The notes under the pieces: model-generated
Told to the model about the DNA's origin: nothing
What the model saw: the letters and a program-made list of their open reading frames with translations, nothing else
Database searches by the model: none
NCBI GenBank assembly: GCA_022826965.1
Contig: JAJDTU010000002.1
Coordinates: 1 to 64,000 of the forward strand
Source: Dehalococcoidia bacterium
GTDB lineage: Bacteria; Chloroflexota; Dehalococcoidia; Bin125
Length of the DNA stretch: 64,000 bases
Reading direction: 5' to 3'
Part shown: positions 1 through 64,000 of the stretch, in pieces
How the letters are laid out: each line of letters begins with the position of its first letter
How positions within the stretch are numbered: the stretch's first letter is position 1
Made by a program: the position numbers and the translations under genes

Positions 1-2
1 CC

Positions 3-1244
3 AATCAATCCATCTACGGATTTCGCTACAACGCCCCGAAGGGGCTTGAGAGTTTCGCTCAGCTCTGGTCGCCACTTCCCGTACGACCGATATCATTCAC
101 TGAAAATCGAAGAAGCGCAAGATCCATTGTCCGCTTTGCCAACATCATGGCGGCGGAGGCTAGCAGCGCGTCAATTCCTCAGAACCCCGTCAAGACCGAA
201 GAAGGAAGCCTGGATCTCGTCTATTGGCCGTCCCTAGAGGAGGAGATAAGAGGGCTAGCATCGTTCATCGGGTCACGCCCTCAGCAGTCCTTCCTCGTTT
301 TGGTGCCCAAGCGTATCATCGGCTATCGACTCCAAGAAGCCATTGGAGGCGACGCGAGTACCGACTTCTTTGAAGGCGTGCTCGAGCATCCGATCTCCCA
401 AGAAGCGCTAACAGAACTCTCCATCTCAGCGGATCAGAATGACCTTGTGTCAGCGAGAACCTGGCTAGGACTCAGAAGCGACCGGGCGAACGCAGGAGTC
501 AAGAGAAACGCTATTGCATACGGCTCAGTGCCAACGGCGGTCAGTGGACGCACACTCATCGAGCAGATAGCGCGCGACGGAGCACAAGTCAGGGGGCAAG
601 GAAAGACCCACCTCGTAAGGCGGGCGCAGACCGCCCTTGACCTCTACATGACAGACCTCGGTCCGGATGACGCAATAGCCAGAGCGTTCGGTGCCGAGAA
701 AGCCAACGCCGAAGATGACCCAGAAAAGCACCAGCGCCTTCTCGCCAACCTAGACGAGCTGAGGCAGGCTGCCAACACCTTGTTGGCGAATCAGAAGGAG
801 CCGAACCTGAAGGAGATCGTCGAGACTATCCGATACAGAGTCGCCACTCGCGCTCCCCTCATTGAGCCATCCGAGAGAACGGAGAGAGTCAGGATTATGA
901 CTCTGCACGGGGCAAAAGGGCTCGAAGCCGACAACGTCATTGTGGCAGGTGTATCTGATCAAGTCATACCCGGAGAGGAGACCAAGGAAGAGGTCGTCGA
1001 AGAGCAGAGACGGCTTCTGTATGTCGCCGCGACCCGCGCAAAGGCAACACTCGTGATCTCCTGGCACCAAAGCATCAGCTATTCGGACGCCGCTTCGAAC
1101 CGCATTCGGCGGGACGGCGGCGTGTTCTTCGACAGCGCAACAGGCCAGAGAGCTGTGAGGACGTCGAAGAGTTCTCTCCTGCCACAAGGCGTAGGGGGCG
1201 TTAGACGTGGGGAAGCGTGGCTCGCGGAGTCAACGCGACACTAG
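3..1244 (+). CDS. UvrD/PcrA-family superfamily 1 DNA helicase, C-terminal part (runs off left edge)
   Basis: The reading frame is open to the left edge, so the start and the Walker A and B motifs lie outside the window. The first visible residues, NQSIYGFR, are the end of UvrD motif III, followed by motif IV (NRRSARSIVRFAN). Near nucleotides 890-945 motif V appears as TLHGAKGLEADNVIV, and near 1000-1055 motif VI as EEQRRLLYVAATRAK. Enzymes of this family are ATP-driven 3'-5' helicases acting in DNA repair and on stalled forks. The 413 visible residues end soon after motif VI with no clear extra C-terminal domain. Codon use differs from the neighbours, with frequent AGA, AGG and ATA, which suggests transfer. 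The family is firm; the exact role is open. Confidence 0.88.
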   Translation, partial: NQSIYGFRYNAPKGLESFAQLWSPLPVRPISFTENRRSARSIVRFANIMAAEASSASIPQNPVKTEEGSLDLVYWPSLEEEIRGLASFIGSRPQQSFLVLVPKRIIGYRLQEAIGGDASTDFFEGVLEHPISQEALTELSISADQNDLVSARTWLGLRSDRANAGVKRNAIAYGSVPTAVSGRTLIEQIARDGAQVRGQGKTHLVRRAQTALDLYMTDLGPDDAIARAFGAEKANAEDDPEKHQRLLANLDELRQAANTLLANQKEPNLKEIVETIRYRVATRAPLIEPSERTERVRIMTLHGAKGLEADNVIVAGVSDQVIPGEETKEEVVEEQRRLLYVAATRAKATLVISWHQSISYSDAASNRIRRDGGVFFDSATGQRAVRTSKSSLLPQGVGGVRRGEAWLAESTRH

Positions 1245-1247
1245 CAC

Positions 1248-2537
1248 TTATGAATCCACGCCGTCGCCGTCGTCGCGGTGGGCCTGGATTGGGTTCAACT
1301 TGCGGAAGCGGACCAGGCGGATGCGGCGGTGGTCCGACTCGGCCACCGTCCAGCGGTAGCCATGCAGGTCGATTGACTCCTCGGACTGGGGGATGCGGCG
1401 GAAGCGTTGCAGCAGCATGCCGGCGACCGTCTCCGCTTCTTCATCGGAGAAGTCAAGCTCCAGCTCCGCGCCCAGGTCGGTCAGGCCGCGCCGGCCCTCG
1501 ACGAACTGTTCGCCGGCGATGCTCACCGGGACCGGCTCCGAACCGGCCCGGGTCTCGCTGCGGATGTTGCCGACGACCAGCTCGAGGATGTCTTCCAGCG
1601 TGACCAGGCCGGTGGTGGCGCCGAACTCGTCGATCAGCAGCATCAGATGCTGCCCGGTGGTCTGCATGGCGGTGAGCACGCGCTGGACCGAGGCGCGCTC
1701 CGACTCGACCGGCGCATCGCGCATCACCTCGCGGACGCGGCGTTCTCGATGGCCCTGACCCAGTTCGGCCACGACATCTGAGCCGTGCAGGTAGCCGATG
1801 TAGTCGTCGGCCGAGCGGTAACGCACCGGCAGACGCAGGAAACCTGCCTCACCGAACGTGCGGCCGGCCTCTTCCAGCGTCGCGGCGGAATCGATCGATG
1901 CGATTTGCGGGCGCGGAGTCATGATCCGGCGCACCTGCGTCTCGCCCAGGCGCAGCGCGCCGAGCAGGACCGAGGTGTCCTGACCCTCGAGCTCGCCTTC
2001 CTCGCGCGCCTGCACGATCGCCGTGCGCAGTTCGCCCAGCGAGAGCGCCGAGTGCGCCTCTTCCTGGCCGCCGACAACCCGCAGCCAGATGCGGGAGGTC
2101 CAGTCGAGCGCCGCGACGGCCGGCCTGGTCAGTCGGGCCCACCAGCTCAGCGGGAGGGAGTAGTAGCGGGCCACGGCGAGGTTGTGGTGCAGGGCGACGG
2201 ACTTGGGACCGATCTCGCCGAAGATGACGAGCAGGATGGTCACGGCTACGGTGGCCACGACGATGCTGAGCCCGCCGCTGCCGCCGACCAAGTCCTGCGC
2301 AATCACCGCGCCGACGGTCGCCGCCCCGGTGTTGACGAGATTGTTGCCCACGAGGATTGAGGCGAGCAGGCGGCGCGGTTCGCGCAGCAACGCGGCGGCG
2401 CGGTCGGCGCCGGGCAGGCGTCGGCGACGCTCATGCTCGAGCCGCACGCCCTCGATCGACAGATATGCCGTCTCGGAACTGGAGAAAAACGCCGACAGCG
2501 CCAGCAGCCCTGCCAGCAGGACGAAGTACTCAATCAC
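1248..2537 (-). CDS. CNNM/CorC-HlyC family membrane protein with CBS domains
   Basis: This is a membrane protein of the DUF21-CBS-CorC_HlyC class, linked in several bacteria to magnesium/cobalt efflux and earlier annotated as hemolysin. The N-terminal half (about residues 1-185) has hydrophobic segments and the family motif AFFSSSETAYLSIEG. Two CBS repeats follow (about 195-310, including TGLVTLEDILELVVG), then the C-terminal CorC_HlyC domain (about 330-410). The GTG at 2537 is preferred because an AGGGAG lies seven bases before it and the protein then begins IEYFVLLAG like its relatives; a GTG at 2564 would add nine residues. It is convergent with the helicase gene. Transport specificity cannot be told from sequence. 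Confidence 0.9.
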   Translation of the reverse strand: MIEYFVLLAGLLALSAFFSSSETAYLSIEGVRLEHERRRRLPGADRAAALLREPRRLLASILVGNNLVNTGAATVGAVIAQDLVGGSGGLSIVVATVAVTILLVIFGEIGPKSVALHHNLAVARYYSLPLSWWARLTRPAVAALDWTSRIWLRVVGGQEEAHSALSLGELRTAIVQAREEGELEGQDTSVLLGALRLGETQVRRIMTPRPQIASIDSAATLEEAGRTFGEAGFLRLPVRYRSADDYIGYLHGSDVVAELGQGHRERRVREVMRDAPVESERASVQRVLTAMQTTGQHLMLLIDEFGATTGLVTLEDILELVVGNIRSETRAGSEPVPVSIAGEQFVEGRRGLTDLGAELELDFSDEEAETVAGMLLQRFRRIPQSEESIDLHGYRWTVAESDHRRIRLVRFRKLNPIQAHRDDGDGVDS

Positions 2538-2579
2538 GAACGGACTCCCTGCACGTTCCGTCACACAGCGGACAGTGCT

Positions 2580-2600
2580 GCCCCCGATACCGCCGGGGGC
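2580..2600. other. Seven-base-pair inverted repeat in divergent intergenic region
   Basis: GCCCCCG and CGGGGGC are perfect inverted repeats separated by seven bases. They lie between the divergent CNNM gene and the small ORF at 2628, just before its TACTCT box. The position would fit an operator or a transcript hairpin. No protein partner is known. Confidence 0.35.
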
Positions 2601-2615
2601 TATGAATCCCTACGC

Positions 2616-2621
2616 TACTCT
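2616..2621 (+). promoter_or_regulatory. Putative leaderless -10 box TACTCT
   Basis: TACTCT ends six bases before the ATG at 2628, where a -10 element would place transcription start on the start codon. A second similar hexamer, TACGCT, sits at 2611. No good -35 element is visible. Confidence 0.35.
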
Positions 2622-2627
2622 TCCAGC

Positions 2628-2756
2628 ATGGTTGCACCGACTGAACAACTCAGCATCAGCAGCGCGGCGGACATATTGAGTGTTGACGCCGATGCGCTGC
2701 TCGACGAAATCCGCAACGCCGCAGCCGAAGCCGAGCGACCCTCGGCGCGGGATTGA
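2628..2756 (+). CDS. Hypothetical 42-residue protein
   Basis: A short open frame encodes a mostly acidic, helix-prone peptide (SSAADILSVDADALLDEIRN is its core). Codon choice is GC-rich at third positions, as in the neighbours. There is no ribosome binding site, but a TACTCT box six bases upstream would permit a leaderless transcript. The same frame continues past its TGA and stays open until 2864, so this may be the front of an interrupted gene. No family recognised. Confidence 0.35.
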   Translation: MVAPTEQLSISSAADILSVDADALLDEIRNAAAEAERPSARD

Positions 2757-2780
2757 ACGATTCCCGGACCGGCGCTCAGT

Positions 2781-2864
2781 GTGAGCGTCTTCGTCAACGG
2801 CACGCTTGCGGTCTGTGAACGGGACAAGCCGGGCTCGGACGACTGGCGCGTTCAGTTCAAGTGA
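2781..2864 (+). CDS. Hypothetical 27-residue ORF, possibly the rest of the 2628 frame
   Basis: A GTG-initiated frame (begins VSVFVNGTLAVCERD) lies in the same phase as the 42-codon ORF upstream, separated only by an in-frame TGA and eight sense codons. Its stop overlaps the GTG at 2861 that could start the HAD gene. It could be a separate tiny gene, the remnant of a broken gene, or chance. No family recognised. Confidence 0.2.
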   Translation: MSVFVNGTLAVCERDKPGSDDWRVQFK

Positions 2865-2872
2865 TCCATGGC

Positions 2873-3544
2873 ATGAGGCCGAGGTATCAGTCGGTCGTCT
2901 TCGACCTCGACGGCACGCTCGCGGACACGGAGCCGCTGGTCGTCGGCTGCATGCTGGAGACGATCAACGCGCACGGGCACCCCGTGGACGAGGAGCTGTT
3001 GCTCAAGTACATCGGCCCGCCGCTGCCCATGATGCTCAACAACATGCTGGGCCTCAACCTCGAACAGGCGCAGCCGATTTACCTCGACTACCTGCGCCGC
3101 TACGAAGACTCCTACATGCCGCGCACTCGCCCGCTGCCCGGCGCGGAAGCGCTCTTGGATGCGCTGCGCGACGCCGAGGTTCCGCTCGCCGTGGTCACGA
3201 ACAAGCGAGAGGACGCCGGCCGCAAGACGGTCGACCTGCTGGACTGGACCGAACGCTTTGTGACGATCATCGGCGCCGACACGGCCAGCGATCCGAAGCC
3301 GCACCCCGCGCCGTTGCTGCACGCCCTTGAGCTACTCAACGGTGAAGCGAAGACCGCGGTGATCGTCGGAGACACGGAGTCGGACATGGGCGCCGGCCGA
3401 AATGCGGGATTCGCCGGCGTGATTGGGATCATCGGAGTCAGAGACGCCGACTACCTGCGTCGTCACGGGGCGACGCACACGGCAGCAGACCTTGCCGCTG
3501 TGCAGGGCCTGTTGTTCGACGGCCCGGCGGCCTCTACTGGTTGA
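2873..3544 (+). CDS. HAD-superfamily phosphatase, phosphoglycolate phosphatase-like
   Basis: A cytoplasmic haloacid-dehalogenase-type hydrolase of about 223 residues that probably removes phosphate from a small sugar phosphate. Motif I is VVFDLDGTLAD (nucleophile Asp plus acid/base Asp), motif II lies in AVVTNKRED, the motif III lysine is in DPKPHPAP, and motif IV is VIVGDTESDMGAGRNAG. A cap domain lies between motifs I and II, as in phosphoglycolate phosphatase and PpaX. The ATG at 2873 is chosen because the DxD motif then follows closely; a GTG at 2861 is possible. It overlaps the convergent crotonase gene by 11 bases. The substrate is not determined. Confidence 0.85.
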   Translation: MRPRYQSVVFDLDGTLADTEPLVVGCMLETINAHGHPVDEELLLKYIGPPLPMMLNNMLGLNLEQAQPIYLDYLRRYEDSYMPRTRPLPGAEALLDALRDAEVPLAVVTNKREDAGRKTVDLLDWTERFVTIIGADTASDPKPHPAPLLHALELLNGEAKTAVIVGDTESDMGAGRNAGFAGVIGIIGVRDADYLRRHGATHTAADLAAVQGLLFDGPAASTG

Positions 3545-4325
3545 AGACCGGTTCGCGCTTTTCGAGGAATGCGGTGACAGCTTCTTCGTGGGACGGCAGG
3601 CGGCGCGATTCTCGGTCTCGGGCGCCTTCGCGCTCCATCACCCTGGACAGGTCGGGTTCGGTGACGTTGTCGTTGAGCAGGGTCTTAATCTTGCGCACGA
3701 CGGCGGTGGGGTTGTTGGCGTACTCTTCCGCCTTGGCCAGCGCAGTGGCGAACAGGTCTTCCTTCGGCACGACCGCCGAGACCAGGCCGATCCGATAGGC
3801 CTCGTCGGCGGGGACCATGCGGCCGGAGAGGCAGATGTCGGTGGCGTGACCGAGACCGACCAGTTGCGCCAGCAGGCGCGTGGAGCCGAGCTCGGGCACC
3901 AATCCGACCTTGACGAAGCGAATCGAGAGCTTCGTGTCCTCCGCGGCGTAGCGGACATCGGCCGGCAGCGCGAGCGTCAGGCCGACGCCGACCGCGTACC
4001 CGTGGATCGCAACGATCACGGGCTTGGACTCACGAACGAGCTGGGTCCAGTTCGTGCCCAGCCGCATCCCGCGGTCGCGGTTGGTGGCGTCGGGATCGTC
4101 GGCCAGGCGCTGGTTGAAGCCCTGCAGATCGGCGCCGGCGCAGAATGCTCGGCCTTCGCCGGCGATGACGATGGCGCCGATGCCGTCGTCGGCGTTCCAG
4201 GCTTCGATCTGGTCGGCCATCTCACCGGCCATCTGGTCGGTCCAGGCATTCAGCTTCTCGGGACGGTTGAGCCGGATGACTCCAACACGACCGACTGTTT
4301 CGGTCAGGATCTGCTCGTAGGACAT
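3534..4325 (-). CDS. Enoyl-CoA hydratase/isomerase family protein (crotonase)
   Basis: A 263-residue crotonase-fold enzyme. The oxyanion-hole segment AGEGRAFCAGADLQGF and the second segment HGYAVGVGLTLALPADV are clear. The second catalytic glutamate is present in LVPELGSTRLL, but the first glutamate of classical enoyl-CoA hydratase (in GGGCELA) is not visible here, so the reaction may be isomerisation or another crotonase reaction rather than simple hydration. It acts on acyl-CoA esters in the cytoplasm. One of three crotonases in the window, it is divergent from the DUF4097 gene. Family sure, reaction not. Confidence 0.88.
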   Translation of the reverse strand: MSYEQILTETVGRVGVIRLNRPEKLNAWTDQMAGEMADQIEAWNADDGIGAIVIAGEGRAFCAGADLQGFNQRLADDPDATNRDRGMRLGTNWTQLVRESKPVIVAIHGYAVGVGLTLALPADVRYAAEDTKLSIRFVKVGLVPELGSTRLLAQLVGLGHATDICLSGRMVPADEAYRIGLVSAVVPKEDLFATALAKAEEYANNPTAVVRKIKTLLNDNVTEPDLSRVMEREGARDRESRRLPSHEEAVTAFLEKREPVFNQ

Positions 4326-4426
4326 CGCGCAACGCCATCTTCCGTTGTGTGCTCTGATGGGCCAAGTCTATATGTCGCACGGAACATCAGCCGCTGCGTC
4401 AGGCTACCGGCGGTGAGCGACCTCTC

Positions 4427-4432
4427 TAGGCT
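4427..4432 (+). promoter_or_regulatory. Putative leaderless -10 box TAGGCT
   Basis: TAGGCT ends seven bases before the ATG at 4440 and no Shine-Dalgarno sequence is present in between. This matches the spacing seen before several other genes in the window. Confidence 0.35.
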
Positions 4433-4439
4433 CGAATGC

Positions 4440-5156
4440 ATGAACCGTACCGTTGAACTGCGAGACGCCGACGGCCTGGAGATTACGACCCGCTCCGGAG
4501 CGCTTGTGGTGATCGCCGAGGACGGGCGTGTTGACGTCGAAGTCGATGGTCTTGTGGAGAGGGCGAAGCGCCGGCAGATCTGGCGTGAAAAGGGCCGCCT
4601 GCACATCCGCTCCGGCAGCGGCAGCAACGCGCTGACAGTGAAATGCCCGCCGGGCACCGACATCGGCGCCGGCAGCGACTCTGGCAGGGTCGAGCTGCGC
4701 GGTGATTTCGGCGACGTCAAGCTCAAGAGCAGCAGCAGCAAAATCAGCGTCGAGAGCGCGCGAAGCGCTGAGGCGAAAACGCGCGACGGCAAGATCAACA
4801 TCGCCCGCACCCACGGCCGCGCGTCGGCTGGAACTGTTTCCGGTTCGATCGAGGTTGAGCATGCGCGAACCGCGCGAGCGGCGACGGTCAGCGGGAAGAT
4901 CAAGATGAGACGGGTCATCGGCTCGGCGGACGCGATGAGTGTCAGCGGCAGCATTGATATCCAATCGGAGGGCGCGGGCGACATCAACGCGGCCACCGTC
5001 TCCGGGGCGATCAAGGTTCGCATCCCTGACCACCGGGCTCCCGAGATCAAGTGCCACCGCAAGTCCGGCAGCCTCGATGTGGATTGCACGGAGGGCAACG
5101 ACCTGCGAATCACCGTGGCCACGGTGTCGGGCGCGATCAAGGTAGGCACGCACTGA
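4440..5156 (+). CDS. DUF4097-family beta-repeat protein
   Basis: A 238-residue protein without signal peptide or membrane segment, made almost wholly of short beta-strand repeats. The unit TVSGxIxV recurs (TVSGSIEV, TVSGKIKM, SVSGSIDI, TVSGAIKV twice), as expected for the beta-helical adhesin-like DUF4097 fold. Its function is unknown; relatives often sit beside regulators or membrane stress proteins. The gene is followed after 44 bases by a nucleotide cyclase, suggesting co-expression. ATG 4440 is preferred over GTG 4413 because TAGGCT lies seven bases before it. Fold assignment good, role unknown. Confidence 0.75.
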   Translation: MNRTVELRDADGLEITTRSGALVVIAEDGRVDVEVDGLVERAKRRQIWREKGRLHIRSGSGSNALTVKCPPGTDIGAGSDSGRVELRGDFGDVKLKSSSSKISVESARSAEAKTRDGKINIARTHGRASAGTVSGSIEVEHARTARAATVSGKIKMRRVIGSADAMSVSGSIDIQSEGAGDINAATVSGAIKVRIPDHRAPEIKCHRKSGSLDVDCTEGNDLRITVATVSGAIKVGTH

Positions 5157-5200
5157 TTTTGGACAACACGCATCAACGCGGAGGCGACGAGCAAGCGGAC

Positions 5201-5767
5201 ATGAGCGGACATCCCGGCAGTCAGGCGGTTACATCGGCGACAGCCGTCTCCGCCGCTCCGCCCAATTCCATCGAGGGCGCTGTCGTCTTCACCGACATCG
5301 TCAGCTTCACCGAGTTCAACGCCATTGAGGGTGACGAAGCGGCGAATGAGTTGCTTTCTGCCCAGGAGATGATCGTCAACCAGTTCCTGCCCTCGGGCTC
5401 CTGGCTGGTCAAGGAACTGGGCGACGGGCTGATGCTCTGGTTTCCCGACGCCGACGCGGCGCTCGCCACCTGTCTTCGGCTGATGCAGCGGTTCGAGGAG
5501 TACTCGCTTGACACCCTGCAGCCGTTATGGGTCCGGATGGGGATTCACTGGGGCCGTCAGACCAGGAGGCGTGCCGATCTGATCGGACATGACGTCAATC
5601 TCGCGGCGAGGATTGCCAACGAGGCCGGCGCGACCGAGCTGTTGCTGTCGGAGGACACAATGATCGAACTGCGTGATGCGTCCATCGCGGTGTTCGAGGA
5701 GCTCGGACCCGTGATCATGAAGGGCATCCCCGATCCCGTGCGCCTGTTCCGCGCCGTCGCTCGCTAG
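5201..5767 (+). CDS. Stand-alone class III adenylate/guanylate cyclase domain
   Basis: A 188-residue protein consisting of one class III cyclase homology domain after a 25-residue tail. The two metal-binding aspartates are in VVFTDIVSFTEF and ELGDGLMLWF. A lysine just before the second (VKELGDG) fits the purine-binding position of adenylate cyclases, and the Asn/Arg transition-state pair is in HDVNLAARIANEAG. It should make cAMP (or cGMP) in the cytoplasm as a homodimer. No sensor domain is attached, so regulation must come from a partner; the DUF4097 protein encoded directly upstream is the obvious candidate. Catalytic capacity is well supported, the partner inferred. Confidence 0.85.
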   Translation: MSGHPGSQAVTSATAVSAAPPNSIEGAVVFTDIVSFTEFNAIEGDEAANELLSAQEMIVNQFLPSGSWLVKELGDGLMLWFPDADAALATCLRLMQRFEEYSLDTLQPLWVRMGIHWGRQTRRRADLIGHDVNLAARIANEAGATELLLSEDTMIELRDASIAVFEELGPVIMKGIPDPVRLFRAVAR

Positions 5768-5796
5768 CGTAGGGGCAGGTCTACGCCCAAACGCCT

Positions 5797-5802
5797 TACC
5801 CT
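5797..5802 (+). promoter_or_regulatory. Putative leaderless -10 box TACCCT
   Basis: TACCCT ends six bases before the GTG at 5809. The same hexamer precedes the CaiB genes at 24607 and 57456. No ribosome binding site is visible for this start. Confidence 0.38.
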
Positions 5803-5808
5803 GCTCGC

Positions 5809-7143
5809 GTGAGTTCTCCACTCAGCCTCAACGGAATTGACGAGCGGCCGCGCTGGCGGCGCAATGTGCGTCTCTATCCGGTGTTCTACTTCTTCCAGAG
5901 CCTGCAGTTCTTCTTGCCGATCTGGATCGTGTTTGCGCTCGATGAGGTCGGGCTCACCTTTGCCCAGCTCACGGCCATTGGCCCGGCGTTCTACGTGATC
6001 ACCTCGTTCGGTCAGGCGCCGGCCGGGGCAATCGCCGACCGGTTCGGACGCGTCCGCGTCATCCGCGCGTCGTTGGTCATCTACATCGCCTTCATCATCT
6101 GGTTCGCCTTCTCGGCCTCCTTCTGGCAGGCGGCGGTGGCCTGGGGGCTCTGGGGACTGTCCATGGTCACGCTGACCGGCACCGACAGCGCCTTCCTTCA
6201 CGATTCCCTTCAGGCTCTGGGACGTTCGCGCGACTTCGAGCGCCAGGCCGGACGTGCCTTCGCTGTCCGATCGATCGCCATGGTGGCGGCGACGTTCATC
6301 GGGGGCGTGTTGGCCGGCATGATCGGCCTGCAGGCGACCGTGATCTTCTGCTGCATCGGCAGCGGATTGGCCCTGCTGATTGCGTTCGGCTTCCGTGAGC
6401 CGCCAAGACGCGCTCACAGCATCGATGAACAGGCGCTGTCCTACGTCAGCCTGATGAAGGAGACGCTGCGGTTGGCCGGCAAGACGCCGACGATCCGCTA
6501 CTCCCTGATATTCAGCGCCCTGCTCGTGGCGGCGCTTGTGCCTGAGTTCTATCTGATCCAGCCGTTCCTCAGGGAGCAGGGAATCGACATCGGTTGGCTC
6601 TTTACTGCGCTGCAAGCCCCTCCCCACATTGCTACCGTCATCGGCGCCGCTCTCGCGTTCTGGCTCGCGGTTCGCCTGGGTATTGTGCGGACGCTGGCCT
6701 CGATGCCGTTCTGGGTGGTCGGCGTTTACGTGGGCATCGCGCTCTGGGACCAACTCGGGGCGATTGCGCTGTTTGCCGTGCTTGGCTTCGCGCGTGGCGC
6801 ACAGATGCCGCTGATGGAGGGCTACCTCAATCGCCGCATCCCCTCCCACCTGCGAGCGACCGCGCTCTCGCTGAATCACATGGGCTGGGCGCTGATCATG
6901 CTGCCCTTCCTGCCCATCTTCGGGCAATTCGTCGAGGCCAACACGCTGCCGACCGTGTTCCTCGGACTGGCCGGTTTCTACGGCCCGTTGCTTCTGATCA
7001 TCATGATCCTCTGGGTGCGGGCCGACCGCCAGGAGCGGGGTCGACTACGGTTGCCGCAGGCGATTCCCGCGCTACTGCGGGAGGTCCTATGGAAGCCGCA
7101 ACAGCGTCCCACATCCGCAACGCGGCCGCTTGATTTCGACTAG
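5809..7143 (+). CDS. MFS transporter
   Basis: A 444-residue integral membrane carrier with about twelve hydrophobic segments. The MFS loop 2-3 signature appears as GAIADRFGRVRVIRAS after the second helix, and a related segment (GYLNRRIPSHLRATALS) in the second half. It probably drives export or import of a small molecule by proton coupling; the substrate is unknown. The start is the GTG directly after a TACCCT box. The SDR gene follows after 19 bases, so the two may form an operon. It is not closely similar to the three tandem MFS carriers at 30-34 kb. Confidence 0.87.
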   Translation: MSSPLSLNGIDERPRWRRNVRLYPVFYFFQSLQFFLPIWIVFALDEVGLTFAQLTAIGPAFYVITSFGQAPAGAIADRFGRVRVIRASLVIYIAFIIWFAFSASFWQAAVAWGLWGLSMVTLTGTDSAFLHDSLQALGRSRDFERQAGRAFAVRSIAMVAATFIGGVLAGMIGLQATVIFCCIGSGLALLIAFGFREPPRRAHSIDEQALSYVSLMKETLRLAGKTPTIRYSLIFSALLVAALVPEFYLIQPFLREQGIDIGWLFTALQAPPHIATVIGAALAFWLAVRLGIVRTLASMPFWVVGVYVGIALWDQLGAIALFAVLGFARGAQMPLMEGYLNRRIPSHLRATALSLNHMGWALIMLPFLPIFGQFVEANTLPTVFLGLAGFYGPLLLIIMILWVRADRQERGRLRLPQAIPALLREVLWKPQQRPTSATRPLDFD

Positions 7144-7162
7144 CGGGCGAAAGGACCGTGCC

Positions 7163-7942
7163 ATGACCGACCGGCTTGCCGGCAAGTCCGCCATCATTAC
7201 TGGTGCGGGGTCACGCGCCGAGGGGATTGGGAACGGTCGCGCGACCGCCATCCTGTTCGCCCGCGAGGGCGCCGATCTACTGCTCGTGGACAGGGACGAG
7301 GCGGCCGTTCAGACGACGCTCGACATGATCCGCGCTGAAGGCCACGACGCCGCGATCGCCGTTGCCGACGTCACCTCAACCGAGGACTGCGCGCGGATCG
7401 TCGCCGATGCGGTGAGGCGCTATGGGAAGCTCGATGTACTGCACAACAACGTTGGCATCGGCGGACGGGGCACAGTCGAGGACGTATCGGAGGTCGAGTG
7501 GGAGCACGTCCAGCGGGTCAACGTGACCTCGATGATGCTGACCTGCAAGCACGCCGTCCCGGCGTTGCGCGACAGCGGCGGCGGCGCGATCACCAACGTG
7601 TCCTCGATCGCGGCCTTGCGACCCCGCGGGCTCACGGCCTACAGCGTGAGCAAGGCAGCCGTGGCGACGCTGACCCAGGCGCTGGCCGTCGACCATGGAC
7701 ACGATCGGATCCGCGCCAACTGCATCATGCCCGGACCGGTCTACACGCCGATGGTCTACGCGGGGGGCATGTCGGACGAGCTGCGCGAGCGCCGCAAGAA
7801 CGCGAGCTTGCTCAAGCAGGAAGGTGAGCCCTGGGACATCGGCTGGGCCGCGGTGTTCCTCGCCAGTGACGAAGCCAAGTACGTCACCGGCGTCATCCTT
7901 CCGGTTGACGGCGGTGTTACGGTTCGCGGGCCCGATCGATAG
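7163..7942 (+). CDS. Short-chain dehydrogenase/reductase (SDR)
   Basis: A 259-residue Rossmann-fold oxidoreductase. The nucleotide-binding glycines are in ITGAGSRAEGIGNGRA, slightly expanded against the usual TGxxxGxG, and D29-type NAD preference is suggested by LLLVDRDEAA. The structural NNVG motif is HNNVGIGG. The catalytic Ser, Tyr and Lys are in TNVSSIAALRPRGLTAYSVSKAA, here shown as SSIA and YSVSK. The C-terminal segment VTGVILPVDGG is typical. AAAGGA lies about seven bases before the ATG. It oxidises or reduces an alcohol/ketone of unknown identity. It follows the MFS gene on the same strand. Confidence 0.88.
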   Translation: MTDRLAGKSAIITGAGSRAEGIGNGRATAILFAREGADLLLVDRDEAAVQTTLDMIRAEGHDAAIAVADVTSTEDCARIVADAVRRYGKLDVLHNNVGIGGRGTVEDVSEVEWEHVQRVNVTSMMLTCKHAVPALRDSGGGAITNVSSIAALRPRGLTAYSVSKAAVATLTQALAVDHGHDRIRANCIMPGPVYTPMVYAGGMSDELRERRKNASLLKQEGEPWDIGWAAVFLASDEAKYVTGVILPVDGGVTVRGPDR

Positions 7943-7973
7943 GGGGAGCAGGGCGACCAGATAGGCGGTCGCG

Positions 7974-7993
7974 GGCCCCGCCTTCGCGGGGCC
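7974..7993. terminator. Hairpin terminator between convergent genes
   Basis: GGCCCCGC and GCGGGGCC form a perfect eight-pair stem with a CTTC loop. It lies between the SDR gene and the convergent lipoprotein gene, followed on the plus strand by a T-rich but interrupted stretch. It may act in both directions. Confidence 0.6.
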
Positions 7994-8040
7994 GACTTTG
8001 GTTGGTTTGCGCGTAGGTCGCCGGGGGAGAAGGGGGGGAG

Positions 8041-9693
8041 TTACTCGTTGCTCTGGTCTTCGAGTTCGGTCACCGGAAGTTCATAGACCGCGGCGTCGCC
8101 TGCGTCCTCGCCGGCCTCGGTATCGGCCAGCCAGGCGCCGACGACTGCGGTGGTTCCATAGATCTCGGTGACCCAGCCGAACTCCGCTCGCTCACCGGCC
8201 TCGATCGCGTCAACCGGGCCCAGCACGCCGACTTCCAGCCACTGGTCCTCGATCAACTCAAACACGTACGCAGCGCCGCTGCGGTAGGTGCCAGATTCCG
8301 GATGCGCACGATGCGGCGCGCCGATCACCATGCGATCGTCCCGGATGTCGACCGAATAGCCGAACCAGTCGCCGGGCTGCATGTCGGACGCCTCGAGCTT
8401 GGCGTGGAAGTTCCAGAGGTTGTCGAGCTTCCAGACGTAGGTTGCGCCGGCGCTCCAGTACGGATCGTCGTGGTCGTACGCGCCGGAGGCCAACCACGGC
8501 ATTCGCAGCGACACCTGCGAGCCCAGGGAGTCACCGGCAATCGCATCCGACGCCACCAGCTTGCCGGCGAAGTTCCATTCGTCGTCGTAGAAGTGCCAGA
8601 CGTAGACGGCGCCCGCGTCTTCGGCAATCGTGTCGTCGCCGGGCGCGCCGACTACGAGCACGCCGTCCTGGAGCGCGATGTCGCGGCCGAACATCATCCG
8701 CTCGCTCGGCTCGCTGGGCTGGAAGTACGCCTCGGCCCGCCAGAGTCCCTTGTGCTGTTTGAACGTGGTGACCGAACCGGTCTGCTCGCCGAACAGCGGG
8801 TCTTCCCACGCCGCCACCGCAATCCGATCGCCTGAGATCGCCACGCTCCAACCGAACGACGCGCCCGCCGTCGGGACTCGAGGCAGCAGGGTACCGGTGC
8901 GCACCCATTCGCCATGGAGCTTCTCGTAGACGTAGGCCACGCCGGAGTCATCGATTCGGCTGCCGTCCTCGCGCAGGCCGTCTTCGTACGGCGCACCGAT
9001 CACCAAACGGCCACTGTCCATCGCCAGCCAGCGTCCAAACCAGCCAAGCGGGTCCGGGAATTCGGGCAGGAGATAGGCGGTCTCGACCCACTGGCCGTCG
9101 ATGCGCTCGAAGATGAACACAGCGCCGGTGTCCTCGCCCATCACATCGTGATAGGGAGCGCCAATGGCGATGATGTCGCCCTCGATGGCGGCCGACCAAC
9201 CGTACTCGTCACGCTCCGCCGGCACGCTGGGGGTCAGCGATATGCCGTCTACCAGCCACTTGCGCACTGGCGCCACCGGGCGGGGCGGTCCGTTGTCCTG
9301 CGCTTCCTCCTCAGCCTGCCCGTAGGCGTCGGACGATCCGTAGCCCTGCGTCTGCTGTTGCGGTTGCGTCTGTTCGCGATCCATCGCTTGCGCCGCGGAC
9401 TGCTGGGAGTCCTGTTCGGCTTGTTGCTGGCTGGATACCGCAGCATCCTGCGATTGATTCGATGCCTCGTCTTGTTCGGGCTGTGCAGGGGCCGATTGGG
9501 TCGCCTGCGGTTGTTGTCCCGCCGCGTCCTCTTCCTGGGCTTGTGCAGCGAGTGTTTCGGACTGATCGTCGGAGTCGGTACACGCGGCGAGTGTCAAGAG
9601 CGAGAGCGCGGCCAACGACCAGAGAACCAGCGACACAGTCATCAACGCCCCGCTCAGCATCCGCTGAGGGGACAGCATCAGACCAAGCAACAT
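8041..9693 (-). CDS. FG-GAP repeat lipoprotein with Q-rich linker
   Basis: A 550-residue secreted lipoprotein. The N-terminal hydrophobic segment ends in a lipobox (LTLAAC, Cys38). A roughly 100-residue linker very rich in Gln, Ala, Asp and Glu follows. The rest consists of about seven repeats of the FG-GAP_2/beta-propeller type, each with a core like FGxSVAIxGDRIAIGAP, then GAVYVF and a W-containing strand. Such propellers are usually extracellular and bind ligands or protein partners. ATG 9693 is used, though the ATG at codon 18 (MTVSLVLW) would also leave a good signal peptide. The gene is isolated. Ligand unknown. Confidence 0.85.
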   Translation of the reverse strand: MLLGLMLSPQRMLSGALMTVSLVLWSLAALSLLTLAACTDSDDQSETLAAQAQEEDAAGQQPQATQSAPAQPEQDEASNQSQDAAVSSQQQAEQDSQQSAAQAMDREQTQPQQQTQGYGSSDAYGQAEEEAQDNGPPRPVAPVRKWLVDGISLTPSVPAERDEYGWSAAIEGDIIAIGAPYHDVMGEDTGAVFIFERIDGQWVETAYLLPEFPDPLGWFGRWLAMDSGRLVIGAPYEDGLREDGSRIDDSGVAYVYEKLHGEWVRTGTLLPRVPTAGASFGWSVAISGDRIAVAAWEDPLFGEQTGSVTTFKQHKGLWRAEAYFQPSEPSERMMFGRDIALQDGVLVVGAPGDDTIAEDAGAVYVWHFYDDEWNFAGKLVASDAIAGDSLGSQVSLRMPWLASGAYDHDDPYWSAGATYVWKLDNLWNFHAKLEASDMQPGDWFGYSVDIRDDRMVIGAPHRAHPESGTYRSGAAYVFELIEDQWLEVGVLGPVDAIEAGERAEFGWVTEIYGTTAVVGAWLADTEAGEDAGDAAVYELPVTELEDQSNE

Positions 9694-9801
9694 ATGAAAG
9701 AACCTGCCGTTCAGGGATCTGATCGCCCCGCCGCGTTCATGCCTAAGAACGCGGCGCGCCCCGCACTACCCGTCAGCCTATCCGCGATTTCGGTTGCAGG
9801 G

Positions 9802-10599
9802 TTAACGCCGGTAGACCGGTGGCCGCTTTTCGCGGAAGGCTGCCTGAGCCTCGGCCGCGTCCGGACCGGACATCGTCGTTTCCTCCATCGAGAGCGAAAG
9901 CGGCAGCACGAGGTTGGAAACGTGCTTGATCCACTTGTTGATCGGCACCTTCGAAGCCGAGATGGCTCCGAGGGGGCCATTGGAGAGCCGTTCCGCCAGC
10001 GTAATCGCCGTAGACAGCAGCTCATCGTCCTCGACGACGTCCTGGACCAGTCCCAACTCCTTGGCCTGCTCGGCGCGGATGTGGTCACCGGTCATGAGGA
10101 AGTACTTGGCTCGGGCCGGGCCGATCAGCATCGGCCAGATCACGCCGCCGCCGTCGCCGGCGCCGATGCCCATGTTGACATGCGTGTCGCCGAGCACGCC
10201 CGACCGACCGATGTAGACGACGTCGGCCATCAGTGCGACCGTTGCGCCCAGTCCGAGCGCGTAGCCGTTGACCGCGCATACCACGGGCTTCTCACAGTCG
10301 AGCCAGTTGTCGACGATCAGGCGCGCCTCGTTCATCCGATTGAGGTAGCGACCGCCCATCGGCTCGTCGCGGTCGGCGGAGAAGTCGCCGCCGGCGCAGA
10401 AGGCGCGTCCCGCGCCGGTCAGGACGAGGACCCGCACCTCGTGATCGCGGTTGGCGTCAACCGGCAGCGAAGCCAGTTCCCGGTGCATCGCCGAGTTGAC
10501 GGCGTTCAGCTTCTCGGGCCGATTCAGCGTGGCGATCGTGACGCCGTCGGAGCGCTTGTCGATGTCGATGGTGGTGTAGGCGTCGGGGTTGAGGGTCAT
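9802..10599 (-). CDS. Enoyl-CoA hydratase/isomerase family protein (crotonase)
   Basis: A 265-residue crotonase-fold protein acting on acyl-CoA substrates. The first oxyanion-hole element is TGAGRAFCAGGDFSAD, the second is VNGYALGLGATVALMADV. At the place of the catalytic glutamate the sequence reads GAGDGGGVIWPMLIG, with Asp, as in a recognisable crotonase subgroup. The start at 10599 gives MTLNPDAYTTIDIDK; an upstream in-frame start would add 14 residues. The haloacid dehalogenase gene ends 13 bases upstream on the same strand, so the two are probably co-transcribed. Reaction uncertain. Confidence 0.87.
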   Translation of the reverse strand: MTLNPDAYTTIDIDKRSDGVTIATLNRPEKLNAVNSAMHRELASLPVDANRDHEVRVLVLTGAGRAFCAGGDFSADRDEPMGGRYLNRMNEARLIVDNWLDCEKPVVCAVNGYALGLGATVALMADVVYIGRSGVLGDTHVNMGIGAGDGGGVIWPMLIGPARAKYFLMTGDHIRAEQAKELGLVQDVVEDDELLSTAITLAERLSNGPLGAISASKVPINKWIKHVSNLVLPLSLSMEETTMSGPDAAEAQAAFREKRPPVYRR

Positions 10600-10612
10600 C
10601 GTGAACTCCAAC

Positions 10613-11332
10613 TCAGCAGTCGAGCTGTGCGGCCATGTCATGGAAGTCGGTGGCGACGATGTCGAAGGAGGGGTCGGGGGTGAGGTCTACCGGGAAGTTG
10701 GGGCCTGCTTCATCCGGCCTGGGGACGAAGGCGGTCCTCATGCCGGTCTCGGCGGCGGCGAGCAGGTCCCCCTGGTGGGCGGCGACCATCATCACCTCAT
10801 GCGACTGGCAGCCCAAGAGTTCAGCGGCGCGTTGATAGCACTGCGGCTCGGGCTTGAACGCGCCGGTGATCTGAGCGGAGAGCACACAGTCCCAGGGCAG
10901 TCCGCCGAACCTGGCCATGTTGACCAGGAGGTCGACGTTGCCGTTGGACAGCGTCGAGACCACGAAGCGTGAACGCAGGCGCTGCAAGCCACCCGGCGAA
11001 TCGATCCACGGATGCAGCCGATGCCAGGCCCGATTCAGCTCCTCGACCTCGGCTTCCTCCGCCTCGATGCTCAGTTCTTCCAGCAGGATCTTCAACATGC
11101 GCAAATGCAGTTGATCGGCCGTCTGAAACGGCAGCTCGCCGTCGCGGACGAGGCGCATCCCACCGGCGTAGCCTTCGCGGCGCCAGCGATCAGTGAACAT
11201 GCCGGCGTCGGCTTCGACGCCGTGGCGCTTGAGGAAGGCGGCCACTTCGGCTGAGACGGACGAACGCCAGTCGACGACCGTCCCGAAGACATCGAAGGTC
11301 AGCGCTCGAACGTTGCTGAGGTCGCTGGTCAT
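10613..11332 (-). CDS. Type II haloacid dehalogenase-like HAD hydrolase
   Basis: About 239 residues with the type II 2-haloacid dehalogenase layout. Motif I is LTFDVFGTVVDWR, in which the second Asp of phosphatases is replaced by Phe-Gly as in dehalogenases. Motif II is VVSTLSNGN, the lysine is in GAFKPEPQCYQRA, and the last motif is MMVAAHQGDLLAA. These enzymes remove halide from 2-haloalkanoic acids through an aspartyl ester, although some family members act on other substrates. ATG 11332 is preferred over a GTG four codons upstream. It lies 13 bases before the crotonase gene, which could process the resulting hydroxy acid after CoA activation (inference). Confidence 0.85.
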   Translation of the reverse strand: MTSDLSNVRALTFDVFGTVVDWRSSVSAEVAAFLKRHGVEADAGMFTDRWRREGYAGGMRLVRDGELPFQTADQLHLRMLKILLEELSIEAEEAEVEELNRAWHRLHPWIDSPGGLQRLRSRFVVSTLSNGNVDLLVNMARFGGLPWDCVLSAQITGAFKPEPQCYQRAAELLGCQSHEVMMVAAHQGDLLAAAETGMRTAFVPRPDEAGPNFPVDLTPDPSFDIVATDFHDMAAQLDC

Positions 11333-11387
11333 TGGAGTCCTCACGCTTGCCTCCGCATCGAGTGCGGGTCGGGGACCCTCACCCTAA

Positions 11388-11420
11388 CCCTCTCCCAGAG
11401 GGAGAGGGGACCAGAGGGAG
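11388..11420. repeat. Palindromic CTCTCCC/GGGAGAG repeat with direct duplication
   Basis: CCCTCTCCC and GGGAGAGGG form a nine-pair stem around AGA at 11388-11408. The right arm AGAGGGAGAGGGGAC is then repeated once directly. This is the widespread CCCTAACCCTCTCCC-type intergenic repeat. It sits just after the ABC ATPase stop and could also end its transcript. Confidence 0.6.
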
Positions 11421-11426
11421 AGGGGA

Positions 11427-12257
11427 CTAGAGGATTTGGCTGAGGAACAGCTTCGTCCGTTCCTCGCGCGGGTTGGTGAAGAAGTGCTCGGGTGTGCCCT
11501 GCTCGACCAGCGCCCCCTCGTCGAAGAAGACCAGCCGGTCCGCGACCTCGCGGGCGAAGCCCATCTCGTGGGTCACCACGATCATCGTCATGCCCGACTC
11601 GGCCAGCTCCTGCATTACGTCGAGTACCTCCTTGATCATCTCGGGGTCGAGTGCGGAGGTCGGCTCGTCGAAGAGCATGATCTTTGGCTGCATGGCCAGC
11701 GCGCGCGCGATTGCGACGCGCTGCTGCAGTCCACCGGAGAGTTGCGAGGGGAACTTGTCGGCCTGCTCGGGGATACCGACGCGCTCAAGCAGTTGCATGG
11801 CCAGCGCTTCGGCCTCGAGCTTCGGCATGTGCCGCACCTTCTGCGGGCCCAGCGTGATGTTGCTCAATACCGTGAGGTGCGGGAACAAGTTGAACTGCTG
11901 GAAGACCATCCCGACTTCTGAGCGAATCGCGGCCATCGCGCGGACGTCCTCGTTCATCTCGATGCCGTCGATCACGATGCGTCCGGCGTCGTGCTCCTCC
12001 AACCGGTTCAGGCAGCGGATGTAGGTCGACTTGCCCGAACCTGATGGTCCGAGGATGACGACGATCTCATGCTCCTTGATTCGCAGCGAGACATCGTCCA
12101 GCGCCTGGAAATCTCCGAACCACTTGTCGACGTGCTCGGTGATTATGATGTCGGATTGACCTCTGAGGCGCTCGGGTCCTTCGAACTCTTCGGTAGCTGG
12201 GCCGGCCGCGGGTTTGGGAGGTGCGGGCTGCGCGATTGCGAGGTCTTCGGTGGTCAT
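11427..12257 (-). CDS. Polar amino-acid ABC transporter ATP-binding protein (GlnQ/AapP-like)
   Basis: A 276-residue ATPase that powers an amino-acid importer. It shows Walker [11 protein letters not shown]-loop [13 protein letters not shown], signature [16 protein letters not shown], Walker [13 protein letters not shown] and the switch His in VTHEMGF. The FNLFPHLT Q-loop is typical of the PAAT (polar amino acid) family. A Pro/Ala-rich tail of about 40 residues precedes the domain, longer than usual. AGGAG lies seven bases before ATG 12257. The partner permeases are upstream on the same strand but separated by the oppositely oriented hicAB genes, and a GATACT box at 12296-12301 suggests its own promoter. 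Confidence 0.92.
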
Positions 12258-12295
12258 GGTCGGCTCCTGCCGCTGCGCGTGGCGGTTGGGGACAT

Positions 12296-12301
12296 AGTAT
12301 C
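12296..12301 (-). promoter_or_regulatory. Putative -10 box GATACT for the ABC ATPase gene
   Basis: GATACT on the minus strand lies 38 bases before the ATG at 12257, giving a leader of about 30 bases that contains AGGAG. It is needed because hicAB interrupts the transporter operon. No clear -35. Confidence 0.35.
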
Positions 12302-12321
12302 GCCGATTGGTGGGCTCGTTG

Positions 12322-12327
12322 GATAAT
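12322..12327 (+). promoter_or_regulatory. Putative leaderless -10 box GATAAT for hicA
   Basis: GATAAT ends six bases before the hicA ATG, and no ribosome binding site fits in between. Transcription would start at or next to the start codon. Confidence 0.4.
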
Positions 12328-12333
12328 GGCGGC

Positions 12334-12537
12334 ATGCCGAAGGTTCGATACGCGATCAAGGTGGTCGAGGCGGATGGCTGGTACTTCGTGCGCCAGCGCG
12401 GCAGCCATCGGCAGTTCAGGCATCGAACGAAACCGGGTAAGGTGACGATTCCCGGCCACTTTCGCGACGACCTGAAGATCGACACCTGGAAGAGTATTCT
12501 TGAGCAAGCCGGCCTGAGGGAAGAGGACTTGCGATGA
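12334..12537 (+). CDS. hicA: HicA-type mRNA interferase toxin
   Basis: A 67-residue toxin with the double-stranded RNA-binding-like HicA fold. The family pattern [16 protein letters not shown] carries the catalytic histidine (GSH), followed by VTIPGH and the C-terminal SILEQAGL. HicA cleaves mRNA and halts growth until neutralised by HicB. The start at 12334 gives the usual N-terminus ([16 protein letters not shown]). Its stop overlaps the hicB start (ATGA). The gene lies between two genes of an amino-acid ABC importer on the opposite strand. Confidence 0.92.
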
Positions 12538-12827
12538 AGTACGTCGTGGTTTTCGAGAAGGCGTCGAACAACTGGTGCGCATTCGTCCCTGATCTGCCAG
12601 GGTGCGTGACGACGGGCGACACCCTCGAAGAGACGAAGGAGCTGATCCGCGAGGCCATCGAGTTTCACATGGAGGGCTACGTCGAGGATGACGAACCGCT
12701 CCCCGCCCACTCATGTGTCGACGCTGCCGTCGTCGAGGTTAATGTTCCCGAAGGCGCACGGTTTGCCGAGCCGGTGTATCCGCTGTGGGACCCGGAATCG
12801 AGCGAAGCGGCGGAGGTCGCGGACTGA
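12534..12827 (+). CDS. hicB: HicB-type antitoxin
   Basis: A 97-residue partner of HicA. The partial RNase H-like fold of HicB is recognised from [40 protein letters not shown] and FHMEG. The C-terminal third is acidic and shows no helix-turn-helix or ribbon-helix-helix DNA-binding domain, so autorepression may be weak or use another route. Translation is coupled to hicA by a four-base overlap. It ends only four bases before the stop of the convergent permease gene. Confidence 0.92.
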
Positions 12828-12830
12828 GCG

Positions 12831-14102
12831 CTAGCGTTCGCCGATTCCCTGCGCGCGCTCGAGCCGTTGCGAGACTCTCGACATCATGAACGCGACGACC
12901 CAGAAGACGACCGCGACGAAGACGTAGGCCTCGATCCGGTCGGGGATGAACTCCGACTGCGCAATCGCCGAGTCAGCGTTTCCCTTCAGCTCTCTCAGCG
13001 TCAGGATGATGGTGACGAGTGTCGTGTCCTTCCAGATTGCGATCGCCTGGCCGACGATCGGCGGGATGGAAATCCTCAGCGCCTGAGGCAGGATGATCAG
13101 CTGCATCGATTGCATCTTGGTCAGACCGACGGCCTGGGCCGCTTCGTATTGACCGCTGGGCAGCGCTTGCAAGCCGCCGCGGATGTACTCGGCCATGTAG
13201 GCGCCCGTGAACACCGCGAGCACGACCATCGTGTTGATGATCAGGTTGTCGCCGATCACGTCGGTGAGGATGAAGAGCGCCACGAAGAGCCAACCCAACA
13301 GTGGCGCGCCGCGCACGATTTCGATGTAAGCGGTGCAGGTCCACTTGATGGTGCGCATCGTCGAGGCGCGGCCGAGCGCGAGCGGTATCGCGATCACGAG
13401 CCCGCCGACGATGCCAACGGGGGCGAGAATCAGGTTCAGGACGAAGCCGTCGAACTGACGCGTGGTCGCCCCGCCGTTGGCCATCAGGATGATCAGCACG
13501 AGCGGAAGCGACACTGCGAGCAATCCGCCGACAACGCGCTGTTGCCAGACTCGGCGCATCGATGTCTCGCGCGGCATCCAGATGGTCAGGTAGTAGCCCA
13601 CGTACAGCAAGCCGATCGCCACGAGGAACCAGATCGACGACCAGATCGCAGCTCCGCCGTGGGCCATCAGGAAGATGACGAAGGCGCCGGTCAGAACGAT
13701 GAACAGGGAGTCTCGACGGCCGAGGCTCGACCAGGTGCCGTAGGCGAGGCCGATCAGGAACATCACGACGGCAATGCTGGTCCACAGCCGCCAGGCTTCA
13801 TCGCGCGGGAACGATCCGGCGAAGAGCAGCCAGCGGTTGGCCGTGATCACGTTCCAGTTCGCGTCGAAGAAGACGAACCAGATCACCCCCGCGACGAGGA
13901 TGCCGAGGAATCCGGCCGAGAGGATGGTCAGAGTCGTCCCGCCCGGAGAGGGGAAGAGGTTGCGGCGGATCCACTCGCGGGCGCGGACCGACCACGGCCG
14001 GCGCGCCCGTTCACGGTGCGGGGGCAGGACAATCCGGCGCTGACCGGGAGGTTGTGGGAGCGGCAGTTGCTCGGGGCGCGGGATGGGGGGTAGTTCAGAC
14101 AT
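12831..14102 (-). CDS. Polar amino-acid ABC transporter permease (AapM/BztC-like)
   Basis: A 423-residue inner-membrane permease. The N-terminus is a Pro/Arg-rich cytoplasmic stretch, followed by about eight to nine hydrophobic segments. The cytoplasmic EAA loop is GGLQALPSGQYEAAQAVGL followed by ILPQALRISIPPIVGQ. Length and the extra N-terminal membrane segments match AapM/BztC of the general L-amino-acid transporters rather than short GlnP-type permeases. It starts nine bases after the partner permease gene ends and is surely co-transcribed. It forms the channel together with that protein. Confidence 0.9.
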   Translation of the reverse strand: MSELPPIPRPEQLPLPQPPGQRRIVLPPHRERARRPWSVRAREWIRRNLFPSPGGTTLTILSAGFLGILVAGVIWFVFFDANWNVITANRWLLFAGSFPRDEAWRLWTSIAVVMFLIGLAYGTWSSLGRRDSLFIVLTGAFVIFLMAHGGAAIWSSIWFLVAIGLLYVGYYLTIWMPRETSMRRVWQQRVVGGLLAVSLPLVLIILMANGGATTRQFDGFVLNLILAPVGIVGGLVIAIPLALGRASTMRTIKWTCTAYIEIVRGAPLLGWLFVALFILTDVIGDNLIINTMVVLAVFTGAYMAEYIRGGLQALPSGQYEAAQAVGLTKMQSMQLIILPQALRISIPPIVGQAIAIWKDTTLVTIILTLRELKGNADSAIAQSEFIPDRIEAYVFVAVVFWVVAFMMSRVSQRLERAQGIGER

Positions 14103-14111
14103 CGATTCCCC

Positions 14112-15335
14112 TCACAATCGATGGGAAGTGACGCGCGCATTGAGCACGTTCATCACCGCCGAGATTGCGAATGAGATCAGCATGTAGGTCACGATGATGA
14201 TGAAGAACATCTCCAGCGCGTGACCGGCCTTGTTCTGCACCACCGTGGCGACCCGGAACAGGTCGTCGTAGAGCACCGCGTACGCCAGCGAGGAGTTCTT
14301 GTTGACGTTGAGGTACTGGTTGGTGACCGAGGGGATCATCTGTCGCAGCGCCTGGGGCAGGATGATCAGTGAGAGCCGCTGATAGCCCGAGAGACCGATC
14401 GAATTGGCCGCCTCGGTCTGACCACGCGGCAGCGCCTGGATGCTGGCCCGCACGATCTCGGCGATGAACGCGCCGGTGTACGCCGTCAGACCGAGCACCA
14501 GCGCGGCGAACTCAGGCTTGACGACCATGCCTTCGGCGTACTGGGTGCCATCAATGATCGGCCGGTCGATTGAGACCACGACGCCCAGGAGCAGGAACGA
14601 GATCAGCGCCGCGCCGGCGAAGATCGAGAAGGCCCAGCGGTTGGAGTAGTGAGTCTGACCCGTCTCGCGCTCGCGTTCCTGCCGCGCCGCGCGAACGCGC
14701 ATGGCGAACAGCCCGGCCACAATCAGCGCGATAACCCAGACGCCGACGAACCAGTCGGGCACGCCCCAGAGGCCGCCCGAAGGTACAGGCCACGGGATCG
14801 CGATGCCGCGGTTGGAGAGGAAGAAGAAGTCGCCGACGTTGACGACGTTCTGGATGATCGGCGCGCCGACGAGCAGAATGGCGTACCACAGCACCACCTG
14901 GACGAGCAGCGGCGTGTTGCGGAAGATCTCCACGAACAGCATCGCCATCTTCGAAACCAGGAAGTTGGACGAAAGCCGCGCGACGCCGACGACAACGCCG
15001 ACAATCGTGGAGAGCAGGATTGCGACGAGCACCGCGCGAATCGACGCCCACACACCGACGAGGTACATCGTCAGGCGGGAGTTGGTGACGCCGTCGACGT
15101 CGATCAGCCACTGCGAGCCGACGGCGAAGCCGGCCGGGTCGCTGAGGAATCCGAAACCGAACTCGCGGAGATCGAGCGAGGTGTACACGTACCAGGCGAC
15201 GATCGCGGTTGCGGCGACGTAGATCGCCTGCTGGAGCACATTGCGGAAACCGCGCCGGTAGAACAGCGGTACCTCAGTCGAGGATCCGGTCGGTCCTCCA
15301 GGAGACGGGGGCGACGCGGGCGCTTGTGCCGACAT
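14112..15335 (-). CDS. Polar amino-acid ABC transporter permease (AapQ/BztB-like)
   Basis: A 407-residue permease of the PAAT family. It has an N-terminal cytoplasmic tail (SAQAPASPPSPGG), an early membrane segment, a periplasm-facing insert and a C-terminal permease domain. Its EAA loop is ASIQALPRGQTEAANSIGL with ILPQALRQMIPSV. AapQ/BztB proteins have this enlarged size. ATG 15335 is preferred; a GTG 18 codons upstream is weaker. The binding-protein gene lies upstream, separated by a strong hairpin, and the second permease gene follows directly. Together with the ATPase at 11427 they make one importer. Confidence 0.9.
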   Translation of the reverse strand: MSAQAPASPPSPGGPTGSSTEVPLFYRRGFRNVLQQAIYVAATAIVAWYVYTSLDLREFGFGFLSDPAGFAVGSQWLIDVDGVTNSRLTMYLVGVWASIRAVLVAILLSTIVGVVVGVARLSSNFLVSKMAMLFVEIFRNTPLLVQVVLWYAILLVGAPIIQNVVNVGDFFFLSNRGIAIPWPVPSGGLWGVPDWFVGVWVIALIVAGLFAMRVRAARQERERETGQTHYSNRWAFSIFAGAALISFLLLGVVVSIDRPIIDGTQYAEGMVVKPEFAALVLGLTAYTGAFIAEIVRASIQALPRGQTEAANSIGLSGYQRLSLIILPQALRQMIPSVTNQYLNVNKNSSLAYAVLYDDLFRVATVVQNKAGHALEMFFIIIVTYMLISFAISAVMNVLNARVTSHRL

Positions 15336-15463
15336 ACCGTTCCGTTCGCTGCACGCCTCCGTCACATGGGCGAAGCGCGGTTCCGCCACAGGTTAACCGA
15401 GATGTGATGTCGAATGACTCAATCCGCCAGAGTCAGCAGAAAGACGCCGAGTTGCGGGATCGG

Positions 15464-15493
15464 AAAGGGGCCGTCCTTTCGGACGGCCCCTTT
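15464..15493 (-). terminator. Strong hairpin between binding-protein and permease genes
   Basis: Thirteen perfect base pairs (AAAGGGGCCGTCC with its complement) close a four-base loop just after the binding-protein stop codon. The position in the transporter operon suggests partial termination or protection of the 5' mRNA, which would give more binding protein than permease. Confidence 0.7.
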
Positions 15494-15518
15494 GCACTGA
15501 GTGCCGAGTGCTACCGAT

Positions 15519-16742
15519 TTAGCGGTACGGGAGCGCGTAGAGGATGCCACCGGTGCCGACCGGACAGTTGCTCTTGTCCTCGGAAGCCAGGGCGTTGAGC
15601 GAGCAGGCTCGCGGAACCGCGTCGCCCACGTTGTTGGCGTAGATCTCGCCGTAGTTGCCGACTTCAGCGATCGCACGCTGGATGAACTGCGCGCCGACCG
15701 AGTCGAAGCCAAGGGTGGAGACTTCGCCGCCCTCGAAGGAGACACCGAGCAGACGCGCGATGGCGGTGTTCGGCGGGTTCGAGGCCATGGCGGCCACGTT
15801 GGCCTGGGTGATGCCCATCTCTTCGGCAGCGATCAGGCCGTGAACGACCCAGTTGACGACGTCTTTCCACTCGGAGTCGTAGTCGCGGACGCCAGGAGCG
15901 AGCGGCTCCTTGGAGATCAGCTCACCGAGGATGACGAAGTCGCTGGCGTTGTCGAGCACGCCGATGCGGGATGCGAGGTTGGACTGGTCGGCGGTCCAGA
16001 CGTCACAGCGGCCGGCGAGGAACGCGTCCTGCGTTTCCTGGTCCGAGCCGCCGAGCGGCGTGTAGCTCAGGCCGAGGTCGGTGAAGTGGTCGGCGAGGTT
16101 CTGCTCAGTCGTCGTACCGGACTGGACACAGATGGTCGCGCCGCCCATGTCGGCGGTGGAGCCGATGCCCGAGCCGGCGTGGACCGCGAATCCCTGACCC
16201 GTGTAGAACGTGGTCTGCGCGAAGTCGACGGCGAGCTCGCGGTCGCGCGACGCGGTGATTGTGGTCGTTCGAATCAGAACGTCGATGTTGCCGTTGGCGA
16301 GCAGCTCGAATCGGGTCGAGGCGTCGGAGGCGTCGATCAGCTCGAGGTCAACTTCCATGGCAGCCGCGATGGCCTTACAGAAATCAACGTCAAATCCGAC
16401 GACCGAGCCGTCGGGCTCGCGGAAACCGAAGAGCGGCTGCGTCTGCTTGACGCCGCAGAGGAGGGTGCCGCGGTCCTTGACGAGCTGCACCGTGTTTTCA
16501 CGGGCCTCGCCGGTCACCTGGGCCGGCTGGTCCTGCTGCTGCTGTTGCTGCTGCTGCGGCTGAGCGGCCTGGGGCTGTTCCTGCTGCTGCACCATCTGTT
16601 GCTGCTGCTGGTCCTGGGCCTGCGCCTGCTGGTCTTCCTCGTCGGATGTACAGGCGCCGATGACGGCGCCAGCGACGAGTGCGGCGCCGGCAAAGAGCAA
16701 CGCGCTCGTCAGCCTGCGCCCCTTCAGTGTTGGAAATCTCAT
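15519..16742 (-). CDS. Amino-acid ABC transporter substrate-binding lipoprotein with polyQ linker
   Basis: A 407-residue extracytoplasmic binding protein of solute-binding family 3 (AapJ/BztA-like). The signal peptide ends in the lipobox VIGAC (Cys31). About 55 residues of mostly glutamine follow, then the mature domain starting DRGTLLCGVKQTQPLFGF with the family signature GFDVDFCKAIAAAM. AapJ-type proteins carry general L-amino acids to their permeases. ATG 16742 is used; AAAGGA lies upstream at rather long spacing, and in-frame alternatives exist at 16754 and 16763. It heads the transporter operon and is followed by a hairpin. Confidence 0.9.
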   Translation of the reverse strand: MRFPTLKGRRLTSALLFAGAALVAGAVIGACTSDEEDQQAQAQDQQQQQMVQQQEQPQAAQPQQQQQQQQDQPAQVTGEARENTVQLVKDRGTLLCGVKQTQPLFGFREPDGSVVGFDVDFCKAIAAAMEVDLELIDASDASTRFELLANGNIDVLIRTTTITASRDRELAVDFAQTTFYTGQGFAVHAGSGIGSTADMGGATICVQSGTTTEQNLADHFTDLGLSYTPLGGSDQETQDAFLAGRCDVWTADQSNLASRIGVLDNASDFVILGELISKEPLAPGVRDYDSEWKDVVNWVVHGLIAAEEMGITQANVAAMASNPPNTAIARLLGVSFEGGEVSTLGFDSVGAQFIQRAIAEVGNYGEIYANNVGDAVPRACSLNALASEDKSNCPVGTGGILYALPYR

Positions 16743-16807
16743 AGCTATGGCCATTCCTTTCAACGCCTGCTACGTGCCGTGGTTCGGCATTTGGGTACTA
16801 ATCGCGG

Positions 16808-16813
16808 AGTATA
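16808..16813 (-). promoter_or_regulatory. Putative -10 box TATACT of the ABC transporter operon
   Basis: TATACT preceded by GTG lies about 65 bases before the binding-protein start. It is the closest match to a sigma-70 -10 element in this gap and resembles GTGTATAGT before nusA. No clear -35. Confidence 0.42.
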
Positions 16814-16873
16814 CACAGATGAGAGCACGGATATGGCGCTCATCTGAACTCCGATGACCTCGGATTCGGACAC

Positions 16874-18094
16874 CTAGCGCTTTGACTCAGGCACCTCGAA
16901 GTTAAACAGCCGGGCGCCGTTCAACCCGAGGATCTTCGCGCGTTCCTCGTCCGACAAATCGCCCATCGTGCGCTCGATCGCGGCCGCAGAGTGGGGCCAC
17001 GAGCCCTCGTGGTGCGGGTAGTCGTTCGCCCAGAGCAGGTTGTCGATCAGGTCGTACTTGCGGGCCAGGTCGATGCCCGGGCCGTCGTCCTGGAACGAAC
17101 CGAAGCAGTGCGCCCGGTAGTAGTCCGAGGGCAGACCCTCGAGCTTGGGGAAGGCCCACATGTGGTGCTTGTGGTACGCCTCGTCCATCGCGGTCAACGC
17201 CCACGGTATCCAGCCGATTCCGGCCTCAATCGTTCCCGCCCGCAGTCCGGGGAAGCGCTGGAACACGCCCGAGGCGCACATGTTGATGACTGGCTCCATG
17301 GTCATCGCCAGCGAGTGGAAGACGTAGTTCGTGACCGCGCCGCCGTTGCCGCGCGCGCCGCGCGGGTCGCGTCCGGTCGAGACGTGGAACGTGATCGGCA
17401 GGCCGGTCTCCTCGACCGCCGCCCAGAGCGGGTCGAACTCCGGCAGGTTGTAGTTGCGGGAGTCTTCGCCGGTCGGTCCCCAGACGGGCTTGGCCGGGAA
17501 GGAGAAGCCGCGGAAGCCGCGCTCGGCCGAACGCTGGATCTCGGCGATCGCGCCGGGGATGTCGCCCGTGGCCACGCAGGCCAGCGGGGAGGAACGGTCG
17601 TAGGTGTCGCCGAACGTCTCCCAGGCCCAGTCGTTCCAGGCGCTGCACATCGCGTTGGCGAAGACCGGGTCGTCGGTCGCCCACATCGAGAGCCCCTTGT
17701 TGGGGAAGATGATCTCGGCGTCGACGCCGTCGCGGTCCATGTCCCGCACGCGCTCTTCGGGGAAGGCGTTGCCGTGCTTGTCGCGGACGAGGTCCTCGCC
17801 GGCCAGCTTGAGATCGCGAATCTTGGTCGGGCGGTGGCCTTCGGTGACCTGCCAACGGACGCCGTCCTCGTCTACCTCAATACGTGGCAGCCGATGGCGG
17901 TACTTCTCTTCAACGCGGCGTTCCCAGAGGTCAACCGGCTCATGCACGTGGCAGTCGGCCGAGACCATGAAGTACTTGTTCGGGTCGTCCGGACGCGCCG
18001 TGCGGGTCCAGCCCTCAACGCCCGGCGTGACCGTGCGATGTTCTGGAATCTCATATCCAACCGGGTCGGCCGAAGCTCGTTCAGCGGTAACCAT
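16874..18094 (-). CDS. Amidohydrolase family protein (amidohydrolase_2, ACMSD-like)
   Basis: A 406-residue TIM-barrel metal enzyme. The metal-binding HxH is in SADCHVHEP, a further histidine in ITFHVSTGRD, and the active-site aspartate in LLWANDYPHHEG, the pattern of amidohydrolase_2 proteins. This family includes decarboxylases such as ACMSD and gamma-resorcylate decarboxylase as well as hydrolases, so the reaction may be a decarboxylation or a hydrolysis of an aromatic or amide compound. GGAAGGA lies before ATG 18094. Downstream partners are not obvious; a repeat element separates it from the crotonase operon. Confidence 0.86.
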   Translation of the reverse strand: MVTAERASADPVGYEIPEHRTVTPGVEGWTRTARPDDPNKYFMVSADCHVHEPVDLWERRVEEKYRHRLPRIEVDEDGVRWQVTEGHRPTKIRDLKLAGEDLVRDKHGNAFPEERVRDMDRDGVDAEIIFPNKGLSMWATDDPVFANAMCSAWNDWAWETFGDTYDRSSPLACVATGDIPGAIAEIQRSAERGFRGFSFPAKPVWGPTGEDSRNYNLPEFDPLWAAVEETGLPITFHVSTGRDPRGARGNGGAVTNYVFHSLAMTMEPVINMCASGVFQRFPGLRAGTIEAGIGWIPWALTAMDEAYHKHHMWAFPKLEGLPSDYYRAHCFGSFQDDGPGIDLARKYDLIDNLLWANDYPHHEGSWPHSAAAIERTMGDLSDEERAKILGLNGARLFNFEVPESKR

Positions 18095-18211
18095 GCACGA
18101 ATCCTTCCGGGCAGACCGAGCCTGCCTTCTATCTGCAGTTGTTGGCAGTCTAGCCGACAGACGGCAATGTCACTTCGTTGTGAGCACGTCTCTTCTGCCC
18201 CGCTGAGTGAG

Positions 18212-18298
18212 CTGCCGCGGAGCGGCAGAAGGAGGTCGCAGGCAGCGGAGGAACCCCCTCTGTCGCTTCGCGACATCTCCCCCTTCGGAAGGGGGAGA
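18212..18298. repeat. Composite palindromic repeat (three hairpins)
   Basis: Three perfect hairpins lie in a row: CTGCCGC/GCGGCAG (18212-18228), TGTCGC/GCGACA around TTC (18261-18275) and TCTCCCCCTT/AAGGGGGAGA around CGG (18276-18298). This layout is the widespread CCCCTCTGTCGC-type intergenic repeat. It fills most of the longest non-coding gap (18095-18320) and may end the small orphan gene's transcript. Confidence 0.65.
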
Positions 18299-18320
18299 AA
18301 TTCTGACCGAAGCCAGAATC

Positions 18321-18632
18321 CTACGGTTGCGAGAGATCCAAGCGCGAATGCGGACCAGGATGGTCGTAGTCCAGATCGATCGTCTCGATAGTGCCGCTGT
18401 CGGGCAGCGGCAGGTCGATGTATTCCGGATCGAGGCCTTCCGAGGGCCAGAAGCGCAGGCGCACGCCGACAGCGTCGGCGGGCGGCTCGTGCGTTGTTTC
18501 GCCACCGCCGCGGCCGGAGTGGAACCAGTCGCCCTCGGTCTCGCCGTCGCCGACCAGCCAGGAGCCGAACCAGGGCATCGGCTGGCCGAAATCGGATGTC
18601 TGCTCGTGCCAGACGATCTTGAGCGTCGACAT
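18321..18632 (-). CDS. Conserved-looking hypothetical protein, 103 residues
   Basis: A small acidic protein rich in Trp, Pro and Gly (for example QPMPWFGSWLVGDGE), ending LDYDHPGPHSRLDLSQP. No signal peptide or membrane segment. Its start lies three bases after the stop of the crotonase gene on the same strand, so it is the last gene of that transcript. Base composition is like its neighbours. No family recognised; the beta-prone, aromatic composition could suit a small binding or cupin-like fold, but that is a guess. Confidence 0.65.
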   Translation of the reverse strand: MSTLKIVWHEQTSDFGQPMPWFGSWLVGDGETEGDWFHSGRGGGETTHEPPADAVGVRLRFWPSEGLDPEYIDLPLPDSGTIETIDLDYDHPGPHSRLDLSQP

Positions 18633-18635
18633 GGA

Positions 18636-19508
18636 CTATGTATCCGTGAAATTGGGCAGGCGCTTCTCGGAGAATGCCTTGGGACCCTCGATCGAGTCAT
18701 TCATGCCTTGCAGGTTCTGCTCGATCGCGGCGCCGAACTGCTGGGCCATCAGCGGTTCCATGTAGTACCCGCGGTACAGCGCCTGCTTCATGTTCCGTAC
18801 CGCTTGCGGCGCGAGGTAGAGCATCCGTCGCGCGTACGCGAGCGCGGTCTCCAGCAGCATCTCTTGAGGCACGACGCGCTGCACCCAACCGAGCTGGTGG
18901 CAGCGCTCGGCGTCGTACTGCGTGTCGCCCCAGAGCGTCAACTCCATCGCCGATCCAAGCCCGATCTGACGCGTGAGCGGAATCATCCAGCCGGCTCCGC
19001 CCATGTTCCAGCGCGCCTCGGCAATCCCGACCTTTGCTTCCTCCGACATGATCCGGATGTCGCATTGCATCGCGAACATGAACCCGCCCGCCACGGCCCA
19101 GCCGTTGATCGCGGCGATCGTCGGTTTCCAGAGGTTGAGCGCCTCCGAAAGCGGCACCGCGCTCTTGCGCCGATCGGGGACATGCACAGGCGACGGTCGG
19201 CCGTCGCGCTCCGCCTCGCGGGTCACCGCGGTGTTGATCAGGTCGGCGCCGGCGCAGAATGCTCGTCCGGCGCCGGTCAGCACGGCGCAACGCGCATTCG
19301 GGTCGTCGCGGTACTCGACAAATGCGTCGTACAACGCCTCACCCAGGCCGTCGCCGATTGAGTTGAGGCGATGCGGCCGATTCAGGGTGATCAGGTAGAT
19401 CCCGCCATCTTCCAGCTTTTCGACCTTCACCACCGGACCGAACGTCTCCTGCGGCGTCGATCGATTGTGCTTCGCCGGGTCGTAGGTTTCGTACTCTTGC
19501 GCGGCCAT
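18636..19508 (-). CDS. Enoyl-CoA hydratase/isomerase family protein (crotonase)
   Basis: A 290-residue crotonase. An N-terminal extension of about 30 residues (MAAQEYETYDPAKHNRST) precedes the fold. The oxyanion-hole segment is TGAGRAFCAGADLINT, and the second is INGWAVAGGFMFAMQCDI. The region of the catalytic glutamates reads EARWNMGGAG, as in carnitinyl-CoA dehydratase-like and other diverged crotonases. GAGGACAGA lies just before ATG 19508. The 103-residue orphan is translated right after it. It processes an acyl-CoA; which one cannot be said. Confidence 0.88.
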   Translation of the reverse strand: MAAQEYETYDPAKHNRSTPQETFGPVVKVEKLEDGGIYLITLNRPHRLNSIGDGLGEALYDAFVEYRDDPNARCAVLTGAGRAFCAGADLINTAVTREAERDGRPSPVHVPDRRKSAVPLSEALNLWKPTIAAINGWAVAGGFMFAMQCDIRIMSEEAKVGIAEARWNMGGAGWMIPLTRQIGLGSAMELTLWGDTQYDAERCHQLGWVQRVVPQEMLLETALAYARRMLYLAPQAVRNMKQALYRGYYMEPLMAQQFGAAIEQNLQGMNDSIEGPKAFSEKRLPNFTDT

Positions 19509-19620
19509 GATTCTGTCCTCGGGTCGCCGGTGGAATCTGTGTCCGCCGGAGCGGTATCGATCAGCATCCGCACGATAATCTACCGCTCGTATCACTACGA
19601 ATGCTCGGAGCCAGACGTTC

Positions 19621-20247
19621 ATGACGACGGCAGCAGACCTCGGAAACGGTCAGTCACCTATCGACATCACGGATTGGGTTGCGTCAGCGGAGGCCGCGCC
19701 CGAGATCGCCTACGGCAGCGACGCGATCCGCGTCGAGCGAGTGCAGGGTCTACCGATGATTCACTTCGATCGCGGCAGTGAACTGCTGCTCGGCGATGAC
19801 CGCTTCCGGCTGCTCCAGCTCCACTGGCACACGCCGGCGGAACACACGATCGACGCGGACGAGTTCGATGCCGAGGTTCATTTCGTCCACATCAACCAGC
19901 GAGACGAACTGCTCGTGGTCGGCGTCGTCTACCGAGTTGGCGACGGGGACCAGAGCCTGCAACGGATCATCGATCAGACGCCTGCTGCCGGTCAGGAGGA
20001 CGGCGTCGTCCCGTCGCTCTCGGCGGCCGACCACGCGCCGCAATCGAACGGCTTCTATCACTACACGGGCTCACTCACTGCCGCGCCGTTCAGCGAACCG
20101 GTCCAGTGGTATCTGGCCCGCACGACCGGAACACTTTCACGGCGCCAGTTCGAGCAACTTCAGGCACTGACCGGCGGTCCCAACGCACGTCCGCTACAGG
20201 CTCGAAACGAGCGCAGCATCGTCTGTGTCGGTTGCATTGGGTCGTGA
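19621..20247 (+). CDS. Alpha-type carbonic anhydrase, cytosolic
   Basis: A 208-residue alpha-carbonic anhydrase interconverting carbon dioxide and bicarbonate. The family start NGQSPIDI is present. The three zinc histidines are in LLQLHWHTPAEH (two) and AEVHFVH (third), the gate-keeper glutamate in AEHT, and Thr199 in GSLTAAPF. Bacterial alpha enzymes are normally exported, but no signal peptide is seen. At the place of the proton-shuttle His64 the alignment gives Leu (QGLPMIHF), which would slow catalysis. It is divergent from the crotonase gene and followed by a carboxylesterase gene. Confidence 0.85.
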   Translation: MTTAADLGNGQSPIDITDWVASAEAAPEIAYGSDAIRVERVQGLPMIHFDRGSELLLGDDRFRLLQLHWHTPAEHTIDADEFDAEVHFVHINQRDELLVVGVVYRVGDGDQSLQRIIDQTPAAGQEDGVVPSLSAADHAPQSNGFYHYTGSLTAAPFSEPVQWYLARTTGTLSRRQFEQLQALTGGPNARPLQARNERSIVCVGCIGS

Positions 20248-20299
20248 CGCCTCAGCGCTACCATCGAGCCAACTCACTTCACTAGCGCGGACGACGATT

Positions 20300-21832
20300 A
20301 TGCCTCCTCAGGTCAGCACATCTCTCGGCACACTGCAGGGCGCGGAGGATGACGGTTGCGTTGTCTTTCGCGGCGTGCCGTTCGCCCAGCCGCCGGTCGG
20401 CGAGCTGCGCTGGCGGCCGCCGGAGCCGATGGACCCGTGGGACGGCGTTCGCGACGCGATGGAGTTCTCGGCCTCAGCGATGCAGCGGCAGATACCCGGA
20501 GATGTCGGAGACCTGATCGGGATTCCCGCACAGACGCAGTCCGAGGACTGCCTCTATCTCAACGTCTGGACACCGGCCTGCGACAGTCGCAAGCGGCCCG
20601 TGATGGTCTGGATTCACGGCGGCGGCAACACGGTCGGATCGGGCACACAGCCGCGCATCGACGGGCGCAAGCTGGCCATCACCGGCGACGTCGTCGTTGT
20701 GACGCTGAACTACCGTCTCGGCGTCCTGGGTTGGATGCACGCGCCGATCCTCGGCGCCTACGGCAACGAGGGACTGCTCGATCAGATCGCCGCGCTGTTC
20801 TGGGTCCGACGCGAGATCGAGGCCTTCGGCGGTGACTCCGCGAATGTGACCGTCTTTGGACAATCGGCGGGCGGATTCGACATCGCCCACCTGATGGCGA
20901 TGCCGGCCGCCACCGGCGCTTTCGACAAGGCAATCCCGATGAGCGGCTCGCTGATCTACACGATCACCAAGGTCGAGGCGCGCGCCGTGGCCGAGCGGTT
21001 CCTGATGCGGTTCGGCGGCTGGGAGGATCCGGATCGAATGCGCGGAGTCAGCGCCCACGACCTCATCGACTACCAGGCCGAGCTGACCGGCGGTGGATTC
21101 GGAGGCGCGAGGTTCGGTCCCGTGGCTGACGGCTACTCGCTCGGTCTCGACGCGGAAGCGCGGATCGGCGCGGGCATCCAGACGCGGGGCATGCCGTTGA
21201 TGATCGGTCACACCAGGGACGAGTTCAATCTCTTCTCTGCCGCCGCCCAGGCCGAACGCGAGATGACCGACAACGACCTGCTCGCCGCAGCCACGGCGCC
21301 GTTCGGCGGCATGCGGGCAGCCGAGGGCATCGACCGCTATCAGCGGGCGCGAGACGCCCGTGGTGAGCCGACCGACAACCACTCCGTCTGGAACGCGATC
21401 ATGACCGACTCGATGTTCCGCATCCCGGCGGTCCGGACGGCCGAGGCGCAAGGTCGGCACACCGAAGGCGTCTGGAGCTACCGCTTCGACTACCCCTCGC
21501 CCGCCCACGACGGTCGTCTCGGCAGTTGCCACTCGCTCGACATCCCCTTCATCTGGGGCACGTACGAGGCCGACAACATGAAGCGCTTCTGCGGTGAAGC
21601 ATCACCGGAGCTCGCAGCGCTGTCGGAGACGATGATGCAGACCTACCTCGCCTTCGCCAAGACAGGAAATCCCAACAACGATCGGCTGCCGGACTGGCCG
21701 ACGTACAACCCAAATGAACGCGCAGTAATGACGCTCAACCACGACTGCCAGGTCGTCGACGCGCCCGGAGACGAAGAGCGAGACTTCTGGGCCTCATTGG
21801 CGCCGAGGGAGCTGTCCAGAGTCGGCGGCTAA
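20300..21832 (+). CDS. Type B carboxylesterase (para-nitrobenzyl esterase-like)
   Basis: A 510-residue alpha/beta-hydrolase of the carboxylesterase type B family. The oxyanion hole is in MVWIHGGGNTVGSG, the nucleophile serine in TVFGQSAGGFD, the acid Glu in GHTRDEFNLF, and the histidine in SCHSLDIPFIW. The early signature EDCLYLNVWTP is typical. No signal peptide, so it probably cleaves esters or carbamates inside the cell. ATG 20300 gives the expected start (VSTSLGTLQGAEDDGCVVFRG region). Its stop overlaps that of the convergent PIN toxin gene by four bases. Confidence 0.92.
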   Translation: MPPQVSTSLGTLQGAEDDGCVVFRGVPFAQPPVGELRWRPPEPMDPWDGVRDAMEFSASAMQRQIPGDVGDLIGIPAQTQSEDCLYLNVWTPACDSRKRPVMVWIHGGGNTVGSGTQPRIDGRKLAITGDVVVVTLNYRLGVLGWMHAPILGAYGNEGLLDQIAALFWVRREIEAFGGDSANVTVFGQSAGGFDIAHLMAMPAATGAFDKAIPMSGSLIYTITKVEARAVAERFLMRFGGWEDPDRMRGVSAHDLIDYQAELTGGGFGGARFGPVADGYSLGLDAEARIGAGIQTRGMPLMIGHTRDEFNLFSAAAQAEREMTDNDLLAAATAPFGGMRAAEGIDRYQRARDARGEPTDNHSVWNAIMTDSMFRIPAVRTAEAQGRHTEGVWSYRFDYPSPAHDGRLGSCHSLDIPFIWGTYEADNMKRFCGEASPELAALSETMMQTYLAFAKTGNPNNDRLPDWPTYNPNERAVMTLNHDCQVVDAPGDEERDFWASLAPRELSRVGG

Positions 21833-22236
21833 GCGGAGGTTAAGTCCACGCCCGCAGTTCGGGCAGCACGGCTCAGGTCGTTGTCCAGCGTCGCCAAGTC
21901 CAATTGGCGCCGGGTTGCCAGCTCCAGGTACAGCGCGTCGTAGAAGCTCAGGTAGTGGTCTGCGGCCAACGAAAAGGTGTGGTCGAGCGCTGAATCAGCA
22001 TCGATCTCTATGGCCAGATCGTCCAGGTAGTGGAGACGTTGCCTTGCAACGCTTGGGCCGAGCCGGCCTCTGCGTTCGGCAACCAGAAGGGTGTTGGCTA
22101 CTTCGAATCGCCAATGCTGCGGTACCACTGCACCATCATGCTGAACCAGTCGGTGCACCGAGAGTGAGAGCGTGTCCTGCTCATCTTCCAGTAGCCAACC
22201 GATCGTGACTGATGCATCCAGGACAATCGGGCTCAC
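21829..22236 (-). CDS. PIN-domain ribonuclease toxin (VapC-like)
   Basis: A 135-residue PIN nuclease. The acidic residues of the active site are in IVLDASVTIGWLLEDE, HWRFEVANTLL, SFYDALYLELA and LATLDNDL. VapC toxins cleave tRNA or rRNA and are held by an antitoxin encoded just before them. The GTG at 22236 is chosen because it overlaps the antitoxin stop in a GTGA arrangement; a TTG one codon upstream is possible. The gene is convergent with the carboxylesterase. Confidence 0.88.
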   Translation of the reverse strand: MSPIVLDASVTIGWLLEDEQDTLSLSVHRLVQHDGAVVPQHWRFEVANTLLVAERRGRLGPSVARQRLHYLDDLAIEIDADSALDHTFSLAADHYLSFYDALYLELATRRQLDLATLDNDLSRAARTAGVDLTSA

Positions 22237-22514
22237 CAACGATGGCCTTCATGACGCCAGGCGAGAATCTCCTCACGCGTCACGTGAGTGGGCGACCAGG
22301 TCGCCTTCTCCTCCAGGAAGTCAGCCAATCCGGTCCAGCTCTCCTTCGTGTAAAACTCTGGTTTCGCCCCTGGCGACAACACCGCCAGGACCCTGTCCTC
22401 CGATGTGACGGCGATCGTCCCTCCCGCCTCAACACGAGCAAGCAACTCATCGAGACGACCTCTAAACTCGTCGATCGGACAAAGCACCCGGGTGCCGACA
22501 TCCTCAGCAACCAT
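22233..22514 (-). CDS. Phd/YefM-type antitoxin of the PIN pair
   Basis: A 93-residue protein with the Phd/YefM layout: an N-terminal DNA-binding half (EFRGRLDELLARVEAGGTIAV, shown by its helix and the TIAVTSEDRVLAVLSP strand) and a C-terminal half that would wrap the toxin (WTGLADFLEEKATW). Overlap with the toxin gene and order antitoxin-first support the assignment. GGGGA lies a few bases before ATG 22514. It should repress its own promoter and inactivate the PIN nuclease. Confidence 0.82.
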   Translation of the reverse strand: MVAEDVGTRVLCPIDEFRGRLDELLARVEAGGTIAVTSEDRVLAVLSPGAKPEFYTKESWTGLADFLEEKATWSPTHVTREEILAWRHEGHRW

Positions 22515-22657
22515 CTCAGTCCCCAATCTCGCCTCGCCAACAGATTACCCCGATTGTCTGCCGTCGTGCCCCGCTATCGCCAACAGCGTGCCCCGTTCTA
22601 GCATGCGATTCAACGGACACTGTCGACGAGCGACGTCGTGGGAAAGGCGGTACAACC

Positions 22658-23755
22658 ATGAAGATCGAAACCGGATTCGGCGGCGGCTGGCTCGGTGGGA
22701 TCGCCGAGCAAGCGAAAGCGCTTGAGGCGCGCGGCTTCGACTCGATCGTCGTGCCCGAGACCAAGCACAACTCGCTCTTCCAGATGATGATCGCGGCGGA
22801 ACACACGGAGCGCGTGGAGATCTCCTCGTCCGTGACGATCGCCTTCCCGCGCACCCCGCTGATCATGGCGCAGGCCGCCTGGGACATGCAGGAACTCTCC
22901 AAAGGCCGGATCAACCTCGGTCTCGGCAGCCAGGTCAAGGGTCACAACATCCGCCGCTTTGGCGGGACCTGGTCGCCGCCGGCCAAGCGGATGGAGGACT
23001 ACATCAACATGATGCGCGCCGTCTGGCACTCGTGGCAGACGGGCGAGCGTCCGGAGTACATCTCGGACAACTACACCTATACGCTGATGACGCCGATGTT
23101 CGATCCGGGTCCGATTCCCTACGACCCGCCCAAGATCTCCCTGGCCAACGTCGGACCGCTGATGGCCCAGGTCGCCGGCGCCTGCGCCGACGGTCTGCGA
23201 CCGCACGGCTTCATGACCCACAAGGTGATGATGGAGACCGTCATTCCCAACGTGGAAAAGGGCGCCAAGCGCGCCGGACGCACTCTGGATGACATCGACC
23301 TCGGCGTCGGTGGATTCATGGCGTTCGGTGAAACCGAGTCGGAAGTCGAGCAATCGATCGACGGCCTGCGCCGCGCGATCTCCTTCTACGGCTCGACGCG
23401 CTCATACCACCACATCTTCGAGGCGCATGGCTTCGATTCCCTGGGCATGCAGCTGCACGAGCTCTCGCTGAAGGGCGAATGGGACAAGATGGCCGACGCC
23501 GTCAACTTCGAGGTGGCGGCAGAGATGGCGCACGCTACGACCTGGGACGATCTGCCCAGGTACGTGAACAACAACCTGAGCTATGCCAGCCGGATCTCGC
23601 TGGGTCAATACGTGCGCCAGCAGCAAGAGGGCCGCAGCAGCTTCGGCTACCCCGGCTCAAGGGACGGCCACGCACCGCCAACCCTGACCGAGGAGCGCCT
23701 GACCTGGCTGATGGACGAGCTACGCCCATTGGGCGCGAATCCCGTGGTTGACTGA
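22658..23755 (+). CDS. LLM-class F420-dependent oxidoreductase (MSMEG_2256 type)
   Basis: A 365-residue luciferase-like TIM-barrel oxidoreductase. The sequence FDSIVVPETKHN, the segment ISSSVTIAFPRTPLIMAQAAWDM and INLGLGSQVKGHNIRRFG match the TIGR03617-type F420 enzymes. Such enzymes reduce or oxidise small organic compounds using deazaflavin F420 rather than FMN. Whether this organism makes F420 cannot be told from the window. GAAAGG lies upstream of the ATG at moderate distance. It starts the catabolic island, followed by a DinB-family protein and two CaiB genes on the same strand. Confidence 0.86.
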   Translation: MKIETGFGGGWLGGIAEQAKALEARGFDSIVVPETKHNSLFQMMIAAEHTERVEISSSVTIAFPRTPLIMAQAAWDMQELSKGRINLGLGSQVKGHNIRRFGGTWSPPAKRMEDYINMMRAVWHSWQTGERPEYISDNYTYTLMTPMFDPGPIPYDPPKISLANVGPLMAQVAGACADGLRPHGFMTHKVMMETVIPNVEKGAKRAGRTLDDIDLGVGGFMAFGETESEVEQSIDGLRRAISFYGSTRSYHHIFEAHGFDSLGMQLHELSLKGEWDKMADAVNFEVAAEMAHATTWDDLPRYVNNNLSYASRISLGQYVRQQQEGRSSFGYPGSRDGHAPPTLTEERLTWLMDELRPLGANPVVD

Positions 23756-23799
23756 GCGGCAGGAGCGCTCTCCTCCGGGAGAGTTCTCAGAACAGACCA

Positions 23800-24582
23800 A
23801 TGTCCGACCCATATCAACAACTCATCGACGACCTCGTCGCCGAGCAGCGATACCTCGACGCGCAACTCGTCGACCTCACGGATGACGTCTGGCAGAACGA
23901 CACGCCCTGTCGCGGCTGGATGGTGAGGGATGTGATTGCGCATCTCGCCGAGGTCGATGAGTCCGCCACCTCGGTGGCCAGCGGAGCCTCGCGGACGATG
24001 TCCGGCGGCGAACGCTCGAAGGACGGCACTCGCTCGGCCCTGCAGGACAGTTCGCGTCACATGACCCGCGTGCAGCTCGTCGATTGGTGGCGGGCCGCCC
24101 GCGATCGGATGGAAGTCGCTCTGCGCGCACGCGACGGCCGTGATCGGCTGCCATGGGCCGGACCGCCGATGAGCGCCCGCTCCTTCGCCACCGCTCGGTT
24201 GATGGAGTGCTGGTCACACGGCCTCGACGCGCTCGACGGCGCAGGGATTGAGCCGATCCACTCCGATCGGCTGCAGCACATCGCCCATCTCGGCTTCATC
24301 ACGCGCCAGTTCGCCTATCAGACGAGAGGCATGGAACCAAACGCCGAGCCGCTGCGCATCGAACTGACATTGCCGTCAGGCGCGGACTGGTTCCGCGGCG
24401 ACGAGGATGCGCCGAACGTGATCTCCGGCACGGCGGTTGACTTTTGCCGAGTCGCAACCCAGCGAATCCACTACAAAGACACCGATCTCGCGTACACACC
24501 CGGAGCGGCAGAAGAATTCCTCCAGGTCGCGCAGACGTTCGCCGGACCGCCCGGGGAGGGTCGCCCACGGCAGAGCCTGTAG
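23800..24582 (+). CDS. TIGR03084/mycothiol-dependent maleylpyruvate isomerase-like (DinB superfamily) protein
   Basis: A 260-residue four-helix-bundle protein of the DinB/MDMPI group. The metal-binding residues fit a His in VRDVIAHLAEVDES and Glu plus His in RLMECWSHGLDAL. The C-terminal part (from about residue 170) is a second small domain found in the TIGR03084 family. Relatives work with mycothiol or bacillithiol in isomerisation or transfer, but the activity of this group is not known. It lies 44 bases after the LLM gene and 24 bases before the first CaiB gene, so it is probably part of the same pathway. Confidence 0.78.
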   Translation: MSDPYQQLIDDLVAEQRYLDAQLVDLTDDVWQNDTPCRGWMVRDVIAHLAEVDESATSVASGASRTMSGGERSKDGTRSALQDSSRHMTRVQLVDWWRAARDRMEVALRARDGRDRLPWAGPPMSARSFATARLMECWSHGLDALDGAGIEPIHSDRLQHIAHLGFITRQFAYQTRGMEPNAEPLRIELTLPSGADWFRGDEDAPNVISGTAVDFCRVATQRIHYKDTDLAYTPGAAEEFLQVAQTFAGPPGEGRPRQSL

Positions 24583-24593
24583 GGAACTCGCGC

Positions 24594-24599
24594 TACCCT
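24594..24599 (+). promoter_or_regulatory. Putative leaderless -10 box TACCCT
   Basis: TACCCT ends seven bases before the CaiB ATG at 24607, with no Shine-Dalgarno sequence between. The same hexamer precedes two other leaderless candidates. Confidence 0.38.
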
Positions 24600-24606
24600 G
24601 CCGCTC

Positions 24607-25845
24607 ATGCTCTGTCCCTACCGCGTCATCGACCTGACTGACGAGCGGGGCGTCCTCGCCGGACAGATGCTCGCCGACCTCGGCGCCGACGTGATCCAGG
24701 TCGAGCCTCCGAACGGATCAACAGGTCGCGCCGTCGCGCCGTTCTTCGCCGATCATCCCGACGAATCGATCTACTGGGCGGCGTACACACGAGGCAAACG
24801 CGGCATCACCTGCGATCTTGAAGAATCGCGCGGACGAGACTTGCTGCTTCGGCTCCTGGAAACGGCGGACTTCCTGTTCGAGTCGTCCGATGTCGGCGCA
24901 ATGGCCGAGGTGGGGCTGGACTACCAGACCCTGCACGACCGGTTTCCGCAACTGATCTACGCATCGATCAGCGCCTTCGGCCAGACCGGGCCGAAAGCGC
25001 ATTACGTCGGCTCCGATCTCGCAATCTGGGCCGCCGGCACCCCGTTGCTGATGAGCGGCGACGACGATCGCGCTCCGGTGCGGATCTCTCAGCCTCAAGC
25101 CTGGGGGCACGCTTCTGGAGATGCGGCCGGCGGTTCGATGCTGGCGCTGCACGCTCGACATCAAACCGGCTGTGGACAGCATGTCGACATTTCGGCACAG
25201 GTGTCGGCCGCCCAGGCGACGCTGGCCCAGGTGCTGGCCCATCAACTCGGGGCGGTCGACCCGGAACGCTACGGCGGAGGCGTCAAGATCCGCGGCCAGG
25301 CAATTCGCGGCACGGCCGATGTGGCCGACGGCTACATTGTGCTCCTCATGGGGCCCGGACCGGCGGTCGGACACTTCGCCAACCACGCTGTGAAGTGGCT
25401 GGTCGACATCGGCGCCGCTGAAGCCGAGTTGCTCGACGAGAACTTCGTCACCTACGCCGACCGCGTCGCAACCGGCCAGGCGGACCCGGCGCTCTTCCCG
25501 CGCATGCAGGACATCATGCGCGAGGCCGTCGCCAAGCGGACGAAGCAGGAGATGCTCGACATCTCGATCGAGTACGACCTGTTGCTGGCGCCGGTGCTCG
25601 ACATCGTCGACCTCGGCAACAGCCCCCAACTCGCTCATCGAGGCTTCTGGCAGGAAATCGAGCACGCCGATGGCCGCCGCGTCGTCTATCCCGGACCGCC
25701 GCTGAACATCCTCGTCGATGGGCAATCCCAGGGCATCTGTCGACGTCCGCCGCCCGACCTCGGGCAGCACAACGCTGAGATCTACGGCGAACTGGGACTC
25801 AGCGCCGACGAGATCGATGCTCTGCGTGCGGAGGAAGCGATATGA
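24607..25845 (+). CDS. CaiB/BaiF CoA-transferase family protein, lacking the catalytic Asp
   Basis: A 412-residue class III CoA-transferase fold: Rossmann start VIDLTDERGVLAGQMLADLGAD, VEPPNGS, then GQHVDISAQ. In an ungapped match to formyl-CoA transferase, the residue at the place of the catalytic Asp169 is Trp166 (QPQAWGHASGD); an Asp occurs six residues later. The protein may therefore be a non-catalytic or altered subunit. Its stop overlaps the start of a second CaiB gene (ATGA), which does keep the Asp. The two may form an interlocked heterodimer that moves CoA between organic acids. Family sure, subunit idea inferred. Confidence 0.88.
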   Translation: MLCPYRVIDLTDERGVLAGQMLADLGADVIQVEPPNGSTGRAVAPFFADHPDESIYWAAYTRGKRGITCDLEESRGRDLLLRLLETADFLFESSDVGAMAEVGLDYQTLHDRFPQLIYASISAFGQTGPKAHYVGSDLAIWAAGTPLLMSGDDDRAPVRISQPQAWGHASGDAAGGSMLALHARHQTGCGQHVDISAQVSAAQATLAQVLAHQLGAVDPERYGGGVKIRGQAIRGTADVADGYIVLLMGPGPAVGHFANHAVKWLVDIGAAEAELLDENFVTYADRVATGQADPALFPRMQDIMREAVAKRTKQEMLDISIEYDLLLAPVLDIVDLGNSPQLAHRGFWQEIEHADGRRVVYPGPPLNILVDGQSQGICRRPPPDLGQHNAEIYGELGLSADEIDALRAEEAI

Positions 25846-27062
25846 CGCTGCCCCAGGGCACGGGCCCATTAGCCGGGGTGAAGATTCTCGACCTGAGTTG
25901 GATCGTCGCCGGTCCGACCGTCGGTCGGGCGATGGCCGACTACGGCGCGACCGTAATCCGCGTCGAGTCGCCGACCCGGGTAGATACGGCCCGCGTGGTC
26001 GGTCCGTTCCACCGCGACGAACCGGGCGTAGAGAACTCCGGTTTGTACGGCAACGTCAATGCAGGTAAGTGGGGTCTCACTCTTGACCTGCGTGTTTCGG
26101 GAGGGCAGGACATCTTCCGACGACTGGCCGTCTGGTCCGACATCGTCTGTGAATCGTTCACAGCCGGGGTGCTCGCTCGCTGGCAGCTCGACTATCAGCA
26201 CCTGCGCGAACTCAAACCCGACCTGATCATGCTGAGCAGCACGCTGCTCGGGCAGAACGGTCCCTACAACCAGGTCAGCGGATTCGGCAGCCAGGGCGCC
26301 GGCATGGCCGGGATCCAGGATCTGGCGGGCTGGCCCGACCGCGCGCCGGCCGGTCCCTTCGGTCCCTACACCGACTACCCGGCCCCGCGCTTCGCCCTCA
26401 CCGCTCTCCTCGCGGCGCTGGACCATCGCAACCGCACCGGGGAGGGTGTCTTCATCGACCAGGCGCAGGCTGAGGGCAGCATGCAACTGCTCGCTCCCGC
26501 GTTGATCGATTACAAGAACGGCGGACCGGCGCTGCAGCGTCGCGGCAACGATGATCCGCAGATGTGCCCGCACGGCGTGTATCCCTGTCTCGTGCCCGAT
26601 GGGCGCGACGAGTCATGGGTCGCAATCGCCGTCGCGACGGACGAGCAGTGGCGCACCCTGGCCGAACTCCTCGCGGCCGACGGTTCGATGTCATTCGACC
26701 AACGGCGGCAGGCACAATCCGAGATTGATGCGGCGCTGAGCCAGTGGACATCGAGCCGCTCGGCAGCCGAGGTCGAAGACAGCCTGCAGAGCGCCGGCAT
26801 CTCTGCCCATCGGCTCGCGACCACCGAGGACGCCGCCAACGACCCGCAGCTCGTGCACCGCAACCACTTCCTCCGCCTGGCCCATTCGCTACACGGCGAG
26901 ACCGTCGTCGAGGGCCCGCGCTACATCCTCTCCGACACTCCCGCCGAGCCCGCCCGTCCCGCGCCGCAGTACGGCGAACACAACGAACTCATCCTGCAGG
27001 AAGTGCTCGGCCTCAGTGAACGCGAGATCGGAGAACTCGCTGCCTCCGGCGCCTTGAGCTAG
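25842..27062 (+). CDS. CaiB/BaiF CoA-transferase, catalytic type
   Basis: A 406-residue class III CoA-transferase. It begins AGVKILDLSWIVAGPTVGRAMADYGATVIRVE (conserved Rossmann start, GATVIRVE) and has the substrate-side segment LSSTLLGQNGPY. Asp178 in GPYTDYPAPRF aligns without gaps to Asp169 of formyl-CoA transferase, 22 residues before the RTG turn, so it should form the aspartyl-CoA intermediate. It is translated by a four-base overlap with the Asp-lacking partner. It probably activates a carboxylic acid with CoA from a donor thioester. It overlaps the convergent GMC gene by four bases. Confidence 0.9.
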   Translation: MTLPQGTGPLAGVKILDLSWIVAGPTVGRAMADYGATVIRVESPTRVDTARVVGPFHRDEPGVENSGLYGNVNAGKWGLTLDLRVSGGQDIFRRLAVWSDIVCESFTAGVLARWQLDYQHLRELKPDLIMLSSTLLGQNGPYNQVSGFGSQGAGMAGIQDLAGWPDRAPAGPFGPYTDYPAPRFALTALLAALDHRNRTGEGVFIDQAQAEGSMQLLAPALIDYKNGGPALQRRGNDDPQMCPHGVYPCLVPDGRDESWVAIAVATDEQWRTLAELLAADGSMSFDQRRQAQSEIDAALSQWTSSRSAAEVEDSLQSAGISAHRLATTEDAANDPQLVHRNHFLRLAHSLHGETVVEGPRYILSDTPAEPARPAPQYGEHNELILQEVLGLSEREIGELAASGALS

Positions 27063-28615
27063 AGCTCTGCCGCCATCCATTCGGCGATGCGCTCACCAAT
27101 CATCATGCAGGTGAAGTTGGTGTTGGCTCGGACGATGGTCGGCATGATGCTGGCATCGGCGACTCGCAGACCGTGAACCCCGTGTACCCGACCTTGCGTG
27201 TCAACCACCGCCGACGACCGGTCGGGACCCATGGCGCATGTACAGGTTGGGTGAGCCATGCTGGTCGTGGCCTGGTGGATCCATTCGTCCAGGCGGGCGT
27301 CGTCGTCGACCATTTCCTGGTCCAGGTCGAACGCACCGGTGTGATACTGGGCCAGCGCTGGAGACTGAGCGAGCTGCCAGGCGATGCGCGTGCCTTCGCG
27401 CAGGCGCTCGCGATCCGACTCGTCCTCATCGAACTTCAACTCGATCCCCGGCTGTTCGCGATAGTCCGCACTGGCGAGCGTGACCGAGCCATAAGAGTTA
27501 GGCAGCTGAACTCCGGGCGCGATGCCGAAGACCCATTGGGCTTCCTCACCCTCGGCTCCACGCCAGGCGCCGAACCAGGATCCCGGCTCGCGCAGCACGT
27601 GGCCGAGCAGGTAGACCTGCATGTCGTTGAACTCGCCCGTCGAAGACGTGTAGCGGAGCAAGGTTTGAATGATTGGACTCTGAGGATCAACCGCGCCCGG
27701 GCGAGGACGCAACATGAGCGGCGTCATCGCGTGGTCCATCAGACGCTTGCCAACGCCCGGTAGGTCGACCTCCGACGGAATTCCAAGCTCGGACAACTCG
27801 GCGGCCGGACCGATTCCGGAGCGCAACAGAATCGCCGGGCTCATGATCGCTCCGGCCGAGAGCACGATCTGGCGAGCGCTGACACGTTGCAGTTCACCAT
27901 CGCACTCAACCGACAGCCCGACGGCGCGGCCGTCCTCGAACAACACCCGATCGACCAGGCATCCGCCCCTGATCGTCAGATTCAGCCTGCCACGGGCCCG
28001 TGAGAGGTAGCCCATGTTCGCCGACCAGCGGGTCCGCAACTCCGGCCCGTCACGATTCATCGCTGCTGTCGAGATTCCCGTGCTCTGCGGATCGTTCTGG
28101 TCGTTCGTTTCTTCGAACCCAAGCGCGACGCATGCGTCGTAGAAGCCTCGTTGGAGCTGATCAATCTCGTCCAGCCCCCAGCGGCGCACCGGTATTGGGC
28201 CGTTGTGGCCGTGAAAGTCGCCGCCCTCGTCCTTGTCGTCCTCAATGCCGCGGAAGAACGGCAGGCATTGCTCCCACGACCATCGCTCGTCGCCGGTCAT
28301 CTCGGCCCAGGTGTCGTAGTCCGCTGGCGCCCCGCGAATCGCGACGCCGGTGTTGACCGCGGATGATCCTCCGACCAGTTTGCCGCGGGGCATTGGTTGT
28401 TCCCGATGCGGAACGAATGTGGCGCTTAATCCCCAGTCGTGCCGTTCTACCGACGGCTCGTGGATGCTGCTGACGTCGAACGGCAACTCTTCCAGTGTCC
28501 GATAGTCGGGTCCGGCGTCAAGCAGCAAGACGGATCGCGACCGGTCCTCGCTCAGCCGGCTCGCCAGCACCGCGCCTGACGATCCGGCTCCCACAACAAC
28601 GACGTCGTACTCCAT
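27059..28615 (-). CDS. GMC-family FAD oxidoreductase (first of tandem pair)
   Basis: A 518-residue glucose-methanol-choline oxidoreductase. The FAD-binding start is DVVVVGAGSSGAVLASRLSE, the GMC signature PRGKLVGGSSAVNTG is present, and the catalytic His lies in SMAHPTCTCAMGPD with the paired Asn in VRANTNF. Such enzymes oxidise alcohols or amino alcohols with FAD, passing electrons to oxygen or an acceptor. GAGGAGG lies a few bases before ATG 28615. The neighbouring gene at 28757 is a close paralogue with the same ribosome-binding context, pointing to tandem duplication. Substrate unknown. Confidence 0.92.
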   Translation of the reverse strand: MEYDVVVVGAGSSGAVLASRLSEDRSRSVLLLDAGPDYRTLEELPFDVSSIHEPSVERHDWGLSATFVPHREQPMPRGKLVGGSSAVNTGVAIRGAPADYDTWAEMTGDERWSWEQCLPFFRGIEDDKDEGGDFHGHNGPIPVRRWGLDEIDQLQRGFYDACVALGFEETNDQNDPQSTGISTAAMNRDGPELRTRWSANMGYLSRARGRLNLTIRGGCLVDRVLFEDGRAVGLSVECDGELQRVSARQIVLSAGAIMSPAILLRSGIGPAAELSELGIPSEVDLPGVGKRLMDHAMTPLMLRPRPGAVDPQSPIIQTLLRYTSSTGEFNDMQVYLLGHVLREPGSWFGAWRGAEGEEAQWVFGIAPGVQLPNSYGSVTLASADYREQPGIELKFDEDESDRERLREGTRIAWQLAQSPALAQYHTGAFDLDQEMVDDDARLDEWIHQATTSMAHPTCTCAMGPDRSSAVVDTQGRVHGVHGLRVADASIMPTIVRANTNFTCMMIGERIAEWMAAEL

Positions 28616-28756
28616 CGGGTCCTCCTCAGCCGCGAGGCCGAGGCTAGAACATTTGCGAGGCAGCGGTCTCCGCTGCAAGCGTTGCGAGCCTGCCGAGGCT
28701 CGAACCGCGACCTTAGACAGTCGCGGCAACCGCTCGCGGTGCCGCAGCCCTGCGTA

Positions 28757-30319
28757 TCACTCCGCCGTCATCCACTCCGCGATACGTTCACCCATCATCA
28801 TGCAGGTGAAGTTCGTGTTCGCTCGGACCAGCGTGGGCATGATCGAGCCGTCGACGACCCTGAGATTCTCGACCCCATGAACGCGGCCTTCGCTATCGAC
28901 CACCGCCCCGTCCGACGGGTCGGGACCCATCGGACAGGTGCACGTTGGGTGGGCCATGCTCGTCGCCGTGGCGTGGATCCACTCGTCGAGCTTCCGGTCG
29001 TCATCGACCGTTTCCTGATCGATGTCAATCGCCCCCTGGTGGAACGGGGCCATTGCTTCGGACTGGGCCAGATCCCAGGCAAGTCTGGCTCCCTCCCGCA
29101 GGCGCACCCGGTCGCCCTCGTGCTCGTCGAACTTCAGGTCGATCTGCGGATGCTCCGTGTAATCCGCGCTTCGCAGCGTGACCGACCCGTACGAGTTCGG
29201 CAGTTGCACTCCGGGCGCGATGCCGAAGACCCAGCTGGCCTGTTCCTCCCGCTCGTCCTCGCCGACCCACGCGCCGAATCTGGCCTCAGGGCCGATCAGG
29301 ATGTGACCCAGCAGGTAGACCTGCATGTCGTTGAACTCGCCCGTCGCCGAGGTGTAGCGCAGGAGCGTCTGCGCCAGCGGTCGGTCGGGATCAACCGTTC
29401 CCGGCGTGGGCCAGAAGAGCATCGGCGTCATCGGGTGATCCATCAGGTGCTTGCCCACGCCGGGCAGGTCGACGACCGATGGTATCCCGAGTTGTGCGAG
29501 CTCTCCGGCGGGGCCGATTCCGCTGCGCAGCAGGATTGCGGGACTCATGATCGCGCCCGCGCAGAGCACGATCTGTTTGCCGCGCACTTCCTGCAACTCG
29601 CCGTCGCATTCGACCGAGAGGCCGACGGCGCGGCCGTCCTCGAAGAGAACCCGGTCGACCAGGCAATGCCCGCGCACGGTCAGGTTGAGTCGGTTGCGAG
29701 CTTGCGAGAGGAAGCCGAGATTGGCCGACCAACGCGTCATCCGGCCGGGGCCATCTCGGTTCATTGCCAGGGGCGAAATGCCGGTCGACTCGGGGTCGTT
29801 CTGGTCGTTGGTCTGTTCGAAGCCATACGCGACGCAGGCGTCGTAGAAGCCGCGCTGCACCGCCTCCATTTCATCGAGTTTCCAGCGGCGAACCGGAATC
29901 GGGCCGCCCTGACCGTGGAAGTCGCCACCCTCGTCCTTGTCGTCCTCGATGCCGCGGAAGTATGGCAGGCACTCGGACCAGGCCCAGCGGTCGTCCCCGG
30001 TCATCTCCGCCCAGACGTCGTAGTCGCCGGGCGCGCCGCGAATCGCGACGCCGGTGTTGACCGCGGAAGAACCGCCGACCAGCTTCCCGCGCGGAAGCGG
30101 AGCTTCACGTCCGGGGACGAATGTCGCAGCGAAGCCCCAGTCGTGCCGCACGACCGAGGGTTCGCGGATGCTGTTGATATCGGATGGAAGTGCGTCAAGC
30201 GATGCGTAGTCCGGTCCGGCGTCAAGCAACAGGACCGATCTTGAGCGGTCCTCGCTCAACCGGGTCGCCATGACCGCGCCCGACGATCCGGCGCCCGCGA
30301 TGATTACGTCGTATTCCAT
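28757..30319 (-). CDS. GMC-family FAD oxidoreductase (second of tandem pair)
   Basis: A 520-residue paralogue of the neighbouring GMC enzyme, similar along its whole length. FAD-binding is DVIIAGAGSSGAVMATRLSE, with PRGKLVGGSSAVNTG, the catalytic His in TSMAHPTCTCPMGPD and Asn in VRANTNFTCMM. Differences concentrate in the middle substrate domain. GAGGAGGAG stands before ATG 30319, nearly identical to its neighbour's leader. It starts 24 bases after the stop of the MFS gene at 30344, so transporter and enzymes are likely co-transcribed and may share a substrate. Confidence 0.92.
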   Translation of the reverse strand: MEYDVIIAGAGSSGAVMATRLSEDRSRSVLLLDAGPDYASLDALPSDINSIREPSVVRHDWGFAATFVPGREAPLPRGKLVGGSSAVNTGVAIRGAPGDYDVWAEMTGDDRWAWSECLPYFRGIEDDKDEGGDFHGQGGPIPVRRWKLDEMEAVQRGFYDACVAYGFEQTNDQNDPESTGISPLAMNRDGPGRMTRWSANLGFLSQARNRLNLTVRGHCLVDRVLFEDGRAVGLSVECDGELQEVRGKQIVLCAGAIMSPAILLRSGIGPAGELAQLGIPSVVDLPGVGKHLMDHPMTPMLFWPTPGTVDPDRPLAQTLLRYTSATGEFNDMQVYLLGHILIGPEARFGAWVGEDEREEQASWVFGIAPGVQLPNSYGSVTLRSADYTEHPQIDLKFDEHEGDRVRLREGARLAWDLAQSEAMAPFHQGAIDIDQETVDDDRKLDEWIHATATSMAHPTCTCPMGPDPSDGAVVDSEGRVHGVENLRVVDGSIMPTLVRANTNFTCMMMGERIAEWMTAE

Positions 30320-30343
30320 CCGGCTCCTCCTCACTCGACTCGC

Positions 30344-31651
30344 TCAGTTGCGAGCCTGAGGGTAAGACATCGATGGCTCCGGCTGGTCAGCATCCGCCGG
30401 CTCATCGGGCAGACGCGGCCGAGTCGCCAGGACCAACCAGGCCAGACCGCTGGCGGTGCCGATGCCGGCCACGAGAAACGGCAGCGCCCAGCCATCGCTG
30501 ACATCCCGCAGCGCGCCGGTCAGCAGGCTTCCTCCGGCCGAGTAGATCATCATCACCACCGACGCCCAACCCATGATCTGTCCGATGTTGGCAGCGCCGA
30601 AGTAGTCGGCGCGCAGCGTGTTGATGTTCGGACCGCGACCGCCCCACGCGGTCCAGTGCAGGATTGCGCCGAGGACGATCATCGCGAACGAATCGGCGAC
30701 TGCCAGCACGACGGCTGCCGCAGCATGTCCGGCCAAACACATGGCGATGATCACGCGTTTCGAAATGACGTCGCCCGCGTAGCCACCGACCAACTGAGCG
30801 GCGATCTGACAGACGGTGCCGATCACGATGGCAATCGCCGCATGACCGGCGCCCAATCCGTCGATCTCGCCCACTCGCAAGACGAAAAACCCGCTCACCG
30901 CCGCGACCATCAGCAGCGGCGATCCATGGGCAAACGCCAGCGCCCAGAACGAGCGCGTCCGCAGCGCCTCACGGGTCGTGAAGTCACGACGCTGCTGAAC
31001 CGGCGCGGTCGGCGCGTCCGGCCTCGCGACCGTCGCGGCGCGGGCCGGCTCCGGCAACTCTCCTCGATCCGACGGCCTGACAATCAGCGTCGCGATCAGT
31101 TGGCCAGCGATGAACAGCAGGATTCCGGATCCAATCGAGGTGGCCCGCCACCCGACGCCATCAATCAGGAACGAGATCAGCGGCGCAGTAAAGCTGCCGA
31201 TCGCCAGGCCGGTCATCAGATAGCCCATCGCTCGAGCCCGGGTGCGCTGGAACCAGTGCACGACGGCGACGGTCAGCGTCATGAACCCGCCGACGCCGGC
31301 CCCGATCGAAACGATGAAGTAGTAGATGAAGAAGGTGGCCTGATTGTTGATGAACCCGAACAGGATCAGGCCCAGCGCGGTAGAGGCAATGCCGAAGCGC
31401 ATCATCATGCGCGGACCGAAGCGGTCGATCGCCCAGCCCTGGAGCGGTCCCAGTGCGCCCGCTTCAATCCGCGTCATCGCCAGCGCGATGCCGAATAGCG
31501 TCGCCGACCACATGAACTCTTCCTGAAGCGCGGCGACGTAGAAGCCGGTCGCGTGCATGACCAGCCCGCCAAGCAGGATCTGAACGACGATCCCGCCGGA
31601 GACGATGTACCAGCCAAAGAAGGCGCGGCCCGTGGCGAAACGGCGTAGCAC
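30344..31651 (-). CDS. MFS carrier, monocarboxylate/oxalate-formate type (third of tandem three)
   Basis: A 435-residue twelve-helix carrier. It begins with the family segment AFFGWYIVSGGIVVQILLGG and has the loop GWAIDRFGPRMMMRFG. A long cytoplasmic loop after helix six is rich in Arg and Pro. Close in sequence to the two upstream MFS genes. Relatives of this type carry small organic acids. The GTG at 31651 is preceded at seven bases by TACGTT on the minus strand and no ribosome binding site, suggesting a leaderless start. It leads into the two GMC genes. Confidence 0.88.
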   Translation of the reverse strand: MLRRFATGRAFFGWYIVSGGIVVQILLGGLVMHATGFYVAALQEEFMWSATLFGIALAMTRIEAGALGPLQGWAIDRFGPRMMMRFGIASTALGLILFGFINNQATFFIYYFIVSIGAGVGGFMTLTVAVVHWFQRTRARAMGYLMTGLAIGSFTAPLISFLIDGVGWRATSIGSGILLFIAGQLIATLIVRPSDRGELPEPARAATVARPDAPTAPVQQRRDFTTREALRTRSFWALAFAHGSPLLMVAAVSGFFVLRVGEIDGLGAGHAAIAIVIGTVCQIAAQLVGGYAGDVISKRVIIAMCLAGHAAAAVVLAVADSFAMIVLGAILHWTAWGGRGPNINTLRADYFGAANIGQIMGWASVVMMIYSAGGSLLTGALRDVSDGWALPFLVAGIGTASGLAWLVLATRPRLPDEPADADQPEPSMSYPQARN

Positions 31652-31658
31652 TCAGATC

Positions 31659-31664
31659 AACGTA
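31659..31664 (-). promoter_or_regulatory. Putative leaderless -10 box TACGTT
   Basis: On the minus strand TACGTT ends seven bases before the GTG start at 31651. No ribosome binding site is visible. It falls in the 25-base gap between two MFS genes. Confidence 0.33.
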
Positions 31665-31676
31665 GCGTGCGCCTGA

Positions 31677-33029
31677 TCAAGCGCCTCCGGGCCGATTCGG
31701 ACGGGAGACAGCGATCAGTTGCGCCGAACTCGGCGTGAGGCGCCTTGCTGCGGCGACGGCTTGCGCGAGACGCGGTCGCGTGGCCATGGCGACCCAGAGC
31801 AAGCCCGAACCCGCGCCAATGCCGACGACGAGGAAGCCGAGCATGAAGTCGCCGCTGACGTCTCTGAGCGTGCCGACGATGAGCGAGCCGGCCACCATGA
31901 AGAGCATCATCACAGTCGACGACCAGCCCATGATCTGACCGAAACTGGAGGGGCCGAAGTAGTCGGCTCGCAGCGCGGTGATCAACGGACCTCGAGCGCC
32001 CCAGGCGAGGCCGTTGACGACCGAACAGAGCATGACCAGCAGGTAGCTGTCGGCGATGCCCAGCAGCACGCCCGCCGCTCCGTGGCCGAGCATGCAGAAG
32101 TGCAGAATCAGGCGCTTGGAGATCACATCGCCGAGATAGCCCATCGTGAGTTGGCCGACGAGCTGGCACGCCGACATCACCAGCCAGGCGAAGCCGGCGT
32201 CAGCGGCCGACAGGCCCTCAATCTCCTGTACGCGGGTCGCGAAGTAGACCATCATCCCGGATACGACCATGAGCGGCGCGCCATGGGCCAGCGCGAGCGC
32301 CCAGAAGGACCGCGTGCGCAATGCCTCGCGGGCAGTGAAGTCGCGGTGGCGGTACGCGTGTTCCGGCCTGGCAGCCGAGCCAGTGCCCGGCGCGTCGCGG
32401 CCTGTTCCGCGGGCCGGTCCACCGTCGGGCTCCATACCCATGTCTCGTGGATGCCGAACGAAGAGCGAGGACAGGGCCAGTCCCACGACCATGAGCACCG
32501 CTCCGGTGCCGAAGGCCGTCCAGCGCCAGCCAACCGCGTCGATCAGCACACCGACGACCGGCGCGAAGAAGCCACCGAGGCCGAAGCCCATGGCCATGAA
32601 GCCCAGCGCCCGCGAGCGCAGCCGCTCGAACCAGGTCACGGTGACGACCGAGATCGTCATGAATCCACCGACCGAGGCGCCGATTGAGACCAGGAAATAG
32701 AAGCCGATGAAGCTTCCGGGATCCCAGAGCTGGCTGAAGGCGAGCATGCCCACGGCGGTCAGCGCGACGCCCCAGCGAATCATGGTCTTGGGACTGAAGC
32801 GGTCGATCAGCCAGCCCTGGATCGGTCCCAGCACCCCGCTTTCGACCCGCGTCAGCGTGAAGGCGAACGCGAACAGAGAGGCCGACCACAGGTACTCGGC
32901 CTTGAGCTCGGCCACATAGAAGCTGAAGGAGTGAAAGACCAATCCGCCGATCAGCATGTTGATCACCATGCCGGCGGCGACGATGTACCAGCCGAAGAAG
33001 ATGTTGCGCGGATTCAGGCGCGAGCGCAT
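31677..33029 (-). CDS. MFS carrier, monocarboxylate/oxalate-formate type (second of tandem three)
   Basis: A 450-residue carrier with about twelve membrane helices. The N-terminal FFGWYIVAAGMVINMLIGG and the motif GWLIDRFSPKTMIRWG match its two neighbours. The central loop carries RHPRDMGMEPDGGP, a shared feature of the group with the next carrier (RHPQDRGLMKDGEP). It probably transports an organic acid anion with protons. The ATG at 33029 follows a GATACT box by six bases without a ribosome binding site. Tandem duplication with divergence of substrate is likely. Confidence 0.88.
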   Translation of the reverse strand: MRSRLNPRNIFFGWYIVAAGMVINMLIGGLVFHSFSFYVAELKAEYLWSASLFAFAFTLTRVESGVLGPIQGWLIDRFSPKTMIRWGVALTAVGMLAFSQLWDPGSFIGFYFLVSIGASVGGFMTISVVTVTWFERLRSRALGFMAMGFGLGGFFAPVVGVLIDAVGWRWTAFGTGAVLMVVGLALSSLFVRHPRDMGMEPDGGPARGTGRDAPGTGSAARPEHAYRHRDFTAREALRTRSFWALALAHGAPLMVVSGMMVYFATRVQEIEGLSAADAGFAWLVMSACQLVGQLTMGYLGDVISKRLILHFCMLGHGAAGVLLGIADSYLLVMLCSVVNGLAWGARGPLITALRADYFGPSSFGQIMGWSSTVMMLFMVAGSLIVGTLRDVSGDFMLGFLVVGIGAGSGLLWVAMATRPRLAQAVAAARRLTPSSAQLIAVSRPNRPGGA

Positions 33030-33035
33030 TGACCC

Positions 33036-33041
33036 AGTATC
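33036..33041 (-). promoter_or_regulatory. Putative leaderless -10 box GATACT
   Basis: On the minus strand GATACT ends six bases before the ATG at 33029. The same hexamer occurs before the ABC ATPase and proS genes. Confidence 0.35.
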
Positions 33042-33071
33042 AGGTATCGCTCGCTGCCTTCTGCTCGCTGT

Positions 33072-34460
33072 CTACCGATCGACACCTGTGCGCTGCGGCG
33101 CTTGCCTGGCCGAGGCAGAGCCAGCCTGCCGATTGGGTCGGAACATGGCGATCGGCTGCGCTCGCCGCAGCGGTCCGCTGGCGGTCATCACGCGCACGCC
33201 GGGCAACCGCGGTCGTCCTGACATGCCGACCCAGAGCACTCCACTCAAGGCTCCGACGCCCAGCACCACGAAGGGAACGGTGTAGCTACCAGTTGCGTCG
33301 AACAGCACGCCCGAGAGGAATCCACCGACGGTCATGAAGGTCGACATCACAATCGACGACCAGCCCATGATCTTGCCGAAGTTGGACGCGCCGAAATAGT
33401 CGGCTCGCAATCCCGTGATCAGCGGCGCGCGCGACCCCCAGGCCAGGCCGTTGATAATCGCTGCCAGCATCACCACTTCAAACGAGCCGGCAAAGGCGAG
33501 CATCACCGCTGCGCCAGCGTGGCCGAACATCGCAGGAATCAGCAACATCCGCTTGGAGAAGCGGTCGCCCATGTAGCCCATCCCGACCTGCCCAACCAGC
33601 TGCGCCACGTTCATCGCGGTGTAGGCCAGGCTGGCATGGACGACGGTGAGACCCTCGATTTCAATCACCAATGAAGCGAAATGAACGAAGACTCCCGAGA
33701 CAACCAGCAGCGGCGCGCCGTGAGCGAGCGCCAGGCCCCAGAACGCCCTGGTCCGCATCGCTTCGCGGACCGTGAAGTCTCGGTGGCGGAACTCATTGCC
33801 CTGTGTCAGGATCTGTCGCGTGGAGCCCGACTCGGGCAGCGGCTCCCCGTCCTTCATCAGCCCGCGGTCCTGCGGGTGACGGACGAAGAGGGTGGCCAGG
33901 ATCTGTCCGACGACGAACAGGATGATCGCCGAGGCGATGGCGGTCTCGCGCCAGCCGAAGTCCTCGATCAGCCAGCTCACCAGGGGCGTCATGAAGCCGC
34001 CCAGCGCGAATCCGGTCGACATGAAGCCAAGCGCGCGAGATCGCTTGCGCTCAAACCAGGTCACGACGGCGACCGACACGGTCATGAATCCGCCGACCGA
34101 TGCTCCGATCGCGACAATGAAGTAGAACCCGATGAACGTGGCCTGGCTATTGAGCTGCGAGAACGCCAGCAGTCCGATGAACGTGGAGAGGATGCCGAAA
34201 CGCATCATCGTTTGCGGTCCGAAGCGGTCAATCAGCCAGCCCTGAACCGGACCAAGCACGCCCGATTCGATCCGGGTAATCATGAACGCGACGCCGAAGA
34301 GCGTGGCCGACCACATGAACTCGCTCTTCAACTCCGCTACGTAGAAGTTGAAGGAGTGCATGACCAGGCCGCCGGACAGCATATTGATCACAATGCCGCC
34401 GGCGACGATGTACCAGCCGTAGAAGATCTTGCGGTCTGAACCGAACAGCGCGGGCAACAC
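33072..34460 (-). CDS. MFS carrier, monocarboxylate/oxalate-formate type (first of tandem three)
   Basis: A 462-residue carrier, first of the three in transcription order. Recognised by IFYGWYIVAGGIVINMLSGG, GWLIDRFGPQTMMRFG and TWFERKRSRALGFMSTGF. The start is the GTG at 34460, about ten bases after AGGGGGAAG. It shares its upstream region of some 200 bases with the divergent cyclase-family hydrolase gene at 34665, suggesting joint control of uptake and hydrolysis. Substrate unknown, small organic acids most likely from family knowledge. Confidence 0.88.
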   Translation of the reverse strand: MLPALFGSDRKIFYGWYIVAGGIVINMLSGGLVMHSFNFYVAELKSEFMWSATLFGVAFMITRIESGVLGPVQGWLIDRFGPQTMMRFGILSTFIGLLAFSQLNSQATFIGFYFIVAIGASVGGFMTVSVAVVTWFERKRSRALGFMSTGFALGGFMTPLVSWLIEDFGWRETAIASAIILFVVGQILATLFVRHPQDRGLMKDGEPLPESGSTRQILTQGNEFRHRDFTVREAMRTRAFWGLALAHGAPLLVVSGVFVHFASLVIEIEGLTVVHASLAYTAMNVAQLVGQVGMGYMGDRFSKRMLLIPAMFGHAGAAVMLAFAGSFEVVMLAAIINGLAWGSRAPLITGLRADYFGASNFGKIMGWSSIVMSTFMTVGGFLSGVLFDATGSYTVPFVVLGVGALSGVLWVGMSGRPRLPGVRVMTASGPLRRAQPIAMFRPNRQAGSASARQAPQRTGVDR

Positions 34461-34664
34461 GCGGAGTCTTCCCCCTGAAGCCTCCTATGCCCGCTGAGCG
34501 CCGTCCGGTTCGCGAAGACGCCCTGTCGGTCGGCTCGAATCGGTACAGGTGACCGTGGCTCACTGTATCCGCCACCCACCCGATGGTCTGCGCTCTGGCA
34601 TACTGCCTGCCGATCGCATCACACGCAGGAACGCAGCCACCGCTGCCTGGAAAGGACCCCAACC

Positions 34665-35600
34665 ATGGCCACTCAGACCGGAAATCGCGCCGATGTCGAT
34701 ACGCTGGCGCAGCAACTCTCCAACTGGGGACGCTGGGGACCCGACGACGAGCGCGGCGCGCTGAACTTCGTCACGCCCGAGGTCTCGGCCGCGGCCGCGG
34801 CGCTGGTCACCGACGGCGTGACGGTGAGTTGTGCGCTTGAGCTGGCCAAGACGCCGGCCGCCGATAATCCGACGCCGGTGACGCACTTCATGACCGGCGC
34901 CGGCGACGTCAGCGGGCAAGCGGCCATTCGCGGCCTCGAAGCCACCGGTGACGGGTTCATGATCTCCCCGCACGGCATGGCCAACACCCATATCGACGCG
35001 CTCTGCCACATCCTCGACAACGGCAAGATGTACAACGGCTTCCCTGCCTCGGACGTGCTTTCGACCGGCGCAGCGAAGAACTCGATCATGGCGCTCGAAC
35101 AGGGCATCTCAACGCGCGGCGTGCTGCTCGACATCGCCAGGCTGAAGGGCGTCGATTGGTTGGAGTTGGGCGACGGTATCTCGGTCGACGACCTTGAGGC
35201 GGCCGAGGCGGCGCAGGGCGTCACCGTGCGGTCCGGGGACATTCTGCTCGTGCGCACGGGACGGGACTCTCGCCGAGAATCCGAGGGAGCCTGGCCGCCG
35301 TTCAGTGGAATGGCTGGTCTGCTGATGGAGACGCTGCCCTGGATCCGAGAGCGGGAAGTGGCGATCCTCGGCTGTGACGGCGTCTCCGACATGGTCCCCT
35401 CGAACATCGAGGACTCGCCGCTGCCGATTCACCACATCATCATTACCTACATGGGCGTCCACCTGATCGACAACGCCCGGTTGGGGCCGCTCGGGAACGC
35501 CTGCGCCGAGCGCAATCGGTGGGAGTTCCTGCTCACGATCGCGCCACTGCGCCTGGTCGGCGGAACGGCATCGCCGATCAATCCGATTGCGATGTTCTAG
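34665..35600 (+). CDS. Cyclase-family hydrolase (kynurenine formamidase-like)
   Basis: A 311-residue metal-dependent hydrolase of the PF04199 cyclase family, which includes bacterial kynurenine formamidase and isatin hydrolase. The metal-binding pattern is seen as SPHGMANTHIDALCHI, a variant of HxGTHxDxxxH, with a later histidine in LPIHHIIITYMGVHLI. It probably opens a cyclic amide or lactone or cleaves a formamide. AAAGGA lies before the ATG. It is followed after 21 bases by the fused CaiB gene, whose substrate acid it could release. Confidence 0.85.
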   Translation: MATQTGNRADVDTLAQQLSNWGRWGPDDERGALNFVTPEVSAAAAALVTDGVTVSCALELAKTPAADNPTPVTHFMTGAGDVSGQAAIRGLEATGDGFMISPHGMANTHIDALCHILDNGKMYNGFPASDVLSTGAAKNSIMALEQGISTRGVLLDIARLKGVDWLELGDGISVDDLEAAEAAQGVTVRSGDILLVRTGRDSRRESEGAWPPFSGMAGLLMETLPWIREREVAILGCDGVSDMVPSNIEDSPLPIHHIIITYMGVHLIDNARLGPLGNACAERNRWEFLLTIAPLRLVGGTASPINPIAMF

Positions 35601-35621
35601 CCACAACCTGGGAGGCGAACG

Positions 35622-38186
35622 ATGCCCACTGGACAACCACTCGACGGCGCCGTCGTCCTTGACCTCTCCGACGAGCCCATGATCAGCGCCGGGCGCTACC
35701 TGGCCGACCTCGGAGCCCGCGTGGTCCGGGTGGAGTCGGCACATGGCGATCGGATTCGCCGCGTTGGACCCTGGGTGGACGGCGAGCCGGGCAACGAACG
35801 CTCGCTGCGTCACCTGCTCTATAACCAGGGCAAGCAGTCGCTGGCGATCGATCCGGACGCGGAAGATTCCTGGGACATCATCGAGCAGCTCGCCGCCCGG
35901 GCCGATGTGGTGATTGCGCCACTGGACAAATCTCGGCGCGCGTCTCGCTTCTTCGCCCGTTTGCACGAGTCGGCGCAGCAAGGCAACGGACCGTCGGTCG
36001 TTGACGTCGTCTTCCGGCGCAACGATCCGTCGGAGCAAGTGACGGATCTGATTGCGATGGCTGCCGGGAGCCAACTCGTCTGCAACGGCTTCCCCGATAT
36101 CGCGCCGGACTATCCGGCCGGCAAGCTGGGCTACAAGCAGTCATCCAACCTCGCGGTCGCGGCGGCGGTCGCGACGATCTTCCAGCACGCGCGGGGCGGC
36201 CCCGCGGTTTCATCAACGATCTCACTGCAGGAGGCGGTGATCTCAACGATCATCCAGGCCGCGAACCCAAACCTCTACAACTGGCACGGCATGGTCGCCG
36301 AGCGCACGGGAACCGGCGGACTGCGCTACCCGATTGTCGGTCGCGGTCCGGGATCGTTCGAGGAGGGCGAGTTCGAGGACGGACAGATCGTCTTCATCGA
36401 CACGCCGGGCGTGACTTACCAGACCGCCGATGGCCTCTGGGTGACCTACCTGCAGTCGCCGACGAACTTGAGCTGGAAGGCCTTCCCCGAGTGGTACGCC
36501 GAGGTGACGGGCGACGACACACTGCTCAAGGATCCCTGGCCGGAGCCGTCCTATCGAATCACCCACATGGAGGAGATGCAGGAACACGTCAAGCGCTTCT
36601 GCGCGGCGCAAGCGCGCGACGCCCTGATCGAGCGTGGACAGCGAAACTCCGACCTGGCGCTACCGGTCCAGACCGGACTGGACATCGCCGCCGACGAGCA
36701 CCTGCACGAGCGCGGCTTCTTCCCGCAGGTCGAGCATCCCGTACTTGGCCGCACGTTACCGCTGCCGCGAACGTCCTACCGATCGACGGGCCTCGATGTC
36801 ACCCCCTGCCCGGCCCCCGGACTTGGCGAGCACTCCGCCGATGTCTTGCGAGAACTCGCCGGCTGCTCCGACGCTGAGATTCGCTCGCTGATCGACCTCG
36901 GCATCGTGAAGGGCTCTCGACCGGCGGAGGATGGACCGCAGGAGGACCCTGTTCGCTCGCCGATCCAGATTGAACAACGACGTCCGACTCGACTGCCGCT
37001 CGATGGCGTGCGCGTGCTCGACTTCTGCTGGATGGCAGCCGGGCCGCTGATCACCGAGATGCTGGCCAACATGGGCGCCGACGTGATTAAGATCGAGTCG
37101 GCGTCGGGCATCGACACGGTGCGCGAGTTCTCGCACCCGCCCAAGGGCTTCACGATCGACACGGGCGCCTTTTTCAACGACACCAACACGGACAAGCGTT
37201 CGCTGACGCTCAATCTGCATCACCCGAAGACGAAAGAACTCATCCTTGAGATGCTGCCGCATTTCGACCTGGTCACGAACAACTTCGCCCCGGGCGCGAT
37301 GGAGAAGTTCCATCTGACCTACGACGAGCTGCGCGAGCACAAACCAGACTTGATCTACGCATCATTCCCGGTCATGGGCACGTTTGGGCCAAAGAAGTCA
37401 TATCGCGGGATCGGCAATGGCGTGACGGCGCTCTCGGGCGTTGCCGGGCACACGGGACAGCCCGATCGCGCCCCAATCGGCATCGGCACGCTGCACACCG
37501 ACTTCACGCTGGCGCCGATCGCATCGTCGCTCCTGATCTCGGCGCTGATTCATCGCGAACGAACCGGTGAAGGTCAACAGATAGAGATCGCGCAATACGA
37601 GGCAGCCGTCCACCTGCTCGACCACGAGTTGATGGACGCCTTGATCAACGGTGTCGACACGCCCAGGATCGGCAATCGCTCCACTGAGTACTGTCCCCAC
37701 GGGCTGTTCCCGGCATCGGGCGACGACTCATGGCTCGCCGTCGCCGTCCGCGACCGACATGAGTGGCGAGAGCTCTGCGACGTAATCGGGCGCCGTGACC
37801 TCGCGAAGCGGGAGGACCTGCTCACGCTCGAGGGCCGCAAGGCGGCCGAGGACGAGCTCGAAGCGGCGCTCTCCGCGTGGTCGGCGCAACATGACGCCTG
37901 GGAAGCGTCCGCGATGTTGCAGAGCCGAGGCATTCCGGCATCGCCGGCTGAGACCGCGGCCGACCTGGCCGTCCACGACAAGGGCGCCGACGACCTGTTC
38001 TTCCGCTACGACCGTGGCGAGGTGCCCTTCATTACCCAGCACCAGCCGTTCACCTGGAACGGCGAGCGTCTGGGCACGCGGCCGTCGCCCGGCCTCGGCG
38101 AGCACTCCGAAGCGATCCTCAAGGGAGAGTTCGGCGTCGATGACGAGCGGTACGTCGAGCTACTGATCGAGCAAGTGATCTACTGA
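35622..38186 (+). CDS. Fused double CaiB/BaiF CoA-transferase
   Basis: An 854-residue protein with two complete CaiB/BaiF modules (about 1-430 and 455-854) joined by a Pro/Glu-rich linker. Each half begins with the Rossmann start (DGAVVLDLSDEPM and DGVRVLDFCWMAAGP). In the second half Asp627 (TLHTDFTL) lies 22 residues before RTG, as in formyl-CoA transferase. In the first half the corresponding place is Tyr171 (GYKQSSN), with no Asp nearby. The chain therefore looks like a fused dimer with one working active site. GGGAGG lies before the ATG. It follows the cyclase-family gene. Confidence 0.88.
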   Translation: MPTGQPLDGAVVLDLSDEPMISAGRYLADLGARVVRVESAHGDRIRRVGPWVDGEPGNERSLRHLLYNQGKQSLAIDPDAEDSWDIIEQLAARADVVIAPLDKSRRASRFFARLHESAQQGNGPSVVDVVFRRNDPSEQVTDLIAMAAGSQLVCNGFPDIAPDYPAGKLGYKQSSNLAVAAAVATIFQHARGGPAVSSTISLQEAVISTIIQAANPNLYNWHGMVAERTGTGGLRYPIVGRGPGSFEEGEFEDGQIVFIDTPGVTYQTADGLWVTYLQSPTNLSWKAFPEWYAEVTGDDTLLKDPWPEPSYRITHMEEMQEHVKRFCAAQARDALIERGQRNSDLALPVQTGLDIAADEHLHERGFFPQVEHPVLGRTLPLPRTSYRSTGLDVTPCPAPGLGEHSADVLRELAGCSDAEIRSLIDLGIVKGSRPAEDGPQEDPVRSPIQIEQRRPTRLPLDGVRVLDFCWMAAGPLITEMLANMGADVIKIESASGIDTVREFSHPPKGFTIDTGAFFNDTNTDKRSLTLNLHHPKTKELILEMLPHFDLVTNNFAPGAMEKFHLTYDELREHKPDLIYASFPVMGTFGPKKSYRGIGNGVTALSGVAGHTGQPDRAPIGIGTLHTDFTLAPIASSLLISALIHRERTGEGQQIEIAQYEAAVHLLDHELMDALINGVDTPRIGNRSTEYCPHGLFPASGDDSWLAVAVRDRHEWRELCDVIGRRDLAKREDLLTLEGRKAAEDELEAALSAWSAQHDAWEASAMLQSRGIPASPAETAADLAVHDKGADDLFFRYDRGEVPFITQHQPFTWNGERLGTRPSPGLGEHSEAILKGEFGVDDERYVELLIEQVIY

Positions 38187-38199
38187 TCGCCTGGTTCGA

Positions 38200-38541
38200 T
38201 CAGAGCACCTCGCGTCCGCGTTCGCCCGTGCGAACGCGGACGGCCTCCTCGACATCCGTGACGAAGATCTTGCCGTCGCCGGTGTTATCGGTGCGGGCGC
38301 CGGAGATGATCGCCTCGATCGCCGGTTCCACGTTGAAATCCGAGATTACGGTGATGATCTTCACCTTCGGGATCATGTCGACGGTGTAGAACTGTCCGCC
38401 GCGGCCGGCCTGCACGACGCCGCCCTGGTAGCCGTGCCCGGCGACCCGCTCGACGTGAAGCCCGGTGATGCCCGCGTCGATCAGCTGGCGCTTGACCGGT
38501 TCCAGCGCTTCCGGCCGGATGATTGCTTCGATCTTTTTCAT
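38200..38541 (-). CDS. glnK: PII nitrogen regulatory protein (GlnK/GlnB type)
   Basis: A 113-residue PII signalling protein that senses 2-oxoglutarate and ATP/ADP. It begins MKKIEAIIRPEALEPVK and ends with the ATP-binding C-terminal region GDGKIFVTDVEEAVRVRTGE. The T-loop (about residues 37-52, GYQGGVVQAGRGGQFY) is one residue longer than in E. coli GlnK; a tyrosine (Tyr52) stands at the place of the uridylylated Tyr51, but it follows Phe instead of Glu. Its start overlaps the end of the ammonium transporter gene (ATGA), the classical amtB-glnK pairing, so it should gate that channel. Confidence 0.93.
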   Translation of the reverse strand: MKKIEAIIRPEALEPVKRQLIDAGITGLHVERVAGHGYQGGVVQAGRGGQFYTVDMIPKVKIITVISDFNVEPAIEAIISGARTDNTGDGKIFVTDVEEAVRVRTGERGREVL

Positions 38542-39839
38542 GACAGCAACCTCTTCAGCGCTTCTGTTCCGCTGGGAATTTCCTCATCGATCGTGTCGCT
38601 GGCGTCCCAGCCGAATCCGATTTCATCGTATTCGTATGCCGCCTCGTTGTGTTCGCTGCGGTCGAGCCCGATCATCTCGTCGGTCTCGCTGACCCGCAGC
38701 GGCATGAACTTCTGGACGACCCAGAAGATGCCGGCCGAGAGGACGAACGACCACGCGAGCGCCGCGAGGATGCCGACGATCTGGCGCCAGAGCAGGTCGG
38801 CGCTGCCGCCGATCGCTCCGTTCACGCCGCCGATCTCTGCCACAGCGAACAGTCCGGTCGCGAACGCGCCCCACATGCCGCAAACGCCGTGGACAGCGAA
38901 CACGTCCAGCGTGTCGTCCATGTCACGCCAGTTGTGCAGCGCCCGAATCGCGAAGAAGCCGAGGACTGCACCCACGACGCCGATGCACAGGGCCGGGAAG
39001 AAGTTGAGATAGCCGTCGGTCGCCGGCCATTGCCCCACGAACCCGGCCGCAGGGGTAATCGCGACCAACCCGGCCACGGCGCCGGTCGCCGCGCCGATGA
39101 TCGACGGGTGACCGGTGTACTTCCAGGAGAGCAGCGTCCAGGCGACGAGCCCGCCGGCGGCCGAAATCTGCGTCTGCACGAACGCGTTGACCGCGCCGCC
39201 GTCGGCTGCGAGGGCGGAGCCGGCGTTGAAGCCGAACCAGCCGAACCAGAGCAAGCCGGCGCCGATCACGACCTTGGACACGTCGTGCGGTCGCGTCTCC
39301 GCGACCGAGTCGCGGCGGCGTCCGACGAACAGCGCGCCGGCCAGAGCGGCGGCGCCGGCGTTGATGTGCACCACCGTGCCACCCGCGAAGTCGGCGGCGC
39401 CAAGATCGAGCAGCCAGCCGCCCTCCGCCCAGACCCAGTGACAGAGCGGGGCGTAGACGATCGTGATCCAGGCCACGGTGAAGACCAGCAGCGCCTTGAA
39501 CGAGATGCGCTCAACGAAGGCGCCGGTGATCAGCGCCGGCGTGATGATCGCGAACATCAGCTGGAAGGCCATGAACAGCAGACCGTCGCCCTCGAGGCCG
39601 CGTAGGCCGAAGACGGTGAGATTGCCGACAAAGCCGCCGATGTCGGTGCCGAAGGCCAGCGAGTAGCCCCAGAGCACCCAGACCACCGTCGCCACGCCGA
39701 TCATCACGAATGACTGCATGATCGTCGCGGCGGCGGACTTGGTGCGAACCAGCCCCGAGTAGAAGAAGGCGAGGCCCGGCGTCATCAACAGCACGAGTGC
39801 TGCCGATGTCAACAACCAGGCAGTGTTTCCGGAATCCAT
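38538..39839 (-). CDS. amt: Ammonium transporter (Amt family)
   Basis: A 433-residue channel-like ammonium transporter with eleven membrane helices. The N-terminal LMTPGLAFFYSGLVRTKSA is the family signature. The twin pore histidines fit VVHINAGAAALAG and VHGVCGMWGAFA. It conducts ammonia/ammonium into the cell and is blocked by PII when nitrogen is plentiful. The C-terminal cytoplasmic tail is long and acidic (DRSEHNEAAYEYDEIGFGW). ATG 39839 follows AGGGG; a start two codons upstream is possible. Co-transcribed with the PII gene. Confidence 0.93.
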   Translation of the reverse strand: MDSGNTAWLLTSAALVLLMTPGLAFFYSGLVRTKSAAATIMQSFVMIGVATVVWVLWGYSLAFGTDIGGFVGNLTVFGLRGLEGDGLLFMAFQLMFAIITPALITGAFVERISFKALLVFTVAWITIVYAPLCHWVWAEGGWLLDLGAADFAGGTVVHINAGAAALAGALFVGRRRDSVAETRPHDVSKVVIGAGLLWFGWFGFNAGSALAADGGAVNAFVQTQISAAGGLVAWTLLSWKYTGHPSIIGAATGAVAGLVAITPAAGFVGQWPATDGYLNFFPALCIGVVGAVLGFFAIRALHNWRDMDDTLDVFAVHGVCGMWGAFATGLFAVAEIGGVNGAIGGSADLLWRQIVGILAALAWSFVLSAGIFWVVQKFMPLRVSETDEMIGLDRSEHNEAAYEYDEIGFGWDASDTIDEEIPSGTEALKRLLS

Positions 39840-39984
39840 ACGCAACCCCTATTTCCGGGCGCAGTTGACATAGAGAGGCTAGATCAACGCTGACGCGCCC
39901 GTCCGCAGTACCAGTGCGCGTAGTGTCGCCGAGCAGCGTCCGATGCTGGTTACAGGCGTATGAATTCGCCGCGCGAATCGGTGA

Positions 39985-39990
39985 TAGCCT
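39985..39990 (+). promoter_or_regulatory. Putative leaderless -10 box TAGCCT for fabG
   Basis: TAGCCT ends seven bases before the fabG ATG at 39998, with no ribosome binding site between. This is the first gene of the fatty-acid cluster. Confidence 0.38.
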
Positions 39991-39997
39991 CGTGCTG

Positions 39998-40762
39998 ATG
40001 GTTGACTCCGACGCACTTCCGCTCTCCGGTGAGGTGGCGCTCGTGACCGGCGCCTCACGTGGGATCGGCCGCGCCATCGCGCTCGAGTTGGCCGCACAAG
40101 GCGCAGACATCGGCGTCAACTACACCTCCTCCGCCGAAGCAGCCGAGGCGGTAGCCCGGCAGATCCGGGACCGGGGCCGCGGCGCATATGTTGCGCAGGC
40201 CGATATCTCCGACTCCGATGCCGTGGCGGCGATGACCAAGGCCGTCACGTCGGAACTCGGCGCGCCGACGATTTTGATTAACAATGCCGGGATCACCCGC
40301 GACACGCTGGCGATGCGGATGAAATCGGCCGACTGGGATGCCGTGGTCGGGACCAATCTGACCGGCTCGTTTCTGACCACGCAGTCGGTCCTGCGCGGCA
40401 TGCTGCGCGCGCGCAAGGGACGGATCATCACGATCGGCTCCGTGATCGGCACCGTCGGCAACGCCGGTCAGGCCAACTACGCTGCCGCCAAGGCCGGCCT
40501 TGCGGGAATGACCCGCTCGCTCGCCCACGAGTTGGGCTCGCGCGGGATCACGGTCAATCTGGTCGCGCCTGGATTCATCCAGACTGACATCACCGCCGAT
40601 CTCTCCGAGGATGTGATCAACGGCGTGATGCAGCGAATTCCGCTCGATCGACTGGGTGAACCGACCGATGTCGCACCACTGGTCGCGTTCCTCGCTGGAC
40701 CCGGCGGGGCCTACATTACGGGACAGGTGATCCACGTCGACGGCGGGATGGTGATGGGCTGA
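39998..40762 (+). CDS. fabG: 3-oxoacyl-ACP reductase
   Basis: A 254-residue SDR enzyme reducing 3-oxoacyl-ACP with NADPH in fatty-acid elongation. The cofactor motif is [13 protein letters not shown], the structural motif INNAGITRD, the catalytic Ser in [18 protein letters not shown], and Tyr/Lys in NYAAAKAG. The ending [13 protein letters not shown] is characteristic of FabG. ATG 39998 follows TAGCCT at seven bases. The fabD gene starts 166 bases downstream on the same strand, so the cluster may have two promoters. Confidence 0.93.
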
Positions 40763-40861
40763 TGGCCCCTCCGACCGGCGATTCGATTCATTCAGACACA
40801 CGTATTGTTCGCCAGGTCGCAGAGCGTTCCGATTATGAACCAATCCCGGCTGCAAAGTCGG

Positions 40862-40867
40862 TAGAAT
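40862..40867 (+). promoter_or_regulatory. Putative -10 box TAGAAT before fabD
   Basis: TAGAAT lies about 60 bases before the fabD start in the 150-base gap after fabG. This is a good -10 match; no convincing -35 is visible. Confidence 0.35.
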
Positions 40868-40928
40868 TAGCCAGCACCGATCCAAACCGCTGTCGCCCGA
40901 CCGACGCGGTTGGATGGCAGGAGCCGAG

Positions 40929-41969
40929 ATGGAAACGCTGACCCAAGCAGAGGAAGCCGCGGATGAACCGCCAAGTGGCGAGCATCCGGCGCTGACGGAT
41001 GACGACTACGCCCTACTCTTCCCCGGACAGGGTTCGCAAACAGTTGGCATGGCGAGCAAAGTACTCAGCGTCTACCCGGGCGCTGAACAATGGTTCACGC
41101 GTGCCAACGAGGTTCTTGACTACGACCTCTTCCAGTTGATCGAGCATGGGCCGAGCGAGCGGTTGAACGAGACCACTCACTCGCAGCCGGCGATCTTCGT
41201 CGCCTCGGTCGCCTGGCTTGAAGCACTGAGGACGAAGTGGGAGCGCGCGGGGCGGCCGCTGGCGCCCGCGCTGGTCTCCGGCCACAGCATGGGACAGATC
41301 ACGGCGATGCTCTCGGCGAGGGCAGTCGACTTCGACGAAGCGCTCCAACTGGTCCGGCAGCGGGCCGAGATCATGCACGCTGCCGACAACTTGCGGCCCG
41401 GCGGCATGGCCTCGATCATCGGATTGCGCGATCGCGTCCTGAAGCGGTTGGTCGGCGAAGCGTCGGACGAAGGCACGCTGGTCGTGGCCAACGACAACTG
41501 CCCCGGTCAGACCGTGGTCTCGGGCGATGAAGCGCCGTTGCGCAAGGTGATGCGCCTGGCCGACGAGCAGGGCGCGAGGCGCGTGGTGCGTCTGCCCATC
41601 TCGATCGCGTCGCACTCTCCACTCATGGCCGGCGCTCAGGCCCACTTCTCCGAGGCCGTCCACGCCGTTCACTGGCGCGACCCGGTCGTGCCGGTGGTCA
41701 GCAACATCTCCGGCAGCCTGATGCACACTGGCGAGCAACTCGGCCACGAGCTGTCCGAGGCCTTGACCGCTCCGGTGCAATGGCAGAAGGCCGTGAAGAC
41801 GATGGCAGCGCAGGGATCGACTCTGTTCGTCGAGGCAGGGCCGGGCGATGTGCTCTCGAAACTGGTCCGCCGAATCTCCCGCACCTCCTGGACGTTCCCC
41901 CTGTCCGACGACGACCATGGCCTGTCGAAGCGCGACTACCCGGACAAGAGCGACGGGATCCCCAAGTAG
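40929..41969 (+). CDS. fabD: Malonyl-CoA:ACP transacylase
   Basis: A 346-residue transacylase loading malonyl groups onto acyl carrier protein. The FabD features are FPGQGSQTVGM near the N-terminus, the active-site Ser in SGHSMGQITAML, and the catalytic His in SIASHSPLMAGA. AGGAG stands five bases before ATG 40929, so this start is preferred over an ATG five codons upstream. An acidic tail of about 20 residues precedes the domain. It is slightly longer than E. coli FabD because of the N- and C-terminal tails. The fabF start overlaps its stop codon. Confidence 0.92.
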   Translation: METLTQAEEAADEPPSGEHPALTDDDYALLFPGQGSQTVGMASKVLSVYPGAEQWFTRANEVLDYDLFQLIEHGPSERLNETTHSQPAIFVASVAWLEALRTKWERAGRPLAPALVSGHSMGQITAMLSARAVDFDEALQLVRQRAEIMHAADNLRPGGMASIIGLRDRVLKRLVGEASDEGTLVVANDNCPGQTVVSGDEAPLRKVMRLADEQGARRVVRLPISIASHSPLMAGAQAHFSEAVHAVHWRDPVVPVVSNISGSLMHTGEQLGHELSEALTAPVQWQKAVKTMAAQGSTLFVEAGPGDVLSKLVRRISRTSWTFPLSDDDHGLSKRDYPDKSDGIPK

Positions 41970-43240
41970 TGGCCGCGAACGTGTCCTCGACTGCGCGCCG
42001 GGTCGTCATTACCGGCGTCGGAGCCGTCACACCCGTCGGCAATGACATGCCGACGACATGGCGCAACCTGATCGCGGGTCAAAGCGGGGTTGGCCGGATC
42101 GAGCGGTTCGATCCCGACCACTGGGGCGTCAAAACACCGGTCGCTGCCGAAGTCCGGGACTGGGATCCGGAACCACTGCTGCCCGACGCCAAGGCGTTGC
42201 GCCACATGGACCTCAACACGCAGTACGGCATGGTCGCCGGTCTGGAAGCGCTGTCCGACTCCGGTCTGGAGATCAACGAGGACAACCAACACCGCGTCGG
42301 TATCATTTTCGGCTCCGGCGGCGGCGGTATGGAGCTCGTCACCCGCTGGCAGGACACGCTGGTCAATCGCGGCGCGCGCCGCGTGTCTCCGTTCGCCATG
42401 CCCAACCTGATCGCCGATGCCGCCTCCGGACACCTCTCGATCGCGACGGGCGCAACCGGGCCCAACTACTCGCCGACCTCCGCCTGTGCAACAGGCGCAA
42501 ACGCAGTCGCCGACGGGTTACTGCACATCAAGGCCGGACGTGCCGACGCGCTGCTGGTTGGCGGCTCCGAGGCGATCATCCTGCCGCTCTTCCATATCTG
42601 CTTCGAGCGTATGGGCGTGCTGGCGACGCCGGCCGAGCCGCTGACGGCATCCTGCGCCCCCTACGACCTGCATCGCAACGGGTTCGTCCCGGGCGAGGGC
42701 GCGGCGGCGATGATGATCGAGGACCTTGAACACGCCCTCGATCGCGGCGCGCCGATCTACGCCGAGGTCATCGGCGGCGGTTCGGCCAATGACGCTCACG
42801 ACATCGCACAGCCGGAATCGCACGGTCGCGGGCTGATGGTCAGCGTGCAACAGGCGATGGAGGAGTCAGAGATTGATCCCGGTGCCGTCGGTTATGTTTC
42901 TACACACGGCACGGCGACCAGACTCGGAGACCAAGTCGAGGTGACCGCGATCAAGCGGATGTTCGGATCGCATGCCGACGACCTGGCGATATCGTCCATC
43001 AAACCCGCGACGGGTCACATGATGGGCGCGTCGGGGGCACTGGAAGTGATCGTTTCCGCCATGGTGCTGAAAGAAGGCCTCGCTCCTCCGACGCTCAACT
43101 ACGAGACGCCGGATCCGGAGTTGGACATCGACGTGATTCCCAACGAGGCGCGCGAACTGAACACGGAAGCCGCGCTCTCGTTCTCGGTCGGATTGGGCGG
43201 ACACAACGCGGCCGTCCTGTTGAAGCGTTTCGACGAGTGA
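41969..43240 (+). CDS. fabF: 3-oxoacyl-ACP synthase II (first of two)
   Basis: A 423-residue KAS II condensing enzyme. The catalytic Cys is in TSACATGANAV, the two histidines in HGTATRLGD and TGHMMGASG. The start is RRVVITGVGAVTPVGNDM. It elongates acyl-ACP by condensing it with malonyl-ACP. The GTG at 41969 shares a base with the fabD stop (TAGTG), so translation is coupled. A second KAS gene follows with a four-base overlap, and both keep the full Cys-His-His set. Confidence 0.93.
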   Translation: MAANVSSTARRVVITGVGAVTPVGNDMPTTWRNLIAGQSGVGRIERFDPDHWGVKTPVAAEVRDWDPEPLLPDAKALRHMDLNTQYGMVAGLEALSDSGLEINEDNQHRVGIIFGSGGGGMELVTRWQDTLVNRGARRVSPFAMPNLIADAASGHLSIATGATGPNYSPTSACATGANAVADGLLHIKAGRADALLVGGSEAIILPLFHICFERMGVLATPAEPLTASCAPYDLHRNGFVPGEGAAAMMIEDLEHALDRGAPIYAEVIGGGSANDAHDIAQPESHGRGLMVSVQQAMEESEIDPGAVGYVSTHGTATRLGDQVEVTAIKRMFGSHADDLAISSIKPATGHMMGASGALEVIVSAMVLKEGLAPPTLNYETPDPELDIDVIPNEARELNTEAALSFSVGLGGHNAAVLLKRFDE

Positions 43241-44511
43241 GCGCGCCCACCCGAGCAACCGAACGTCCGCCCGAAGAGCGCATCGTGATCACCGGAATTG
43301 GACCGGTGACCCCGATCGGCGTGGGGGTCGACGCATTCTGGACTTCGCTGACGCAGGGTCGATCGGGTGCGCGTCGCGTGCCTGATCTGGTCGATGCCGG
43401 GCTGAAGGTACAGATCGCCGCCGACATACCCGACTTCGATCCGTCCGAGTACATGGAACCCAAGTCCGCGCGCCGCATGGCGCGATTCGCGCAACTCGCG
43501 GTCGCGGCTTCGCGGCTCGCCGTCGAGGACGCAGGTCTGGACCTGACCGAACACGATCCCGAGCGCGTCGCTGCCGTGATCAACACGGGCGGCGGCGGTG
43601 TGACGACGATCTCTCAGCAGACCGAAGTCCTGAACAGCAAGGGGCCGGGACGAGTCTCGGCGATGTTCGTGCCGATGATGGCCGGCAACATGGCCTCCTG
43701 CCAGGTCTCGATCCAGCTCGGATTGCGCGGACCGGCGTTGACCTCATTGGCCGCCTGCGCAGCCAGCATCTACGCCTTCATTGACGGCCGGCAACTCCTG
43801 CTCGGCGGTGAGGCCGACCTTGCGCTGACCGGCGGGACCGAGTCAAACGTCTCCGCGCTCGGCATCTCCGGGCTGGCCAACATGCAGGCGCTGTCACGTC
43901 GCAACGACGATCCCGAGGCCGCATCGCGACCGTTCGACAAGGATCGCGACGGCTTTGTCTTCGGCGAGGGCGCCGTCGTCTGCGTCACCGAGTCGCTCGC
44001 CTGCGCACGTGAGCGTGGGGCGCGAATCTATGCCGAGGTGCTCGGCGGCGGTCGAACGGCCGATGCGTATCACATCACAGCGCCAGACCCGGACGGGGAC
44101 GGCGCGGCCCGAGCGATGTCGGCGGCGCTGCGCAATTCGGGACTGAACCCCGAAGAGATCGGCTACATCTGCGCTCACGGCACCTCGACTCCACTCAACG
44201 ACGCGATCGAGACACGCGCGATTCGAACCGTGTTCGGCGATCACGCCGACCATCTCGCGGTCTCCTCGGTCAAGTCGATGACCGGCCACCTGATGGGCGC
44301 TGCCGGCGCGCTATCCGGCGCCGCGACGGCGCTGGCGCTCTACCACGGCGTGTTGCCGCCGACGATCAACCACGAGACGCCCGATCCGGATTGTGACCTC
44401 GATTATGTCCCGAATGAGGCGCGCGATTGCGGCCTGAATGTCGCGCTCGTCAACGGCTTCGGTTTCGGTGGACAGAACGGGGTCGTCGCGCTCTCGCGGA
44501 TTGAGAACTGA
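43237..44511 (+). CDS. 3-oxoacyl-ACP synthase II (second of two)
   Basis: A 424-residue KAS II-type enzyme. Catalytic Cys in LAACAASIYAF, histidines in HGTSTPLND and TGHLMGAAG. It starts RIVITGIGPVTPIGVGVD. It is clearly a relative of the preceding FabF but well diverged, so the two probably differ in chain length or substrate rather than being a recent copy. The catalytic Cys is kept, so it is not a chain-length-factor type partner. GTG 43237 overlaps the previous stop. The acyl carrier protein gene follows after 70 bases. Confidence 0.9.
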   Translation: MSAPTRATERPPEERIVITGIGPVTPIGVGVDAFWTSLTQGRSGARRVPDLVDAGLKVQIAADIPDFDPSEYMEPKSARRMARFAQLAVAASRLAVEDAGLDLTEHDPERVAAVINTGGGGVTTISQQTEVLNSKGPGRVSAMFVPMMAGNMASCQVSIQLGLRGPALTSLAACAASIYAFIDGRQLLLGGEADLALTGGTESNVSALGISGLANMQALSRRNDDPEAASRPFDKDRDGFVFGEGAVVCVTESLACARERGARIYAEVLGGGRTADAYHITAPDPDGDGAARAMSAALRNSGLNPEEIGYICAHGTSTPLNDAIETRAIRTVFGDHADHLAVSSVKSMTGHLMGAAGALSGAATALALYHGVLPPTINHETPDPDCDLDYVPNEARDCGLNVALVNGFGFGGQNGVVALSRIEN

Positions 44512-44516
44512 GCGCT

Positions 44517-44522
44517 TACCCT
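44517..44522 (+). promoter_or_regulatory. Putative -10 box TACCCT before acpP
   Basis: TACCCT lies 59 bases before the acyl carrier protein ATG, right after the preceding stop codon. A separate promoter would fit the high demand for this protein. GGAG stands seven bases before the ATG. Confidence 0.35.
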
Positions 44523-44581
44523 CAAACCACGACCACGCCGACATCTGACAGCCCGCTGTTCTGTTTGACGGGAGTAGCCAT

Positions 44582-44845
44582 ATGTCCGACGACACCAGCC
44601 TGCTCGCCCGCGTTGCGACTCTCGTCGCCGACCAACTCCGTCAACCGTTGGACAACGTCACGGCGGACGCCCACCTGATTGATGACCTCGACGCCGATTC
44701 ACTCGACATTGTGGACCTGACCATCGCCGTTGAGGAGGAGTTCTCGACCGACGACATCCAGCTTGAGATTCCCGAAGAGGACGCGGCGGATATTCGCACC
44801 GTGCAGGATCTGATCGATTACCTCACGAACGCGGGCATCACATAG
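44582..44845 (+). CDS. acpP: Acyl carrier protein
   Basis: An 87-residue acidic four-helix carrier. The phosphopantetheine attachment serine is in DDLDADSLDIVDL, followed by the usual helix II residues IAVEEEF. It carries growing acyl chains between the Fab enzymes. It is slightly longer than E. coli ACP because of a small acidic insert (IPEEDAADI). GGAG stands seven bases upstream. Position after fabD and the two KAS genes confirms the role. Confidence 0.94.
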   Translation: MSDDTSLLARVATLVADQLRQPLDNVTADAHLIDDLDADSLDIVDLTIAVEEEFSTDDIQLEIPEEDAADIRTVQDLIDYLTNAGIT

Positions 44846-44847
44846 CG

Positions 44848-45147
44848 ATGCCCCTGCGTCGCATCTCTGCGAGCGCAGGAGGCGCGATCAACCCAACGGC
44901 AGCCGACCTCGCATCCGAAGCGATCCGCCTGCCGGCCGGCCAGCGTGTCCTCAATCGCCAGACGAACGCCGCGACCGCGCTGATCGTGGCCGAGGGCGAG
45001 GTCGCGATCGGGACCCTGGACGACAACGCCACGCTCACGGCCGGCGAGGGTGTGCTGCTCGAAGCAGATTCGCCCTATTCGCTCATCGCGGAGGCCGACT
45101 CGCTGGCGCTGCTCTTCTCGGTGCCGTCGGACGGCGCCGGCGCCTAG
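44848..45147 (+). CDS. Small cupin-like protein
   Basis: A 99-residue protein whose strands LIVAEGEVAIGTLDD, ATLTAGEGVLLEADSPYSL and DSLALLFSV resemble a single cupin barrel lacking the metal-binding histidines. It begins two bases after the acyl carrier protein stop, so it is co-translated. Role unknown; a regulatory or small-molecule binding role in lipid metabolism is only a guess. It overlaps the convergent truB stop by four bases. Confidence 0.65.
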   Translation: MPLRRISASAGGAINPTAADLASEAIRLPAGQRVLNRQTNAATALIVAEGEVAIGTLDDNATLTAGEGVLLEADSPYSLIAEADSLALLFSVPSDGAGA

Positions 45148-46061
45148 CTCGCTGCGAGCACTTTCTCGGGCTGCCAGGTGGCTGCGCTGAGTTCATCCCG
45201 ACGGAGCACAGCAGCCACCTCGTTGTCGGCGTTGAGCGCCAGCGCTCGGTCCCAGCCGTCGACCGGAGTGTGTCGGATCTTCTGTCCCCGTTTGATGCGC
45301 TGCAACTGCTCGCCGTGAAGGTGGAAGTGGGGCCAGTCCGGGAACAGCTCGGCCGGCGACTCGGACAGGGCCCAGATGTCGCCTGCTTCGGCGGCGGATG
45401 CCAGCGCTTCCGGAGAATGACCATCACTCGCCAGGCGATCACCGATCCTCGTCCGGCGCATCTCAACCACGTGAGCGCCGCAGCCAAGCGCCTCGCCGAA
45501 ATCGCGCGCGATTGCCCGGACGTACGTCCCGGTACTCACCGACATCGCCAGGCGGACGAGTGGCAGTTCGAGATCCGTTGCTCGCAGCTCATGGATCGTG
45601 ACCGCGCGGGCATCGATCTCAACATGCTCGCCGGCCCGAGCCGAACGATACGCGGCAACGCCGTCGCGTTTCACCGCGCTGAACTGGGGTGGCACCTGTT
45701 CGATCTCGCCGCGGAATCGTCCTAACACCGCGTCAATCTCCCCGGCTGTCAGTGAAGGCACGTCGGCCGTCGAAATCACCTGTCCGTCGCTGTCATCGGT
45801 GTCAGTGGCCTGACCGAGCAGGATGGTCGCCTCGTACGACTTGCGGTACGGGGCGAGGTACTCGTTGAGTCGGGTTGCCGCGCCGACGAAGATCGGCAAC
45901 AGCCCGCTGGCCAGCGGATCGAGCGTGCCTCCGTGGCCAACCCGACGCAATCCCGTCCAGCGCCTGAGGTCCCGCACGATGTCGTGCGAAGTCGGACCAG
46001 TCGGCTTGTCCACGAGAAAGACGGCGCCGGGGTGATGCGCCTCCTTGCGCCGCCGACTCAT
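45144..46061 (-). CDS. truB: tRNA pseudouridine-55 synthase
   Basis: A 305-residue enzyme that makes pseudouridine 55 in the T loop of tRNAs. The catalytic aspartate is in GHGGTLDPLASGLLP, preceded by LVDKPTGPTSHDIV. YEATILLGQATDTDD and the PPQFSAVKRDG segment are also diagnostic. The C-terminal part (about 230-305) is a short PUA-like domain. ATG 46061 overlaps the rbfA stop (ATGA). It ends the translation block nusA-infB-rbfA-truB on the minus strand. Confidence 0.94.
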   Translation of the reverse strand: MSRRRKEAHHPGAVFLVDKPTGPTSHDIVRDLRRWTGLRRVGHGGTLDPLASGLLPIFVGAATRLNEYLAPYRKSYEATILLGQATDTDDSDGQVISTADVPSLTAGEIDAVLGRFRGEIEQVPPQFSAVKRDGVAAYRSARAGEHVEIDARAVTIHELRATDLELPLVRLAMSVSTGTYVRAIARDFGEALGCGAHVVEMRRTRIGDRLASDGHSPEALASAAEAGDIWALSESPAELFPDWPHFHLHGEQLQRIKRGQKIRHTPVDGWDRALALNADNEVAAVLRRDELSAATWQPEKVLAAS

Positions 46062-46486
46062 GAGTCGCCGCCGCTCGCGGGCAGAGCGCGGATCCGCTCC
46101 TGAATCTCGGCCGAGCCGGCGATCCGAGGATCGAGCTCGAACGTGGGCCATGGGACGCGCTTCAGATGCAGGCGTCGCCGGATCGTGCGGTGAACGAACG
46201 CGGCCGCACGATCGAGGGCATCGATCGCATCGGCAGCGTTCCGCGCCTGCGCCTCTGCGGTTGTGCTCGGCTCCGACATCACGGAGACATAGACTCGGGC
46301 GTTACGCAGATCCCGAGAGGCGCGAACTTCCGTCACACTGAGCAACGCCACGTCGAGCCGTGGGTCCTTCAGTTCGCGCGAGACCACCTCCGCGATCGTG
46401 TCGCGCAGCAAGTCGTTGACGCGTTCCATGCGGTCAACGCCGCCCGCGTCGCGGGTCGCGCCGAATGGTCGTGTGTTGCGTGCCAT
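46058..46486 (-). CDS. rbfA: Ribosome-binding factor A
   Basis: A 142-residue KH-type protein needed for 16S rRNA 5'-end maturation and cold adaptation. Recognised from RMERVNDLLRDTIAEVVSRE, the strand VTEVRASRDLRNARVYVSVM and the helix after it. The C-terminal part (VPWPTFELDPRIAGSAEIQ) is where RbfA usually reads LPxLxFxxDxSxxxxxxI. It lies 27 bases after infB and overlaps truB. Confidence 0.92.
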   Translation of the reverse strand: MARNTRPFGATRDAGGVDRMERVNDLLRDTIAEVVSRELKDPRLDVALLSVTEVRASRDLRNARVYVSVMSEPSTTAEAQARNAADAIDALDRAAAFVHRTIRRRLHLKRVPWPTFELDPRIAGSAEIQERIRALPASGGDS

Positions 46487-46513
46487 CTGCGCTGCCTGGA
46501 TGCGCTGTCTGGA

Positions 46514-48373
46514 CTAGCGCGCGACGTTGCGGATTTCGCCACCCTGGACGATCCGCGACTGGGTTTCGATGTGGAAGAACTCGAGTTGGTCGCCGGCCTC
46601 GAAGCCGTCATACCGCGCCAGCGCCACGCCGAACTCCTGGCCGGCGTCGACCTCCTGCACGGAGTCCTGGAATCGTCGCAGGCTGGAGATGTGAGACTCC
46701 GCGATCTGCTCTCCACCGCGGTAGACATGCACTTGCGCGTCGCTGCGGATTGAGCCGTCGAGCGAGCGGCAGCCGGCGATGTTGCCCAGGCCGCGAATCG
46801 GGAAGACCTGCAGCACCTCTGCGTGTCCGTCGACGACCTGCATCTGGACTGGCTCCAGCAGGCCGCTGATTGCCGCCTCGACTTCTTCGATCACGTCATA
46901 GATGATCGCGTAGGTGCGAATCTCGACGCCTTCTTGTTCCGCCAGGCGCTCCGCGCCAGGCTCGACAGGCGTGCTGAACGCGATCACCAGTCCTTCGGAG
47001 GCGAGCGCCAGATTGACATCCGCGACCGAGACCGGACCGGCCGCCGCGTGGATGACCTTGACCGCGACTTCCTCGTTCGAGAGTTGCTCGAGCGAATCGC
47101 GCAAGGCCTCGACCGAGCCGACGACGTCGGTCTTGACGATCAGGTTGAGCGCCGATACGTCGCCGCGGGAAATCTCGCCGAAGAGCGCGTCGAGTGTGGC
47201 CGAGTGCTGGACCTGCGCATCCCGAGCCTCGCGCTCCCGTCGCGCCCGCTCGTAGACGCGCTTCGCCTCGCGGTCGCTCTCGGCAACACGGAACGGATCA
47301 CCGGCATCGGCGACATCGTGCAGTCCCAGGACGACGACCGGCGTCGAAGGGCCGGCCTCGCGGATGCGCTTGCCGACGAAGTCGGTCATCGCCTTGATTC
47401 GTCCCCACGTCTGCCCAACCAGGACCGGGTCGCCCTGTCGCAGCGTTCCCTTCTGTACCAACAGCGTCGTGCGCGGTCCCTGGCGTCGATCAAGCTCGGC
47501 CTCCAGCACCACGCCGGCCGCCAGACGATCCGGATTGGCGGAGAACTCGGAAATGTCTGCAACCAGCAGCAGCGTGTCGAGCAAATCGGTCATGCCGTCA
47601 CCACGCGTCGCAGAGACTGGTACCAGCGGCACTTCCCCGCCGTACTCCTCGATCTGCACGCCGACATCGGCAAGCGCGGCCTTGACCCGGTCCGGGTTGA
47701 TGTTGTCGAGGTCCATCTTGTTCAGGGCCACGACATACGGCACGCCGGCGGCGTGGATGTGATTGATCGCCTCCCGCGTCTGCGGCATCACGCCGTCATT
47801 CGCGGCCACGACCAGGATGGCGATGTCGGTCGCATGCGCGCCGCGCGCGCGCATCTCGGTAAACGCTGCGTGGCCGGGCGTATCGATGAACGTGATCAGC
47901 CGGTCTTTGGCGGTCGCCTGATACGCCCCGACCTGCTGCGTGATCCCGCCGGCCTCGCCTTCGGCGACATTGGCGTCGCGGATGTAGTCGAGCAACGACG
48001 TCTTGCCGTGGTCAACGTGACCGAGCACCGCCACAACCGGCGGTCGATCACGCAGACTGGCGGGATCCTCGTCCTCTTCCTCGGGGGCGCCGAGGATATC
48101 GATCGTCGACGGCGCTTCCACTTCCTCGACGACATCGCCGGCTTCCTCAGGATCGAAGCCGCGATCCATCGCCACGATCGCCGCCGTGCCGTAGTCGAGT
48201 GTCTTCGACACGTCCGCCATGATCCCGTTCGTCATCAGCGTCTTGATGATGGCGACGGGCGTCTCGTTGAGCAGGTCGGCGAGTTCGCGCACGGTCAGCG
48301 TGCGCGGAATCAAGACCGTGCTCTCGGCCGGCGTCTGGCCTTGCGGTTGTCGAATGGTCTGTTGTGTGGCCAT
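46514..48373 (-). CDS. infB: Translation initiation factor IF-2
   Basis: A 619-residue GTPase placing initiator tRNA on the ribosome. After a short N-terminal IF2-N-like domain ([20 protein letters not shown]) and an acidic linker, the G domain shows GHVDHGKT (118-125), DTPGHAAF and NKMD. Domains II, III and IV follow. The protein is at the short end for bacterial IF-2 because the N-terminal region is only about 110 residues. CGGAG lies before ATG 48373. Operon with nusA upstream and rbfA downstream. Confidence 0.95.
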
Positions 48374-48398
48374 GGGATGCTCCGATTAATCAGGGTAT

Positions 48399-48426
48399 GT
48401 CAGTGGCGCTCGTTAATGGCACTGAC
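48399..48426. other. Seven-pair inverted repeat in nusA-infB gap
   Basis: GTCAGTG and CACTGAC are perfect inverted repeats around a 14-base loop, 25 bases before the infB start. It could be a transcript processing site or a weak attenuator. The rest of the 143-base gap holds no gene that I can support. Confidence 0.3.
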
Positions 48427-48516
48427 GAAGCAAGGGCGAACATGGGAATCCTTCGTTCTGCGCGGGGCTGGAACCCGCGTCCTCGACAGACGGCAGGGTG
48501 ACTCGAACAGCGTGGC

Positions 48517-50001
48517 TTAGAACTCTTCCTCGTACTCCATGTACTCGGCGTACGGATCCTCCTCAAGACCCTCGTCGGTCTCGTGGTACCGCGGTCGCCG
48601 TCGACGCCGATCGCGTTGCTGCTGCTGTTCCTCCTCGCGGCGGAGCAAATCCTCGCCAAAGCGAATCTGTCCGTCGTCGCGAGCCGCCGGCGCAAGCTCG
48701 GTGGCCTGCAGGACCGGTTCGAGTTCCGGCTCTTCCTCGACGACTTCCGGCTCAGGCTGCGGCTGCGGCGCGGGAGTAGCGACTTCAACCGGCGGCGGAG
48801 GCGGAGGCGTGGCAACGGGCGGTTCGGCTCGAGGCCCAACTCGCGGCCCAACTTCCGGCGTAGCGCGGACCGGCTCCGGCTCGACCACGGGCTCGGGCTC
48901 GAGGGCGATCTCCTCCTGGGGAGCGAACGGGCCGCGACCCTCTTGCTGGAGGCGTTCGGCCACCGTCTGCGGCTTGATGTCAATCCGGAACCCGGTCAGT
49001 CGGGCGGCCAGGCGCGCGTTCTGACCCTCGCGGCCAATCGCGAGGCTGAGCTGCATGTCGGGCACGGCGCATTCGGCCGTGTTGGTCTCCTGGTCGATGC
49101 GCACGGCGAGAATCTGAGCTGGACTCAGTGCATGCTCGACGAACCGGCGCGGATCCCGATCCCACTGGATCACATCGACGCGCTCGCCGTGGAGCTCGTT
49201 GACGATGTTCTGGATACGCATCGCGCGCATGCCAATGCAACTGCCGACCGGGTCGACGCCCGACTGGCGCGACCAGACCGCAATCTTGGTGCGGTGCCCG
49301 GGCTCGCGGGCGACGCCTCGAATCTCGACGACACCGCGCATAATCTCCGGTACTTCAAGCTCGAACAGGCGGCGCACGAACTCCGGCCGCGAACGCGAGA
49401 TCACGATCTGCGGTCCCTTGTTGGCGCGCAAGACCTCAACCATGATCGCCTTGACCCGCTGGCCCGTGCGATATCGCTCCATCCGCACCTGTTCCTGCGC
49501 TGGCATCACCGTCTCGGTGTGGTCGCTCAACTCGACGATCACCTGGTGCGGCTCGACGCGCTGCACATCGCCGCTGACGATTCCGCCTTCTTCGCCCGAG
49601 TACTTCGAGAAGACCGCTTCGCGTTCGGCCTCGCGCAGCGCTTGCAGCACGACCTGCTTGGCGGTCTGCGCCTCGATCCTCCCGCCGACGTTGTCGACGT
49701 CGTGCTGCTCCCGCAGCGTCGAGCCGACGCCGACGCTCGGGTCGCTCAGCCGCGCGCGTTCCAGTTCGATCTGTAGGTCCGGGTCGGCGATGTCTTCCTC
49801 AATCTCGACGACCTCGCGCTCCGACCAGACTTCCATGCCGCCGTCGTATCGGTCGATCTTGACCATCACATTGCCGGGCAACTCGTAGCGGCGCTTGACC
49901 GCGGCAGCCATGCCGCGCTCAACCGCGTGGAAGATCACCTCATCGTCGAGATTCTTGTCGGAGTGGAGCTGCTTGATGGCAAGCAGGAAGTCAGTTTTCA
50001 T
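48517..50001 (-). CDS. nusA: Transcription termination/antitermination factor NusA
   Basis: A 494-residue RNA-polymerase-bound factor. The N-terminal polymerase-binding domain (1-125, starts MKTDFLLAIKQLHSDKN) is followed by S1 (about 130-200), KH1 (DPVGSCIGMRAMRIQ) and KH2 (LSLAIGREGQNARLAARL). The last 150 residues are not a domain but a Pro/Glu/Arg-rich tail ending DPYAEYMEYEEEF. ATG 50001 is chosen because homologues begin there. No rimP precedes it and no ylxR follows it, unlike most bacterial nusA operons. It heads the operon with infB. Confidence 0.94.
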   Translation of the reverse strand: MKTDFLLAIKQLHSDKNLDDEVIFHAVERGMAAAVKRRYELPGNVMVKIDRYDGGMEVWSEREVVEIEEDIADPDLQIELERARLSDPSVGVGSTLREQHDVDNVGGRIEAQTAKQVVLQALREAEREAVFSKYSGEEGGIVSGDVQRVEPHQVIVELSDHTETVMPAQEQVRMERYRTGQRVKAIMVEVLRANKGPQIVISRSRPEFVRRLFELEVPEIMRGVVEIRGVAREPGHRTKIAVWSRQSGVDPVGSCIGMRAMRIQNIVNELHGERVDVIQWDRDPRRFVEHALSPAQILAVRIDQETNTAECAVPDMQLSLAIGREGQNARLAARLTGFRIDIKPQTVAERLQQEGRGPFAPQEEIALEPEPVVEPEPVRATPEVGPRVGPRAEPPVATPPPPPPVEVATPAPQPQPEPEVVEEEPELEPVLQATELAPAARDDGQIRFGEDLLRREEEQQQQRDRRRRRPRYHETDEGLEEDPYAEYMEYEEEF

Positions 50002-50111
50002 GCGGCTGTCTTCTTGTCCGGAGACCCTACGGAACGCGGTGCGATGTGATCCGTGCGTGTCGCGCAGGATCAGACAGGGCAGCCCGACCCCCACCCGACA
50101 TCCACGATCTG

Positions 50112-50117
50112 ACTATA
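50112..50117 (-). promoter_or_regulatory. Putative -10 box TATAGT of the nusA operon
   Basis: TATAGT preceded by GTG lies about 110 bases before the nusA start in the 158-base gap after proS. It resembles the GTGTATACT of the ABC operon. A rim of dyad sequence (TTGAT/ATCAA) lies beside it. Confidence 0.4.
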
Positions 50118-50159
50118 CACGTCCCCTTGATCGTGAACGGCGTCTGTATCAAGTGGGTG

Positions 50160-51869
50160 TCAGCCGTCGAGCGACGCCAACGCCTCCCGCGCCGCCGTCA
50201 CGGCGTCGCCGATTGGAACGGATGCCGGCTCCGCCGCCTGCCGCAGTTTGAGCTCGATCTGACCCTGTTTGAGCCCGCGCGCCCCAATCGTGATTCGCAT
50301 AGGTGCGCCCATGAGATCGGCGTCATTGAACTTCACACCGGCACGTTCATCGCGGTCGTCGGTCAGCACGTTGAGACCCAACTCCGCCAGCTCGGTCTCA
50401 ATCAACTCCACCGCTGAGGCCACCTCGTCGCTTCCGCCGAGCGGCACAATGTGCACGTCGTACGGAGCGATGCTTCGCGGCCAGATGATCCCGAGCTCGT
50501 CGTGGTTCGCCTGTACGGCGGCAGCCATCAGCCGTTCCACGCCGATCCCATAGCAGCCCATGATCGGCGTGCGTCGTTCCCCGTCGGCGTCGAGGAACGT
50601 GGCATCCATCGGATCGGCGTAGCGCGTGCCCAGCTTGAAGATGTGGCCCAACTCGATCCCGCGCTGCATTTCGAGTGAGCAATCGCATTGAGCGCAGGTG
50701 TCTCCAGGTCGGGCCATGGCAATGTCGGCCACCGTGGCGGCAGTCCAGTCGCGGCCATACGTGACGTTGTGCATGTGGACGTTCTCGCGGTTGGCGCCTG
50801 CGACCAGACCGCCGGCGTTGACGACGCTGGGATCGGCCACCACCATGGCAGGGTCGACACCGATCGGCGACGCATACCCCGCGACCCAACCGGCCTCTGC
50901 TACCTCCTCCGGCAAGAGAGGTCTGGCCTCCAGTGCGTCTAGCGCATTGATCAGCTTGAGTTCGTTGACCTCCAGGTCGCCGCGTACGACCGCAAACGTC
51001 GGTTCATCGTCCACGAGGAAGAATGCCGCTTTCGCCGTCGCCTGAGCCGGAACTCCAAGAAAATCGGCAAGCCCCTCGATGGTGGTAATCCCTGGGGTCT
51101 CAACCTCCACCAGTTCGCCGTCCGAGCCGCCGTTCCCGCTGCGTGAGAACTCGGCACGCTCCTGGTTGGCCGCATAACCGCAGTCGGAGCAGAGGATGAT
51201 GTTGTCCTCGCCGATCTCGGTCAGGAAGATGAACTCCTCCGACTGCTTGCCGCCGATCGCGCCGGAATCGGCCTGCACCGCGACCACGGGTACGCCGCAG
51301 CGCTCGAAGACGTTGTAGTACGCCTGGCGCATCGCGTTGTAGTTGAGCTGGAACGCGTCGTCGTCCACGTCGAACGTGTAGGCGTCCTTCATGATGAACT
51401 CGCGCACCCGCACCAGCCCGCCTCGCGGACGCGGCTCGTCGCGAAACTTGGTCTGCATCTGGAAGACGCTCTGGGGCATGTCGCGGTAGGACTGCACGAC
51501 TTTACGGAAGAGGTCTGTCACCGACTCCTCATGCGTGGGCGCCAGCACCATGCGGCGTTCCCGGCGGTCTTTGAGATTGAACAGCACCGGACCGTAGGAG
51601 TCGGCGCGGCCCGACTCTTCCCACAGTTCTCGCGGCTGAATCGCCGGCATGCGCATCTCCTGCGAGCCGGCGGCTTCCATCTCTTCACGGATGATCTGTT
51701 CGATCTTCAGCAGCGTGCGCCAGGCCGGCGGCAGGAACGAGTAGACCCCGGCAGCGAGTTGAACGATCAGACCGCTGCGCAGCAGGAGCTGGTGGTTGGC
51801 CGAGTCAGCATCCGCCGGCGCCTCGCGCAGCGTGCGACCGAACAACCCGGACATTCGAGCGACAGGCAT
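50160..51869 (-). CDS. proS: Prolyl-tRNA synthetase, bacterial type
   Basis: A 569-residue class II aminoacyl-tRNA synthetase charging proline tRNA. The class II motif 1/2 region is seen as PAWRTLLKIEQIIREEMEAAG and KFRDEPRPRGGLVRVREF, motif 3 in CYGIGVERLMAA. The editing (YbaK-like) insertion domain (about residues 220-390) is present, as expected for the bacterial long type. The anticodon-binding domain is at the C-terminus. ATG 51869 or ATG 51854 are both possible. It is upstream of nusA on the same strand, with its own promoter box. Confidence 0.95.
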   Translation of the reverse strand: MPVARMSGLFGRTLREAPADADSANHQLLLRSGLIVQLAAGVYSFLPPAWRTLLKIEQIIREEMEAAGSQEMRMPAIQPRELWEESGRADSYGPVLFNLKDRRERRMVLAPTHEESVTDLFRKVVQSYRDMPQSVFQMQTKFRDEPRPRGGLVRVREFIMKDAYTFDVDDDAFQLNYNAMRQAYYNVFERCGVPVVAVQADSGAIGGKQSEEFIFLTEIGEDNIILCSDCGYAANQERAEFSRSGNGGSDGELVEVETPGITTIEGLADFLGVPAQATAKAAFFLVDDEPTFAVVRGDLEVNELKLINALDALEARPLLPEEVAEAGWVAGYASPIGVDPAMVVADPSVVNAGGLVAGANRENVHMHNVTYGRDWTAATVADIAMARPGDTCAQCDCSLEMQRGIELGHIFKLGTRYADPMDATFLDADGERRTPIMGCYGIGVERLMAAAVQANHDELGIIWPRSIAPYDVHIVPLGGSDEVASAVELIETELAELGLNVLTDDRDERAGVKFNDADLMGAPMRITIGARGLKQGQIELKLRQAAEPASVPIGDAVTAAREALASLDG

Positions 51870-51881
51870 CTCAGGAATCCC

Positions 51882-51887
51882 AGTATC
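51882..51887 (-). promoter_or_regulatory. Putative -10 box GATACT before proS
   Basis: GATACT on the minus strand lies 12 bases before the proS start, leaving a leader of only a few bases. No clear -35. Confidence 0.33.
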
Positions 51888-51910
51888 GACGTGACATTGC
51901 AGCGACCATA

Positions 51911-52222
51911 TCAGCGATTGCGACGAGCCAACCGAGCGAAGCGGTGGCCGAGATCGAACGCGTCCCACACCTGAAAGCTGAGCCAACCCGCGAAACCGGA
52001 GCAGATCAGGGCGCTGATCATGGACACGCCGACACCAAGCTGATTGTCGAGTCCGGCGAGTGGCACCAGCGCGCCTCCGCCGATGCCGCCCAGTAACGCA
52101 AAGGGCGCGGCCCACAGTGCTCCTCGGGCTCGCCGAGGCAGGCTCAACGCGATCCAACTCAACATGGACAGCAGCGACCAGGCGGCCGCGAACAAGATCA
52201 GAAAGATCACGCTAACCAGCAC
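51911..52222 (-). CDS. Small membrane protein, 103 residues
   Basis: A hydrophobic protein with about three membrane segments (starting VSVIFLILFAAAWSLLSML, then GALWAAPFALLGGIGGGALV and GVGVSMISALICSGFAGWLSF) and a basic C-terminus (HRFARLARRNR). No family recognised. The GTG at 52222 follows a TACCGT box by six bases and shares its promoter region with the divergent ispG. It ends 41 bases before proS on the same strand. Confidence 0.6.
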   Translation of the reverse strand: MLVSVIFLILFAAAWSLLSMLSWIALSLPRRARGALWAAPFALLGGIGGGALVPLAGLDNQLGVGVSMISALICSGFAGWLSFQVWDAFDLGHRFARLARRNR

Positions 52223-52228
52223 GTATCA

Positions 52229-52238
52229 ACGGTACGAT
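52229..52238. promoter_or_regulatory. Overlapping divergent -10 boxes (TACCGT minus, TACGAT plus)
   Basis: On the minus strand TACCGT (52229-52234) precedes the small membrane protein by six bases. On the plus strand TACGAT (52233-52238) precedes ispG. They share the central TA, giving a symmetric bidirectional promoter. Confidence 0.4.
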
Positions 52239-52269
52239 GCACGTGATCGGCTGAGGAGAGGCGGCATCG

Positions 52270-53427
52270 ATGGCGGAGACGATTGAGCTCACCGGCGACC
52301 TGCGCCGTAACCCGACCCGCGCCGTGCAAGTAGGCGACGTCACAATCGGCGGCGGCAACCCCATCGTCGTCCAATCGATGGCGGCCACGAGGACGCAGGA
52401 CATCGAAGCCACCGTCCGGCAGGTCAAGCTGCTCGAAGTCGCCGGCGCCGACCTGGTGCGCGTCGCGGTCGACTCGCGCAAGGACGTTGAAGCGCTGGCC
52501 GCCGTACGCGAACAGACGGAGGCGCCACTCTCGGTCGACCTGCAAGAGAACTACCGGCTCTGTACGCAGGTGGCTCCGTACGTCGACAAGATCCGCTACA
52601 ACCCCGGTCATCTGCACCACCATGAGAAGTCGAAGTCGGTCCGCGACAAGGTCTCATTCATCGCCGAGACCGCAGCCGAACACGACTGCGCCATCCGCGT
52701 CGGTGTGAACTGCGGATCGATCGATCCGCGAATGCTGGAGCGCTACCCCGACGACCATGTCTCGGCGATCGTCGCCTCGGCGTCGGAGCATTGCGGACTG
52801 CTCGACGAGCTGGGGTTTGACCGCTATGTCGTCTCGCTCAAGGACTCGGACTGGAAGCAGGTGGTCGAGGTCAACGAGAAGTTCGCCGCCGTACGCCCGG
52901 ACGTGCCGCTGCACCTTGGCGTCACGGAGGCGGGGATGCCGCCGGAGGGCGTGATTAAGACTCGCGTCGCGTTTGAACAGCTCGTCACCCAGGGCATCGG
53001 CGACACCGTTCGTGTTTCGCTCACGGTCCCGTTCGACGACAAGGGCATGGAGATCGATGTCGCGCGCGGGATCCTCGCCGACATCGCGGCCGGACGGTTC
53101 CGTTCCGTTCCGCCGAAGTTCGACGAGGGCCTGAACATCATTTCCTGCCCGTCTTGCTCTCGCGTCGAGAACGAGAAGTTCGTCGACCTCGCCCAGGACG
53201 TCAAGGCGATGACCGCGTACGCCTCGGACTACGACATCACCATCGCCGTGATGGGTTGCCGCGTGAACGGCCCGGGCGAGACTGACGATGCCGACCTCGG
53301 CCTCTGGTGCGGCCCCCTGGCCGTCAACCTGAAGCGGGGCGAGGAGTCACTGGGACACTATCCCTACGACGAGATCCTGCCTCGGCTGAAGCAGGAGTTG
53401 GACGCGATCATCGCTGCACAGGCGTGA
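52270..53427 (+). CDS. ispG: 4-hydroxy-3-methylbut-2-enyl diphosphate synthase
   Basis: A 385-residue iron-sulfur enzyme (GcpE) of the MEP isoprenoid pathway, making HMBPP from methylerythritol cyclodiphosphate. It begins with the TIM barrel ([20 protein letters not shown]) and carries the 4Fe-4S cysteines in [10 protein letters not shown] and [10 protein letters not shown]. The length matches the bacterial short form without the plant insert. GAGGAG stands before the ATG. Its presence indicates isoprenoid synthesis through the MEP route, together with UppP in the same area for undecaprenyl phosphate. Confidence 0.95.
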
Positions 53428-53445
53428 GTCGGGGTTGCCGGCAAC

Positions 53446-53778
53446 GTGGTTCGTCAACGTGTCCCACGACTCAGGGAGAGTCCTGACACGCTGGACAAGC
53501 TCTCGGTGCATGGATTGACTCTGGACGATGCGTTCGATGTCGAGGAGTTTGCGCCGGTCACGATTCCGCAGAAGGCCAGGTGGATCGCGCGAAGAGACGG
53601 CACATCGTATCGACAGCCCGAGCGTCTCAAGATGATTGGACCTAATCGCGGGGGTCGGATGGTCACGTTGATCATCGAGTACCCTGATCAGGACAACTAC
53701 TCGACGATCGTCACGGGCTACTGGTCGAGTAACGGCGAACAGGCCGAGTACCACCAGCGCAAAGGTGGCGTACGATGA
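53446..53778 (+). CDS. BrnT-like toxin candidate
   Basis: A 110-residue basic protein. The order HGLTLDDAFDV, then MIGPNRGGRMVTLIIEYPD, then GYWSSNGEQAEYHQRK mirrors BrnT toxins (KHG, GRxLxVVxT, RxIxARxAxxxERxxY), but conservation is weak. BrnT toxins are RelE-fold ribonucleases. A second small gene overlaps its stop (ATGA), which is the expected toxin-antitoxin layout with the toxin first. Codons are less GC-rich than the surroundings, suggesting mobility. GTG start is the only reasonable one after ispG. Family assignment tentative. Confidence 0.6.
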   Translation: MVRQRVPRLRESPDTLDKLSVHGLTLDDAFDVEEFAPVTIPQKARWIARRDGTSYRQPERLKMIGPNRGGRMVTLIIEYPDQDNYSTIVTGYWSSNGEQAEYHQRKGGVR

Positions 53779-54026
53779 CAACTAAATCCAGAAACCTGGT
53801 CGAGGGGGAGTCCGACACCACCCTCTTCACGTTGGTTCTCGATCAGAGTGTCTCCGGCTTAGAGATCGACATCACGCGTGATGAGCTACGCCAACTCGTG
53901 CAAGCCAGCCAGATCATAGGTGTTAGTCCAGGCGACTTCTTGCGCGAAGCTACGCTCGCGAAGGCTCACGACGTGATTGAGTCGGAGCAGAGTGAGAACG
54001 CTCAAACGCCTGCCTCAGGCCTTTAG
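53775..54026 (+). CDS. Antitoxin-like partner of the BrnT-like protein
   Basis: An 83-residue acidic protein with a likely helical middle (ITRDELRQLVQASQIIGVSP then GDFLREATLAKAHDVI). It could be a ribbon-helix-helix type regulator, though the pattern is not clear. The start overlaps the stop of the preceding toxin candidate. The gene ends overlapping the convergent nitroreductase by four bases. Role inferred from position only. Confidence 0.5.
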   Translation: MTTKSRNLVEGESDTTLFTLVLDQSVSGLEIDITRDELRQLVQASQIIGVSPGDFLREATLAKAHDVIESEQSENAQTPASGL

Positions 54027-54688
54027 CCGCCGAACACTTCGCCGTCGAACCGATCGACGGTGGCAAATCCATCAACCGGACCTCGCTTGAGCCTCGTGAG
54101 CTGCTTGACCGGCTTGCCGATCGGCAGGAAGGCCGCAATCGCGTAGTGGTCGGGCAGGCCGAGAATCGGCTTGAGTTCGGGCTCATTGGCGATCGGGATC
54201 GTGGTCAGGGTGCCGCCGAAACCCTCGTTGCGAGCCATCAGCAGGATGCTCCAGACGAACGGGTAGATGGAGCCGCCGGAGATCACGCCGACCCGGTCCA
54301 GTTCCTTGTCGACGGAGGCGACGACGCCGAGATCGACGCAAATCGCAAGAAGGACCGGAGCATCAACGTACGGATCCATCAATCGCCTCGGCGTGGGCAG
54401 ACTGGCTGCCGACTCGTCGGTGACTGAGGACGGGAACGCCGCGTTCCAGGGACCTTCGCCTGCTTGCTGCATCGCCATGTAGCGCTTGGCCGGGCGCTCT
54501 GCCGCCTGGGCGATCGCTGCCCGGGTCTCCGGATCGCGCACGACGATCACGTGCCAGCCCTGGCGGTTGCCGCCCGAAGGAGCGAAGCGGGCGTGCTCGA
54601 GCATGCGCTCGATCGCCTCATCGGGGACCGGGTCGTCGGTGAACTGCCGGGCGGCGAAGGTGGTGCGGATGACCTCGGTGATCTCCAT
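54023..54688 (-). CDS. Nitroreductase-family FMN oxidoreductase
   Basis: A 221-residue FMN enzyme. The start (MEITEVIRTTFAARQFTDDPVPDEAIERML in part) with FAPSGGNRQGWHVIVV is the family FMN-binding segment, and EGFGGTLTTI and ILGLPDHYAIAAFLPIGKP complete the fold. These enzymes reduce nitro groups, quinones or flavins with NAD(P)H, and some dehalogenate. TAGGAG stands before ATG 54688. It is divergent from uppP. Substrate unknown. Confidence 0.9.
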   Translation of the reverse strand: MEITEVIRTTFAARQFTDDPVPDEAIERMLEHARFAPSGGNRQGWHVIVVRDPETRAAIAQAAERPAKRYMAMQQAGEGPWNAAFPSSVTDESAASLPTPRRLMDPYVDAPVLLAICVDLGVVASVDKELDRVGVISGGSIYPFVWSILLMARNEGFGGTLTTIPIANEPELKPILGLPDHYAIAAFLPIGKPVKQLTRLKRGPVDGFATVDRFDGEVFGG

Positions 54689-54728
54689 GTCGGCTCCTAC
54701 AGTGAACTAATCCCAGAGCGGAGTCTAC

Positions 54729-55544
54729 GTGAGCATCGTCGAAGCGATTGTCCTCGCCGTCGTCCAGGGACTGACCGAGTTCCTGCCGATCTCGTCAAGC
54801 GGACACCTGATTCTGGCGCGATGGATCTTCGGCTGGGAGGATCCCGGTCTCGACTTCGATGTCGCGGTTCACATCGGAACGCTGGCCGCGATCCTCTTCG
54901 CCTTTCGCCGCGAAATCTGGCGCGTGCTGAGGGGACTGCGGGCGGACGAGGAAAGTGTCGACGGACTCCGCCCGCGACGCCTGATCTGGTTAGGCGTCAT
55001 CGGGACGCTTCCGATCGTGATCGTCGGTGGGTTCTTCTACGAGACCTTGCAGGACGAACTGCGTAGCGCGACGACGGCCGGAGCGCTACTGCTCGTGACC
55101 GGAGCCATGATTGCCGGCGCAGAGTGGCGGTTGCGCCGATCCGGCCCGCCCGCGGCGCTGGATGTCCTGGACAAACGCCGTTCACTGGCAATCGGTATCG
55201 CGCAGTGCCCGGCGATACTGCCGGGTATCTCACGCTCCGGGATGTGCATCGTGGCAGCGATGTCGCTCGGCCAGAGTCGCGAAGCCGCCGCGCGCTGGGC
55301 GTTCTGGCTGTCGATCCCCTCCCTCGCCGGAGCCGGCGTACTGGCCGTCGCAGCACTGATCGACGAGCGCGGCTCGGTCGACGACGCCGCGCTGATCGTG
55401 GGAGCGCTCGTCTCGTTCGCAACCGCCTTAATCGCGATCAAGGCGCTGCTCTGGCTGGTTCGCGGCCGCAGCCTGGCGCCGTTCGCGGCGTACTGCGTGC
55501 TGGCAGGCGTGGCCGCTCTGATTGCGCGAGCGGCGGGCGCCTAA
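54729..55544 (+). CDS. uppP: Undecaprenyl-diphosphate phosphatase
   Basis: A 271-residue membrane phosphatase (BacA type) recycling undecaprenyl diphosphate for cell-wall synthesis. The two family motifs are EFLPISSSGHLIL and GISRSGMCI, each near a short helix, with about eight membrane segments. The GTG at 54729 follows GGAG by six bases. It also gives bacitracin resistance in other bacteria. It overlaps the convergent carboxylase gene by four bases. Confidence 0.93.
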   Translation: MSIVEAIVLAVVQGLTEFLPISSSGHLILARWIFGWEDPGLDFDVAVHIGTLAAILFAFRREIWRVLRGLRADEESVDGLRPRRLIWLGVIGTLPIVIVGGFFYETLQDELRSATTAGALLLVTGAMIAGAEWRLRRSGPPAALDVLDKRRSLAIGIAQCPAILPGISRSGMCIVAAMSLGQSREAAARWAFWLSIPSLAGAGVLAVAALIDERGSVDDAALIVGALVSFATALIAIKALLWLVRGRSLAPFAAYCVLAGVAALIARAAGA

Positions 55545-57109
55545 GGTCGCACGCCGTAGAGCGGCTTCGATTCAAGCTCGTGCGGCAGGACCTTGTACGC
55601 GCGCTCGACGAACTGCTGCAGGTAGCTGCGCGTCTTGCGCGGGTCGATGATCTCCTCGATCCCGAAGGTTTCCGCGGTCAGGAACACGTTGCGCAGTTGG
55701 CGCAGGTCGGCCTCGATCTCCTCGCGCTTGGCCTCGGGATCGGCCGCATTCGCGATTTCGCGACGATAGGCCGCATCGACGCCACCCTCGATCGGGATGG
55801 AGCCCCACTCGCCCGAGGGCCAGCCGAGGCGGTAGTTGAGCCGTTTCGGATTGCCGGTGGCCATGCCGGCCATGCCGTAACACTTGCGGATCACGATCGT
55901 CAGTTGCGGCACCGTCGCCTGCAGACCGACCCAGACCGCTCGCATGCCGGAGCGCAGCGTGCCTTCGCGCTCGGCCTGCTCGCCGATCATGAAGCCGGGC
56001 ACGTCAACCAGGTAGACGATCGGAATGTGGAAGTAGTTGCACAGCTCGAGGAAGTGAGTCTGCTTGTCCGAGCCGTCGCGGTCGAGCGCCCCGCCGTTCT
56101 TGAGTGGGTTGTTGGCCACAATGCCGATCGGCAGGCCGTCGACTCGGGCCAGCACCGTGATCACCGAGTTGCCCCAGTGCGGCTTGACCTCGAAATAGTC
56201 GCCGCCGTCGACGACGGAGCGGATCAGCTTGTACATCGAGTAAGGCCGCCGCGTGTTGCGCGGGACGAGGTCGATCAGCTTCTCCCCCGCCCCGTCCGGC
56301 GCATCGACCGCCGGCGCGGCGGGCGGCAGTTCGTTCACGTTGTCAGGCAGGTAGGAGAGCATCGCTCGGATCTGATCGAAGGCGTCGAGCTCGTCTTCCG
56401 CCTCGTTGTCAATACAGCCCGACGTATGCACATGCACCTGCGAGCCGCCCAGCGACTCATTGGTCACATCGTGGCCAATACCTCGCTTTACGACCGGCGG
56501 ACCGGCGGCAAACATTGCCGATCGGCCCCGGGTCATGACGCTCCAGTGGACCATCAGCGCTCGGCCGGCGGGACCACCGGCGATCGCGCCCAAGACGCCG
56601 GCCAGCACCGGCACGTTGCGCATCGCCTCGATCGAAGTGACAAAGTTAGTGCCGCCGTTCGGCAGGTAGGTGGTCCCCATCTTCTTGGTCGCGCCGACAT
56701 TCGCGCCGGCTCCGTCGATCAGCAGGATCAGCGGCACGCGGTACTCGACCGCCAGATCCTCGCAGAATCCGCCCAATCCACCCTTCGAGCGCTGCATCGG
56801 GAAGAGGGCCGAGCCGCCCTGGATCGTGAAGTCCTCGCCCCCGATCGCGACCGTCCGGCCGTCGATCTTGCCCAGTCCCATCACGTACGACGCTGGCGTG
56901 AAATCCACGAGTTCGCCCTCGTCGTACTCTCCAAGACCAGCCAATGCGCCGACCTCGTGGAACGAGCCGGGATCGAGCAGCCCGTCGATCCGCTCGCGGA
57001 CGGTCAGGCGGCCGAGGCGATGCTGACGATCGATGCGGTCGGGCGTGCCGCCGCGATTGGACAACTCCGTTCGCCGTCGCAGTTCCTCAACCTCAGGTTC
57101 CCAGACCAT
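55541..57109 (-). CDS. Acyl-CoA carboxylase carboxyltransferase (beta) subunit
   Basis: A 522-residue carboxyltransferase of the propionyl/methylcrotonyl/acetyl-CoA carboxylase group. It contains the two carboxyltransferase halves with oxyanion glycines (PVLAGVLGAIAGGPAGRALM and the FMIGEQAEREG region). It moves carboxyl from biotin to an acyl-CoA. No biotin carboxylase or carrier gene lies nearby, so partners must be elsewhere. GGAG stands eight bases before ATG 57109. The exact acyl-CoA cannot be read from sequence. Its promoter overlaps a divergent one at 57143. Confidence 0.9.
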   Translation of the reverse strand: MVWEPEVEELRRRTELSNRGGTPDRIDRQHRLGRLTVRERIDGLLDPGSFHEVGALAGLGEYDEGELVDFTPASYVMGLGKIDGRTVAIGGEDFTIQGGSALFPMQRSKGGLGGFCEDLAVEYRVPLILLIDGAGANVGATKKMGTTYLPNGGTNFVTSIEAMRNVPVLAGVLGAIAGGPAGRALMVHWSVMTRGRSAMFAAGPPVVKRGIGHDVTNESLGGSQVHVHTSGCIDNEAEDELDAFDQIRAMLSYLPDNVNELPPAAPAVDAPDGAGEKLIDLVPRNTRRPYSMYKLIRSVVDGGDYFEVKPHWGNSVITVLARVDGLPIGIVANNPLKNGGALDRDGSDKQTHFLELCNYFHIPIVYLVDVPGFMIGEQAEREGTLRSGMRAVWVGLQATVPQLTIVIRKCYGMAGMATGNPKRLNYRLGWPSGEWGSIPIEGGVDAAYRREIANAADPEAKREEIEADLRQLRNVFLTAETFGIEEIIDPRKTRSYLQQFVERAYKVLPHELESKPLYGVRP

Positions 57110-57142
57110 GATGTGCTCCAGACCTTCACATACGCTGGGCTG

Positions 57143-57152
57143 AGTCTAGGTT
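57143..57152. promoter_or_regulatory. Overlapping divergent -10 boxes (TAGACT minus, TAGGTT plus)
   Basis: TAGACT on the minus strand (57143-57148) points to the carboxylase gene, TAGGTT on the plus strand (57147-57152) to the small ORF at 57173. The boxes share the central TA, as at 52229-52238. Confidence 0.38.
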
Positions 57153-57172
57153 GGAAGCTGGAGGGGGCAGCC

Positions 57173-57514
57173 ATGGCGAACTTCAAGAATCGGCTGCACG
57201 AACAGCTGGCCAGGCGCACGGCACGGAACGCCTTCCGCGAAGCGGATCCCGATGCAGACGAGGTCACGGTCTGGTGCGACGTCACGAACCTCTCGTTCAA
57301 GTCGGCCGACGAAGGCGACCTGCGCTCGCAACTCGAGGCGCACTACAAGTCGGCCGAGTACCGCCGCGCCACGAACATCACCATTGAGAAACAGCGCGCG
57401 CTCCGCGACCAGCGCTGGCCGGTGTTGTTCAGCAGGCGTCTACCCTGCCCGCTAGATGGGAACGGGCGATATGACAACGGCGCTCGACGGACTCAGGGTC
57501 CTCGACATATCTGA
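57173..57514 (+). CDS. Hypothetical protein, 113 residues
   Basis: A basic, Arg-rich small protein with a likely helical N-terminus (FKNRLHEQLARRTARNAFRE) and a beta-prone middle (DEVTVWCDVTNLSF). Third-position GC is high, as in real genes here, at least to about 57450. GAGGGGG stands before the ATG. The last 59 bases overlap the start of the fused CaiB gene in another frame, so its true end or the CaiB start may need revision. No family recognised. Confidence 0.5.
   Translation: MANFKNRLHEQLARRTARNAFREADPDADEVTVWCDVTNLSFKSADEGDLRSQLEAHYKSAEYRRATNITIEKQRALRDQRWPVLFSRRLPCPLDGNGRYDNGARRTQGPRHI
57441..57446 (+). promoter_or_regulatory. Putative -10 box TACCCT before fused CaiB
   Basis: TACCCT ends nine bases before the ATG at 57456, which would put transcription start at or just before it. 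It is the third occurrence of this hexamer close to a start codon here. Confidence 0.33.
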
Positions 57515-59936
57515 AGGCCTGGCCGCACCCTTTGCGGCCAAGCTGCTCGGTGATCTCGGCGCGGACGTGATCAAACTGGAGCCGCCCGAGGGCGACGCCG
57601 CCCGACGACGCGGCCCCTTCGCCGGCTCTGAGGACATCGAGGCCTCCGCGCCATTCCTCTACGCCAACACGTCGAAGCGCAGCGTGATTGTCGACCCCGC
57701 CGACCCCGACGATTTGGCGCTTCGGGCGCGACTGCTCGATTGGGCCGACGTGGTGATCTCACACGAGACCGAGCCGTCGCTGGCGGCGCGCGGACTCGGA
57801 TACCGGCAGCTCTCCGCGCGGAGGCCCGAAGTCATCCTCACGACCGTGACCGGCTTCGGCTCCGACGGCCCGTACGCCGACTGGCAGTGGAACCATCTCA
57901 CAGCCGGCGCGCTGGGCGGATTCACGTATCTCTGCGGTCGCGAGGATCGCGAGCCGCTGCAGCTCGGAGCTTCCGTCACCGAGACGCTGACCGGCGCCTA
58001 TGCCGCCGTCGCCACCCTGATCGCCGTCTACGCGGCACAGGAACACGGTCGCGGCGACCACGTTGACGTCTCAGTGATCGAAACCGCTGTGAATGCGGCT
58101 CTGCTGCCCGTCCAGCGTTATGACTACACCGGCAGCAGCGGCGCGCGGCGCGCCGACATCGGCCCGTCGCCATCGTTCATCCTGCCCACCTCCGATGGCT
58201 ATGTGGGCGCCAATGTGCTGACCCAGGCCCAGTGGGAGATGCTCTGCCAGTTTTTCGGCAAGCCGGAGTTCATCGAGGATCCGCTATTCGCCGACGGTTG
58301 GTCGCGGATGGAGAACTCTCGAGACCTGGCGACGCAGCTCGCAGAACAGACTCGACCGCGCACCGCCGACGATGTCTTCCACGACGCTCAAACCTGGCGC
58401 ATCCCCTTCGGTCTGATCCCAACCATGGCTGACGTCTTGAACCTGCTGCCCCATCGGGAGCGCGAGTTCTTCTTTAGCTTCGACCATCCACGCGCCGGTC
58501 GAGTGCGCATGCCCGGCATCCCCTGGATGTTCGGCGACGAGCGGCCTCTCGGGTCGCGAACGCCGTTACTCGGCGAGCACACCGACGACATCGCCGCCGC
58601 TTCCCTCTCCCCGCGCTCCGCGGAAGGAGACGCCGATCCTCTCCCCCTCTCCCCCCGCGCGGGGGGGGGAGTTGCGGACGGCTGTGGGGGGCTCCCCTCC
58701 CGACCCCTCGAGGGCCTTCGAGTCATCGACCTCTCGATGTTTATGTCGGGCCCGATGACCTCGCTCATCTTTGCCGACGGCGGCGCCGACGTAATCAAGG
58801 TCGAGTCGGTGCAGCGGATCGACGGCTGGCGGGCCGGCGGCGCGACCGACGACTTCTGGTGGGAGTGGGCGCCGCAGTTCAACTGGGTCAACCGAAACAA
58901 GCATGGGATCACGCTGAACCTGACCGACCAGCGCGGTTCCGACGTGATTCGGCACATGGTCCGTGAGGCCGACATCCTGGTCGAGAACTACACGCCTCGT
59001 GTGATGGGCAACTTCGGCCTCTCCTACGAGGAACTGCACGAGATCAATCCCGAACTGATCATGATCTCAATGCCCGGTTTCGGACTGACCGGGACGTGGT
59101 CGCACTACACCGCGTTCGCCAACACGACCGAGCAGATGTCGGGCCTGCCCCACCTGACCGGCTACGCCGACGACCAACCGATCTTTAGCGGCACGACCGG
59201 CGGCGATCCCCTGGCTGGAGTCATGGGCGCACTGGCGCTGCTCTCGGCGCTGGAGCGTCGGCGTCGGTTGAACGCGCAGGGCAAACCGGGCGGCTGTCAC
59301 ATCGACCTGTCGCAGACGGAGACCGCGACATCGTTCACGGGCGAGGCGGTCACGGCCTATTCGATCTCGGGAGAGGACCACGGACGGCGCGGCAACGATC
59401 ACCCGCAGATCGCCCCGCACAACACCTACCCGTGCGTGGACGATCACTGGATCGCCATCGCCTGCGAGACCGACGCGCAGTTCGCCGACCTGGCTCGGTT
59501 GGTGGGTCGGGACGACTGGGCCGGGCAGTACCCCTCATTCGCGGATCGGGACGCCGCCCGCGGCGAGATCGATTCGGCGATCGCCGAGTGGACGCGAAAC
59601 CGCGATGCGCGTCAGCTCATGCGCGAGTTGCAAGCCATGCGGATTCCAGCCGGAGCGGTCTACGAGGGCCGCGAACTGCTCGAGGACCAGCACCTGCAGG
59701 CGCGCGGCTTCTTCATCACGCAGCACCACACCTACGCCGGCGCTCGCCGCTATCCACTGCAGCCGTATCGGTTCGCCAACTGGAGCGGGCCCGAGATTGA
59801 TCGGCCGTCGCCGACGCTGGGCCGAGACACGCGCGAGGTGCTCGCCCGTCTGACGACCCTGACCGACGCCGAGGTCGATCAGATGGAAGCCGACAACGTG
59901 ATCGGGACGATTCCGCTCGGCGAGCGCGGCGACTAG
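57456..59936 (+). CDS. Fused double CaiB/BaiF CoA-transferase with repeat-derived linker
   Basis: An 826-residue protein of two CaiB/BaiF modules (about 10-378 and 417-826). The starts are DGLRVLDISEGLAAPFAAKL and EGLRVIDLSMFMSGPMTSL. In the second half Asp584 (TGGDPLAGVMGALAL) matches the catalytic Asp; in the first half the matching residue is Glu176 (SVTETLTG). The linker (about 381-419) is Pro/Ser/Gly-rich and encoded by palindromic C- and G-runs like the intergenic repeats of this window. ATG 57456 is used because of the TACCCT box; ATG 57471 is equally possible. The FAH gene follows after 39 bases. Confidence 0.87.
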   Translation: MGTGDMTTALDGLRVLDISEGLAAPFAAKLLGDLGADVIKLEPPEGDAARRRGPFAGSEDIEASAPFLYANTSKRSVIVDPADPDDLALRARLLDWADVVISHETEPSLAARGLGYRQLSARRPEVILTTVTGFGSDGPYADWQWNHLTAGALGGFTYLCGREDREPLQLGASVTETLTGAYAAVATLIAVYAAQEHGRGDHVDVSVIETAVNAALLPVQRYDYTGSSGARRADIGPSPSFILPTSDGYVGANVLTQAQWEMLCQFFGKPEFIEDPLFADGWSRMENSRDLATQLAEQTRPRTADDVFHDAQTWRIPFGLIPTMADVLNLLPHREREFFFSFDHPRAGRVRMPGIPWMFGDERPLGSRTPLLGEHTDDIAAASLSPRSAEGDADPLPLSPRAGGGVADGCGGLPSRPLEGLRVIDLSMFMSGPMTSLIFADGGADVIKVESVQRIDGWRAGGATDDFWWEWAPQFNWVNRNKHGITLNLTDQRGSDVIRHMVREADILVENYTPRVMGNFGLSYEELHEINPELIMISMPGFGLTGTWSHYTAFANTTEQMSGLPHLTGYADDQPIFSGTTGGDPLAGVMGALALLSALERRRRLNAQGKPGGCHIDLSQTETATSFTGEAVTAYSISGEDHGRRGNDHPQIAPHNTYPCVDDHWIAIACETDAQFADLARLVGRDDWAGQYPSFADRDAARGEIDSAIAEWTRNRDARQLMRELQAMRIPAGAVYEGRELLEDQHLQARGFFITQHHTYAGARRYPLQPYRFANWSGPEIDRPSPTLGRDTREVLARLTTLTDAEVDQMEADNVIGTIPLGERGD
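58600..58666. repeat. Palindromic repeat inside the CaiB fusion linker
   Basis: Nested inverted repeats CTTCC...GGAAG around CCGCG/CGCGG (58600-58626), then CCCCCC-GCGC-GGGGGG (58651-58666) amid CCCCTCTCCCC runs. The composition matches the CTCTCCC/GGGAGAG intergenic repeats at 11388 and 18276, but here it is read in frame as the linker. Confidence 0.5.
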
Positions 59937-59975
59937 CCTGCATGCGATCCTTCTGACGAACGAGAGGAGCGCGCA

Positions 59976-60860
59976 ATGCGCTTGGCAAGCTTTTCCTTTG
60001 AAGACACCCCGCGTGTCGGAGTCGTCGTTGACGACGAGATCGTCGATCTCTACCTCGCCGAACCCGAGGCGCCGACCGACATGTCCGAGTTCCTCGCGCT
60101 CGGCGAGAGAGGTCGCGTGATGGCCGAGTTCGCGGTCGAGCGGGGCGGCAACCGGCGACCGCTGTCGGACGTCGAGCTGCTCGCGCCGGTGCCGAACCCA
60201 CGCAAGTTCCTCGCCGTCGGACTGAACTACGGCGACCACATCGCCGAGACCGGCGCTCAGAAGCCGAGCATGCCAACCATCTTCACCAAGCAGGTGAGTT
60301 GCGTGCAGAGACCCGGCGGCGGCGTCCACATTCCGCTCGCCTCGAAGGCCGTTGACTACGAAGGCGAGCTGGGCATCGTAATCGGCGAGACCTGCCGCCA
60401 CGTCGCCGCCGATGAGGCCGAGTCCGTGATCGCCGGCTACACGATCGTCAACGACGTCTCGGTGCGCGACTTCCAGCGCCACACCCCGCAGTTCACAATG
60501 GGCAAGTCCTTCGACACCCACGGCCCGGTCGGACCGGTCATCGTCACTGGCGATGAGCTGGGCAACCCGCACGTGCTCGACATTCAGACGCACGTCAACG
60601 GCGAGCTGCGTCAGGACTCGAACACCAAGCACCTGATCTTCAACTGCTACGACATCGTCGAGTACGTCACTCAGGCGATGACCCTCGAACCGGGCGACAT
60701 CATCGCCACAGGCACGCCCTCAGGCGTCGCCGCGGCGATGACCCCCCCGCGCTGGCTCGTCGCCGGAGACACGGTCAGCATCACGATCTCCGGTATCGGC
60801 ACGCTCACCAACCCCTGCATCGCCGAACCGGAAACATCAAGCGACGAGGATCATCACTAA
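59976..60860 (+). CDS. Fumarylacetoacetate hydrolase family protein
   Basis: A 294-residue metal-dependent enzyme of the FAH superfamily, whose members cleave or isomerise C-C bonds in dioxo acids from aromatic degradation. The metal site fits Glu/Glu in VDYEGELGIVIG and Asp in NDVSVRDFQRH, with the segment KFLAVGLNYGDHIAETG and MGKSFDTHGPVGPVIV. GAGAGGAG stands before the ATG. It lies after the fused CaiB gene and may act on a related acid. Exact reaction not determined. Confidence 0.9.
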   Translation: MRLASFSFEDTPRVGVVVDDEIVDLYLAEPEAPTDMSEFLALGERGRVMAEFAVERGGNRRPLSDVELLAPVPNPRKFLAVGLNYGDHIAETGAQKPSMPTIFTKQVSCVQRPGGGVHIPLASKAVDYEGELGIVIGETCRHVAADEAESVIAGYTIVNDVSVRDFQRHTPQFTMGKSFDTHGPVGPVIVTGDELGNPHVLDIQTHVNGELRQDSNTKHLIFNCYDIVEYVTQAMTLEPGDIIATGTPSGVAAAMTPPRWLVAGDTVSITISGIGTLTNPCIAEPETSSDEDHH

Positions 60861-60891
60861 AGGCGAACGCCGTCGCTCCTGCGAGATAGCT

Positions 60892-60918
60892 GTCATTCCC
60901 GCGCAGGCGAGAGCCTGC
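60892..60918. repeat. GTCATTCCCGCGCAGGCG-type intergenic repeat
   Basis: GTCATTCCCGCGCAGGC followed by a GCAGGC/GCCTGC hairpin with a GAGA loop (60903-60918) is a fragment of the common GTCATTCCCGCG palindromic repeat. It lies just beyond the convergent ends of the FAH gene and the RelE-type toxin gene. Confidence 0.5.
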
Positions 60919-60921
60919 CCC

Positions 60922-61179
60922 TCACCCTCGGTTGATAACTCTCTCGTACTCGTCGTGGCGGCCGATCCAAATCCAGACATAGTCCTCGCCGTCCCGCACA
61001 GCCACAGCGCGATGATTACGGTCGACCCGTACCGTCCAGTACCCGCCGGCTTTCTTGATACGCAGCGATTGGTGAGACGGATTCTCCGTGAGCAACTGAT
61101 AGCCGCGATCAGCAAGTCGCTGAATCGGTTGCGGCAGTTCCCTGTAGGCAGCCCAGAAACTTGGTAACGCTCGATGCAC
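60922..61179 (-). CDS. RelE/ParE-type toxin
   Basis: An 85-residue protein with the RelE fold pattern: two helices (SFWAAYRELPQPIQRLADRGY), then strands LRIKKAGGYWTVRVDRNHRAVAV and VWIWIGRHDEYERVI. The last motif (HDEYERVI) is characteristic. Such toxins cut mRNA on the ribosome. The GTG start at 61179 touches the stop of the upstream small gene, giving antitoxin-toxin order on the minus strand. Confidence 0.82.
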   Translation of the reverse strand: MHRALPSFWAAYRELPQPIQRLADRGYQLLTENPSHQSLRIKKAGGYWTVRVDRNHRAVAVRDGEDYVWIWIGRHDEYERVINRG

Positions 61180-61404
61180 CTATGACTGCTCACCGACAGG
61201 CAGGTTGATGAGCAATCCCTTCTCCTTGTCTGCCTTCGCCCGCTCGACCAGAGAGTCGAGCGTTCCCCCCCTTGCGTCAGCAGCTATCTGTCGGTCCCAG
61301 TCATCCCAGGCGTCTTCACATTCGATCATCCAGTCGTGCAGTCGACCGCGATCTTCGCTGGACAGCGACACTATCGCTTGTTGAATCTCTTCGACAGTGA
61401 GCAT
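61180..61404 (-). CDS. Antitoxin of the RelE-type pair
   Basis: A 74-residue acidic protein beginning LTVEEIQQAIVSLSSEDRGRL, with W-rich middle (EDAWDDWDRQIAADARGG) and LDSLVERAKADKEKG. This matches the short antitoxins found with RelE/HigB-like toxins in cyanobacteria and Chloroflexi; there is no clear DNA-binding domain. GGAGG stands five bases before ATG 61404. Its stop is directly followed by the toxin start codon. Confidence 0.72.
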   Translation of the reverse strand: MLTVEEIQQAIVSLSSEDRGRLHDWMIECEDAWDDWDRQIAADARGGTLDSLVERAKADKEKGLLINLPVGEQS

Positions 61405-61446
61405 GATGGCCTCCGAAAAGTCGCGGTCTGGCCTCCCCAGGCGATG

Positions 61447-62046
61447 TCATCGTAGCGCTTCCGCCACTGGCGGCCACATACGAGCCAGGGCCGGCGTGCT
61501 CCCCGGCGGCGTGGGACGGGCGCTGTAGAAGCGATCCTCAGGTCGCGTGTAGAGCTGCACCAACGTCGGTCCGTCGGCCGCGAGCAATTCGTCGATCGCC
61601 GAGTCAAACTCCTCGGCGTCTCCAAACGACGCGGTCTGCGCGTAGCCGGCGCCCTCCGCCATCCGGGCAAAGTCGACCTGTTGCTGCGAAGGCAGCGGCT
61701 GCGAGCCGCTCGTCTCGTAGACGCCGTTGTGAATCACGATGTGCAGCAAGTTTGACGGTGCCGCGCCGGCGATCGTGCCCAGCGAACCGAGCTGCATCAT
61801 CAACGAGCCGTCGCCGTCGATCACCCACACGTCGCGCCCAGGCTGCGAGAGCGCCACGCCGAGTCCGAGCGCCGACGCGCCGCCCATGAACCCGATGCAG
61901 GCCAGGTTGAGGTCGTGCGGCGACTTTTGCCGCCAGGCCCCGTTGGCGGTCATCGTGCCGACGACGACCTGATTCTCCCGGCGACGCGCGAGAACGTCGA
62001 GAGCGGCGTCGAGCGACATGCGTTGGCGTTCGGTGTTGTCGGTCAT
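61447..62046 (-). CDS. TPP-dependent decarboxylase, beta (TPP-binding) subunit, sulfopyruvate/phosphonopyruvate type
   Basis: A 199-residue subunit with the C-terminal TPP-binding domain. The diphosphate and magnesium motif is VIDGDGSLMMQLGSLGTIAG with HNGVYETSGSQ after it. In comE-type sulfopyruvate decarboxylase and phosphonopyruvate decarboxylase this segment is nearly the same. It decarboxylates a 3-substituted pyruvate together with the alpha subunit encoded upstream. Its start overlaps that gene by four bases. The actual substrate (sulfo-, phosphono- or another pyruvate) is not clear from sequence. Confidence 0.82.
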   Translation of the reverse strand: MTDNTERQRMSLDAALDVLARRRENQVVVGTMTANGAWRQKSPHDLNLACIGFMGGASALGLGVALSQPGRDVWVIDGDGSLMMQLGSLGTIAGAAPSNLLHIVIHNGVYETSGSQPLPSQQQVDFARMAEGAGYAQTASFGDAEEFDSAIDELLAADGPTLVQLYTRPEDRFYSARPTPPGSTPALARMWPPVAEALR

Positions 62047-62549
62047 GATGTCGTCGTCCCTACCAGCAGGGCCACAGGGCCGTTGCGTTCGGCGGCCTCG
62101 TCGAAGGCCTCGGCGACACAATGCAGGTCGTCCGGTCCGTCGAGCAGGTGCGATGGGATGTCCAGCGTCTCGAGCAGCGGGCGACAGAGCCGGACCATGG
62201 ACGAGCCGTCTTGTTCCGGCTCCAGCTCCGGATCGCGGCCGAGCAGTCCGATCAGCAGCACGATCGGGAAGTGACCGTCGAGCGCGACCCCGCGCAGGTT
62301 GTTGACCGAGGCGTAGAGCCCGGCGTGCTGGATCTGCATCATCGGTCGCCGACCGCCGATGATCAGACCGGCAGAAACCGCGACCGCCTCGTCCTCGGTC
62401 GAGCAGTGAATCGTGCGGATTTCTTCGTCGTCCATCAGCAGGTCGAGCACCGTACGCTGATGCGTGTCGGGCACGAGCACCACGTCCTGCACGCCCGCTT
62501 CGCGGATCGCCGACAGCAGTTGGTCCGCCGGAATTGACTGAGCCGTCAT
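62043..62549 (-). CDS. TPP-dependent decarboxylase, alpha subunit, sulfopyruvate/phosphonopyruvate type
   Basis: A 168-residue subunit with the N-terminal pyrimidine-binding fold. The conserved glutamate fits CSTEDEAVAVSAGLIIGGRRP, followed by MQIQHAGLYASVNNLRGV, typical of comD-type sulfopyruvate decarboxylase alpha chains. GGAGG stands six bases before ATG 62549. It is translated together with the beta subunit. The gene is divergent from the redoxin gene with only about 40 bases between the starts. Confidence 0.82.
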   Translation of the reverse strand: MTAQSIPADQLLSAIREAGVQDVVLVPDTHQRTVLDLLMDDEEIRTIHCSTEDEAVAVSAGLIIGGRRPMMQIQHAGLYASVNNLRGVALDGHFPIVLLIGLLGRDPELEPEQDGSSMVRLCRPLLETLDIPSHLLDGPDDLHCVAEAFDEAAERNGPVALLVGTTTS

Positions 62550-62590
62550 AGGCTGCCTCCAACAACTCAGCGACATCTGCGCCGAACGCC

Positions 62591-63685
62591 ATGAATGATA
62601 CCGACGCCCCCACTGATCAAACAGAGGTGCCGGTAGACGATCAGGCGGACGGACTGCCGCACGAGAATCCCAATCGCCCGCGCGAGTATCACGGCGCGCG
62701 CACCGTGATCGCCGGCGCCGGCGTCGTCATCGCGGTGGCGGCCGCGCTCTGGCTGACGCTGCTGCAGCCGTCCAACGGCGGCGGCGAAGGCGTGGTCGAT
62801 CTGCCGTACTGGCTCCCGACCGAGAGTCGCGAGATCGGCTCCGACGTCGGCGATCTGGCCCCGGACTTCGATCTGGAGACGGTCGACGGCGGCCGCTTCC
62901 GGCTCTCGGACTGGCGTGGACAGCCGGTCCTGATCAACTTCTGGGCTTCCTGGTGCGGACCCTGCCGCCGCGAGGTCCCTGCGCTGATCCGCGCGCTTGA
63001 GCAGCATCAGGCAACCGGGTTCACGGTCGTCGGGATCAACATCGAGGAATCCACCTCGGTCGCGCAGAACTTCGTCAGCGAGTTCGGCATCGAGTACCCG
63101 GTGCCGATGGACTTCGACGGCGCGGTGTTCCGCGCCTACGGCGGCGGCGGTCCGAGCGGTCCGCCGCGTTCATTCTTCATCAATCCGGATGGGATGATCG
63201 TGCGGATCTGGGCAGGCCAGGCGCCGGATGACATCGTCGCCGAGCACACCCGCGAGTTCGCTGAGGCATACGCAACCAACCAGGTCGGACAGTTGCCGGG
63301 ACTGAAATCGCCGCCACCCGTAGAGGAAGGCGAAGATCTCGCGGTCGGCCCGGAAGTTGGCGCAATCGCGCCGGACATGCTGCTCTCCCCGAAACTGGAA
63401 CCCGACGGTCGCTGGCTGCTCAGCGCGGAACGCGGACGGAGCATCACCATCGCCATCGTGCCGCCCGGCTGTATGCGCTGCGGACGCGCGGTCGGCGCGG
63501 AGGAGGACGCGACCGAGGGCTCAGTCATCCTGCTTGGCGGTTCGGACGATGAGCAGGAAACAGAGCGGCTGGAACTGGCCTGGTCTGCCGACGTCGGTCG
63601 GCTCTTTGCGCCCAACGGCGACTTACAGTTGATTCAGATAGACGAGCGCGGTGTGATCGTCAGCATTTCGGGAATGCTCGAGTAG
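62591..63685 (+). CDS. Membrane-anchored TlpA/ResA-like thioredoxin with extra C-terminal CxxC domain
   Basis: A 364-residue protein. A hydrophilic tail of about 37 residues and one membrane helix (ARTVIAGAGVVIAVAAALWL) anchor it. The redoxin domain (about 80-230) contains APDFDLETVDGGRFRLSDWRG and the active site WASWCGPCRREVP with the cis-proline later in PRSFFINPDG. After a linker, a second region (about 255-364) again has CxxC (PPGCMRCGRAV) in a thioredoxin-like strand-helix setting. It probably reduces disulfides outside the membrane, as in cytochrome c maturation. Two redox centres in one chain are unusual for ResA. Confidence 0.86.
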   Translation: MNDTDAPTDQTEVPVDDQADGLPHENPNRPREYHGARTVIAGAGVVIAVAAALWLTLLQPSNGGGEGVVDLPYWLPTESREIGSDVGDLAPDFDLETVDGGRFRLSDWRGQPVLINFWASWCGPCRREVPALIRALEQHQATGFTVVGINIEESTSVAQNFVSEFGIEYPVPMDFDGAVFRAYGGGGPSGPPRSFFINPDGMIVRIWAGQAPDDIVAEHTREFAEAYATNQVGQLPGLKSPPPVEEGEDLAVGPEVGAIAPDMLLSPKLEPDGRWLLSAERGRSITIAIVPPGCMRCGRAVGAEEDATEGSVILLGGSDDEQETERLELAWSADVGRLFAPNGDLQLIQIDERGVIVSISGMLE

Positions 63686-63703
63686 ACGACAGCGAGGTCA
63701 CCG

Positions 63704-64000
63704 ATGGCCCAGTTCCGCACCATCATCAAGCACGGTTTCGAAGAGGTCGCCCACTGGCGAGACTCCAAAGCGGGGATCGAGGCGATCTGCGCGATTCACT
63801 CGACCGCTCGCGGTCCGGCGATTGGTGGCACCCGCTGGCAGCCGTATGCGGACGCCGAAGCGGCATTCAAGGACGTCCTCCGACTCTCCGAGGCGATGAC
63901 GCTGAAGTCATCGGCGGCGAAGCTCCCCTTCGGCGGCGGTAAAGCCGTCGTCATCGGCGACCCGGCGAACAAGACCGAAGACCAACTGCGCAGTTACGCC
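63704..64000 (+). CDS. Leucine/glutamate-type amino-acid dehydrogenase, N-terminal part (runs off right edge)
   Basis: The first 99 codons of a Glu/Leu/Phe/Val dehydrogenase. The segment RGPAIGGTRWQPYADAEAA, then DVLRLSEAMTLKSSAAKLPFGGGKAV contains the catalytic lysine region (LKSSAAK..GGGK) of the family and resembles leucine dehydrogenase more than glutamate dehydrogenase. It catalyses reversible oxidative deamination with NAD, supplying ammonium and keto acids. The gene begins 18 bases after the redoxin stop. Confidence 0.87.
   Translation, partial: MAQFRTIIKHGFEEVAHWRDSKAGIEAICAIHSTARGPAIGGTRWQPYADAEAAFKDVLRLSEAMTLKSSAAKLPFGGGKAVVIGDPANKTEDQLRSYA

Follow-up and report, generated by a model that had tools for sequence, protein, structure and literature searches.

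A dispersed 54-nt palindromic element occupies the linker of an older CaiB-CaiB fusion in sponge-associated Dehalococcoidia

Two CaiB-type domains lie in one open reading frame of the window, the 64,000-nt stretch of Dehalococcoidia DNA analysed here (assembly GCA_022826965.1, contig JAJDTU010000002.1), and the linker between them is encoded by a palindromic repeat. This arrangement raises the question of whether the repeat created the fusion or entered a linker that already existed. A reading of the DNA made without database searches (the sequence-only reading) had favored creation, proposing that an in-frame repeat joined two formerly separate genes by removing the stop between them. The gene and its two halves are placed as follows.

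57456-59936, plus strand: tandem CaiB/CaiB (class III CoA-transferase) gene, an open reading frame with an ATG start encoding 826 aa
57483-58583, plus strand: first CaiB domain (PF02515 coordinates), with the Glu176 codon at 57981-57983
58707-59831, plus strand: second CaiB domain (PF02515 coordinates), with the Asp584 codon at 59205-59207

The two PF02515 stretches in the protein together score 611 bits (E 7e-184) against a gathering cut-off of 23.3, and they bear out the domain and linker borders drawn in the sequence-only reading. Its placement of Glu176 and Asp584 at the catalytic position of the two halves is likewise correct, and both residues are invariant across all nine aligned orthologs. 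Asp584 aligns with the Asp of the class III CoA-transferase structures 9fn0_B and 4ed9_A, its counterpart in 4ed9 being the Asp of the D..tG motif, and Glu176 aligns with a Tyr of 9fn0_A, chain A of benzylsuccinate CoA-transferase. Asp584 is the predicted catalytic aspartate, present in the second half only, and the first domain, with Glu176 at the catalytic position, is probably not the acyl-accepting half. In sequence, the first half matches chain A of 9fn0 and the second finds its best match in chain B, and enzymes of class III form interlocked dimers in which a catalytic Asp is conserved (PMC9196870). From this we infer that the two halves could act as a pseudo-heterodimer in a single chain, with one site of catalysis and a linker serving as a tether of loose length. 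This idea rests on sequence because the AlphaFold model of the protein is poor (mean pLDDT 51), too poor for a fold search. The likeness to benzylsuccinate CoA-transferase and other class III enzymes thus lies in the chain A/B match and in a catalytic Asp confined to the second half, whereas the two subunits of that enzyme are one polypeptide here. A two-domain fusion of the CoA-transferase class III fold is likewise seen in the DMSP enzyme DddD. None of the curated NCBIfam cut-offs for succinate-glutarate, succinyl-CoA:mesaconate, formyl-CoA and other named CoA-transferases was reached, the best score being 376 bits against a required 750. The named relatives of the protein come from metagenome-assembled genomes of sponge-type Dehalococcoidia and Chloroflexota, a sponge origin that we read from isolate names, and an enrichment of CaiB proteins of unknown function has been noted for sponge Chloroflexi (PMC6306507).

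The linker itself contains one and a half units of a repeat.

58603-58636, plus strand: first, partial element unit, a direct repeat of 58645-58678 with the hairpin pattern at three mismatches, read as LSPRSAEGDA
58643-58696, plus strand: second, complete 54-nt element unit, found by covariance model R1 at 39.5 bits (E 2e-8 in the window), read as PLSPRAGGGVADGCGGLP
Linker peptide of the 826-aa protein: SAEGDADPLPLSPR

The sequence-only reading was right that the linker is repeat-encoded: positions 58603-58696 are a diverged copy of a dispersed 54-nt palindromic element and match about 40 other places in the same genome (G000) at 71-85% identity, with E values down to 6.7e-15. Model R1 was built from 25 other G000 copies with the window copy left out. 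Within the window the pattern CTCCCCCCGCnnnGCGGGGGGAG is found at two places, each of them in this linker, with zero occurrences expected in shuffles, and the one-and-a-half-unit form recurs at the intergenic copies L002, L003, L005 and L006.

The consensus of 25 aligned copies is TCCCCTCTCCCCCCGC(nnn)GCGGGGGGAGATGCCGAAGGCAGAGGGGGGCTCCC, in which the outer arms, CCCCT and AGGGG, pair and enclose two hairpins. Of the second hairpin there are several versions (TGCCGAAGGCA, TGTCACGTAGTGACA, TGTCCCGTAGGGACA and others), and its arms co-vary at one pair, from C-G to U-A in four of the 25 copies. An initial repeat alignment misplaced copies with long hairpins, and the model was therefore made from a trimmed set. 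A genome search of the kind that the sequence-only reading had called for gives at least 148 model matches in the 3.0-Mb G000 genome, merging to at least 136 distinct sites, most of which are not in frame within coding sequence (few are, by a codon-usage test). Matches per genome of the genus range from one (G007) to at least 150, with G000, G002, G003 and G010 among the genomes that have many copies and G007 and G001 among those that have few, and the element is abundant in most of the 15 congeners; outside the genus, a model search found 15 of 16 genomes to be free of it. In 33 of 46 copies none of the six frames contains a stop; the share is 27% among base-shuffled copies and 12% among random windows. 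Rfam 15 gave no match at gathering score in five element-bearing loci, and we found no report of the element or of palindrome-mediated CaiB fusion in the open-licence papers searched.

Two intergenic palindromes, near 18276 and 11388, had been named as relatives of the linker repeat in the sequence-only reading.

18249-18303, minus strand: intergenic copy of the same element family (R1 32.0 bits, E 2e-6), of the subtype with the TGTCGCGAAGCGACA second hairpin
11371-11431, plus strand: intergenic palindrome of a different family (CCCTCACCCTAACCCTCTCCCAGAGGGAGAGGG), an exact pattern match with zero expected, scoring 14.7 bits with R1

The kinship holds for the first of these and fails for the other. 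The palindrome at 11371-11431 (CCCTCACCCTAACCCTCTCCC...), which is separate from the 54-nt element (R1 14.7 bits at best), belongs to a second dispersed family of the form CCCTCACCC(T/C)AACCCTCTCCC..GGGAGAGGG, with 31 distinct copies in about 0.4 Mb of examined G000 sequence. A third type, ATTCCCGCG..CGCGGGAAT, is also dispersed.

Comparison of orthologs dates the fusion. The gene is fused at full length in 12 of the 15 genus genomes, its own included, and is also fused in G017 (71% identity) and G019 (58%) of the same family and in G043 (53%) of the same class. In G002 the ortholog is fused across the linker and then cut by a contig end, and G008 holds only distant matches to the protein. Occupancy of the linker is polymorphic. 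The 54-nt element is present in the linkers of G000, G004, G003, G010 and G002, the last with three units, and the copies in G002 and G003 are near consensus at 80-83 bits (82.6 bits in G003). By linker alignment, palindromes are absent from the fused orthologs of G012, G006 and G007 in the genus, of G017 and G019 in the family and of G043 in the class. Palindromes of the second, CCCTCACCC-type family sit in the linker of G011, G005 and G013; the linker of G009 carries the third type, and that of G014 a CCTTCCCGCG..CGCGGGAAGG palindrome seen in that linker only. On the tree, sister species differ in the family that they carry (G010/G013, G005/G014, and G009 against G000/G004), so occupation took place repeatedly after fusion. 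The window fusion is older than the repeat, three or four palindrome families have since entered its linker within the genus, and the linker is a tolerant landing site rather than a joint made by the repeat. A search of the compared genomes for a two-gene version, including the one with the repeat between the genes that the sequence-only reading had suggested looking for, found none. G001 was considered as a two-gene ortholog and rejected, because each half of the gene runs into a contig end within the linker.

These data bear on two other accounts of the linker. That its C and G runs are low-complexity sequence coding for a Pro/Ser/Gly linker would fit the RNA folding result, in which the linker copy folds no better than its own shuffles (z about 0), but it is refuted by the position-by-position match to a 54-nt consensus that recurs at more than 100 places and by the near-consensus copies in the same linker of the G002 and G003 orthologs. 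The proposal that this fusion arose when a repeat in frame did away with the stop separating two adjoining CaiB genes has these points in its favor: the repeat exists and sits right at the junction of the domains, the paralog described below shows two genes without a repeat in some genomes and a fused gene with one in others, and an unfused, overlapping CaiB pair is present in the same window.

24607-25845 and 25842-27062 (24607-27062), plus strand: two separate adjoining CaiB genes with a 4-nt overlap and no element (PF02515 at C13:24622-25773 and 25869-26984)

The palindrome-free fused orthologs, among them those of the distant relatives G017, G019 and G043, nevertheless refute this proposal for the window gene unless their fusions were independent, and the different palindrome families of sister species in the same linker also speak against it; we regard it as very improbable. 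We favor, with high confidence, the explanation that an old fusion later received in-frame elements of several palindrome families in a tolerant linker. The gene would be an old single-chain tandem of two CaiB-type domains, only the second keeping the catalytic Asp, that works like a fused heterodimeric class III CoA-transferase such as benzylsuccinate CoA-transferase, with the linker merely tethering the halves. After fusion, the lineage-specific 54-nt element would have inserted in frame into the linker, and other palindrome families would have taken the same linker independently in sister species. Survival of the insertion may be explained by the absence of stops from all six frames of most copies and by a linker able to accommodate added residues, so that neutrality or tolerance seems the reason for its persistence.

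The idea of repeat-mediated fusion finds support at the paralog G000:C11:88384-90762, a sister gene whose fusion is more recent. There, G017, G012, G006 and G007 retain two separate genes, overlapping at their stop and start (TGATG) and lacking the element, and the gene is fused in G000, G014, G005, G009, G010, G003, G008, G011, G001 and G013 and in contig-end fragments of G018 and G004, whose fused state we take from fragments that end near the seam. In all 12 fused versions the first gene has lost its stop and about 22 codons, with element-derived sequence in their place; the seam element scores at least 20 bits in 10 of the 12 and 16.9 bits in G004, and the subtype in G013 was recognised by eye. 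The G004 ortholog has an internal stop near a contig end, which we left out of the evidence. Because the outgroup G017 has two genes, the fusion is derived. What the sequence-only reading had proposed for the window gene thus fits this sister gene, where an insertion together with a deletion would have put one or two elements in place of about 22 codons, the stop and the start of the following gene, which overlapped that stop, so that both genes came to lie in one frame. However, the split between basal and crown genomes is the same as for plain colonisation of the window-gene linker, a deletion-type fusion could have come first and the insertion later, and the C11 tree does not tell a single from a multiple origin of the fusion (AU p 0.29 for monophyly of the fused versions). 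Since these genomes also show colonisation of the window linker, whose gene had fused long before, fusion by deletion followed by insertion explains the pattern nearly as well as joining by the repeat. We therefore consider repeat-mediated fusion at C11 plausible, not proven, and hold it tentatively. A broader form, to which we give slightly less weight still, is that the lineage-specific element acts as a natural gene-fusing linker, whose in-frame insertion between overlapping CaiB genes removed the stop and start to give new single-chain CoA-transferases, at least at C11, and which keeps remodelling linker length in the expanded family. As a separate observation, G018, of the same family, carries at G018:C6:14507-15688 (L125/L139) a C11-paralog half that is 86% identical, has the element and lies at a contig end, and it has a 57% version of the other half elsewhere; the former may be a recent transfer or contamination.

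The CaiB family is large in this genome, with about 100 PF02515 domain matches in G000 (103 rows, some of which are fragments of one domain), about 18 fused pairs and several adjoining unfused pairs. The element is found in five of the roughly 18 CaiB-CaiB linkers, those of the window gene, C11:88384, C12:97990, C2:111764 and C13:126338; the C11:88384 linker holds two opposed elements. For each of these five linkers, several orthologs have near-consensus copies and others have none. The window has a further fusion outside this group.

35622-38186, plus strand: CaiB-CaiB fusion with two PF02515 stretches and no element in its linker (no R1 match to the open reading frame)

Six element sites in CaiB linkers compare with 0.14 expected for uniform insertion over the whole genome and with 1.2-1.7 if insertion is confined to an assumed neutral space of 8-12%. 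Since five of about 18 exceeds the random-insertion estimate, something beyond bare tolerance may favor CaiB linkers. The fusion at C13:126338 (P5) was considered as split in G011, a candidate rejected when the junction proved to consist of N's and homopolymer junk. Short-read assemblies break or gain N's or junk in element-bearing linkers (L039/L040 in G001, L222 in G011, L140 in G004), and gene calls at such linkers may for this reason be falsely split.

In-frame copies are not confined to CaiB genes. A census that combined codon usage at all 136 sites with inspection of open reading frames added copies in MurE (C4:514861-516474), MetF (C12:154575-155465) and an HTH protein (C13 near 249562); the codon-usage screen overlooked MurE, which was caught by inspection, so the in-frame count is a minimum. 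Pfam searches support the MurE and MetF identities. In MurE, a Mur ligase (L043), the element insert PLSPREAGGDAEGRGGLP lies in frame in the middle domain and is present in nine of 15 genus genomes, with a cleanly empty site in the other six. In MetF (MTHFR, L235) the in-frame element follows the RGDLP loop; the insert is longer in G013, and most relatives have an empty site. In the HTH protein (L243) a compound palindrome is read in frame in the middle of the protein. The edges of the empty and filled MurE and MetF sites consist of about 10-20 diverged nt, with no clear target duplication.

Palindromic elements in Rickettsia were reportedly described by Ogata et al. in 2000. Rickettsia (19 genes), enterobacteria and Neisseria are known to have palindromic elements in frame within genes (PMC2229807), and the Rickettsia palindromic element (RPE) resembles ours in being a dispersed palindrome that is mostly intergenic and also lies in frame within genes for conserved proteins (PMC2229807). 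The element described here is likewise dispersed and mainly intergenic, with in-frame copies in MurE, MetF and CaiB linkers that have empty-site orthologs. RPE, however, is 105-146 bp long and restricted to Rickettsia, whereas this element is 54 nt, GC-rich, often stop-free in six frames and found in sponge-associated Dehalococcoidia; size and composition set it apart, and we do not file it as RPE. ERIC and Correia/NEMIS-type MITEs are small repeats whose reading frames similarly occur fused to genes (PMC2229807), but for the present element neither a terminal inverted repeat ending in TA nor a target duplication nor a partner transposase was identified. REP elements and BIMEs with RAYT are short, high-copy palindromes, often in opposed pairs (PMC3733652); our element is longer than their 20-40 bp, the GTAG/CGTC end tag of REP is not seen in its consensus UCCCCUCUCCCCCCGCGCAGCGGGGGGAGAUGCCGAAGGCAGAGGGGGGCUCCC, and the Y1 transposase domain PF01797 is absent from G000 and present in one of 15 genus genomes. 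An origin from REP/RAYT was rejected on the lack of PF01797 in G000 and of the tag. We therefore file the element neither as REP, whose transposase and tag features it lacks, nor as a MITE, a target duplication not being evident. In-frame palindromic insertion is thus a known kind of event, and this element a lineage-specific, shorter and GC-rich case from another phylum; what is new is that its copies concentrate in the linkers of a single enzyme family, that one linker has seen turnover among several families of palindrome, and that the seam of a derived fusion is made of the element.

About 15 related genomes display this process through empty and filled sites, changes in copy number, palindrome turnover in one linker and a derived fusion with a repeat-made seam. 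An old notion, that protein linkers can come from small repeats and that such repeats can join genes, thereby becomes directly testable in the CaiB family, which is thought to matter for the degradation of recalcitrant organic matter by sponge-associated Chloroflexota. One more locus belongs beside these: at G000:C8:21766-24374 (L149) two adjoining CaiB genes are unfused with the element between them, and the frame of the downstream gene is open across the whole spacer, an arrangement that is a possible pre-fusion state.
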